Shown piece after piece: positions 1 through 33,874 of a stretch of 33,874 bases of DNA. The notes under the pieces are model-generated. The model had not been told where the DNA came from. It saw only the letters and a program-made list of their open reading frames with translations, and did not search any database. This DNA is from a virus, in the IMG/VR virus record IMGVR_UViG_3300033141_006335, positions 1 to 33,874 of that record; one strand, written 5' to 3'. A program made the translations under genes and the position numbers. Numbering within the stretch: position 1 is the stretch's first letter; each line of letters starts with the position of its first letter.

Positions 1-3000
1 ATGGCCAAAGTATATTATAAGGATGTAGAAAATTTAGGATTAATACGTGTTGATAATCCAAGACGTAGATTTTTTAATATAAATAATAGAATTGATAAAT
101 TTTATCCACATTCTATAGAATTAAGTAAGTTAAAATTTAAAAAGATTAGTAATACAGAATATAAAACAATAACTGTTGAAGAAGTTTTATTAATAGAAGG
201 CATTGTTCCTCATGGTGCCCTGATAAAAGTTTATAAAGTTGAAAATAATGAAGATATTCCTTATTCAATTATATTTCCTTATAATAGTAGAGGAAATTTT
301 AAATTTAAATATATTTTAGGGTCAGAGCCCAAAACTATAAAATTAAAATTAACTTCATTATGGAATGAAAAATCTACTATTGATAATGAATATATATATT
401 ATGAATCTGACCCTGTGTATCTTAATATTATAAAAATAGAAAGATTAAATCCTCAACCTATTTATTATCAGGTATTTGAGATTTCTTATAGAGATTTTGT
501 TTTTACTGGAACATATAAAGCAAATGATAAATATTCTGGTGTTATAACAGATAATAATATACAAAATGATATTATTTATCGGGTAAATAATAAAAATACA
601 AAACATATTTGGGTAGTAAAAGCCACTAATTTAAATTTAGTTCTTAGTGACGATAACTTGATATCGGGTGTAACGGGTTATGATTATATTACTTTTGTAA
701 CATCAGATTTTATTATTGAAAAACAAGTTATTTCAGAGTTTACTGATAAAGTAAAATCTTTTTCTTATAGTTATTCGAATGAGTTTTTATCTGGTACAGG
801 TACTGTTGTAATAAAAGATGTATATGGAAAATTAAAAAGTGAATATCAAAAAGTAGGAAATGAATTTAGATTAGTACAATCTGATTTAGCACATACAAAA
901 ATAGTATTTCAAGGGAAAATAGATAAAATAAAATTTATAAGTGATTATGGTCTGGAAACTGAAATACAATTAATTAATGAAGGTATAAAAATTGTTGAAG
1001 AAAAAATAAATTTTTCTATAAATGGCCAATATAATGGAGATGTAATAAGAGAATTAGCTGTAAAGGCAGGATTTAAAAATAAAAATATTTATGTACCAAC
1101 AGGACATTTATATGTAGGAGCACGGTCTTTTTCTAATACGGCAATGTTGGATGTTATAAAAGAAATTTTATTTGTAGAAGGCTGGTCAATAGAAGTAGGT
1201 TATGAATTAGATGTGGATGTTAATTTTCCTGAAATATTTTTAAAGATTTATGAAGATGATAATTTTCCTGCTCCTGTTTTAACTTATAATCAAAGTCAAT
1301 TTAAAGTTTTGAAATATATTGAGTCAGCAGAGAATATAGTAAATAAGATTAGGGTGAAAGGAGTTCTACCAAAATTTACAGTAAGTGAAGATAGTTTAGA
1401 AAATTTAACATTATCTAAACAAGAGGGTGAAGGAGTAAAATTATGTACTAATGAAGAGTTTAATGTTGAAGCTAATAGATTTGGTTTAGATGCTCCTATT
1501 TATTTTTTAGTATATAGTGATAAATTAGATTGGAATAATTTAAAAGGTGAATATAAAATTCAATTTAAATATAAACGATTTGGTTCGTCATCTGTATGGA
1601 CCTTAGCAGAACGTACATTGCATTTATATCCCGATGAAAATTGTGGCGTTGCTATTTTAGAATTATATTTATATCATTTAACTTCTGATTCAGTCTTATA
1701 TTACATGATTTCTTTAGAGGATAATTATGGTAATACTTTTAAAGTTGATTGGACAGAAATATCATTATCAGCTGAATTATCAGTTTTATATCAAAGAGAA
1801 GTAATATCACGAAGAGGAATATCTTATTCTAATACAAAAAAATTAGCTTCCGTTGATTTGTCTTGGAATTTTAGTAGAATGGATTCTCCAAGAGTAGGTA
1901 ATAAAAATGTGTTATGGAGCAGTTATAGGATTACAGGAAATATTGTTGAGTCGGCAGAATGGTATGTAAAAATTCCCTTAAATGGAGATACGGGAAATTG
2001 TGAGTTATCATCACTGATTATAGATTTGGACCAGGCTACATCATATTCAAAGGATGCTGTTGTTTTAAAAAATTGTTCTATACAACAGGCCCCATCAACA
2101 ATTGTATCTTATAGTGATTGGATATATTTTTATGAATTACATTCACCTTCAGTCCCTGGAAAACGTGTTGATTCAGTGATTTTCAAGGTATATCTACCAT
2201 TTCCAATATCAATTGATTCTGATATTATTGTAAGATTTAATATTTGGGGTAAAGAAGTTTATGTGGCTGAAGAAGCAGAAGACCCTACCAAAACATTAGT
2301 AGAATATTCAAATGAAGATTCGATAAAAGAATATGGGTTAAAAGATGGTGGTATAATACTTAGTCCTTATATTACTACTAAATTACAGTCGGAAATAATA
2401 GCTAAACGGTATGTGGAAGGATTAAAAGAACCCATAATACAGCTTGAGTTTACTACTCCAATGTTAATTGATGCACATAAAAATATTTTATTTAGATTAA
2501 TTGATACATTATCTGGGTTTGACTCTGAGGTCTGGATAACTGAGTTTGAAAATAATTTAACTTTTTCAGAAGGTGAATTTAGATGTTCTACTGTGTTTAC
2601 AGGGGTAAAAGCACGAAGAATTATAGTACCTGATGAAGAATTTACAGGAAAAACAAAAGAAATTATTGTACGTCCAGAATTAAGTATTCAACCTTTAGAT
2701 ATTGCAGAGTATTTAAAAAATATATTCATACAAGATTTAGGAGTTATTTTCATTGGTACTATTGCTGCCAGAGTATATAGAGGATTATATAGAATTAAAA
2801 TAGAAGGAAGTGATGTGGAAATAAAAAATGTTTTTTCCTTGATTTCTGATACCCTTAATGCAAATGATAGAGTATTGATAGGTAAATTAGATTCGACTAA
2901 TTTTGTTATTCTGCAAAAAATAGAAACTACTCCACAAGAATTAAATATAGCTGAATTTAATGGATTTAGTCCTGAACTTATTTATATTATTAAAAATATT

Positions 3001-4104
3001 ATTCCTGATGAAGATAATATTTATAATTTATCTGATTATACATCTGAAAAACCACAAACAGAATTAATGATTGTAGATAGTAATCCAAAGGAAGGTTCTA
3101 ATGATATAAATATTTATGGTTCTATAAAGGTTATGTTTAATATGAAAGCATCTGTGATGAATCCAGATAATATATATATTAGACATGCACAATCAAAAGA
3201 AAAGTTATCAAATGTTGAATTAATAGAAGATGAATTATGGGCTGTTGAATATGAAGGATTAAGATTTGTAGGTAGTAAATATAATGTACGTATTTTAAAT
3301 CCTGAAAATATTATACCAGGTACACAAATTGAGCTTGTATTTTTAGAAAAATCTTTATATGGTATTTTTTTAGTTTATAAGACGTTGGCAAAAATAGAAT
3401 GTTTAGAAGAACTTTTAAATAAAGAATTAAAATTAACATTTAATGTTCCTGAATATGATGCTATGTCTGATTTTGGATATAAACAGGAATTTTGGGTAGA
3501 TGAAAATAATCCAACTACTTTAAGTGTGGATGGTAATACTTATGATTTTGAGGTATTAGAAGTTTCTGATGATGGTGTAATACTAAAGGTTATTGATAAT
3601 CAAACAGGAGAAGAAATGATACAAACATATGATACAACAATTAATAATACTGGTCAAATTGGAAATATGAAATTTACTATAGACCAGATTGATAATGGAA
3701 GTGTGTTAATAACAGGAGAAGCAGTTAGTGAGCGAGATGTTACTACTACCTCTTATTTGGCAGTAGGAGATTTTTATATCTATTATAATTATAAGATAGA
3801 AGTTATAGAAGTTGCATCGACCTACACAAAATTTAATATATATGATGCTACCACAGGTGAATTATTGCATACTACAAGTAATATTAGCGAAGGCGGGTAT
3901 GAAGTATTTCAAGATTTAAAGATTGTGGTAATGGATATTGAGAGTAATACAGTAAAGATACAATTAAGCTTATTTAGTGACATAAATGACCCAAAAGTTA
4001 GTGTTATTAGTGATGACTTGCTATTATTAGAATTTGGTGATAATATTATATTAGATACGGAGTCATCTGAAAATATAGATAATTATGAAATAAGTGAGAG
4101 CTAA
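1..4104 (+). CDS. Large phage tail/baseplate protein with hub-like and Ig-like domains
   Basis: This is probably a structural protein of the tail tip or baseplate, judged from its length (1367 aa), its beta-rich composition and the lysis genes that follow. Residues about 235-480 resemble the tail-hub fold of the phage late-control D/gp27 type: a beta-rich stretch, then a segment with TAMLDVIKEIL and GWSIEVGYEL. Residues about 1020-1105 look like a bacterial Ig-like (Big_5) domain (VDSNPKEGSNDINIYGSIKV, then FNMKASVMNPDNI). Residues 1174-1240 and 1253-1322 appear to be two copies of one beta module, each with a TGE turn. No membrane segment is visible. The ATG is the first base of the window, so no ribosome site can be seen and the true start could lie further upstream. 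The tail role is well supported; the exact component is inferred. Confidence 0.72.
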   Translation: MAKVYYKDVENLGLIRVDNPRRRFFNINNRIDKFYPHSIELSKLKFKKISNTEYKTITVEEVLLIEGIVPHGALIKVYKVENNEDIPYSIIFPYNSRGNFKFKYILGSEPKTIKLKLTSLWNEKSTIDNEYIYYESDPVYLNIIKIERLNPQPIYYQVFEISYRDFVFTGTYKANDKYSGVITDNNIQNDIIYRVNNKNTKHIWVVKATNLNLVLSDDNLISGVTGYDYITFVTSDFIIEKQVISEFTDKVKSFSYSYSNEFLSGTGTVVIKDVYGKLKSEYQKVGNEFRLVQSDLAHTKIVFQGKIDKIKFISDYGLETEIQLINEGIKIVEEKINFSINGQYNGDVIRELAVKAGFKNKNIYVPTGHLYVGARSFSNTAMLDVIKEILFVEGWSIEVGYELDVDVNFPEIFLKIYEDDNFPAPVLTYNQSQFKVLKYIESAENIVNKIRVKGVLPKFTVSEDSLENLTLSKQEGEGVKLCTNEEFNVEANRFGLDAPIYFLVYSDKLDWNNLKGEYKIQFKYKRFGSSSVWTLAERTLHLYPDENCGVAILELYLYHLTSDSVLYYMISLEDNYGNTFKVDWTEISLSAELSVLYQREVISRRGISYSNTKKLASVDLSWNFSRMDSPRVGNKNVLWSSYRITGNIVESAEWYVKIPLNGDTGNCELSSLIIDLDQATSYSKDAVVLKNCSIQQAPSTIVSYSDWIYFYELHSPSVPGKRVDSVIFKVYLPFPISIDSDIIVRFNIWGKEVYVAEEAEDPTKTLVEYSNEDSIKEYGLKDGGIILSPYITTKLQSEIIAKRYVEGLKEPIIQLEFTTPMLIDAHKNILFRLIDTLSGFDSEVWITEFENNLTFSEGEFRCSTVFTGVKARRIIVPDEEFTGKTKEIIVRPELSIQPLDIAEYLKNIFIQDLGVIFIGTIAARVYRGLYRIKIEGSDVEIKNVFSLISDTLNANDRVLIGKLDSTNFVILQKIETTPQELNIAEFNGFSPELIYIIKNIIPDEDNIYNLSDYTSEKPQTELMIVDSNPKEGSNDINIYGSIKVMFNMKASVMNPDNIYIRHAQSKEKLSNVELIEDELWAVEYEGLRFVGSKYNVRILNPENIIPGTQIELVFLEKSLYGIFLVYKTLAKIECLEELLNKELKLTFNVPEYDAMSDFGYKQEFWVDENNPTTLSVDGNTYDFEVLEVSDDGVILKVIDNQTGEEMIQTYDTTINNTGQIGNMKFTIDQIDNGSVLITGEAVSERDVTTTSYLAVGDFYIYYNYKIEVIEVASTYTKFNIYDATTGELLHTTSNISEGGYEVFQDLKIVVMDIESNTVKIQLSLFSDINDPKVSVISDDLLLLEFGDNIILDTESSENIDNYEISES

Positions 4105-4123
4105 AGAAAGGAGGATAAGTTTT

Positions 4124-4552
4124 ATGATACTTTTGTCGGAAGCGTTAGATAATGACTTATTTCGTTTAACTTTAAGTATTTTGGAATCTACAATGTTTGA
4201 TTTATATCTAATTAATTTTAAAAAAAATGAAGAAGATGTTAATCCTGATGATTTTTTTAGGTTAAGTCCAAGATTGCGAATTATATTATGTGATTTGGCT
4301 TTATATTGTTGGAAAAATTTTAGAAAGAAAATCGTTATTACGTCTATGTTTAGAGATTCAGGCATTCATTCAACAGGAAGAGCAGCAGATATTAGGTCAA
4401 GGATATTCAAAAATAGTCAATGCAGAAAAATTACAAATTATCTAAATAAAAAATATAAGTATGGTTTAGGATATGATGGCAAAGAACATGATACTTGTAT
4501 ATGGCATGATGTTGGAAAAGGAAAGCATTTTCATATACAGGTTAAAAAATAA
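4124..4552 (+). CDS. Peptidase M15-like cell-wall hydrolase (probable endolysin)
   Basis: A small (142 aa) protein with the zinc-site pattern of M15 (D-Ala-D-Ala carboxypeptidase/VanY/L-Ala-D-Glu peptidase) enzymes: H82 and D89 in HSTGRAAD, then H135 and H137 in KHFHIQV. These enzymes cut peptide stems of peptidoglycan, so this is probably the phage lysin or a tail-associated wall hydrolase. Its place just upstream of two holin-like membrane proteins favours the lysin role. No signal peptide is visible, as expected for a holin-dependent lysin. The start is placed at ATG 4124, because AAAGGAGG at 4107-4114 sits at correct spacing; an in-frame GTG at 4094 overlaps the tail gene and lacks such a site. 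The N-terminal 70 residues are helical and not recognised. Confidence 0.8.
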   Translation: MILLSEALDNDLFRLTLSILESTMFDLYLINFKKNEEDVNPDDFFRLSPRLRIILCDLALYCWKNFRKKIVITSMFRDSGIHSTGRAADIRSRIFKNSQCRKITNYLNKKYKYGLGYDGKEHDTCIWHDVGKGKHFHIQVKK

Positions 4553-4570
4553 AAGAAAAGGAGGTATAGA

Positions 4571-4870
4571 ATGACACCACCATCTGGTAGAGATAATGGA
4601 CTAACTGTTGGTATTATAGATAAAATACATGATGAAATAAAAGAACATAAACAAGAATGTACACAATATTTAGAAAATAAGTTTGTACCTAAAGAAGAAT
4701 TTTCTAAGTTTTTGCGTAAAGAATTTACTCCTGTTATAGTTACATTGGATAGAATAAAGATGTGGTTGAAAATTAATAGTGTTTTGATATTCTTATCCCC
4801 TTTAATGTATTATTTATATCCTAAAATAGAAAGTGTATTACGTTCTGCAATAAGTAGTATGATAAAATAA
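4571..4870 (+). CDS. Small coiled-coil membrane protein, possible holin accessory
   Basis: A 99-aa protein with a charged helical N-terminal half (IIDKIHDEIKEHK), then one hydrophobic segment near residues 69-85 (INSVLIFLSPLMYYLYP) and a short C-terminal helix. This layout of coiled coil plus one C-terminal membrane span resembles XhlA/BhlA-type lysis accessory proteins, but I see no specific motif. It has a strong ribosome site (AAAGGAGG, 4557-4564) and sits between the peptidase and the LLH-type holin, so a part in lysis is likely by context. A tail-associated membrane protein is the main alternative. Confidence 0.55.
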   Translation: MTPPSGRDNGLTVGIIDKIHDEIKEHKQECTQYLENKFVPKEEFSKFLRKEFTPVIVTLDRIKMWLKINSVLIFLSPLMYYLYPKIESVLRSAISSMIK

Positions 4871-4887
4871 AAAGGGAGGTAGGTATT

Positions 4888-5367
4888 ATGTTAAGGGTTG
4901 TATTAGCTGTATGGTTTATTTTAATGCCATTTATATGTTATGCGGCAGTAGATGTGACTGGTTCAAGTCTTGATTGGCGGGCTTGGGTTATCACAACAAT
5001 TTTTGGGTTTGTTAGTGTAATTATTTCTTTTTTAATTAAAGTTCTTGTTAGAAGAATAAATCAATGGTTAGAAAAGAAAGAAATGTTTGAGGATTTAAGA
5101 ATTACAGCAGAAAAAGAAAAATTATTAATTACAAAAATTGATTTAGTAATTGATGCAGTAGAAAAATGGGCTGAAAATCAGGTTAAATTTAAAAAATCCA
5201 AGCCCTCTTCGCCTGAAAAATTTGAAAAATTTATGAATATTGTTGCTACTGTGTTGGATAAAGCAGAATTAGATGAAATAGGAAAAGAGAAATTAGAAGC
5301 ATATTTAGAAGCAATACTTAATAAAAAAAAGCAATTTTCATCTGGGACATTGATGAACAAAAAATAA
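4888..5367 (+). CDS. LLH-type phage holin
   Basis: A 159-aa protein with a hydrophobic signal-like N-terminus (residues 1-19, ending in CYAA), a membrane segment at about 32-50 (VITTIFGFVSVIISFLIKVL), and a charged helical C-terminal half with AVEKWAENQ and a run of helices ending in ELDEIGKEKLEAYLEAIL. That C-terminal pattern matches the holin LLH (Phage_holin_6_1) family, mostly found in phages of Firmicutes. Holins form membrane lesions that release the lysin. The ribosome site is GGGAGGTAGG before ATG 4888. The frame closes 12 codons after an A8 run; a -1 shift there would add 73 residues (see the feature at 5325-5552). Confidence 0.72.
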   Translation: MLRVVLAVWFILMPFICYAAVDVTGSSLDWRAWVITTIFGFVSVIISFLIKVLVRRINQWLEKKEMFEDLRITAEKEKLLITKIDLVIDAVEKWAENQVKFKKSKPSSPEKFEKFMNIVATVLDKAELDEIGKEKLEAYLEAILNKKKQFSSGTLMNKK

Positions 5368-5552
5368 CTGAAGATTTAATTGATACTATAAATTCATCTG
5401 GGGTTTTGAAAACTCCAGATGATTTATATTTTTGGGAATATTTTACATATGTATTTAATAAGCTTTTTTTATATATAAATAATAAAAGTAAATTTTCTGA
5501 TAAAGAAATCTATAGATTTGCTGTATTATTTAAATGTTATTTTTTTGATTAA
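5325..5552 (+). other. Candidate -1 frameshift site and 73-codon extension of the holin
   Basis: At 5325-5331 the holin frame reads A AAA AAG, the classic bacterial -1 slippery heptamer, inside a run of eight A (5323-5330). Shifting there enters a frame open for 73 codons to TAA at 5550-5552. The product would continue KAIFIWDIDEQKITEDLIDT and end FKCYFFD, about 221 aa in all. The -1 frame has no ATG or credible ribosome site of its own, and its upstream stop is TAA at 5322-5324, so it can hardly be a separate gene. Six bases after the heptamer, TCATCTGG (5338-5345) is complementary to CCAGATGA (5415-5422), a possible stimulatory stem, although a local hairpin competes for the same partner. 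A one-base sequencing error or slippage in the A run is the alternative. Confidence 0.5.
5395..5421 (+). repeat. Strong hairpin downstream of the holin stop
   Basis: CATCTGG at 5395-5401 pairs with CCAGATG at 5415-5421, and the stem extends through a G-T wobble and GTTT/AAAC to a three-base loop, about 12 pairs. It is not followed by a clean T run, so it is not a convincing terminator. The left arm is part of TTCATCTGGG, which also occurs at 5337-5346 just after the slippery site, so two alternative pairings exist. Confidence 0.6.
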
Positions 5553-5616
5553 ATTCATATTTTTTATTGCAATTTTTTAAATTTTTTGAAATAATAGAAT
5601 AAAGGAGGTGTTTTTA

Positions 5617-6006
5617 ATGAAAAGTAAAATTTTTATTTTTTTATTAATATGTTTTCTTTTTTTAAATAATTATGGAGTATGTAAGCAAAAATTAACAATT
5701 AGGAAAAAATTTGTAAAAAAGCATTTTGTGCCATCTAAGAATATTAGAAGATTAATTAAATTTCCTGATGTTTCTACAGGTATATTTTTTGATTTTAAAT
5801 TATCAAAGATACGAACTTCTATTAATTTTGAAATGTATGATAGGAAAGTAAAAATTGATTTAGTATTAGGAGATGATTTTATAGCTGTAGCTGTAGGAAA
5901 AAAATTAATTAGGATTTTTGAGATTGGTATAAATATATTTATGGGATATGATTTATATTATGATAAGCGATGTTATGGTATTGGAGTAACAATTATAAAC
6001 TTTTAA
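5617..6006 (+). CDS. Small secreted protein of unknown function
   Basis: Not recognised. This 129-aa protein starts with a typical export signal: MKSK, then a hydrophobic stretch (IFIFLLICFLFL, residues 5-16) and a polar stretch around residue 20. The residues before Cys22 (YGV) do not fit a lipobox, so a lipoprotein is unlikely. The mature part is basic and appears rich in beta strands (GIFFDFKLSK, then GINIFMGYDLYYD), ending in IINF. ATG 5617 is chosen because AAAGGAGG lies at 5601-5608; a GTG at 5608 overlaps that site. Next to the lysis genes it could be a spanin-like or envelope-interacting protein, but nothing in the sequence shows this. Confidence 0.6.
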   Translation: MKSKIFIFLLICFLFLNNYGVCKQKLTIRKKFVKKHFVPSKNIRRLIKFPDVSTGIFFDFKLSKIRTSINFEMYDRKVKIDLVLGDDFIAVAVGKKLIRIFEIGINIFMGYDLYYDKRCYGIGVTIINF

Positions 6007-6035
6007 ATGAAAAATAATGATTTAAAATAAAAATC

Positions 6036-6064
6036 TTGACTTGTTTTTAAAAATATAATATAAT
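6036..6064 (+). promoter_or_regulatory. Promoter P1, sigma-70/sigma-A consensus
   Basis: TTGACT at 6036-6041 and TATAAT at 6059-6064 are separated by 17 bases, a near-perfect housekeeping promoter; an overlapping TATAAT at 6054-6059 is too close to the -35 box. Transcription would begin near 6071, about 26 bases before ATG 6097. It probably drives the small membrane genes and the replication block downstream, as no other consensus promoter was seen before 26270. Confidence 0.85.
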
Positions 6065-6096
6065 TAAAATGGATAAAAGATAGAAGGAGGGATTAA

Positions 6097-6240
6097 ATGA
6101 GTAAAAATATAATATTTATAATAGGTACTTTGACGATATTTATTGGGTTACAGTTTTGGTATTCCAGTTTTTTGATTTTTGGTATTATTTTTATGTATGT
6201 TGGGTATCTTCTTTTAGAGATTTGGGTGGAATATCCATAA
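6097..6240 (+). CDS. 47-aa double-span membrane microprotein
   Basis: A very short gene directly behind promoter P1 with a strong ribosome site (GAAGGAGGG, 6083-6091) and ATG 6097. The product is almost wholly hydrophobic, with two spans at about residues 5-20 and 22-41 (IIFIIGTLTIFIGL, then FLIFGIIFMYVGYLLL), and ends WVEYP. It is followed at once by the ribosome site of the next gene. Function unknown. As a first-transcribed inner-membrane protein it could act in superinfection exclusion or host modification, which is inference only. Confidence 0.7.
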   Translation: MSKNIIFIIGTLTIFIGLQFWYSSFLIFGIIFMYVGYLLLEIWVEYP

Positions 6241-6253
6241 AAAGGAGGTGGAA

Positions 6254-6643
6254 ATGATGAAGAAAATAAAATCAGAAGAAGAAAAATTTGTAGAGCAAAT
6301 AATAGAAAATATTGAAACACGAAGAGATTTAAAAGAAACAATTATATTTTTATCTTTATGGTTTATTCCAGTATTGGTTTTTCCTAATATAATTACTATA
6401 ACAATATTTGTTATTGTATGTTTATGTGAGCTTGCAGAACATAATAAATATGATATATGCATAAGAAAAGTAATAAAATATGCAAGAGATAATGATAATA
6501 AGTTTACTTTGTCTGAATTAATTGCATCGTGTAATTTTGATGTAAAAGTAGCAGAAGCTACTGTTGATATTATGCTAAAAAAAGGTTTAATTGAATTAGA
6601 TTCAGATAATTTAGAAGTTGAAACATATAAACTTGCAAAATAA
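6254..6643 (+). CDS. Membrane-anchored winged-helix protein, unknown
   Basis: This 129-aa protein has a charged N-terminus, a hydrophobic segment at about residues 31-55 (IIFLSLWFIPVLVFP, then ITITIFVIVCLC), and a soluble C-terminal region that looks like a winged-helix domain (FTLSELIASCNFDVKVAEAT, then VDIMLKKGLIELD). AAAGGAGGTG at 6241-6250 supports ATG 6254 (ATG 6257 is also possible); the GTG at 6248 overlaps the ribosome site. It may be a membrane-bound regulator, but no family was recognised. Confidence 0.6.
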   Translation: MMKKIKSEEEKFVEQIIENIETRRDLKETIIFLSLWFIPVLVFPNIITITIFVIVCLCELAEHNKYDICIRKVIKYARDNDNKFTLSELIASCNFDVKVAEATVDIMLKKGLIELDSDNLEVETYKLAK

Positions 6644-6656
6644 AGGAGGGATATGT

Positions 6657-7091
6657 ATGAAAAATAGAACTGGATTAATAAGGGGAGCTAAATATAAAAA
6701 GGTATGTCCTATATGTAATAAAGAATTTTTAACTAATAGAGAACTACAAAAGTGTTGTGGTAAAGAAAAATGTAAAGTATTATTTAAGAAGATTCGGCAA
6801 GCCGAATCACAGAAAAAATATTATGAAAAACATAGAGAAAGAATAAGAAGAGTGCAGTATAAGTGGCAAAAAGAACATGAAGAATATTTTAGAGAGTATT
6901 ATCATAAAATAGCAAAACCACGAAAGGAAGCCATGAAAAAGCAGGAAGAAGATGAAAAAGAAAATAAAAATAAATTAGAAAATATTACTAAACAAAAGGA
7001 AAAAATTAAAAAAGAAAAAAAGAAAAATATAAAACAGAAAGGAAAAAAGAATACAAAAAAGAATAAGAAAAAGAAGAAAGAGAAGAAATAA
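6657..7091 (+). CDS. Zinc-finger protein with a long Lys-rich tail
   Basis: A 144-aa basic protein. Residues about 17-40 hold a Cys cluster (CPICNKEF, then KCCGKEKC) that should bind one zinc. A charged helical middle follows (ESQKKYYEKHRERIRRVQYK), then a C-terminal tail of almost pure Lys with Glu and Asn. The whole protein looks built to bind nucleic acid. The start is ATG 6657, preceded by AAAGGAGGG; an upstream in-frame ATG at 6618 lies inside the previous gene. An 18-bp palindrome lies in this gene at 6791-6808. Similar zinc-plus-Lys designs recur at 11924 and 26330. Confidence 0.65.
   Translation: MKNRTGLIRGAKYKKVCPICNKEFLTNRELQKCCGKEKCKVLFKKIRQAESQKKYYEKHRERIRRVQYKWQKEHEEYFREYYHKIAKPRKEAMKKQEEDEKENKNKLENITKQKEKIKKEKKKNIKQKGKKNTKKNKKKKKEKK
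6791..6808. repeat. 18-bp perfect GC-rich palindrome
   Basis: GATTCGGC, AA, GCCGAATC: an exact palindrome inside the zinc-finger gene, coding for part of KIRQAESQKK. It is far richer in G and C than the sequence around it. It could be a binding site for a dimeric protein or form a short hairpin with a CAAG loop. Confidence 0.75.
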
Positions 7092-7093
7092 AA

Positions 7094-8509
7094 TTGATAA
7101 AGATTACAGTAACAGAATCATATTGTTATATTAATCCATTTTCAATAAAAAGAAAAGTTTATCAAAAATTAGTGGCAGCTTTTTCTGTTCCTTATAAAAA
7201 TGTAGATTTTATACGTAGAAAATATCCAGATTTTCCTGATAGATATAATTTTATAGATACCTATAAATTTGGAACTGGTTTATTAATGTATGTTTGTAAA
7301 AAATTAGAAAAGATGAAACAGCCTTATATATTAATAAATGAAATAAAAAAATCAAAATTAAAATTTACAGAACCACATTTAAAAACAAAAATATTACGAG
7401 AAGACCAATTGAATGTTATACGTATTATGCAGAAAAAAGAACGTGGAATATGTTCTTTAGCTACTGCTTTTGGTAAGACTTTGACATTTGCTGGATTTAT
7501 TAGTACCTTACCTAAAACAGCAAAAGTATTATATTTAATTCATAGGGATAATTTATTTCGTCAAACGAGGCGGGTATGGGAAAAAGAACTTAATGAACCA
7601 ATTGGTTCATTAAGGAATCGGGATTTCAAACTTGAGCGAATAAATTTATGTACAATACAGACGTTTGTGAGTAAAAGATATGCAAAATTTTTTAAAGTAT
7701 TGTTGCAAAATGTTGATGTAATACTTTTTGATGAAGTACATTGGTTTAATACAAGTTGTTTTAGGTTATTAATGAAAACTAATTGTAGATATAGATTTGG
7801 GTTTTCTGGTACAGTAAAAAGAAATGAAATGAACTATAGAAAACTAATAGCATGGGCTGGTCCTGTGTTAAAGGTTATTTCAATTGAAGACCAGATAGTA
7901 AATGGAAAAGCTCCAATTCCACAAATTTATGTTCATAAAACGTATTGTGATAAGCCTGAATTAATTGATTTGCGCATGGGATATGATTATTATATAAAAA
8001 ATAATAAAGAACGTGATAAAAAATTATTCAAGATTTTAAAAAATCGTAGAGTGCCTTGTCTGATTTTTGTAGAGCGCATTCATCATTGTAGGGAATTATT
8101 TTTAAAATTACTTAAAGTATTTCCGAAAGTTCCTATTAGATTTATTAGTTATGAAAGTTCTAAATTATTTAAAAATCTTGTATATAAAGAAGTTATAAAT
8201 AATGAAGTAGAAATTGTAGTATGTACTACTATTTGGGATGAAGGTGTTGATTTGCCACAGGTACAACATCTTATTGATTTATCTATGACAGAATCATATA
8301 TTAGGTGTATGCAACGTTTAGGTAGAGGAATGCGTTTATCTGGAAATACTAATAATAAACAGGAAACTGTCAGAATTGATATATTTTTAGAGCAAAGGGA
8401 TGAATATCTAAGGAAAAAGGATTATATAAAATATAAATATTATAAAAAATTAATAAAGAATTTAAAAAAACGAGGCGTAAAAGATTGTTTTTTAAAAATT
8501 ATTAAATAA
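7094..8509 (+). CDS. SF2 DNA helicase, UvsW-like
   Basis: A 471-aa superfamily 2 helicase. Motif I is ATAFGKT near residues 123-129, the DEAH-box equivalent is DEVH at 213-216, motif III is SGT at 238-240, and motif VI is QRLGRGMR near residue 390. The order and size match T4 UvsW and related phage helicases that unwind branched DNA and R-loops and promote recombination-dependent replication. The N-terminal about 100 residues are an accessory domain. The start is TTG 7094, three bases after the previous stop; the nearest ribosome-site candidate is a weak purine stretch in the end of that gene, so translation is probably coupled. A perfect 26-bp palindrome lies within the gene at 7589-7614. 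Confidence 0.88.
   Translation: MIKITVTESYCYINPFSIKRKVYQKLVAAFSVPYKNVDFIRRKYPDFPDRYNFIDTYKFGTGLLMYVCKKLEKMKQPYILINEIKKSKLKFTEPHLKTKILREDQLNVIRIMQKKERGICSLATAFGKTLTFAGFISTLPKTAKVLYLIHRDNLFRQTRRVWEKELNEPIGSLRNRDFKLERINLCTIQTFVSKRYAKFFKVLLQNVDVILFDEVHWFNTSCFRLLMKTNCRYRFGFSGTVKRNEMNYRKLIAWAGPVLKVISIEDQIVNGKAPIPQIYVHKTYCDKPELIDLRMGYDYYIKNNKERDKKLFKILKNRRVPCLIFVERIHHCRELFLKLLKVFPKVPIRFISYESSKLFKNLVYKEVINNEVEIVVCTTIWDEGVDLPQVQHLIDLSMTESYIRCMQRLGRGMRLSGNTNNKQETVRIDIFLEQRDEYLRKKDYIKYKYYKKLIKNLKKRGVKDCFLKIIK
7589..7614. repeat. 26-bp perfect palindrome inside the SF2 helicase gene
   Basis: The sequence from CTTAATGAACC to GGTTCATTAAG, centred on AATT between 7601 and 7602, is identical to its own reverse complement over all 26 bases. 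The flanking bases (A at 7588, G at 7615) do not pair. It encodes LNEPIGSL in the helicase. Such a length is not expected by chance in 34 kb, so it may be an operator, a recombination or origin site, or a cruciform-forming element. Confidence 0.85.
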
Positions 8510-8531
8510 AAAGATAAGGGAGGAAATAATA

Positions 8532-9068
8532 ATGTGTGATGATTTGTGTGGGAAAGTATATTTAAATAATTTACCTCATCCTGCTTTTAAATATAAGTTT
8601 GATAATTTTGATAAAAAGGTATATGATATAATTATGTATTATCAAAAATTGGTTAGAGAGTGTATGGGTAAACCTGTTACATTTTTTAAAAAGGGAGACC
8701 CACGAAAAAATCCAAAATTTAAGAAATTTAGAGAAATATTAAAAATTTGCGAAGAAGAAGAGTTTGAGCCAAAAGAATACATTGATGTGCAATTTAATTA
8801 TTTTAAATATTATACAAATTTATTGTTCCCGCAACCAGGACATTTATGTTCTGAAAATGCTATTCAAAGAATGTATTGTTATTTAAAAGAAAAAGAAAGT
8901 AAGATAGTTAAAAAAGATTATGATTTAAATAATGCCAGATTTTTGGTGCAAAGATTGTTAAGAACCAAGAAATATAAAACTATTGATGATATAATTAAGG
9001 ATTCTGAAATACATTTTATAATTCCTAAACATATTTTAGAACAATTAAAGAAGGAAATGGAGGAATAA
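8532..9068 (+). CDS. Unknown replication-operon protein, possible helicase loader
   Basis: Not recognised from motifs. A 178-aa, mostly helical, charged protein with no membrane segment and no zinc pattern. It ends in TAATG, sharing one base with the DnaB-type helicase gene at 9068, so the two are translationally coupled. A small helical protein next to the replicative helicase is the usual place for a helicase loader (T4 gp59 or DnaC/DnaI role), but no ATPase motif is visible. The ribosome site is AAGGGAGG before ATG 8532. Confidence 0.5.
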   Translation: MCDDLCGKVYLNNLPHPAFKYKFDNFDKKVYDIIMYYQKLVRECMGKPVTFFKKGDPRKNPKFKKFREILKICEEEEFEPKEYIDVQFNYFKYYTNLLFPQPGHLCSENAIQRMYCYLKEKESKIVKKDYDLNNARFLVQRLLRTKKYKTIDDIIKDSEIHFIIPKHILEQLKKEMEE

Positions 9069-10315
9069 TGAAAGTACAGGAACGTATGATATTAAAAATT
9101 TTATTTTCAGATTATCAATATAGTTATTCTTTAATTGGATTGTTACATGAATTTTTCTTTACAACACAATCCAGAAGGATTATTTTAGGACTTTATAAAA
9201 AATTTTTTAAGAAATATAAAGATATTCCTACTATTGATGAATTTTTGGGATTCTCAGAAAATTATTTAGATAAAGAAAATTATAGATTAGTTTCAAATGA
9301 ATTAAAAAGAATAAATAAATATAAATTAAAAAAATCAAATTATATTGAAGAGCAAATATTAGAATTTTTAAAAAGAAAATCAGTAGAAGAATTAATATTA
9401 ATTACGGCACGTAGATTAGGAAGTAAACAGGAAATAAATTGGCAGGATTTAGTTAAGAAATTTGAAAAAATTGTATCTATTGATATTGAATTTAAAAAAG
9501 TTGATTCATACTTTGATTCATTTAATAATAGGTATATTGAAGACAATGAAGAAAGAAGTCCCACATTATTACCTGGTATTGATAAATATTTAGGTGGTGG
9601 GTTGGGTAAATCAGAATTAGGAGTTATTATGGCCCCTACTAATAGAGGTAAATCTCATTTTTTAGTTTTTTTGGCCAAGTCTGCTGTTTATTGTGGAAAA
9701 TCAGTATTATTTTTGACTTTAGAAATGAGTGAAAAAAAGATTGGAAAGCGATTAGATAGTTGTTTTTCTAATATATCTAAGGAACAATTAATAGATAATC
9801 TAAAAATAGTTAAAAAAAGAGTATCTATTATTAAGAAAAGATTTGGTGGGGATATAAGAATTTATTATTCTCCTGCTTATACTTTTTCTGTATTTGATTT
9901 AAAAATGTTAGTTAATAAATTAAATGTATCTGGTGTTCCTATAGATTTGATTATTATTGATTATGGAGATTTATTTAAACCTGTAAATAAAAAAGAAGAA
10001 AATAGATTAAAATTAAGTAGGATATATAATGATTTATTTTCATTAGCTGGCCAATTAAATATTCCAATATGGACCGCTACACAAACAAATAGAAAAGCCG
10101 TATCGAAAAAAGTTGTTACTTTAGAAGATGTAGGAGAAGATTTTAATAAATGTAAAATTGCAGATGTTGTTTTAACTTTATGTCAGACTCCACAAGAAGA
10201 ATCGGAAAATATTATGCGTGTATTTTTTGCGAAGAATAGAGAACATTTAAAAGGTAAGACAGTGTATTTACGTAGTGATTTAGCTACATCAAATTTTAAA
10301 GCTGAATTTTTATGA
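9068..10315 (+). CDS. Replicative DNA helicase, DnaB/gp41 type
   Basis: A 415-aa hexameric-type helicase that would unwind DNA ahead of the fork. An N-terminal helical domain (1-160) is followed by a RecA-like core: LLPGIDKYLGGGLGKSELGV, the P-loop APTNRGKS at 189-196, LFLTLEMS (the conserved Glu), Walker B LIIIDYGD near 295-301 and the sensor ATQTNR. The spacing matches DnaB and T4 gp41. The start overlaps the preceding stop by one base, and the end overlaps the primase start by four bases, so helicase and primase are made together as usual for a primosome. Confidence 0.9.
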   Translation: MKVQERMILKILFSDYQYSYSLIGLLHEFFFTTQSRRIILGLYKKFFKKYKDIPTIDEFLGFSENYLDKENYRLVSNELKRINKYKLKKSNYIEEQILEFLKRKSVEELILITARRLGSKQEINWQDLVKKFEKIVSIDIEFKKVDSYFDSFNNRYIEDNEERSPTLLPGIDKYLGGGLGKSELGVIMAPTNRGKSHFLVFLAKSAVYCGKSVLFLTLEMSEKKIGKRLDSCFSNISKEQLIDNLKIVKKRVSIIKKRFGGDIRIYYSPAYTFSVFDLKMLVNKLNVSGVPIDLIIIDYGDLFKPVNKKEENRLKLSRIYNDLFSLAGQLNIPIWTATQTNRKAVSKKVVTLEDVGEDFNKCKIADVVLTLCQTPQEESENIMRVFFAKNREHLKGKTVYLRSDLATSNFKAEFL

Positions 10316-11292
10316 AAGACATTAGAAGTATATTAGAAGAATATGGATTATATATACAAGATGAAAATGATAGAAGTTTGATTTGTAATTGTCCTTATTG
10401 TTTTGACCCTACTCATTTTTGGGTTTTAAAAGAAAATGGTAGAGGTATTTGTTGGAAATGTAATTATTCTGTATCTCTTGTGAGATTATTACAAGATTTA
10501 TCAGGATTAAGTTTTTATGAGTGTAAAGATATTTTAAAATCATATAGAGAAGATAGATTGTATTATGAATCCACAAAAGTAAAGAAAAAATTATTATTAA
10601 CAGGATTACCATTTATTCCTGTAAGTATATCAAAGAGTAAACAAGCTAAAAGAGCTATAAAGTATTTATTAAAGAGAGGATTATCTATGTTTGAGATTAA
10701 ATTTTATTATTTTAGTATTTTAAGGGCAGAAAATGGTTTGTTGTTTAAAAATAGATATTTTTATAAATTAATTAAAAGATTTAAAAATTTTGTATTTATC
10801 CCTATATTTAATTATGATGGTACAAAACCAATTTATTTTGTGGCACGAAATATAAAGAATAATAATTTTAGATATTTTAATCCTAATATGGAAGAAGTAG
10901 CTTTAGGAAAGAATGACATTTTATTTAATATTCATAATGCTAAAAGATTTAATACGATTTATATTACTGAAGGCATTTTTTCTGCAATTGCTATAGGAAT
11001 TAATTCAGTAAGCTTATTAGGTAAAACTATATCAGATGCTCAAATAAAATTGTTGAAAAAAACTATTGCAAGAAATATTATAGTATGTTTAGATGGTGGA
11101 GAGTATAAAAGTACTTATAATGTTATAGATAAATTATATACATATCTTGATAAAAATATATATTTTATACAACTACCTTTAAGAAAAGACCCTGCTGATT
11201 TGAATAAGGAAGAAAGAAAAAAGATTTTAAAATTAATAAAAAAGGGAAATAATATTTTTAATAAAATTTTATTATTAAGAGAAGGAGGTTAA
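10312..11292 (+). CDS. DNA primase, DnaG-type zinc and TOPRIM domains
   Basis: This 326-aa protein would make RNA primers for lagging-strand synthesis. The N-terminal zinc ribbon has C27-P-Y-C30 and C47-W-K-C50, as in CHC2-type primases. A connecting region leads to a TOPRIM domain: IYITEGIFSAIAIG (Glu220) and VCLDGG (Asp261). The usual second and third TOPRIM aspartates are less clear (the sequence continues GGEYKSTYN). It is shorter than bacterial DnaG and lacks a helicase-binding C-terminal domain, as in T4 gp61. It overlaps the helicase gene by ATGA. Confidence 0.85.
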   Translation: MKDIRSILEEYGLYIQDENDRSLICNCPYCFDPTHFWVLKENGRGICWKCNYSVSLVRLLQDLSGLSFYECKDILKSYREDRLYYESTKVKKKLLLTGLPFIPVSISKSKQAKRAIKYLLKRGLSMFEIKFYYFSILRAENGLLFKNRYFYKLIKRFKNFVFIPIFNYDGTKPIYFVARNIKNNNFRYFNPNMEEVALGKNDILFNIHNAKRFNTIYITEGIFSAIAIGINSVSLLGKTISDAQIKLLKKTIARNIIVCLDGGEYKSTYNVIDKLYTYLDKNIYFIQLPLRKDPADLNKEERKKILKLIKKGNNIFNKILLLREGG

Positions 11293-11296
11293 TATT

Positions 11297-11893
11297 TTGA
11301 AAGAGCAATTATTATTGAAATTAAGAAAATATATTAGAAATCTGGCTTGGAAATATTCTAATGTGAATTTTGTTTTATTGGAATTTGAGGATTTAGTTCA
11401 AGAAGGTTATGAGATAGCCTGGAAAGTGATAAATAATCAAAAATATAGGGATAAATCAGATAAGGATTTATTATGTATAGCTAAAGTAAGTATTTTAAAT
11501 CATTTTAAGAATTTAATACGTAATCAATATTGCAAAAAACGATTTCAAGTATGTATAGAACTGAAAGAAAATATTCTATATAATCACAATTTTGATTATT
11601 CAACATTTATATATGATTTCTGTATGTTTGTACAAGATGAAGATTTAAAAGAGTTATTTTTATGTTTTGTTCAGCCTTCTAAAAAATTACAAAATATAGT
11701 AAGACAGAAAATAAAAAGTATTAATAAATGTATCAAAAAGGAAGGGAGAGGTGTTGGTAAAATTGCGTTATTAAATTCTTGTATTCAGGAATATTTAAAT
11801 TTATCATATTCCCAATTTTATTATAAATTTGTAAGACTAAAAAATATTTTGAAAAAATTTTTGAAATATAATTGTGATTTGTGTTTAAGATAA
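11297..11893 (+). CDS. Sigma-70-family-like factor (first copy)
   Basis: A 198-aa protein whose residues 5-80 look like sigma region 2: EFEDLVQEGYEIAWKVI (core-binding helix), then a turn and a segment in the position of the -10 recognition helix, LCIAKVSILNHFKNLIRNQY. A region 4-like helix-turn-helix may lie at about 155-195 (NLSYSQFYYKFVRLKN). It would recruit host RNA polymerase to phage promoters, most likely middle or late ones. The start is TTG 11297 behind a strong GAAGGAGG (11281-11288), a rare start that may limit expression. A second protein of this kind lies at 22223. Confidence 0.68.
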   Translation: MKEQLLLKLRKYIRNLAWKYSNVNFVLLEFEDLVQEGYEIAWKVINNQKYRDKSDKDLLCIAKVSILNHFKNLIRNQYCKKRFQVCIELKENILYNHNFDYSTFIYDFCMFVQDEDLKELFLCFVQPSKKLQNIVRQKIKSINKCIKKEGRGVGKIALLNSCIQEYLNLSYSQFYYKFVRLKNILKKFLKYNCDLCLR

Positions 11894-11923
11894 TGAATTA
11901 AAAAATATAAGGAGGTAATTGAT

Positions 11924-12562
11924 ATGCCAAGAAGAAAAAAAGCAGCCGTAAAAAAAGATAAGGAAAAAGAAAAGGATATTGTAACATGTTTTGATAAAGG
12001 TTTGTTTGATGCAGAAAGTGAATCTTGTAATGTATGTCCGAAAAAGAAAGAATGTAAGGCAAAAAGTAAAACAGAAAATAAGAAAAAGAGAGGCAGAAAG
12101 AAAAAAGAAGAAGCAGAAGAAATAAAGAAAAAGAAAAAAGAAGAAGAATTAGAAGATGATATAGATTTAGAAGATGAAGATTTGGATATTGATATTGATG
12201 ATGAGGATTTTGATGACGAAGATTTGGAAGATGATGAAGACGATATTGATGAAGAAGATTTAGACGATGAAGACGAGGAGGACGAGGAAGACGAGGAAAA
12301 TGATGGTGAAGAGGATGAAGATGACGAAGAAGATGACGATGATGACGAAGAAGAAGACGAAGAGGAAGAAGATGATATAGATTTAGAAGATGAAGATGAT
12401 GAAGACGAAGAAGATGATGAAGAAGATAAAGAGGACGAAGAGGAAGAAAACAAGAGTACAGGTAAAGTAAATAAAAAGTTAATAAAAGATTTAAGTCATC
12501 TTGTTAAATGTATTGAAGATGCTATAAAAGTAGTAAAAGAAACTCTAAAAGAATTATCCTAA
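11924..12562 (+). CDS. Cys-cluster protein with a ~100-residue Asp/Glu tract
   Basis: A 212-aa protein of unusual make-up. Residues 1-20 are Lys/Arg-rich. Residues 22-44 hold four Cys (C22, C35, C38, C44; SCNVCPKKKEC), a probable metal site. A second Lys/Arg-rich block covers 46-72. Residues 73-175 are nearly all Asp and Glu with a few Leu/Ile. The end (178-212) is an ordinary helix (KDLSHLVKCIEDAIKVVKET). Such acidic tracts occur in DNA mimics and in chaperones of basic proteins, but no family was recognised. The DNA carries a 30-bp exact repeat (12152-12181 and 12368-12397), suggesting growth by internal duplication. A strong ribosome site (ATAAGGAGG) precedes ATG 11924. It sits between the sigma-like gene and the polymerase operon. 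Confidence 0.65.
   Translation: MPRRKKAAVKKDKEKEKDIVTCFDKGLFDAESESCNVCPKKKECKAKSKTENKKKRGRKKKEEAEEIKKKKKEEELEDDIDLEDEDLDIDIDDEDFDDEDLEDDEDDIDEEDLDDEDEEDEEDEENDGEEDEDDEEDDDDDEEEDEEEEDDIDLEDEDDEDEEDDEEDKEDEEEENKSTGKVNKKLIKDLSHLVKCIEDAIKVVKETLKELS
12152..12397. repeat. 30-bp direct repeat within the acidic-tract gene
   Basis: The 30 bases starting GAAGATGATATAGATTTAG occur exactly at 12152-12181 and again at 12368-12397, both in the same reading frame and both encoding EDDIDLEDED. The DNA between is degenerate GAT/GAC/GAA/GAG sequence, consistent with expansion by slippage or unequal recombination. Confidence 0.85.
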
Positions 12563-12585
12563 AAATCGAGAAAAGGGGATTCTAT

Positions 12586-12816
12586 ATGAGACATATAGTA
12601 ATAGAGTCTGAAAAATGGAAAGAAATAAAAGAGTTAAGGCATGTAATTATGAAAGAAGAAGCTGAATTAAACATAAAAAAAGCTAAGTTGCAATTGAGAT
12701 TAGAAAAAATTATAAAAGAATATAATCTTAGCATTGATGGTAAATTGTTATTTACATCCAGAGAAGGGGCTTTACTATATATTGACCCCGAATCTTTATT
12801 TATAGAGAAGGAGTAA
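12586..12816 (+). CDS. Small charged helical protein, unknown
   Basis: Not recognised. A 76-aa protein with a long charged helix, likely coiled coil, at residues 5-48 (KEIKELRHVIMKEEAELNIK), then a short beta-like tail (GKLLFTSREGALLYID). Ribosome site AAAAGGGGAT before ATG 12586. It lies three bases upstream of the polymerase gene, so it is likely co-translated with it and may be a replication accessory factor. Confidence 0.55.
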   Translation: MRHIVIESEKWKEIKELRHVIMKEEAELNIKKAKLQLRLEKIIKEYNLSIDGKLLFTSREGALLYIDPESLFIEKE

Positions 12817-12819
12817 ATA

Positions 12820-15315
12820 ATGGAAAATTTACATGATAACTGCAAATATTGTAAGTTATATACGCATTCTACTGCACATTTTATCACTGGTAAGTGTTAT
12901 GCCCCTTCTTTACAGGATGTAAAATTGATGATTTTAAGTGAGAGTCCTATAAATGGCAGGGTTATGTCAGGTCCTTCAGAAAGACTTTTAAAAAGTATTT
13001 TAAAAAAATGTGGTATATTAAAATATGCTTATGTAACAAATATTCTTAAATGTCCAACACTGTATAATAAAAGACCATCTATAAAACAAGTTAATTTTTG
13101 TCGTCCTTTATTAGATAAAGAAATTCAAAAGATTAATCCAAAAGTAATTGTATGTATGGGTAATATAGTTGTTAAATCTATTTTAGGTACTTCAGGTGTA
13201 GCACAATTAAGAGGTCAAGCATTTCCTATTTTTTCAACTGGTTTTTGTGTTCCTACTTATCATTTATCAGCAGCACAGCGAAATGAAAATTTTATTGAAA
13301 AAATTGTTGAAGATATGTTAATTGCTAAGCAAATTATTCTTCAAAAACAAAATAAGTTATCTAAAACTAAAGTTCATATTGCTGGTTCTTTTTTGGATTT
13401 AAAGAAATTTAAAAAACTTTTGTTAAAACAGTCAAAATTAAGTTTCGATATTGAAACAAATACAAGTAATTGTTGGAATGAATCTGGTAAAATCTTGTGT
13501 TGTGGATTCTCCTTTAAAAAAGGATTAGCATATGTATTACCTTCTGAAGGACCTGATTATACTGAAAAGGAATTTATACGAGTATTAAAAGAAATTCTGG
13601 AATCTAATGTACAGAAAATTGCACATAATGCTAAATTTGATTGTCTATTTCCTCGTGTCAGATATGGTATATATGTTAAAAATCTATATTTTGATACAAT
13701 GTTAGCACATTATCTTTTGAATGAGATACGAGGAACTCATGGGTTAAAAAAATTGTGTAGAGTTTATACATCAATGGAAGCTTATGAGAGTAAAATGGTT
13801 CTTGCTCAACAGATATATGGCAAAAGTGATGCTTTTTCAAAAATAAATCCTATTGATTTATATGAATATAATGGAGGTGATTGTGATTGTACTTATAGAT
13901 TATATAAAGAATTTAGTAAACAATTGAATAAAAATAAGCGTAGAAAGAAATTACATGATTTTTTGATTATTCCATTAATACATTTATTAATGGATATAGA
14001 ACACAAGGGTATTTATGTAAGTAAATTAAAGTTACAGAGATTAAAAAAATTATTTAAAAAGAAAATAGAAGATGCAAAAAATTTTTTATATTCTATTTCT
14101 GAAGTTAAAGAAGCTCAAAAACAATTAAATTATGAAGTATTAAGGAAAGCATTTATAACATATCAAAAGAATTTAGAAGATTATAAGAAAGGTATCAGAA
14201 AAAATGTTCCAAAATTTCCAAAAGTAAAAGAAGTTGTTTTTAATTTAAAATCTAATAAACATTTAAGTTTATTATTATATAATGTAATAGGATTAGAAGT
14301 AATTAAAAAAACAAAGAAAACTGGTTCTCCTTCTGTTGATAGTGAAGTTTTAGAAAAATTTGAAAACTCACATATTTTTTGTAAGAAATTAATAGAATAT
14401 AGAAAATTAGAAAAGTTATATTCTACATATATTGAAAATTTAGATAATTATATAGCTAAAGATGGTAGGGTACATCCTGATTATTATATTCATGGCACAG
14501 TTACAGGACGTTTATCGGCACGTAATCCTAATGTATTGAATATTCCACGAGTAGATAGTGGTGGCAAAGAAATAAGAGATTTATATTGTGCTCCAAAAGG
14601 ATATATATTGATAGAAGCTGATTATGCTCAGATAGAGATGCGAGTTATGGCATGGTATGCGAATGATAAAACATTAATAAAATCAATAAATTCAGGTATT
14701 GATATTCATAGAGCGGTAGCTGCTGAAGTATTTAATTGTGAACCTGAAGAGGTAACAAAAAAGCAGAGACAAAGTATAAAAAGTCTGAATTTTGGATTAA
14801 TATATGGTAGAGGAGCAAAATCAATATCGGAAGAATTGGGATGGTCTATGAAAAAAACACAAAAATTTATACAAAAATATTTTGAGAGGTTTTCTGGCAT
14901 TGAATATTTTATCAATCGTCAAAAAAGATTTGCAAAAAAGTATGGATATGTGGAAAGTTTTTTTGGTAGAGTCAGACATTTGCCTAACATTAATAGTCCC
15001 GATATGTATTTAAGAGCAGAAGCAGAAAGACAGGCAGTAAATGCTCCTATTCAGAGTACAGCGTCAGATTTAACTTTATTTTCTGCAATAAAATTGAATA
15101 ATTATTTTAAGAAAAATAATATTGATGCTCATATTATTAATATTATTTATGATTCAATATTGACAGAATGTAGAGAAGATTTAGTAGATGAAGTTATAAA
15201 AATAAAAAAGAAAATTATGGAAACTTGGAATTTTTCTTGGGTAAAAACTAAGATTGATACGGATATTAAAGTTGGTAAATTTTGGGGAAGTTTAGAAAAG
15301 GTAAAGGAGGTTTAA
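12820..15315 (+). CDS. Family 4 uracil-DNA glycosylase fused to family A DNA polymerase
   Basis: An 831-aa replicative polymerase with an extra N-terminal repair domain. Residues 1-170 match family 4 (iron-sulfur) uracil-DNA glycosylases: C8 and C11, C78 and C94 at the family spacing (YVTNILKC and NFCRPLL), and PTYHLSAAQRN with the conserved His. The usual GEAPG motif is SESPING, so the active site is altered. Residues 205-370 are a 3'-5' exonuclease (D210 and E212 in DIET; NAKFD; YNGGD). Residues about 530-831 are the PolA core: motif A DYAQIEMR at 601, motif B RQSIKSLNFGLIYG at 650-663, and motif C IYDSI at 776-780, where the usual HDE is YDS. There is no 5' nuclease domain; a separate gene at 17470 supplies it. 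SPO1-type phages are known to carry a related fusion. Confidence 0.92.
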   Translation: MENLHDNCKYCKLYTHSTAHFITGKCYAPSLQDVKLMILSESPINGRVMSGPSERLLKSILKKCGILKYAYVTNILKCPTLYNKRPSIKQVNFCRPLLDKEIQKINPKVIVCMGNIVVKSILGTSGVAQLRGQAFPIFSTGFCVPTYHLSAAQRNENFIEKIVEDMLIAKQIILQKQNKLSKTKVHIAGSFLDLKKFKKLLLKQSKLSFDIETNTSNCWNESGKILCCGFSFKKGLAYVLPSEGPDYTEKEFIRVLKEILESNVQKIAHNAKFDCLFPRVRYGIYVKNLYFDTMLAHYLLNEIRGTHGLKKLCRVYTSMEAYESKMVLAQQIYGKSDAFSKINPIDLYEYNGGDCDCTYRLYKEFSKQLNKNKRRKKLHDFLIIPLIHLLMDIEHKGIYVSKLKLQRLKKLFKKKIEDAKNFLYSISEVKEAQKQLNYEVLRKAFITYQKNLEDYKKGIRKNVPKFPKVKEVVFNLKSNKHLSLLLYNVIGLEVIKKTKKTGSPSVDSEVLEKFENSHIFCKKLIEYRKLEKLYSTYIENLDNYIAKDGRVHPDYYIHGTVTGRLSARNPNVLNIPRVDSGGKEIRDLYCAPKGYILIEADYAQIEMRVMAWYANDKTLIKSINSGIDIHRAVAAEVFNCEPEEVTKKQRQSIKSLNFGLIYGRGAKSISEELGWSMKKTQKFIQKYFERFSGIEYFINRQKRFAKKYGYVESFFGRVRHLPNINSPDMYLRAEAERQAVNAPIQSTASDLTLFSAIKLNNYFKKNNIDAHIINIIYDSILTECREDLVDEVIKIKKKIMETWNFSWVKTKIDTDIKVGKFWGSLEKVKEV

Positions 15316-15317
15316 AA

Positions 15318-15821
15318 ATGGTTAGGAAGAAAGAAAAAAATGGATTGGGAATTAATATTAAGGTGTTATCACCAGGAAATATTGAAGTTGTTTTTAATTT
15401 TAAAGATAAAAAAATAATTAGGAATGTTGGCCAAGACTTGTCTGTATCTGAATCTAATTTGATTGAGCAAATACAACAACATTCATCTTTGTTATTATAT
15501 TATAATACATTATTGGTTCTTGCAACGACTGAAGAGCGAAGAAGTAGAGATAGATATGAACAGGAAAAGGCTAATTTATATGTTAAATTAAAAGAAGAAG
15601 GCTCCCAGAAGGGTGTAAAAATGACTCAAAAAGAATTGGAATGTCATTTAATGATAGATAAAAAATTGAATATGTTATATAAAAAATGGAGAAGTATAGA
15701 AGAAAAAGTAAATATGTTAAAGGGGTGTATTATGGCGTTTCAACATAGAAAAGATATGTTAATACAATTAGGCAGCAGAATAAAAAAAGAAATGGAAGCT
15801 ACAAATGAAATTAATTTATAG
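15318..15821 (+). CDS. UvsY-like recombination mediator candidate
   Basis: A 167-aa protein: a short beta-rich N-terminus (INIKVLSPGNIEVVFNF), then long helices from residue 45 on (SLLLYYNTLLVLATTEERRS, then KKLNMLYKKWRSIEEKVNML, then HRKDMLIQLGSRIKKEM). Gene order (polymerase, this gene, SSB, RecA/UvsX) and the helical plan with a conserved Trp in the penultimate helix resemble T4 UvsY, which loads UvsX on SSB-coated DNA. This is inference from context and layout, as no diagnostic motif is seen. ATG 15318 is chosen for its GTAAAGGAGG ribosome site (15301-15310); the upstream TTG at 15282 lies inside the polymerase gene. Confidence 0.5.
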   Translation: MVRKKEKNGLGINIKVLSPGNIEVVFNFKDKKIIRNVGQDLSVSESNLIEQIQQHSSLLLYYNTLLVLATTEERRSRDRYEQEKANLYVKLKEEGSQKGVKMTQKELECHLMIDKKLNMLYKKWRSIEEKVNMLKGCIMAFQHRKDMLIQLGSRIKKEMEATNEINL

Positions 15822-15841
15822 AAATGAAAGGAGGAAAAATA

Positions 15842-16513
15842 ATGAGTGTAGGAAAAGTTAATTTAGATGAAATTAAAAAAATATATGAGAAAGTAAAAAA
15901 TGAAATGAACGGTGGAAATCAATTTTTTAAATTTGAAGAAGGCTCATCAAAAGTTGCATTAATGCCCCCACGAAAAGGTTCATCGACATTTTTTGTTAGA
16001 GGTAATATACATTTCGTACGTTTGGATGAAGAAATTGTTACATTGCGATGTAGAAGGGATATTGGTAAAATATGTCCTTTATGTGATACTTTAGAGTTAT
16101 TAATGAGAAAGAATAAAATAAAAAAAGAAAAATACCAGGCATTGAAAGCAAGACATAGAATTTATATAGCTATAGTTGATAGAAAAAATCCTGGTGCTGG
16201 TGTTCAGATAGCACCAATTGGTAGAACAATATTTGAAGCAATATTAAGCATATTTGCGAATCCTGATTGGGGTGATATAACTGACCCTAATAATGCAAGA
16301 GACTTAGTTATTAGGCGTGAAGGTACGAGTAGATATAATACTAAATATTTTGTTGAGCCAAGTCCTAAAAAGAGAACATTAAAGAAAAAATGGTTAAAAA
16401 ATATTCCAGACTTAGAAAAAGCATTACCTAAAATAAAAAGTAGAAAATTTGTAAAAAAGATAACAAAAAAATTGTTAGGGGTATGCGCAAATGGGAAGAA
16501 GAAAGAAAAATAG
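15842..16513 (+). CDS. Single-stranded DNA-binding protein, gp32-like
   Basis: A 223-aa protein resembling T4 gp32. The zinc site is H57, C70, C78 and C81 (GNIHFVR, LRC, ICPLC), the same His-Cys-Cys-Cys order as gp32. Around it are the OB-fold features FKFEEGSSKVALMPPRKGSS at residues 30-49 and later RIYIAIVDRKNPGAGVQIAP. Unlike gp32, the C-terminus is strongly basic (KKITKKLLGVCANGKKKEK) and lacks an acidic tail, which is odd because that tail usually recruits partner proteins. ATG 15842 follows AAAGGAGG; an in-frame ATG at 15824 precedes that site. The end overlaps the recombinase gene by 23 bases. Confidence 0.8.
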   Translation: MSVGKVNLDEIKKIYEKVKNEMNGGNQFFKFEEGSSKVALMPPRKGSSTFFVRGNIHFVRLDEEIVTLRCRRDIGKICPLCDTLELLMRKNKIKKEKYQALKARHRIYIAIVDRKNPGAGVQIAPIGRTIFEAILSIFANPDWGDITDPNNARDLVIRREGTSRYNTKYFVEPSPKKRTLKKKWLKNIPDLEKALPKIKSRKFVKKITKKLLGVCANGKKKEK

Positions 16514-17492
16514 TTTTATTGGTGTTGCTAAGTTAGGGTTTAGACCCGCTATACAATGTGTTGATTATAGTATTCCTGAATTTATTAGTACAGGATTACT
16601 ACCCTTAGACAGAGAATTGGGTGGTGGGATACCATTAAGTAGGCAGGTTGAGATATATGGTCCTGAATCAAGTGCTAAAAGTAGTTTGGCTTTAAGAATA
16701 GCAGCATCAGCACAAAAACAAGATTGTGAAGTATATTTATTAGAAAATGAAGGAACATTTGATATAGAACGAGCTAAAATTTTAGGCGTAGATATTAATT
16801 CATTATATGTTTATCGTCCTGAAACATTAGAAGAAGGGTTTGAAGTAATAAAGTCGTTGATAAAATTATTTATAAAAGATAAAGATAGAAAAGGTTTATT
16901 AATTTGGGATACTTTAAATGCAACTCAGGCTATGGAAGAAGAAGATGTAAAATTTGGAGATAAACGGCCAAGTCCTCAAGCACGGGCTATATCTCAAGCA
17001 TTACGAAGAATTACAAATAAACTTGCAAAAACCAAATTAGGTATAATTTATATTAATCAAACACGAAAAAAAGTAGGGCTTTTATTTGGAGACCCTGAAA
17101 CTACTCCTGGTGGAAGAGCTTTAAAATTTTATGCTTCATGGAGATTAGCAATTAGAAAAAAGAAGATAATAAAAAATGATAATTCTATTCCTGTAGGTAT
17201 TTGGTGTGCATTAGAAACTAAAAAGAATAAAATAACTGTACCTTTTAGAAAATTAGAAATACCTTTAATGTTTGGTAAGCGGGGTTTTGATGAAGCTTTA
17301 TTAAATGTAACATATTTAGTACAACATAAAGTTTTGAAGAAAAATTCTACTGGTTGGATAGAATGGGGAAATAAAAAAGTTAAACCTAAAAAATTAATAA
17401 AAGCTGCAAGGCAAGATAATAAAATTATGAAGAAGTTAGAAAAGCTTATTAAGGGGATGAAACCTGTTTGTGAAGAAGATGCTTATAATTGA
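16491..17492 (+). CDS. RecA/UvsX-type recombinase
   Basis: A 333-aa strand-exchange protein. It has the RecA entry ISTGLLPLDRELGGGIPLSR, a P-loop GPESSAKS at 57-64, Walker B LLIWD at 136-140, the conserved Gln after IIYIN (NQTRKK), and the loop 2 region (FGDPETTPGGRALKFYAS). The P-loop has Ala where almost all RecA proteins have Gly (GPESSGKT); T4 UvsX also departs there (GPSKSFKS). It overlaps the SSB gene by 23 bases and the 5' nuclease gene by 23 bases, so it is made as part of one recombination operon. Confidence 0.9.
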   Translation: MGRRKKNSFIGVAKLGFRPAIQCVDYSIPEFISTGLLPLDRELGGGIPLSRQVEIYGPESSAKSSLALRIAASAQKQDCEVYLLENEGTFDIERAKILGVDINSLYVYRPETLEEGFEVIKSLIKLFIKDKDRKGLLIWDTLNATQAMEEEDVKFGDKRPSPQARAISQALRRITNKLAKTKLGIIYINQTRKKVGLLFGDPETTPGGRALKFYASWRLAIRKKKIIKNDNSIPVGIWCALETKKNKITVPFRKLEIPLMFGKRGFDEALLNVTYLVQHKVLKKNSTGWIEWGNKKVKPKKLIKAARQDNKIMKKLEKLIKGMKPVCEEDAYN

Positions 17493-18423
17493 TGGTAATA
17501 ATTTAGCTATTCGTGCTTATTTTGGATATAGTTATCAGATTAATACTATAGAAGTTGGTATGTTATATGGTTTTTTAGATATGTTGCGAAAGTATATTAA
17601 AAAATTTAAGCCTGATTATGTGTTTGCTGTTTTTGATGGCGGCCATAGCAGAAGAAGGAAGAAGATATATAAACAATATAAAGTAAAAGAACGAACAATG
17701 GAAGATAAAATAAGATTAGCCATAATAATTGAATATATTGATATAATAAAAAGTATATTGCCTTATTTTAAAATTAAACCTATTTTTTTAAAAGGTGTAG
17801 AAGGTGATGATTTAATTTATACATTATGTAAAATATATAAAAAAGTAAAAAGGGTAGTAGTATCTTCTGATATTGATTTTTTACAATTACTTAAATCATT
17901 TAATTTATCAATATATTTACCTACTAAAGAAATATATGTGAATAAAAAAAATTTTGTTGAAATTATGGGTGTATATCCTATTGAATTTTTATTTATGAGA
18001 GCTGTTGTTGGCGATAGAAGTGATAGAATTGATGGAATTTCTGGTATAGGTGAAAAAACAATAAAAAAGATAATTGAAAGAAATAGGGATAAGTTTGCTG
18101 ATTCAGGAATATATAAATCAATAGAAAATTTAAAAGTTTTTTTGAATAATTTAGAATTAATAAATAAAAGAGAGCAATTATTATTAAATCAGGAAGAAAA
18201 GATTTATAGGAATATTCAATTAATGGATTTATCTAAGGAATATAAGGAAAATTTAAAAGATATTGTAAAAAAAGAGATTAAGAAAAATAAAAAATTTTTA
18301 AAACCATTAGTAAAAAAAGAAATAAAAGAAAAGAAGATTATGCAATTTTTTTATAAATATTGTTTATTTGCTAAAATTAATGATTTTTCAGAATTTATTA
18401 GACCTTTTAAAAGATTAAAATGA
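17470..18423 (+). CDS. 5'-3' exonuclease / flap nuclease (FEN, T4 RNase H type)
   Basis: A 317-aa nuclease of the PolI 5'-nuclease family, which removes RNA primers and flaps. Metal-binding residues are visible: D8 (LIIDGNN), D56 (VFAVFDGG), E111-G-D113-D114, D134 and D136 (VSSDIDF), and GDRSDRI at 181-187, then the helix-hairpin-helix ISGIGEKTIKK. It supplies the activity absent from the polymerase at 12820. The start is GTG 17470 (ATG 17479 possible), inside the end of the recombinase gene. The stop overlaps the next start by ATGA. The Lys-rich C-terminus (about 250-317) is not recognised. Confidence 0.88.
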   Translation: MKKMLIIDGNNLAIRAYFGYSYQINTIEVGMLYGFLDMLRKYIKKFKPDYVFAVFDGGHSRRRKKIYKQYKVKERTMEDKIRLAIIIEYIDIIKSILPYFKIKPIFLKGVEGDDLIYTLCKIYKKVKRVVVSSDIDFLQLLKSFNLSIYLPTKEIYVNKKNFVEIMGVYPIEFLFMRAVVGDRSDRIDGISGIGEKTIKKIIERNRDKFADSGIYKSIENLKVFLNNLELINKREQLLLNQEEKIYRNIQLMDLSKEYKENLKDIVKKEIKKNKKFLKPLVKKEIKEKKIMQFFYKYCLFAKINDFSEFIRPFKRLK

Positions 18424-19400
18424 AACAGAAGGAGTTATTACCAGCTAAATACAGATTACGATTATTATTTAATAAAGAAAAGATTAATACTTTAAAAGAA
18501 AATGAAAAGTTAATTAATAGATATAAAAATAAGATTGAATATTATAATAATATAATGATTGATATTACTAAAATTAAACCATATCTATATTTTTGTGAAA
18601 CTAAAGAAGATAAACAGTTTTGGACTGCTTTTGTTCATTTAACAACATCTTTACCTTTTAAAAGCGCAGTAGGTCGGCAAATAAAAATATTTGTAAAAGA
18701 TAAAAATACAGATTATATTTTAGGAATGGTTCAGCTTACAAGCGATTTGGCACAATTACGTGTCAGAGATACATATATTGGATGGTCTTATAAAGATAAA
18801 TGGGAACATATTAATAATATTTTAAATATACAAATTTGTGTACCTACAAGAAGATATTCTTATTTATTAATAGGCAAATTATTGGTATATTGTTTATTTT
18901 CTATTGATATTGTACAATATTATTTAAATAAATATAATGATTATTTAGTTGGTCTTACTACTACATCATTATATGGAAAAAGTTCAATGTATAATAGGAT
19001 ACCATTTTTAAAATATTTAGGTTTATCTGATGGAATGAGTGCAGTGTATATATCAAATGAAGAATGGAAGAAGATATTAAAAGAATATTATAAGTATTTT
19101 CCTAAAACAAATACAAAAAGATTAGCTCCTGTTAAATATCAAATAATAGATAAACTTGCTTCTTATTATAAACGACATTTTAATAAAGAATTTCCTTATG
19201 AATACCAAAAAATTGAGTATAGGAGAGGAGTTTATTTTGGTTATTTATGTAAAAATGGAAAAGATTTTTTGAATGGTAAATGTAATGTTCCTTTTCATAA
19301 TGTATTTACTGTATATGATTCTTTTATAAATTGGAAAAACAGATGGTTTAATCCACGATATGAAAAGTATAAAAAGGAGGATTTAAATATTTATGGATAA
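18420..19400 (+). CDS. DruA-like protein (DUF4338 family)
   Basis: A 326-aa protein that I recognise as a homologue of DruA (DUF4338), a component of the Druantia bacterial anti-phage systems. Family landmarks are in order: SAVGRQIKIF (about 80-89), YILGMVQLTSDLAQLRVRD then TYIGWSYKDK (about 98-127), NNILNIQICVPTRRYSYLLI then GKLLVYCLFS (about 131-160), and the hallmark GLTTTSLYGKSSMYNRIPFL then KYLGLSDGM (about 178-206). Here it is encoded by the phage, overlaps the 5' nuclease start-to-stop (ATGA) and the SbcD-like gene by 8 bases, and no other Druantia component is next to it. A role in DNA processing or replication fits the neighbours; a counter-defence role is possible. The biochemical activity is not evident from sequence. 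Confidence 0.75.
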   Translation: MKQKELLPAKYRLRLLFNKEKINTLKENEKLINRYKNKIEYYNNIMIDITKIKPYLYFCETKEDKQFWTAFVHLTTSLPFKSAVGRQIKIFVKDKNTDYILGMVQLTSDLAQLRVRDTYIGWSYKDKWEHINNILNIQICVPTRRYSYLLIGKLLVYCLFSIDIVQYYLNKYNDYLVGLTTTSLYGKSSMYNRIPFLKYLGLSDGMSAVYISNEEWKKILKEYYKYFPKTNTKRLAPVKYQIIDKLASYYKRHFNKEFPYEYQKIEYRRGVYFGYLCKNGKDFLNGKCNVPFHNVFTVYDSFINWKNRWFNPRYEKYKKEDLNIYG

Positions 19401-20436
19401 TAATAAAGTTTTATTGTTTACTGATTTACATTTTAAAAGTTACAATGTCTTGGGAAGTGTATTAAGTAAAGGCAAATATAAAGATATAAGATTCAAGAAT
19501 ATTTTAAATACGTTAGACAAGATTTTTTCTATTGCTAAAAAGAAAAAAATAAAAAGATTAATATTTTTGGGTGACTTGTTTGAAGACAGGCCACGTATTC
19601 ATATGAAAGAATATGGGGTTGTATTTAATAAATTTTATGATATGAAAGATAGATTTGAATTTTGGTTTGTTGTAGGTAATCACGATTGGATAGATGAGCA
19701 AGAGCAAATTCATTCATTAATTCCTTTTAAGGAAATAGGCAAGGTTTTTGATAAGCCAACAGAAATAGAAGATATTCTTATTTTACCGTATCTATCGGAT
19801 ATAAAAAAGATAAAAAAAGCTATTAGTAAAACAACAAAAAAATATTGTTTGGGTCATTTAGGTATCCAGGAAGCTATTATGGATTCGGGGTATATGATAC
19901 CCAAAGAATCAAAATTAACTGTTAAAGATTTTAAGAAATTTGAAACTGTGTTTTTTGGTCATTATCATAAACATCAACAAGTAAATAATATTATTTATGT
20001 TGGTTCGTCTTTACAGCAGGATTTTGGAGAACGAAATGAAGATAAAGGAATAATAATCTGGGATATTAAAGAAAATAAAAATAAATTTATTGTATTGGAT
20101 AGCTGGAAGTTCTACGTAGTATCATTAAAGGAATTTAAGGAATTAATAAAACAAAATAAAAAAGATGGATTTTTTAAAGTAGAAGTAGAAGAGCACGAGA
20201 TTGAAGATTTTAAAGAGTTATTAAAAAAGTATGAAGTATATGCACGTCCTGAATATAAAATTAAAGATATAAAAAATGAAGATATATCAGAAGATGTTAC
20301 AATAAATTTTAAAGAATTATTAAATAAGTATTTAAAAATGAATGTAAAGAATAAAAGTAAAATTAAATTATATAATAAAATATTACAAAAAATAATGGGT
20401 GATATAAATGATTCAATTCCAAAAAATTTGTCTTAA
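19393..20436 (+). CDS. sbcD: SbcD/Mre11-type nuclease subunit (T4 gp47 family)
   Basis: This 347-aa protein is the nuclease half of the SbcCD/gp46-gp47 complex that resects DNA ends. The calcineurin-like metallophosphoesterase motifs are all present: D11 and H13 (FTDLHF), D61 (GDLFEDR), GNHD at 95-98, H155 (LGHLG) and GHYH at 189-192. A capping and partner-binding region follows (230-347). It has a strong ribosome site (AAAAGGAGG, 19372-19380), overlaps the DruA-like gene upstream by 8 bases and the SbcC gene by 29 bases, so nuclease and ATPase are co-translated. Confidence 0.92.
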   Translation: MDNNKVLLFTDLHFKSYNVLGSVLSKGKYKDIRFKNILNTLDKIFSIAKKKKIKRLIFLGDLFEDRPRIHMKEYGVVFNKFYDMKDRFEFWFVVGNHDWIDEQEQIHSLIPFKEIGKVFDKPTEIEDILILPYLSDIKKIKKAISKTTKKYCLGHLGIQEAIMDSGYMIPKESKLTVKDFKKFETVFFGHYHKHQQVNNIIYVGSSLQQDFGERNEDKGIIIWDIKENKNKFIVLDSWKFYVVSLKEFKELIKQNKKDGFFKVEVEEHEIEDFKELLKKYEVYARPEYKIKDIKNEDISEDVTINFKELLNKYLKMNVKNKSKIKLYNKILQKIMGDINDSIPKNLS

Positions 20437-22219
20437 AAATTTTTTATCACACGAAGACACTGAATTGGTATTTCCAAAAAAGGGTATTTTACCTGTTTTT
20501 GGGAATAATGGAGAAGGTAAATCTGCTTTATTTGAAGCTATTGTATGGTGTTTGTTCGGTAAATCTATACGTGGTATTAGTGCAGATGAAGTTATAATGT
20601 GGGGTAAATCTTGGTGTTCTGTAGAACTTAAATTTAAAAAATATGATAATGTTTATAAAATAATTAGATATAGAAAACATAGTAAATATAAAAATCAAGT
20701 ACTTATTTTTGAGAATAAAGAAGATAAGCCAAAATATTTTTGTAGTGTAAATGAAGCACAGAAATTTATTGAATCTGTAATGGGTGTGAATTATATAATA
20801 TTTTTAAATTCTGTGTATTTTGGTCAAAATTGGAATAAGTTTTTTGTATCTGTAGATTTAAGTGAAAGAAGAAAATTATTAGAAAGTTTTGTTGGAGCTG
20901 ATATATTTAGAAAAATATATAAAAAAGCTTCAGATTTCTTAAAAGAAACCAATATGAAGTTAGATAATGTACGATATAAAAAAGATACATTAATAACATC
21001 TATTGATTCTTTAAAATCTCAAAAACAAACTATGCAGGGTTTATTAAAGAATATATCAAATGATATTAAAAATAAGCAAAAGAAATTAAGAAATGAATTT
21101 AAGAAATTAAATGATTCTTATAAAAGTATAAAAGAAAATATTCAAAAATTAAAAGAAAAAAAGAAAAAATTAAGAACAAAAATGTTTAAATTACAAAAAA
21201 ATAGATATTTTTTATCAAAAGAAGAATTAGAAGAACTAAGAAATAAAAAAACTAAGTGCTCTGTTATTATTAGACAGGAAGAAAAAGCTATAAAATATAG
21301 AAAAAATATTGATTTATCAGATGAATGTACAATGTGTTTAAGACCTTTGTCTAAAAAAGATTTAAAAATATATGCACAAAAGAGTAAAAAAGAAATAGAG
21401 AAGTCAGAGAATATAATAAAAAAAGAACGCCAGAAAGTAAAAAAATTAGAGCAGTTAGAGACAGAAGCATTGGATTTATGGGAAACAATAGATGTAATTA
21501 AAGAAAATATAATAAGTATAGAATCATATATTGATAAGAAAAAGCTTAATTTAGAACATATAAAAGATAAGATAATTAATATAAAAGAAGAGTTTAATAA
21601 TATTACAAAAAATAGTAAGAAAAAAGAATTGGTTAAAGAAATAAATAGTATAAATAAGAAAATAAGAAATAGACAAAGAGAATTAAATAAAATAAAAGAA
21701 CAAGAAAATGACCTTAAAGAAACTGAAGAAGCTTTAATATTTTGGAAGAATGCATTTGGAAGTAAAGGCATAATTAATATGGTCTTGTCTAATTTAAGAT
21801 TATTTTTAAATAGGAAATTACAAGAGTTTGCTTTAAAATTATTAGAAAATAAATTCATTTTGGAATTTACATCAGATAATAATAATTTGTCTTTAAATGT
21901 GATTAAAGATGGTAAGGTAATTAATTTTAAGAGTTTATCAGGCGGAGAACGGCAAAGAGTAAATTTATGTATTTTTCTTGCAATAAGTGAATGGAAGCTT
22001 ACTAATAATCCTTGTTCTTTCTCAATTTTTGATGAGCCCTTTGTTTTTGTCGATTCAGAAGGTATGATTTCATTTAAAGAAATTCTTAAAGAATTAGCTA
22101 AAAATAAATGTATATTTTTAGTTAGTCATAGAAATAATCAATTAGAATTTGATAGCGCAAAAAAAATTATTATACAGATGGAAAATAAAATAAGTAAAAT
22201 TGATTACATAGAAAGATAA
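20408..22219 (+). CDS. sbcC: SbcC/Rad50-type ATPase subunit (T4 gp46 family)
   Basis: A 603-aa SMC-like ATPase, partner of the nuclease upstream. The head has Walker A GNNGEGKS at 32-39, the ABC signature LSGGERQR at 510-517 and Walker B FSIFDEPFVFVD near 538-549, then VSHR. Two long coiled-coil arms run from about 190 to 470, and a zinc hook CTMC sits at the turn near 306-309. It is compact compared with bacterial SbcC (about 1000 aa) but matches phage gp46 in size. With SbcD it would generate the 3' single strands used by the RecA-like protein in recombination-dependent replication. Confidence 0.93.
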   Translation: MIQFQKICLKNFLSHEDTELVFPKKGILPVFGNNGEGKSALFEAIVWCLFGKSIRGISADEVIMWGKSWCSVELKFKKYDNVYKIIRYRKHSKYKNQVLIFENKEDKPKYFCSVNEAQKFIESVMGVNYIIFLNSVYFGQNWNKFFVSVDLSERRKLLESFVGADIFRKIYKKASDFLKETNMKLDNVRYKKDTLITSIDSLKSQKQTMQGLLKNISNDIKNKQKKLRNEFKKLNDSYKSIKENIQKLKEKKKKLRTKMFKLQKNRYFLSKEELEELRNKKTKCSVIIRQEEKAIKYRKNIDLSDECTMCLRPLSKKDLKIYAQKSKKEIEKSENIIKKERQKVKKLEQLETEALDLWETIDVIKENIISIESYIDKKKLNLEHIKDKIINIKEEFNNITKNSKKKELVKEINSINKKIRNRQRELNKIKEQENDLKETEEALIFWKNAFGSKGIINMVLSNLRLFLNRKLQEFALKLLENKFILEFTSDNNNLSLNVIKDGKVINFKSLSGGERQRVNLCIFLAISEWKLTNNPCSFSIFDEPFVFVDSEGMISFKEILKELAKNKCIFLVSHRNNQLEFDSAKKIIIQMENKISKIDYIER

Positions 22220-22222
22220 ACT

Positions 22223-22825
22223 ATGTATTTTAATAATGAAGTTGCAAAAAAATTAATTTTTGAATATAATAAGTTGAATGACAAAAATAAAAAACACGAA
22301 TTAATATTATATATTATGAATACAATAGTTATGTCTATATTACGTAAAAATTATAATAAATGGGGCTCAGTCTTTCATGATTTATATCAGGATAGTTATT
22401 TTAAAATTAATATTTTAATTGATAAAATTGATTTGAGACATAAAAATTTATATAACTATTTATATACATGTATTCATAATTATTTAACTTTGAGATTTAA
22501 TAGGTATTATAGAAAAAATAATTTATGTACTTTTCCTTTAGATGATTCTATTATATATAATAATATGTCTAATGATAATTATGTAAGATTAGAATTAAAG
22601 AATTTCATTTATTCTGATAAAATAATTAGTTTGGGATTTAAATATATAATAAATTATAAGAGTATTTTAGATTATATTATTAGAAAATGTTTTTTATCAT
22701 TATTTTATTTACCTGATGTTAAAGATTTAGTAACGAAATTTAATATATCAAGAGAGCTTGCACTATTGATTATAGATAGAATAAAAATACGGATAAAACT
22801 ATGGCAATTTCAAAAAAACAAATAA
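22223..22825 (+). CDS. Sigma-70-family-like factor (second copy)
   Basis: A 200-aa protein with a sigma region 2-like segment at residues 28-98 (the DLYQDSYFKINILIDKID helix, then NLYNYLYTCIHNYLTLRFNR). The C-terminal part (about 160-197) could be a helix-turn-helix (VKDLVTKFNISRELALLIID). It is similar in plan to T4 gp55 and to the protein at 11297, but the two are clearly diverged. It lies directly upstream of a Mor-like regulator and the terminase genes, so a late-gene sigma is the best guess. The ribosome site is weak (GAAAG). Confidence 0.62.
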   Translation: MYFNNEVAKKLIFEYNKLNDKNKKHELILYIMNTIVMSILRKNYNKWGSVFHDLYQDSYFKINILIDKIDLRHKNLYNYLYTCIHNYLTLRFNRYYRKNNLCTFPLDDSIIYNNMSNDNYVRLELKNFIYSDKIISLGFKYIINYKSILDYIIRKCFLSLFYLPDVKDLVTKFNISRELALLIIDRIKIRIKLWQFQKNK

Positions 22826-23112
22826 AGGAATACTTAATAGCATGTTTATATAATTCTTTATTCATTGACATTGCAGATATATTTGGTTTAGAAAAAGCTA
22901 TTGAATTTTTTTATTTATTTGAAGGAACCACAATTAAAGTACCTTCATTTAAAGATATCAATAAGGAACTTTTAAAATTCTATATTTTTGAACAAGTGTT
23001 TTTAAAAAATAAAACAATATTATATGTAGCAAATGAGCTTGATAAACCTTATTCAAGTATTAGAAATATTTATAATGATGCGAAAAAGCAATTTTTGAGT
23101 GTGATAATATGA
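22801..23112 (+). CDS. Mor/C-family-like transcription activator
   Basis: A 103-aa protein whose two halves follow the Mor/C activator plan of phage Mu: a helical dimerisation part with IADIFGLEKAIEFFYLFEGT then TIKVPS (compare the GLE, LF.G and VP pattern of Mor), then a helix-turn-helix (TILYVANELDKPYSSIRNIY) that would contact DNA. Mor-type proteins switch on middle or late phage promoters. It overlaps the sigma-like gene by 25 bases and the next gene by ATGA, so the regulators form one translational unit. Confidence is moderate because only the overall pattern is matched. Confidence 0.6.
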   Translation: MAISKKQIKEYLIACLYNSLFIDIADIFGLEKAIEFFYLFEGTTIKVPSFKDINKELLKFYIFEQVFLKNKTILYVANELDKPYSSIRNIYNDAKKQFLSVII

Positions 23113-23552
23113 AAGAAATAGTATCATTATTAGATATAGATTTAGAAAAGAAACTGGAAATGTATATACAAAATAAAGTTAAAGAAATTATAGAAAAAGA
23201 AAATAAAAACATAGATATTTTTGTTTTATCATATATTAAAAAATGTGATAAATTATTTTTAACAATGTTGGATTGTCTTTTAAATGTTAATATTACATTA
23301 TTTAAAAAAGAAAATCTAAATAATTTATCTGTTCAACAATTAGTTTTTTTAAATCAAATATTAGCAACTTTAATTATACGATTATTAAATAAAATAGAAA
23401 ATAATAAAGAGATTATAGATAATTTACATAATATTGTTAATAAATTTCCTAAAAATAAAGGATTAAAAAAATATGTGGAAATAATATCAAATGAAATACT
23501 AATTGATGATTTTTTATTGAATTTAATAAATAAGAACATAAAAAATAAATAA
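23109..23552 (+). CDS. Helical protein of unknown function
   Basis: Not recognised. This 147-aa protein looks all-helical and charged (LDIDLEKKLEMYIQNKVKEI, then LVFLNQILATLIIRLLNKIE), with no zinc pattern and no clear membrane span. It starts by ATGA overlap with the Mor-like gene and ends 12 bases before the next start, so it belongs to the regulatory cluster upstream of the terminase. It could be a regulator subunit. Confidence 0.5.
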   Translation: MKEIVSLLDIDLEKKLEMYIQNKVKEIIEKENKNIDIFVLSYIKKCDKLFLTMLDCLLNVNITLFKKENLNNLSVQQLVFLNQILATLIIRLLNKIENNKEIIDNLHNIVNKFPKNKGLKKYVEIISNEILIDDFLLNLINKNIKNK

Positions 23553-23564
23553 GGGGTGAATAAT

Positions 23565-24011
23565 ATGGCGTATCCTATGCGTAAGAGAAGAGAGATAGTA
23601 AAAACTTATTTAGCATTAAAAAATGTTGTAAAGACAGCATCAGCCTGCGGTGTATCTGAAAAAGTGGTATATAAATGTATTGAGGATTATAAAGCAGGTA
23701 AAATTGTTATTGGGGCTAAAAAAACAAGTGCAGATAATATGATTGATGTATTAGATATTCCTCCTGTAGCTTTAGAATGTCCTCATTGTCGGGTAGTCAA
23801 TCCACGAATTAATATAGCACAAAGAATTAATTTTTTTTCGCAGGGTGGGGTAATGAAATTATCTGAATTACGGGTTTTTGATTGTAAAGATATTGTTAAT
23901 AATGAGTACATGGCTGTACAATGTGCCGAATGCAATAGGTTTTTTTATGTACTTATTGGGATGATTGCAATTTATCCATATAAGAAAAAATTAAAGGTGA
24001 TGAATAAATGA
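23565..24011 (+). CDS. HTH plus zinc-ribbon protein upstream of terminase
   Basis: A 148-aa protein with an N-terminal helix-turn-helix of the transposase/terminase-small type (residues 9-40: IVKTYLALKNVVKTASACGV then SEKVVYKCIED) and a C-terminal zinc ribbon (C72-P-H-C75 and C120-A-E-C123). ATG 23565 is chosen over GTG 23556, which overlaps the AAGGGGTG ribosome site. It is coupled by ATGA to the next HTH gene. It probably binds DNA, either as a packaging-site factor or as a regulator of the late operon. Confidence 0.6.
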   Translation: MAYPMRKRREIVKTYLALKNVVKTASACGVSEKVVYKCIEDYKAGKIVIGAKKTSADNMIDVLDIPPVALECPHCRVVNPRINIAQRINFFSQGGVMKLSELRVFDCKDIVNNEYMAVQCAECNRFFYVLIGMIAIYPYKKKLKVMNK

Positions 24012-24532
24012 GTGAAAAGAAACCAAAACGAAAACGAAGAGAAATAATGACCAGAGTTACAATATCTTCACAAGTAAGAGACCTTGCTAAACAGGGATAT
24101 TCTCCAAAAGAAATAATGAATATCTTAGGAGCAAAACAAGATATTGTATATAAAGCATACAGAGAATTTCAATATAGTAATTTTGGAGATTTTAGAGATA
24201 TTAGAAAGGCTAAAACTGAGCGTGCAATATGGACTATATTACCTATTCATATCAATAAAATTAGATTAAAATTAAAAGAAGAAGGTGATTCATTAAGTTT
24301 AGATGAATATACTCTTATTTTAGAACGACTTCATAGAATGCAGAAGGATTTACATAAAGAACAATTAGAAGAAGTAAAACAATTAAAATTTTTACAAGAT
24401 ATAATTAAAGGTGTAGCTAATATAATAAAAAGACATATTAATGATGATGAAATTTTACAGGCTATTGCTGCTGATTTTAGAGATTTAATAGTTAAAATAC
24501 AAAATAGAGTTGGATTAAAAATAAAGAATTAA
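24008..24532 (+). CDS. Probable terminase small subunit
   Basis: A 174-aa protein with an N-terminal helix-turn-helix (residues 16-50: VTISSQVRDLAKQGYSPKEI then MNILGAKQDIVYKAY) followed by long helices that could form the oligomerisation core (IHINKIRLKLKEEGDSLSLD, then LERLHRMQKDLHKEQLEEVK). It lies immediately before the large terminase, the usual place for the subunit that recognises the packaging site. Small terminases are poorly conserved, so this rests mainly on position and layout. The HTH gene at 23565 is the other candidate. Confidence 0.6.
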   Translation: MSEKKPKRKRREIMTRVTISSQVRDLAKQGYSPKEIMNILGAKQDIVYKAYREFQYSNFGDFRDIRKAKTERAIWTILPIHINKIRLKLKEEGDSLSLDEYTLILERLHRMQKDLHKEQLEEVKQLKFLQDIIKGVANIIKRHINDDEILQAIAADFRDLIVKIQNRVGLKIKN

Positions 24533-24546
24533 TAGGGTGGATAATA

Positions 24547-26244
24547 ATGGCCAAAAAAGATGATGCTTTCATTAATGTATTATTATCTACATTTGAAGAT
24601 AATTTATTATCAAGAAATGAAAATAAATTAATAAGTACAAAGGAAGAAGTTATAAAACCTCCGAAAACAGATGAAGAAGTATGGAAATTTGTAAAAGAAT
24701 ATTGTAAGATTCCTGAGGAAGCTGAAAGTTTATTAACAAGTGGAGGTTTAATATCAGCAAAAGATTCAAAACTAATAGATATTGAATTAATACCACAGCA
24801 ATTAGAATTTATTACAGATTTTTATTTTGAAAGACAACGATTTGGTATTCTATGGAAAAGCAGGGGAGGCGGTGGTTCTTTAACGGCTGCTATTATGATT
24901 TTTCTAAAAATGCTATTCCAGGGCAGAAGTTTTGCTGATATGGCAGGTTCAAAAGAACAGGCTACAAATCTTTATGAGTATGTTAAATTTTTTGCTATAC
25001 GTTTACATGAGAAATTTGGGAATATTTTAGATGGCGAGCCATCTTTAAGTAAAACTAAATTTAAGAATGGAGCTACCTTAAAATGTTGTGCTACATCAGA
25101 AACAAGTGCCAGGGGTAAACACCCAGCGGGGTTAGTGGCAGATGAATCGTGCCAAAGAGATAAAAGTAAGGATACTATATTAGAATCAGCTATATCAATG
25201 GTATTTGCTAAGAAAAATCCAATTATTGTTTTTTTATCAACTTTTCATATACCTACTGGAATATTTGCATATTATTGGGACCATGCAAGAAAAAAGGGTT
25301 TTAAAAGATATAAATGGTCTGTGTTTGATACTATGAAAACCTGCTATTTAAATATAGATTGTAAGAAGTGTGTATTAACAGATAAAAGGAAAAAGGTGAA
25401 TAAAAAAACTGGAGAGGTTGAAATAGAATATTATGGTTGTAATGGCACAGCAAGAGAATCAAAGGGATGGAAAACATTTAATGATGTAGTAGAAGCTAAA
25501 AGAGCAATAAGAAAGTCAACATGGGAAATTGAATTTGCTTGTGAAAGACCAAGAAAAAAAGGATTCGATTTACACGGTGCAGATATTGATAATTGTTTTA
25601 CTGTTAAACCTGTTACGTGTAGAAGAATAGAAAAAAAATCTGTTGGTATAGATTGGGGGCAACGTGCTACTGTTGTTTGGCTCACTGCTCTTGATTATTA
25701 TACCGATATTCGTAAAGTAATTGATGTTAAGTCTTTTTCTAAGGAAGATTTTGATATTACAAGACGTATTACTATTTTAGATAAGATAGAACAATTATTA
25801 GAAGAATGGGAAGAACTTTATGGTGTGTTTGATATATATAGTGATATATCACATCAATTTAATAATCAAGAATTAATGGCTTGTGGATTTAGTGTAATAG
25901 AGATTTCATTTAAAGCAGAATGGAAATGGCTGGATGATAATTATTGTAGGCATTTTGAATTAGAAAAAATACTTATTCCTGAATCATTGGGAATAAAAGA
26001 AAAATTGAAAAAGATAAGAAGAGATGAGACAGGAAAAATAATAAAGACAAGAGATGAGAGAGATTATACTGATTATCATGATGCTTGTGCATTATCATTA
26101 AAAGCATTTCCTTTGATTAGAAAAAGAGACGTAAAAATATCAGAAGGTTCCATATATGTAAAACGTAGAAATTCAAAAACTGCTAATAAATCTAATAGGC
26201 GGTTGTTTGTACCTATAAGAAGACGGTGGCCAGATAAATGGTAA
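24547..26244 (+). CDS. terL: Terminase large subunit
   Basis: A 565-aa packaging ATPase and nuclease. The N-terminal ATPase has a deviant P-loop, K104-S-R-G-G-G-G-S at 104-111, and Walker B GLVADES with D199 and E200. The C-terminal RNase H-like nuclease shows GIDWG (D369), SDIS and DYHDACAL, the usual three acidic positions. Between them a Cys set at 266-298 (CYLNIDCKKC and a later YGC) may bind zinc, an insertion not general to the family. It cuts concatemers and drives DNA into capsids. Ribosome site AGGGTGG; the next gene begins 85 bases on, after promoter P2. Confidence 0.88.
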   Translation: MAKKDDAFINVLLSTFEDNLLSRNENKLISTKEEVIKPPKTDEEVWKFVKEYCKIPEEAESLLTSGGLISAKDSKLIDIELIPQQLEFITDFYFERQRFGILWKSRGGGGSLTAAIMIFLKMLFQGRSFADMAGSKEQATNLYEYVKFFAIRLHEKFGNILDGEPSLSKTKFKNGATLKCCATSETSARGKHPAGLVADESCQRDKSKDTILESAISMVFAKKNPIIVFLSTFHIPTGIFAYYWDHARKKGFKRYKWSVFDTMKTCYLNIDCKKCVLTDKRKKVNKKTGEVEIEYYGCNGTARESKGWKTFNDVVEAKRAIRKSTWEIEFACERPRKKGFDLHGADIDNCFTVKPVTCRRIEKKSVGIDWGQRATVVWLTALDYYTDIRKVIDVKSFSKEDFDITRRITILDKIEQLLEEWEELYGVFDIYSDISHQFNNQELMACGFSVIEISFKAEWKWLDDNYCRHFELEKILIPESLGIKEKLKKIRRDETGKIIKTRDERDYTDYHDACALSLKAFPLIRKRDVKISEGSIYVKRRNSKTANKSNRRLFVPIRRRWPDKW

Positions 26245-26269
26245 AAATGCAAGAAATGATATATTTTTG

Positions 26270-26297
26270 TTGACTTTTTTAAAATATGTGTTATAAT
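26270..26297 (+). promoter_or_regulatory. Promoter P2, extended sigma-70/sigma-A consensus
   Basis: TTGACT at 26270-26275, 16 bases, then TATAAT at 26292-26297, preceded by TGT to give an extended -10. It lies between the terminase stop and the Lys-rich gene at 26330. TTGACTTTTTTAAAA and TTATAATTATA here are shared word for word with P3 at 32134, marking a phage promoter family. Confidence 0.87.
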
Positions 26298-26329
26298 TAT
26301 ATTGAGTAAGAGATAAAGGAGGTTAAGAA

Positions 26330-26698
26330 ATGAGCAAAAAGAAAATTAAAAAACAATGTGGTATTATGCATTGTATGGTTTATATATATAGACCATTTTG
26401 TTGTGATAAAGATTGTTTAGAATTTCATAGAAAAAAAGAAAATAAAGAAAAGGAAAAAATAAAAAAAGAAAAATTAAAAAAGAAAAAAGAAAAGAAAAAA
26501 CAAAAAGAAAAGAAAAAGAAAAAAGAAAAGAAAAAACAAAAGGAAAAGAAAAAGAAAAAAAGTACATTTTTATTTACAAGAAAAAGAAGAAAAAGAAAAA
26601 AGAGTTTAATAAGATTTTTTTGGAAATTAGGTATAGATTTAATAAAAAATTGTTCTAAAGAAGATTATAAAAGAGGAAGAAAAATTGTACAGATGTAA
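26330..26698 (+). CDS. Small Cys-cluster protein with Lys-rich repeat
   Basis: A 122-aa, extremely basic protein and the first gene behind promoter P2. Residues 10-33 have C10, C15, C24, C25, C29 and H33 (CGIMHC, FCCDKDCLEFH), a probable zinc site. Residues 35-77 are Lys/Glu repeats, including an exact period of 12 residues at 53-76 (E54, Q58, E60, then E66, Q70, E72). The end (RKRRKRKKSLIRFFWKLGID) is basic and amphipathic. It probably binds nucleic acid or acidic partners, but function is unknown. Ribosome site AGATAAAGGAGG. Confidence 0.6.
   Translation: MSKKKIKKQCGIMHCMVYIYRPFCCDKDCLEFHRKKENKEKEKIKKEKLKKKKEKKKQKEKKKKKEKKKQKEKKKKKSTFLFTRKRRKRKKSLIRFFWKLGIDLIKNCSKEDYKRGRKIVQM
26486..26557. 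repeat. Near-exact 36-bp tandem repeat (two copies)
   Basis: Two adjacent 36-base units (26486-26521 and 26522-26557) made of A-runs broken by G or C, encoding two 12-residue Lys/Glu/Gln units in the protein at 26330. Copies look nearly identical. Slippage could vary the copy number. Confidence 0.65.
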
Positions 26699-26711
26699 GG
26701 GAGGAAGATAA

Positions 26712-27191
26712 ATGGGAAAACCAAAATATAAAAGAAGTAAAAATGAATATGTTGAATTAAGGTTTTCTGTTCCTTTATGGCTAAGAGAAGAAATTGATAA
26801 AAGAGCAAAAGAAGTAGAATTATCAAGAAAAAAATATGTATTAATGATATTAATGGATTATATTGATAAAAATGAAAGTAAAATTAATCGAAAAGAAGGA
26901 CATTTACAAAAAATAAAAAATTTTATAAATGAAGTGGAAAACCAATATGATTTACCACTTCATAATTTATTTAATGATATGGTAAAAATGAATAACAGTA
27001 TAACAAAAGCATTATTAGATAATCATAATAAAACAAAAAAATTAAATAAAGTATGTTTGTTAGCAAAAAAATTAATAGAAATGTATGATATTGACCCTAT
27101 GATAAAAGATTATGGGGATGAATATGATAAAGAAATTATAGAATTATTTGAAGCTTTGAAAGAAGCAATAAAAAATGTATATAAGGAGTGA
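26712..27191 (+). CDS. Ribbon-helix-helix DNA-binding protein
   Basis: A 159-aa protein whose residues 12-52 fit the ribbon-helix-helix fold: a strand VELRFSVP, helix LREEIDKRAKEV, the turn ELSR and helix KKYVLMILMDYI. Such CopG/MetJ-like dimers bind operators and often regulate their own operon. The remaining 100 residues are helical and not recognised. It is second in the P2 operon with ribosome site GGGAGG. It may be the repressor of P2 or P3, which is inference. Confidence 0.65.
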   Translation: MGKPKYKRSKNEYVELRFSVPLWLREEIDKRAKEVELSRKKYVLMILMDYIDKNESKINRKEGHLQKIKNFINEVENQYDLPLHNLFNDMVKMNNSITKALLDNHNKTKKLNKVCLLAKKLIEMYDIDPMIKDYGDEYDKEIIELFEALKEAIKNVYKE

Positions 27192-27196
27192 TAAGA

Positions 27197-28261
27197 ATGA
27201 ATAACAGACCTAAATTTATATCATGTTCTTTAAAAACTTATGAGGTATTATTAGATATTTTGAGAAAGCATAGAGTATTTATAAATATAAGTGATGTAAT
27301 TGATGTAGTTATAAATATAGAAAAATTAGAACAGGAATATATTAATAAAGTAAATAATATTGAAGATGCAAGAAAATTATTTTTAGAAGATTTATATGAA
27401 TCTTTGGAAAAAGCAGGATTATTATCTATAAAGAATATAAATAAAGTATCAGAAAATAAAGCTGTTGAATTAAAACCAGTTGCTCCTGTAATTATTAATA
27501 GTAATATACAAGAGAATAAAAATAAAAATAAATCAAAATATAAAATAAGATTAAGTGATAATACCTTAATGGATTATGATGAATCAAAATTTGGAAAACC
27601 TTATGAATATTCACATCAGGGTATTTCTTTTATTATTCATAAAGGAGTAAGTAATAATAGAACATGGACAGCTACAGAAATTGAAACAGGAGCATCTATT
27701 GTTAAAGATATTAAAACAAAAAAAGAATGTAAAGAAGTTGTTATAGATATGATTGATAAATATGGTGTAAAAGTCTTTAAAGATACAATTTCAAAAATAA
27801 AAAATTCAAATAAAATAGCTGATGTTGAAGTTATTAAAGAAAATAAAAATAAGGAAGAAGAAGTTAAGGAAATAGAAAATAAAGAAGAAAATATTAATAA
27901 GAAAGAGGAAAATAGAGAAGAAAAAATAATTAATAATATAAGTAATTCAACAGATAGGGATAAGCCAAAAGCGGTAGAGATTATCGACCTGTTAGAATTT
28001 TCTGGAACAGCAAAAGATAAAGTAGAGTTTTTACGAAAGATATTTGGAATAAAGGCATGGATAGCTTTAACAGAAGAACAGCAAGAAAAATATGTACAAG
28101 CTATAAAGAAAGTTAGAAAACTTTTGATAAAGAAAGCAAAGTCAATTCCCAAATTACAGGAGCTACCTGAAGCAGAGCAAGTTAGAAAATTAGTAAATAT
28201 TATGTATGCAAATGGAAAATTAAAAAAACTGATTAAAAAAATAATTAAAAAAGGTGTTTAA
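27197..28261 (+). CDS. Unknown three-part protein with a charged linker
   Basis: Not recognised. A 354-aa protein: an N-terminal helical domain (1-90, LKTYEVLLDILRKHRVFINI), a central beta-alpha domain (about 118-200) with GISFIIHKG, TWTATEIETGASIV and KKECKEVVIDMIDKYG, then a Lys/Glu/Asn linker (about 210-255), and a C-terminal helical domain (ELPEAEQVRKLVNIMYANGK). The central piece resembles domains in phage accessory proteins where a conserved Trp and a TG turn appear. ATG 27197 follows ATAAGGAG; the GTG at 27188 is within that site. It is next to the ribbon-helix-helix gene. Confidence 0.55.
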   Translation: MNNRPKFISCSLKTYEVLLDILRKHRVFINISDVIDVVINIEKLEQEYINKVNNIEDARKLFLEDLYESLEKAGLLSIKNINKVSENKAVELKPVAPVIINSNIQENKNKNKSKYKIRLSDNTLMDYDESKFGKPYEYSHQGISFIIHKGVSNNRTWTATEIETGASIVKDIKTKKECKEVVIDMIDKYGVKVFKDTISKIKNSNKIADVEVIKENKNKEEEVKEIENKEENINKKEENREEKIINNISNSTDRDKPKAVEIIDLLEFSGTAKDKVEFLRKIFGIKAWIALTEEQQEKYVQAIKKVRKLLIKKAKSIPKLQELPEAEQVRKLVNIMYANGKLKKLIKKIIKKGV

Positions 28262-28282
28262 TATAAATGAGGTGAAAAAGAA

Positions 28283-28789
28283 GTGATTATATTAGGAATA
28301 GACCCTGGAAAGAGTGGAGCAGTGGCAGTTTATGATAATAATAAAATATATACAGTATATTGTCCTGATACACAAAGAGAGATGGCTGATTTATTAAAAC
28401 GTATTAAAGGAAACAATAAAAATATAAAAGCATATATAGAAAAAGTAAGTGCTTTTAGAAAGAAAAAATCAAAATGTCCTGTATGTAAAAAAGATATATA
28501 TATTTCAGAAGGCTCAAAATCTATCTGGACTTTCTCTGGGAATTATGCATCCTGGAAAATGGGTTTAATAATGTTAGATATTCCTTTTGAAGAGATACCT
28601 CCAGGTAGATGGCAGAAATTATTGGGGTGCCTTCCTAAAAATAGACAAGCAAGAAAAAATGAAGTAAAAAGACAAATGCAAAATCTTTATCCTTATATAA
28701 AAGTAACTTTAAAAAATGCAGATGCCTTAGCAATTTTAACAGTAATGATAAAAGAATTTAATAAGGCAAAGCAAAAATCATTATTATGA
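28283..28789 (+). CDS. RuvC-like Holliday junction resolvase
   Basis: A 168-aa RNase H-fold nuclease. The RuvC motif is clear: GIDPGKSG with D7, AYIEKV with E53, and NADALAI with D147, at the family's spacing. It should cut four-way junctions before packaging, the T4 gp49 role. A C66-P-V-C69 pair with no second visible pair is unusual. The start is GTG 28283 after a GAGGTG ribosome site. It overlaps by ATGA with a 54-aa zinc-ribbon gene and lies one gene from a second RuvC-fold protein. Confidence 0.82.
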   Translation: MIILGIDPGKSGAVAVYDNNKIYTVYCPDTQREMADLLKRIKGNNKNIKAYIEKVSAFRKKKSKCPVCKKDIYISEGSKSIWTFSGNYASWKMGLIMLDIPFEEIPPGRWQKLLGCLPKNRQARKNEVKRQMQNLYPYIKVTLKNADALAILTVMIKEFNKAKQKSLL

Positions 28790-28950
28790 ATTGTGAATAT
28801 TGTGAACATAAAATGAATATAAAATTTATTGATATAATATTTAAGAAAGAAATATGGAAATGTAATAATTGTAAATTAATTAAAATTTATCCTTTACAAA
28901 ATCGTTCTTTAGAGTTTATAATAAAATCGTTAAAAAGTGATGAAAAATGA
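28786..28950 (+). CDS. 54-aa zinc-ribbon microprotein
   Basis: A tiny gene between the two RuvC-fold genes, overlapping each by ATGA, which argues strongly that it is real. The product starts MNCEYCEHKM and continues to KEIWKCNNCK: two Cys-x-x-Cys knuckles, 21 residues between them, a complete minimal zinc ribbon. The remaining residues are basic. It may be a nucleic-acid-binding partner of one of the RuvC-like proteins. Function unknown. Confidence 0.72.
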   Translation: MNCEYCEHKMNIKFIDIIFKKEIWKCNNCKLIKIYPLQNRSLEFIIKSLKSDEK

Positions 28951-29408
28951 AAATTTTGGGTGTTTGTGGTACAAGTAAATTATTAGGGTTGGCCTGGAAA
29001 GAGCAAGATAAGATTATATTAAAAGATTTAAAAGTTAGATTGGGAAATAGTACTATTCAAAAAAGATTAAAGTATTTATATAATATAATGAAACCCGTAC
29101 TTAATAAATTAAATCCAGATATAGTTGTCCTCGAGCAAATAAGAATGGGTAGTAAGAATCCGCAACAACTTTTATATTATATTGAGTGTCTAATTTTATT
29201 AACTGTTCCTAATAATAATTGTAAAATACAGGTAATAGACCCTAATGAATATAAAAAAATATTAAATATAAGAAAATTACCAGGAAAAGTAAAATTTATA
29301 GGTACAATATGTCAGAAGTTAGAAATAGAATATAATTATAATTTATCTGATTATTGTTATAAGGCTGCTGCCTTATTATATTATATAGGGCATACAAAAA
29401 ATAAATAG
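28947..29408 (+). CDS. RuvC-fold protein lacking the first catalytic Asp
   Basis: A 153-aa protein that follows the RuvC/YqgF plan: an N-terminal ILGVCGTSKLLGLAW where GxD is expected, VVLEQI with E63, and a C-terminal LSDYCYKAAALLYY with D135. Position 7, the invariant catalytic Asp, is Cys, and the final acidic cluster is reduced to one Asp. It is probably inactive or acts as a structural partner, perhaps as a heterodimer with the intact resolvase at 28283. It is coupled by ATGA to the zinc-ribbon gene. Confidence 0.65.
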   Translation: MKILGVCGTSKLLGLAWKEQDKIILKDLKVRLGNSTIQKRLKYLYNIMKPVLNKLNPDIVVLEQIRMGSKNPQQLLYYIECLILLTVPNNNCKIQVIDPNEYKKILNIRKLPGKVKFIGTICQKLEIEYNYNLSDYCYKAAALLYYIGHTKNK

Positions 29409-29421
29409 GAGGTAGATATAT

Positions 29422-29673
29422 ATGGCAAAGAAAAAAGTAACAAAAAAAGAAACAAAAAAGAAAGTAGAAAAAAAGAAAAAACAGGAAACAGTATTACAGT
29501 ATGAAAATTTTTTAGAGGAAATGTATATTATTTTAGGTTTATTAGAAAAAGATTATGCTAAATTAAATAAAGGCATGATTGGTGTACCTGGAAGACGTAT
29601 AAGAAAAAGATTTAAAGAAATAGTTGCTTTATGTAAAGAAGAGCGAAAAAGATTATTAGAAATGGATAAATAA
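29422..29673 (+). CDS. Small basic protein, unknown
   Basis: An 83-aa protein with a Lys-rich N-terminus (KKKVTKKETKKKVEKKKK) that resembles histone H1-type tails, then a helical domain (YENFLEEMYIILGLLEKDY, then GRRIRKRFKEIVALCKEERK). Ribosome site AGGAGG before ATG 29422. It might bind DNA. Not recognised. Confidence 0.55.
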   Translation: MAKKKVTKKETKKKVEKKKKQETVLQYENFLEEMYIILGLLEKDYAKLNKGMIGVPGRRIRKRFKEIVALCKEERKRLLEMDK

Positions 29674-29737
29674 TTAAATTTTAATATATTTTTAAATTTT
29701 ATATATTTATATCAATAAAATAATTTAAATATATAAA
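29674..29737. other. Block of nearly pure A and T between genes
   Basis: From 29674 to 29737 there is no G and only one C. Several -10-like words occur but no TTGACA-type -35 box. It could be an easily melted region or an upstream element of a phage-sigma promoter. I see no hairpin with GC pairs. Confidence 0.5.
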
Positions 29738-29750
29738 GGGGGGTGATTTT

Positions 29751-29878
29751 TTGTCAAAAATAGCTGTGGAAAAATATTACTAAAATTTGAAAAAGGAAAA
29801 TCTAAAGGATTTATTCTTTTAAACTATTGTAAATTAAAGCAAATAAATGATATAATAAAAAAGAAACAGGAGAGATGA
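29751..29878 (+). pseudogene. Frameshifted small gene remnant
   Basis: A strong ribosome site (AAGGGGGGTG, 29736-29745) precedes TTG 29751, but this frame stops after 10 codons at TAA 29781. The -1 frame stays open from about 29747 to TGA 29876-29878 and reads VKNSCGKILLKFEKGKSKGF then ILLNYCKLKQINDIIKKKQE. Adding one A to the run at 29756-29760 would join the two into a small protein of about 42 aa. It is either a decayed gene or a sequence error. Confidence 0.45.
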
Positions 29879-29882
29879 AAGA

Positions 29883-30443
29883 ATGATTGTAGAAAACCCA
29901 TTACAATTACCTAAAGTATTTATTGATATAGAAACTACAGGATTAAATCCTAATATACACGAAATTATAGAAATTGGATGTATAAAAACAATTCAGGAAG
30001 AATTAGCAAATAAATTTGAGATAGATAATGAAATTATAGGTATGCAGAAATTTGAATTTAAAGTTGAACATCCTGATGTGGCCGAAAAGAGGGCATTAAT
30101 AATAAATGGGCATGAGTTAAATGAATTAGTATCCAGAGACATTAATAATAAAGAACAATTTGAATATTTTGCTAATTGGGTATCGGGGTGTGTTTTGTGG
30201 GGCTGGAATATAGTTTTTGATTTTTCATTTCTAATAAATTATGCACATAAATATAATATAGACCTTAATATTCATTATCATTTATATGATGTAGCTTCAA
30301 TGTCTTATCCAAAATTTATATCATTAAATGATGCATGTAAGAAATTATATTTACATCGAAATAGAAAACATACAGCAATGGAAGATATAATGTTGACATA
30401 TCAAATATATCAGAAGGTAAGAAGAAATGAAATTAATGTTTAA
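29883..30443 (+). CDS. DnaQ-like 3'-5' exonuclease (DEDDh)
   Basis: A 186-aa exonuclease of the DnaQ family. The motifs are FIDIETTGL (D15, E17), WNIVFDFSFL (D113) and RKHTAMED (H163, D168), the DEDDh set. The polymerase at 12820 already has its own proofreading domain, so this enzyme probably has a separate job such as end trimming, host DNA or RNA decay, or mismatch repair. An AGGAG ribosome site (29868-29872) precedes ATG 29883. Its end overlaps the next ORF by 17 bases. Confidence 0.85.
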   Translation: MIVENPLQLPKVFIDIETTGLNPNIHEIIEIGCIKTIQEELANKFEIDNEIIGMQKFEFKVEHPDVAEKRALIINGHELNELVSRDINNKEQFEYFANWVSGCVLWGWNIVFDFSFLINYAHKYNIDLNIHYHLYDVASMSYPKFISLNDACKKLYLHRNRKHTAMEDIMLTYQIYQKVRRNEINV

Positions 30444-30618
30444 TTGTGAATTATCTCAAGAAGAAAAAGAAATAATTAAGTATATTTTTATTAAACGTGT
30501 TAAAAATGCAAAAAATCATATAACTCCTCGTGAAGTTTTGTTATTAAATTTAAGTTGGAGAGATGATTTATACATACAAAATATAGACGATGTTCAATTT
30601 GTTGTTCAAAAGTTATGA
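30427..30618 (+). CDS. 63-aa unknown protein
   Basis: Not recognised. This protein starts MKLMFNCELSQEEKEIIKYI and is acidic toward the end (RDDLYIQNIDDVQFVVQKL). It overlaps the exonuclease gene by 17 bases and the methyltransferase gene by ATGA, which supports it as real and co-translated with both. Confidence 0.5.
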   Translation: MKLMFNCELSQEEKEIIKYIFIKRVKNAKNHITPREVLLLNLSWRDDLYIQNIDDVQFVVQKL

Positions 30619-31751
30619 AATTAAATTATATCTATAATGACCATGCCTTAAATGTTTTAAAATCTTTTCCCGATGAAAGTATTGATTGTATTATAACTTC
30701 TCCTCCTTATTATAAATTAAGAGATTATAAGGTTAAAAATCAAATTGGACAGGAAAAATCATTAAAACAATATATTAATAATCTTTTAGAAATTACAGCA
30801 GAACTTAAAAGAATTTTAAAACCAACTGGAATAATGTTCTGGAATCATGATAGTAATATAGAAAATTATTGTAATACAGCACAAAATTATAAATTAATAA
30901 TTGAAATGATAGATAAACAAAAGTGGATATGGCTTGGTAAAGGTCCATTAATATGGTATAAACCTAACAGTCTTCCAAGCTCAGCTACTAAAAATTTAAC
31001 TCATAAATACGAACCTATATTTATTTTAGTTAAAGATAAAAATTATTGGTTTAATTTAGATATTATTAGGCAGCCACATAGTGAAGAATCTATAAAAAGA
31101 GCTAATAGAGGAGTTAGTAATAATCATAAATATATTAATAAAGAAAAATATGGTGGAGGTGGTGGTTTAAATAGACCACGAAAAAATACTAAATATGATA
31201 TAATCCATAGACCTGGTGCTTCCTATGATGATTCTTTACATAAAAAACCTTTGCATGAGTTAGGTAAAAATCCAGGAAATATTTGGGAAATACCAACAAA
31301 AGGATTTTCTGCTAAAAAATTTGGATTTAATAATACGGACCATTATGCAATATTTCCCGTTGGTCTAATTGAATTTCTAATAAAAATAGGGTGTCCTAAA
31401 TGGGTATGTAAAACATGTGGAAAGCCTTTAAAAAGAATAATAGATAAAGACAATATTAAAAAATTTATTTTACAAAATTATGTAAATAATAATACTTTAT
31501 ATATTTATAATATAATAGAAATTTTAATAAAATTTAATACTATTGGTTGGAAAAAATCTTGTTCCTGTAAATCAGGTATAGTATCAGGAATTGTGTTAGA
31601 CCCCTTTTTTGGTTCGGGTACTGTAGGGGTTACTGCAAAGAAATTAAATAGAAATTGGATAGGTATTGAAATTAATTCCGAATATTGTAAGATAGCTGAA
31701 AAACGAATTAAGATAATGACATTTCAAAAATATATTTATGATATTAATTAG
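30615..31751 (+). CDS. DNA methyltransferase (beta-class, N4-C or N6-A)
   Basis: A 378-aa amino-methyltransferase. The catalytic motif TSPPY at 28-32 precedes the SAM-binding motif LDPFFGSGTVG near 328-338 and WIGIEIN, the order of the beta class. Those enzymes methylate N6 of adenine or N4 of cytosine. A Cys set at about 260-320 (CPKWVCKTCGKPL, later CSCKSG) suggests an inserted zinc ribbon, often seen in phage versions. No restriction nuclease is adjacent, so it is an orphan that probably protects phage DNA or regulates it. Overlaps the preceding gene by ATGA. Confidence 0.88.
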   Translation: MKLNYIYNDHALNVLKSFPDESIDCIITSPPYYKLRDYKVKNQIGQEKSLKQYINNLLEITAELKRILKPTGIMFWNHDSNIENYCNTAQNYKLIIEMIDKQKWIWLGKGPLIWYKPNSLPSSATKNLTHKYEPIFILVKDKNYWFNLDIIRQPHSEESIKRANRGVSNNHKYINKEKYGGGGGLNRPRKNTKYDIIHRPGASYDDSLHKKPLHELGKNPGNIWEIPTKGFSAKKFGFNNTDHYAIFPVGLIEFLIKIGCPKWVCKTCGKPLKRIIDKDNIKKFILQNYVNNNTLYIYNIIEILIKFNTIGWKKSCSCKSGIVSGIVLDPFFGSGTVGVTAKKLNRNWIGIEINSEYCKIAEKRIKIMTFQKYIYDIN

Positions 31752-31769
31752 ATAAAGGAGGTAATAATA

Positions 31770-32054
31770 ATGAATATTGAGCCTTTATGTTTAGCTACAT
31801 GTGAAAATTGTAACAAATCAAGAGCTTTTACCTTTATGATTAGAACGTCAGAAGGAAAACTTTTATGTAAATCATGTTGGGAAGAGTATAGAAAAAAGTA
31901 TGAAAAAATAAATAGAAAAAAATATAATGTATTAACACAAAAATGTGATAAATGTTTAGAAAAAAAGGAAGTTTTTAAAGTTAAAGATGGACGATGGCTG
32001 TGTAGAAACTGCTGGATTTTGGAACGTGAATATGAAGCAAGATTACCTGTATAA
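31770..32054 (+). CDS. Double zinc-ribbon protein
   Basis: A 94-aa protein with four Cys-x-x-Cys knuckles: CENC and CKSC (first ribbon), then CDKC and CRNC (second ribbon), in a tandem duplication of a unit of about 48 residues with a matching W after each second knuckle. The two ribbons are joined by a basic linker (YRKKYEKINRKKYN). It probably binds nucleic acid or a protein partner. Ribosome site AAAGGAGG before ATG 31770. Last gene before promoter P3. Confidence 0.65.
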   Translation: MNIEPLCLATCENCNKSRAFTFMIRTSEGKLLCKSCWEEYRKKYEKINRKKYNVLTQKCDKCLEKKEVFKVKDGRWLCRNCWILEREYEARLPV

Positions 32055-32133
32055 TTTATATTTTTAAATTTTTGTAAGGAAATTGTATTATATAATGGAA
32101 GATTAAAAAATTAACAAAAATGATAAAAAATAT

Positions 32134-32161
32134 TTGACTTTTTTAAAAAATATATTATAAT
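32134..32161 (+). promoter_or_regulatory. Promoter P3, sigma-70/sigma-A consensus
   Basis: TTGACT at 32134-32139 and TATAAT at 32156-32161, 16 bases apart, in the gap after the double zinc-ribbon gene. It is nearly the same as P2 (shared TTGACTTTTTTAAAA and TTATAATTATA). It drives the three small genes at 32202-33578. The AGATAAAGGAGG ribosome leader follows within 20 bases of the expected start point. Confidence 0.87.
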
Positions 32162-32201
32162 TATAGTGTAAGATGAAAAAAGATAAAGGAGGGATGATAA
32201 A

Positions 32202-32477
32202 ATGATTAAAAAACAAGACAATTTCTTTCACCTCAAAATAGAAAAACAAACACAAAAAGAATTAACCAGAATGGGTCTTCTCGGTGAATGCTATAAGAGT
32301 TTTGATGAATACATAGTAATAACAAAAGATGATAGAAAACTAAGATTTACAGTGTATCATAATTGTATTTTTGAAACAGATGATGCCTTAGAATGCTGTC
32401 AGGGCTTATCATTTCCTTTTGCAAAAGGATGGATAATGTCTCATTTTAAAGCGAAAAAAATAATAAAAGTATATTAA
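32202..32477 (+). CDS. Unknown 91-aa protein, first gene behind P3
   Basis: Not recognised. The product has a helical N-terminus (FHLKIEKQTQKELTRMGLLG) and a beta-rich body (EYIVITKDDRKLRFTVYHN, then LECCQGLSFPFAKGWIMSHF). It is small, soluble and driven by a consensus promoter with a strong ribosome site (AGATAAAGGAGGG), so it may be abundant early in infection. Host takeover or counter-defence is a guess from position only. Confidence 0.55.
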   Translation: MIKKQDNFFHLKIEKQTQKELTRMGLLGECYKSFDEYIVITKDDRKLRFTVYHNCIFETDDALECCQGLSFPFAKGWIMSHFKAKKIIKVY

Positions 32478-32500
32478 AAGATAAAGGAGGTATTGTAGAT

Positions 32501-33079
32501 ATGACTAAAGAAAATAAAATACATTGGGATGATGAATTATGGAATCGTGCAGTAAATATAGGAATTAGCAGAGCATATAAAGATTTTGAACATCTTTTAG
32601 ATAATGTAGATATACAAACTTGTATTGAAGAAGCTTGTAATGTTATTCAGAATGCTATAGAAGATGGGATTTTTGAAAGTGCTAATTATACAATGTCAGA
32701 TTATATTGTAAATGCCTATATAGAATTATTATCAGAAAATAGCAAAGAAAAAATAAAAGAACTTTTACTTAAAGCTGGATATAAAGAAATAGATGAAAAT
32801 GTATTTCTATTAAGGGAGGGGTATAAAGTAGCTAAAGATTATCTTAGTATAGATGGAGAAATGTATAATTTTCTGAATGATGAATTAACAGAAGATGAAA
32901 AAAAGAATTTAGTATTTGAAAGTGAAATAAATATAAAAGACAAAATTGCTACATGGAAAATAGGACACTGTTATAGAAATACAGAAAATTTAGTACAATT
33001 AGGAAATGGTATTGATAATGCGACAGCGCAAGAAGATGATTATCTTGCAGTTTTAGATTGGGTAAGAGAGCAAGTATAA
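32501..33079 (+). CDS. Unknown 192-aa acidic protein
   Basis: Not recognised. A 192-aa, acidic, mostly helical protein with no membrane or zinc motif (IHWDDELWNRAVNIGISRAY, then VDIQTCIEEACNVIQNAIED) and a C-terminal NATAQEDDYLAVLDWVREQV. It shares the AGATAAAGGAGG ribosome leader with its neighbours, so it is part of the P3 operon. Confidence 0.55.
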   Translation: MTKENKIHWDDELWNRAVNIGISRAYKDFEHLLDNVDIQTCIEEACNVIQNAIEDGIFESANYTMSDYIVNAYIELLSENSKEKIKELLLKAGYKEIDENVFLLREGYKVAKDYLSIDGEMYNFLNDELTEDEKKNLVFESEINIKDKIATWKIGHCYRNTENLVQLGNGIDNATAQEDDYLAVLDWVREQV

Positions 33080-33101
33080 AAGATAAAGGAGGTAAATAAT
33101 T

Positions 33102-33578
33102 ATGTTTAAAAGCTTAGATAATGTAAAAAGAATTGCATCTATATCTAAAAAAATAGAAGAAAAATTAAATTTATTATCATGGAATAATGTTAGCAAAGAA
33201 GTTGTTACAAAGATATTATATGATATAAAAAAACAACATGGTCAAGCCGTGTTTAACGCAATAATAGAAGAAGTAAAAATTGAGCCAAAAACAGAAATGG
33301 AATTATTTAGGCTTAGAACTATTATTTCTGTTGCAAAAGGCTTTTTGTGGATAAGAGAATCAAAAAAAGATAAACTTTTAAAATTACAACAAGAATTATA
33401 TAAATTAGATAAAGCTATACCTGTAAGTTTATATATTAATATGCCATATGGAACTTTTTATCAATTTAATAATTACTATGTAAATAAAAAAGATTTTGAA
33501 AAATTAGTAAATATTAAAAAGAGAATAAAAAATTTAAAAGATAAAATAACAAGAATAAAACAAGAATATTTTCTTTAA
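33102..33578 (+). CDS. Unknown 158-aa helical protein
   Basis: Not recognised. The protein is basic and helical (VKRIASISKKIEEKLNLLSW), with a predicted loop KAIPVSLYINMPYGTFYQFN and a C-terminal coiled coil (LVNIKKRIKNLKDKITRIKQ). Ribosome site AGATAAAGGAGG. Third and last gene of the P3 cluster; the sequence composition changes sharply about 70 bases after its stop. Confidence 0.55.
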   Translation: MFKSLDNVKRIASISKKIEEKLNLLSWNNVSKEVVTKILYDIKKQHGQAVFNAIIEEVKIEPKTEMELFRLRTIISVAKGFLWIRESKKDKLLKLQQELYKLDKAIPVSLYINMPYGTFYQFNNYYVNKKDFEKLVNIKKRIKNLKDKITRIKQEYFL

Positions 33579-33594
33579 AAAGAAAGCGAATAAA

Positions 33595-33771
33595 GTGAAG
33601 TGTGAAATTTGTGAAAAGAAAATAAAGAAAAGAGCTGTTAGAATAGAGATTCCCCTGTCGCTCAGCGGCTTAACTGAGGTTCAATTTTCTGGGGCGGGTT
33701 ACCCCGTAAGGGGAAAAATAAACTCTCCCTCGCCTGTTGCTCATGTGGGCGGGTGCGAGATAAGGAGGTGA
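33595..33771 (+). CDS. Candidate 58-aa leader protein crossing a GC-rich island
   Basis: An open frame from GTG 33595 to TGA 33769-33771. It starts MKCEICEKKIKKRAVRIEI (one Cys-x-x-Cys knuckle) and continues through GC-rich DNA as IPLSLSGLTEVQFSGAGYP and later HVGGCEIRR. The stop lies inside the ribosome site of the next gene, five bases before its ATG, a layout typical of translational coupling. The ribosome site is weak (GAAAG), and an open frame is easier to find by chance in GC-rich sequence. If it is not translated, this stretch is a structured non-coding leader. Confidence 0.45.
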   Translation: MKCEICEKKIKKRAVRIEIPLSLSGLTEVQFSGAGYPVRGKINSPSPVAHVGGCEIRR

Positions 33772-33785
33772 TAACATGAGCAACA
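33729..33785 (+). promoter_or_regulatory. Start-codon-sequestering stem with competing stems
   Basis: TGTTGCTCATGT (33735-33746) is exactly complementary to ACATGAGCAACA (33774-33785), which contains the ATG of the next gene (33776). The 27-base loop holds its ribosome site AAGGAGGTG. Two shorter stems would compete: CTCGC/GCGAG (33729-33733 with 33755-33759) and CGCC/GGCG (33731-33734 with 33748-33751). This is the form of a translational switch: a ribosome finishing the upstream ORF, or a ligand, could open the start site. It matches no riboswitch class I know. Confidence 0.6.
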
Positions 33786-33874
33786 AGATAATAAAAATAG
33801 AAAGTAGTGTAAAAAAAGGAAGTTGGGCAGATTTTGCCCAAAAACTGCCCCCTACTCCTGCTGTAGAGCAGGAA
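33776..33874 (+). CDS. Start of a gene cut by the window edge
   Basis: An open frame begins at ATG 33776 behind AAGGAGGTG and runs to the window end without a stop (33 codons): MSNKIIKIESSVKKGSWADF then AQKLPPTPAVEQE. Codon use is much less AT-biased than in genes to the left. Two hairpins lie in it: TTGGGCA/TGCCCAA (33823-33841) and TCCTGCT/AGCAGGA (33856-33873). Function cannot be judged from the fragment. Confidence 0.6.
   Translation, partial: MSNKIIKIESSVKKGSWADFAQKLPPTPAVEQE

Follow-up and report, generated by a model that had tools for sequence, protein, structure and literature searches.

Gene content of the window and its lysis region

The analysed DNA comprised positions 1-33,874 of IMG/VR virus record IMGVR_UViG_3300033141_006335, and this whole stretch of 33,874 bases, with 25% GC, is called the window below. 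All annotated genes listed for it were on the + strand. A DnaB-like helicase, a primase, a family A polymerase, a UvsX-like recombinase and an SbcCD-like pair were present, a predicted replication gene set which marks a tailed phage, and the closest IMG/VR polymerases were only about 33% identical to that of the window. The family A DNA polymerase (12820-15315) carried an N-terminal uracil-DNA-glycosylase-superfamily domain (PF03167, residues 33-165), and a homologue of the Druantia defence protein DruA (18420-19400; PF14236, 1.3e-19) was located within the phage replication module. Sigma-70-like promoters composed of TTGACT or TTTACA and TATAAT (11/12) were observed at 6036-6064, 26270-26297, 28893-28922 and 32134-32161, directly 5' of the ORFs at 6097, 26330, 28947 and 32202, respectively. 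The record end (33600-33874) seemed to be higher in G+C than the rest and contained several hairpins, and the last ORF ran open off the end.

The features of the lysis region and of the frame break are given below.

1-4104, + strand: tail-like protein of 1,367 aa, 5' of the endolysin-like ORF 4094-4552 and the holin region
4094-4552, + strand: upstream ORF, probable endolysin, with an H/D-rich peptidase-like motif seen by eye and without a significant family match
4571-4870, + strand: ORF for a small membrane protein with a C-terminal hydrophobic segment (topology by eye)
4888-5367, + strand: 0-frame ORF, holin-like, 159 aa, with the C-terminus QFSSGTLMNKK-stop
5323-5330, + strand: A8 run read from the sequence, candidate slippage or indel site
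5325-5366, + strand: overlap, open in the holin frame as well as in the -1 frame, inside which the frame switch must fall
5331-5552, + strand: -1 frame extension, 73 codons plus stop, with no start codon that has a Shine-Dalgarno (SD) sequence
5394-5422, + strand: 13-bp hairpin with loop UGA, resembling an intrinsic terminator, with TTTATATTTTT (5423-5433) directly after it; located in the extension frame

ORF 4094-4552 had no Pfam or NCBIfam match, and it hit phrog_10777, a family of unknown function, at E=0.0045. No family match was obtained for ORF 4571-4870 in PHROG, Pfam or NCBIfam, and it is possibly the second membrane protein of the lysis cassette. After the extension, the next gene, preceded by an SD, starts at 5620 and is also on the + strand.

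The holin-like ORF was preceded by a strong SD (-12.8 kcal/mol), and its neighbour 4094-4552 was endolysin-like by eye only. The topology of its product, also judged by eye, consisted of an N-terminal hydrophobic or signal-like segment, one TM at about residues 31-50 and then a long helix. PF09682 (Phage_holin_6_1) aligned to residues 36-146 over profile positions 3-98 of 101, with E=0.0015 and 19.4 bits, under its cut-off of 24.9, and TIGR01673 (holin_LLH) aligned to residues 72-149 with E=0.38 and 11.2 bits against a cut-off of 34.75. As in LLH-family holins (PF09682/TIGR01673), an N-terminal TM is followed by a long helical region, and the weak match covers nearly the whole family length; the differences are the scores under both curated cut-offs, an additional hydrophobic segment at the N-terminus and a C-terminal extension that is out of frame. 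The profile match, which spans almost the entire profile, stops at residues 146-149, namely at the slip site, and in most LLH-holin ORFs of other genomes no more than about 30 residues follow the domain, which suggests that the short 159-aa product may be complete by itself and the extension an addition.

The A8 run and the open -1 frame

The holin frame reads AAT AAA AAA AAG CAA at the run, which places A AAA AAG in frame at 5325-5331. The original prediction had put this heptamer inside the A8 run as the slip site of a programmed -1 frameshift in the holin gene, and its position and frame were right. The same heptamer occurred in frame 24-26 times in the window, by gene list, and was not avoided, with 26 copies against 18.5 expected from synonymous shuffles. 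Long A runs behaved otherwise against the same kind of shuffles of the window's genes: A8 was found 5 times vs 18.6, A9 not at all vs 9.7, and runs of at least 10 not at all vs 11.2, while A7 was in slight excess. Avoidance of this kind points to selection against transcriptional or replication slippage (PMC1088944), and in the window it fits a cost of slippage or indels at A runs of at least 8, not ribosomal shifting. With these long runs strongly avoided and copies of A AAA AAG common and under no avoidance, run length is the more telling of the two features. The record has 66 A runs and 17 T runs of 7-8 bases, and the remaining 8-base runs were within intact ORFs.

A TAA at 5322-5324 closes the -1 frame, which is open again from 5325 up to the TAA whose last base is 5552. 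In dinucleotide shuffles, 73 open codons in the given frame appeared at a fraction of 0.0002, and none of 1,568 off-frame 73-codon stretches within the window's genes was open or scored above -3 bits. The codon score (LLR) of the extension was 39-54 bits, the 39 bits being the score over the nearer wrong phase and within the range of the window's real genes (median 46). When the parts before and after the hairpin were scored separately, both were coding-like, and no decay was seen apart from the single break. Codon statistics thus show that the -1 frame codes, or once coded, for protein. The claim of a 73-codon frame with no start of its own was therefore confirmed: no start codon in it has an SD. 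TTG at 5406 lies inside the hairpin, and its anti-SD pairing is -0.9 kcal/mol, where most of the genes checked reach -11 to -13; translation coupling at this TTG was rejected for want of an SD. The extension had no family match in PHROG, Pfam or NCBIfam, and AlphaFold2 run on the single sequence gave three helices in an all-helical model whose low confidence (pLDDT 60) made it unsuitable for a fold search.

Codon usage did not locate the frame switch at the A8 run. The change point was spread over 5339-5357, with A8 about 5 bits under the best position, and this is soft evidence resting on a dozen codons.

In a scan of the whole record, the extension was the only above-threshold coding-like stretch lacking a usable start, and the other unlisted coding-like stretches were complete small ORFs with starts. 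One of the candidates for a second broken gene (28790-28946) was rejected as an ordinary overlapping ORF with a start at 28787. At 29735-29882, an SD-like G6 is followed by a TTG ORF of just 10 codons, and the neighbouring -1 frame is open and startless for about 48 codons to 29879; its coding score was ambiguous (-1.3 / 6.5 bits), and it is possibly a second frame break.

The hairpin at 5394-5422

The sequence TCATCTGG occurs at 5338 and 5394 and CCAGATGA at 5415, with no other copies in the window. The hairpin formed by the copies at 5394 and 5415 ranked first in the terminator scan, with the most pairs among the terminator-like sites listed, and had the lowest energy among the hairpins of at least 9 bp found in the window. 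Hairpins of at least 11 bp numbered 2 in the window vs 0.07 in shuffles, and the MFE z of the hairpin region was -4.25. The second strongest hairpin of the window was a perfect 26-bp palindrome at 7589-7614, CTTAATGAACCAATTGGTTCATTAAG, in the UvsW-like helicase gene, which could be a protein-binding site.

The element at 5394-5433 has a GC-containing stem and a U-rich tract near a gene end, as intrinsic terminators do, and it begins 26 nt after the 0-frame stop. Because of the T-rich tract after it and its start 62 nt 3' of the slip site (last base 5331), outside the usual spacer, the hairpin looks like an intrinsic terminator and not a frameshift stimulator. The original prediction had called on this strong local hairpin and also on a long-range pairing of 5338-5345 with 5415-5422. 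The hairpin can form as described, with 13 bp, but its placement is wrong for a stimulator. The complementary copies for the long-range pairing are present as well, but when the pairing was enforced the energy was -13.8 kcal/mol, about 12 worse than the -26.2 of the unconstrained fold, which contains the local hairpin, and it was rejected on energy.

Interpretation of the frame break

Two coding-like frames abut at this locus, with no independent start for the second and no stimulator of programmed ribosomal frameshifting (PRF), and from this we infer a former single gene and an indel. In our judgement, held with somewhat better than even confidence, a single holin-like gene is interrupted by a frame break equal to the loss of one base, through mutation or consensus error. 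Its coding sequence would once have run through the present -1 frame, to about 220 codons, and the missing base would fall somewhere in 5322-5366, the A8 run being the spot there most open to mutation and error. Either the sampled phage would have undergone a replication-slippage mutation recently, or the consensus would carry a homopolymer error. Because the holin-like domain lies entirely upstream of the break, the 159-aa product with its 11-residue tail may still be a working holin, and the C-terminal helical extension would be lost or made at a low level.

The broken gene is favoured by an extension that is coding-like throughout with no SD-preceded start, by the missing PRF stimulators and by the diffuse change point at 5339-5357, the pattern expected from a generic indel. 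A survey that covered 206,991 prokaryotic frame transitions attributed its unclustered orphans to overlaps (33%) or to sequencing errors/indels (67%) (PMC3711429), and the prior for a broken gene was set by this attribution. When phage SPP1 was resequenced, several comparable one-base frame errors disappeared, among them one that fused two ORFs (PMC6316719). Against the broken gene, no other clearly frame-broken gene was found in the 33.9-kb record despite its many runs of 7-8, and the extension is without decay beyond the single break. A homopolymer sequencing error had been named as the plain alternative to programmed shifting; an indel does explain the two frames at least as well, but the consensus is not generally error-prone, since the other 8-base runs are in intact ORFs and no other gene is clearly broken. 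In addition, a base lost from A8 itself would make the true run the sole A9 of the window, and the avoidance of A9 (0 vs 9.7 expected) counts against this simplest form of the error explanation.

Searches for relatives were negative, and the absence of any homologue with a fused or a split frame in the viral contigs or the phage collection fits the broken gene. Viral contigs searched with the holin, the extension, the endolysin-like protein, the terminase, the DNA polymerase and the tail protein yielded no relative of either the holin or the extension, and neither did an alignment search with the polymerase in viral and genome contigs. The lysis-region proteins found nothing by tblastn in 164 fetched loci, nor was anything close to the lysis genes present, by protein or DNA, in an annotated phage collection. 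A pattern scan for an independent isolate over a range of A-run lengths also returned none; records very near the window's own may be excluded from these searches. Searches in PDB and Rfam gave chance-level matches only.

A -1 PRF at A AAA AAG as in dnaX, by which one gene would give two holin forms and the time of lysis would be tuned, was the original prediction, and we regard it as improbable. A canonical in-frame X XXY YYZ heptamer (A AAA AAG, 5325-5331) marks the 5' edge of the region where both frames are open, the extension is coding-like and startless, and the holin-like domain stops right at the heptamer, a natural spot for an optional tail. However, a stem-loop or pseudoknot about 5-9 nt 3' and an internal SD about 10 nt upstream were both absent, which leaves the heptamer as the sole positive mark: the best upstream anti-SD duplex was -0.7 kcal/mol, whereas most of the starts checked gave -11 to -13, the 61 bases of 5332-5392 folded like shuffles (z -0.1), and the strong hairpin is too far off and the long-range pairing far weaker. 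The heptamer is commonplace in the window, and the switch was not put there by codon usage. A heptamer at the domain end with a long -1 frame was seen in 0 of 23 LLH-holin loci, all from one class of bacterial genomes and distant relatives at best, and no precedent for PRF in a holin was found in the literature searched. The prediction that programmed shifting times lysis was thus not supported. The E. coli dnaX gene shares the identical in-frame heptamer and a -1 shift that changes the C-terminus, but the present gene is without an SD-like upstream stimulator, a correctly spaced hairpin or homologues found, and the dnaX shift shortens the product whereas a shift here would lengthen it. Lambda gpG/gpGT, T3/T7 gene 10 and gp17.1* of Listeria PSA and SPP1 are likewise phage genes with an optional out-of-frame C-terminal extension, but these genes encode tail or capsid proteins and their shift sites are conserved or proven, while the gene here is of lysis type, with a candidate shift and no relatives found. 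Transcriptional slippage is the best functional rival, unlikely as it is: RNA polymerase would add one A at the A8 run in some transcripts, so that a minority of mRNAs would encode the long form and most the 159-aa holin. On A runs RNA polymerase usually errs by insertion, the more so, and steeply, the longer the run (PMC5574713), an eight-A run gave about a tenth full-length product from human apoB (PMC1088944), no ribosomal stimulator is necessary, and the avoidance of A8 and longer runs in the window suggests a cost. Slippage is expected at A/T runs of about 8-9 or more at a junction (PMC1088944, PMC3711429), and A8 is at the low edge of this range, nine being the commonest threshold (PMC1088944); moreover, the avoidance of long runs may equally come from replication slippage, and other A8 runs sit in intact ORFs. 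In T. thermophilus dnaX, IS elements and the Buchnera/Blochmannia rescue (A8-A9), an A-rich homopolymer is likewise at the junction, one added A joins the frames and the AT-rich genome avoids long A runs, but here the run is just A8, and no relative that shares it was found.

Two further readings have a still smaller chance than programmed shifting. Phase variation would mean that replication slippage at the A run switches the population between a short (A8) and a long holin. Homopolymers are a known device for this (PMC3711429), one is present in the coding overlap and the extension seems intact, but eight As are short for a contingency locus, phase variation has been described mostly for surface and modification genes, and no second record with the other state was found in the pattern scan. 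It is just as doubtful that the true gene end is 5367, with the hairpin 5394-5422 as its terminator and the downstream frame as a remnant of another gene or separately started at TTG 5406. The terminator-like hairpin and T-tract do follow the stop by 26 nt, and the LLH-type domain is already complete; against this stand the coding-like signal on both sides of the hairpin, the placement of TTG 5406 in the hairpin with no SD (-0.9 kcal/mol), and the next gene (5620), which keeps the same direction and has an SD. Least probable of all, and very unlikely, is a frameshift-gated attenuator in the lysis cassette, where the frame at A8 would decide transcription. Ribosomes halting at 5367 would leave the 5394-5433 hairpin free to terminate transcription, while ribosomes that translate through it in the -1 frame, or on slipped transcripts, would suppress the terminator, so that the long holin would be made together with the product of the next gene (5620).

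The present case is a single orphan, and an indel explains it at least as well as a built-in frameshift. As a general lesson, in a phage of 25% GC the run length flags a candidate better than the heptamer. To our knowledge, a recoded holin in a tailed phage would be the first, and if the shift is real it would be a new way of setting the lysis clock.

What the first reader, a model, noticed from the sequence alone, without database searches (positions are those of the whole stretch)
18420..19400. Lone DruA (DUF4338) homologue inside a phage recombination operon
DruA is known as a component of Druantia, a bacterial anti-phage system. Here a protein with the family's hallmark segments (GLTTTSLYGKSSMYNRIPF, YLGLSDG) is encoded by the phage and overlaps a FEN-type nuclease and SbcD. 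No other Druantia component is adjacent. This suggests that DUF4338 began as, or also works as, a phage DNA-processing factor, or that the phage uses a decoy DruA against the defence. The family match is recognised by eye; the role is inference.
Basis: partly seen in the sequence, partly recalled or inferred. Interest (0 to 1): 0.85.

Follow-up and report, generated by a model that had tools for sequence, protein, structure and literature searches.

The report
DruA-like gene in phage replication operon
This phage really does carry a relative of the bacterial anti-phage protein DruA, and it belongs to a large, little-noticed family that many T4-like phages keep among their own DNA replication and repair genes, so it looks like a working phage part rather than a decoy, although what it does chemically is not known.

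Summary
Window 18420-19400 encodes an intact 326-aa protein that matches Pfam DruA (PF14236) at E=1.3e-19, far above the cut-off. It overlaps a T4-type 5'-3' exonuclease and gp47/SbcD, and no other Druantia gene was found beside it. It is not a lone oddity. Scans of IMG/VR and GenBank phages found hundreds of phage homologues (PHROG 19197, function unknown). They recur inside T4-like replication/recombination clusters in at least six arrangements: gp45-D-gp44, gp44-D-gp62, gp47-gp46-(PDF)-D, gp43-D-UvsX, UvsX-gp41-D, and here exo-D-gp47-gp46. Some phages carry two paralogues. 159 of 174 phage relatives end in -GR, a tail that the window protein lacks. The predicted fold is GNAT-acyltransferase-like, but matches are weak. 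Of 20 positions shared by phage and Druantia-type DruA, the window keeps 18. A role coupled to phage DNA replication/recombination is best supported. A decoy role has no support. The chemistry (acyl transfer, or DNA binding only) is inference. Phold (2026) already noted DruA-like proteins in six Synechococcus phages; I found no report of the synteny, paralogues or tail in the library searched. The direction of descent between phage and Druantia DruA is unresolved.

The parts
18420..19400 (+). DruA/DUF4338 homologue (326 aa), GNAT-like predicted core at residues ~50-205
   Evidence: PF14236 E=1.3e-19; PADLOC DruA 5.4e-26; phrog_19197 7.8e-16; AF2 model, core blocks mostly 82-94 pLDDT
17470..18423 (+). 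T4-type 5'-3' exonuclease (FEN-like), overlaps the DruA start by 4 bases
   Evidence: PF02739 3.1e-30, phrog_107
19393..20436 (+). gp47/SbcD-like nuclease subunit, overlaps the DruA end by 8 bases
   Evidence: phrog_100 7.4e-53; AGGAGG upstream of its start, inside the DruA 3' end
20408..22219 (+). gp46/SbcC-like ATPase subunit
   Evidence: phrog_77 1.8e-81
16491..17492 (+). UvsX/RecA-like recombinase
   Evidence: PF00154 9.9e-58, phrog_97
15824..16513 (+). gp32-like single-strand DNA-binding protein
   Evidence: PF08804, phrog_1192
12820..15315 (+). Family A DNA polymerase with an N-terminal UDG-like domain (same replication cluster)
   Evidence: PF00476 2.7e-107, PF03167 3.1e-17
22223..22825 (+). 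Possible gp55-like late sigma factor (weak match)
   Evidence: PF04542 sigma-70 region 2, E=0.0017, below cut-off

Best explanation
The gene encodes a true DruA-family protein that serves the phage itself. It is a divergent member of a large phage family kept among the replication/recombination genes of T4-like phages (shown). It most likely acts on phage DNA replication or recombination intermediates together with the clamp/clamp loader and the gp46/47-UvsX machinery (inferred from recurrent placement). Its core has a GNAT acyltransferase-like fold (predicted, weak structural matches), so the most likely chemistry is transfer of an acyl group to DNA or to a replisome protein; this step is inference. 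Druantia would then use a cousin of the same protein against phage DNA intermediates (inference).
For: Co-linear homology to plasmid DruAs that sit with a DEAD/DEAH helicase (hhalign 99.8%, E=4.5e-29 over 263 columns). Recurrent placement: 76 of the first 80 IMG/VR loci have a core replication/recombination gene within 3 kb, all 144 such neighbours on the same strand; of 79 further loci, gp45 is the nearest recognised gene upstream in 42 and gp44 downstream in 45; gp44-D-gp62 in eight cyanophages, some with small ORFs between; gp43-D-UvsX in HTVC008M. Paralogues in one genome, tandem or apart. Window keeps 18 of 20 positions shared by phage and bacterial/archaeal DruA, including R116, GKL152-154, TTS181-183, Y191, R269, R313. 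C-terminal -GR in 159 and -IR in 10 of 174 phage relatives, unlike neighbouring families. GNAT structures dominate Foldseek hits for two models, and PMC10853773 independently calls DUF4338 GNAT-like. QxxGxN, close to the GNAT motif (Q/R)xxGx(G/A), in 174 of 177 phage-set members.
Against: Hsp20, peptide deformylase, cobS and 2OG oxygenase genes share the same region, so location alone does not prove a replisome role. Only 11 of 23 clusters at 60% identity have a recognised replication gene within 1.2 kb; some lie elsewhere (near PhoH in L013/L171, terminase in L110). PDB matches are weak (best E 2e-4 with TM 0.24-0.35; for the better model E 8e-3). The window protein lacks QxxGxN and the -GR tail. 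No acidic or His residue is among the 20 shared positions. No function was measured for any member in the papers I read.
Confidence: 0.5

Rival explanations
1. A non-catalytic GNAT-fold protein that binds branched or single-stranded DNA and recruits partners (gp46/47 or clamp loader in phages; DruE in Druantia).
For: The 20 positions shared by phage and bacterial/archaeal DruA hold Gly, Arg, Lys, Ser, Thr, Tyr, Pro and Leu but no acid or His; the window lacks QxxGxN; the conserved C-terminal tail of relatives suggests a partner contact.
Against: QxxGxN in 174 of 177 phage-set members suggests cofactor binding in most.
Confidence: 0.25
2. A Mom-like DNA base-modifying acyltransferase that protects phage DNA from restriction.
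For: GNAT-like fold; one cyanophage copy is annotated 'methylcarbamoylase mom'; placement in replication clusters.
Against: No Pfam Mom match in 12 members; no significant profile match of phage or Druantia-type DruA to Mom proteins; Mom's invariant H, Y, E and D residues have no evident shared counterpart.
Confidence: 0.12
3. A protein acetyltransferase for host takeover that sits in the core region like hsp20 or peptide deformylase, without acting on DNA.
For: GNAT-like fold; genes without a replication role share the region.
Against: It occupies at least six sites, mostly beside replication/recombination genes, and its bacterial relative belongs to a helicase-based defence system.
Confidence: 0.08
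4. A decoy or inhibitor that blocks bacterial Druantia.
For: It resembles DruA and lacks other Druantia parts.
Against: Hundreds of homologues at core loci, deep divergence, paralogues and retained signature residues. Whether the hosts carry Druantia was not tested.
Confidence: 0.05

Closest known systems
Phage DruA-like family (PHROG 19197; DruA-like proteins of Synechococcus phages in Phold, PMC12774648; DUF4338 protein of pelagiphage Mosig)
   Same: Sequence family, replication-cluster location, core signature residues
   Different: The window protein is 21-33% identical to them, lacks the N-terminal extension of many members, QxxGxN and the -GR tail, and sits between exonuclease and gp47
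Druantia DruA (PF14236; plasmid copies L101-L103)
   Same: Co-linear over most of the protein; 18 of 20 shared positions kept
   Different: No DruE helicase or other Druantia gene found beside it; phage replication context
GNAT acyltransferases (e.g. KKT23, CBU0801)
   Same: Predicted core topology; top Foldseek hits
   Different: Low TM-scores and about 10% identity; the window lacks motif A
Mom (PF25680)
   Same: GNAT superfamily and phage DNA context (literature)
   Different: No sequence or profile match

Membership tests
DruA/DUF4338 (PF14236) | Profile score above the curated cut-off | tested here: met
   71 bits vs 27
DruA/DUF4338 (PF14236) | Co-linear with DruA from Druantia-type loci | tested here: met
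   hhalign of the family alignment led by the window, 263 columns, E=4.5e-29
DruA/DUF4338 (PF14236) | Positions shared by phage and bacterial/archaeal DruA | tested here: met
   18 of 20 kept; I151 stands for G and R145 for P
DruA/DUF4338 (PF14236) | Same three-dimensional fold as bacterial DruA | not tested
   No solved DruA among PDB matches; no library of predicted cellular proteins here
Druantia defence system | Adjacent DruE helicase and other Dru genes | tested here: not met
   Ten neighbouring proteins, no Druantia model
Druantia defence system | Anti-phage activity | not testable with these tools
   Needs a plating assay
GNAT acyltransferase | GNAT fold | tested here: inconclusive
   GNATs dominate Foldseek hits, but E is 2e-4 to 8e-3 and TM is low
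GNAT acyltransferase | Motif A (Q/R)xxGx(G/A) after beta-4 | tested here: not met
   Window has TRRYSY there; 174 of 177 phage-set members have QxxGxN
GNAT acyltransferase | Acyl-CoA-dependent transfer | not testable with these tools
   Needs enzymology
Mom | PF25680 or profile match to Mom | tested here: not met
Phage DruA-like family (phrog_19197) | Profile match | tested here: met
   E=7.8e-16; all 12 members of A1 match
Phage DruA-like family (phrog_19197) | C-terminal -GR/-IR tail (described here) | tested here: not met
   Window ends -IYG; 169 of 174 relatives end in -GR or -IR

The most novel reading that the evidence does not exclude
DruA is an ancient viral replisome-associated acyltransferase, shared by T4-like phages and giant viruses, whose unknown chemistry on replicating DNA was captured by bacteria to build Druantia.
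Probability: 0.15. Interest if true: 0.85.

Novelty: new variant of a known kind. Interest (0 to 1): 0.5.

Why it matters
I found no account of what DruA does in Druantia type I in the papers I could search. A phage family with the same signature residues, kept beside the clamp, clamp loader and gp46/47, gives a testable lead: study DruA biochemistry with phage replication proteins. It also warns that a DruA hit in a phage genome should not be read as defence or counter-defence by default.

Tried and rejected
Single-protein scans of IMG/VR with the window DruA, gp47 and UvsX found no close relative; alignments were needed. A mixed phage/Druantia alignment was too divergent to scan with. Mom homology was tested and not supported. 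A PDB sequence search found nothing relevant. The genome-contig scan gave only two contigs of a Thermoplasmata MAG, whose neighbouring ORFs look viral, so probably misbinned phage. I considered a p-value for the synteny and dropped it: clusters are not independent, flanks are uneven, and the 80 loci kept per scan are the best-scoring, not a random sample.

Full report
Observation. The window is a 33,874-base virus record. ORF 18420-19400 is intact, and its protein matches DruA far above the curated cut-off. It overlaps the exonuclease upstream by 4 bases and gp47 downstream by 8 bases. The surrounding genes form a T4-type replication/recombination cluster, and the ten neighbouring proteins scanned showed no Druantia partner.

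Relatives. tblastn against GenBank phages found 23 records, all cyanophages or pelagiphages; other members used as queries raised this to 31. A second scan, built on the window and its nearest relatives, gave 219; the two sets may overlap. All 12 members of the first alignment match PF14236 and phrog_19197, a PHROG of unknown function. Foldseek also matched proteins of the giant viruses Faunusvirus, Yasminevirus and Dasosvirus (E 1e-16 to 3e-8).

Context. In eight of the cyanophages inspected the gene lies between gp44 and gp62, in some with small ORFs between. In pelagiphages a copy lies downstream of gp46, in S-B68 it lies upstream of gp47, and a second copy in HTVC008M lies between gp43 and UvsX. 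In the first IMG/VR set it mostly follows gp46 and peptide deformylase, or UvsX-gp41. In the second set it often lies between gp45 and gp44. L174 has gp32-UvsX-exo-gp45-D-gp44, the arrangement most like the window. Exceptions exist: the L013 and L171 types lie near PhoH, and L110 lies near the terminase. Genes with no replication role also sit in this region, so context is suggestive, not proof.

Paralogues and tail. Several phages hold two copies, tandem or separate. Of 174 phage relatives with a complete 3' end, 159 end in -GR and 10 in -IR; no neighbouring protein family shows this. The window protein ends in -IYG and lacks the N-terminal extension seen in many members.

Relation to Druantia. 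Plasmid DruAs with a DEAD/DEAH helicase nearby align with the phage profile over 263 columns. Twenty positions passed a filter for conservation in both phage and bacterial/archaeal proteins, and the window keeps 18. In a 33-row tree the bacterial and archaeal DruAs form one group (100/99); the window is a long branch of unsure place, and there is no root. So neither 'phage first' nor 'bacteria first' is shown.

Fold and mechanism. The window model has mean pLDDT 73, with most of residues 50-205 above 80. A relative, the second L013 copy, gives 88.7. For both, GNAT acyltransferases dominate the PDB matches, with weak scores. This agrees with the GNAT assignment of DUF4338 in PMC10853773. A QxxGxN motif is found in 174 of 177 members of the phage set and, in the L013 model, lies between beta-4 and alpha-3; the window lacks it. 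Profile comparison with Mom proteins was negative. I therefore favour a role coupled to phage replication/recombination with possible acyltransferase chemistry, and mark the chemistry as inference.

Known work. Phold reported six Synechococcus phages with DruA-like proteins by structure (PMC12774648). I found no paper describing the conserved synteny, paralogues or tail, within a library that lacks most subscription journals.

Noticed in passing
window 12820-15315: Family A DNA polymerase carries an N-terminal uracil-DNA-glycosylase-like domain (PF03167, E=3.1e-17).
   Followed up: no
window 30615-31751: DNA methyltransferase-like ORF: 370 residues cover only about 228 profile positions of phrog_67, suggesting an insertion.
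   Followed up: no
L105, L106: Contigs in a Thermoplasmata MAG carry tandem DruA-like genes and a DNA polymerase-like ORF, and L105 a helicase-like ORF; probably misbinned phage.
   Followed up: partly
L110 2569-3732: A DruA-like gene close to RNase E-like and terminase genes, with no replication gene recognised on that contig piece.
   Followed up: partly
BFVD hits A0A3G4ZXG3, A0A5K0UAJ3, A0A3G4ZRA1: Giant-virus proteins match the window model at 21-28% identity.
   Followed up: no
L002-L188, DruA-like proteins: Near-invariant C-terminal Arg (-VGR/-IIR), unlike any neighbouring family.
   Followed up: partly
window 1-4104: 1,367-aa ORF beginning at the first base of the record, with only a weak tail-protein match.
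   Followed up: no
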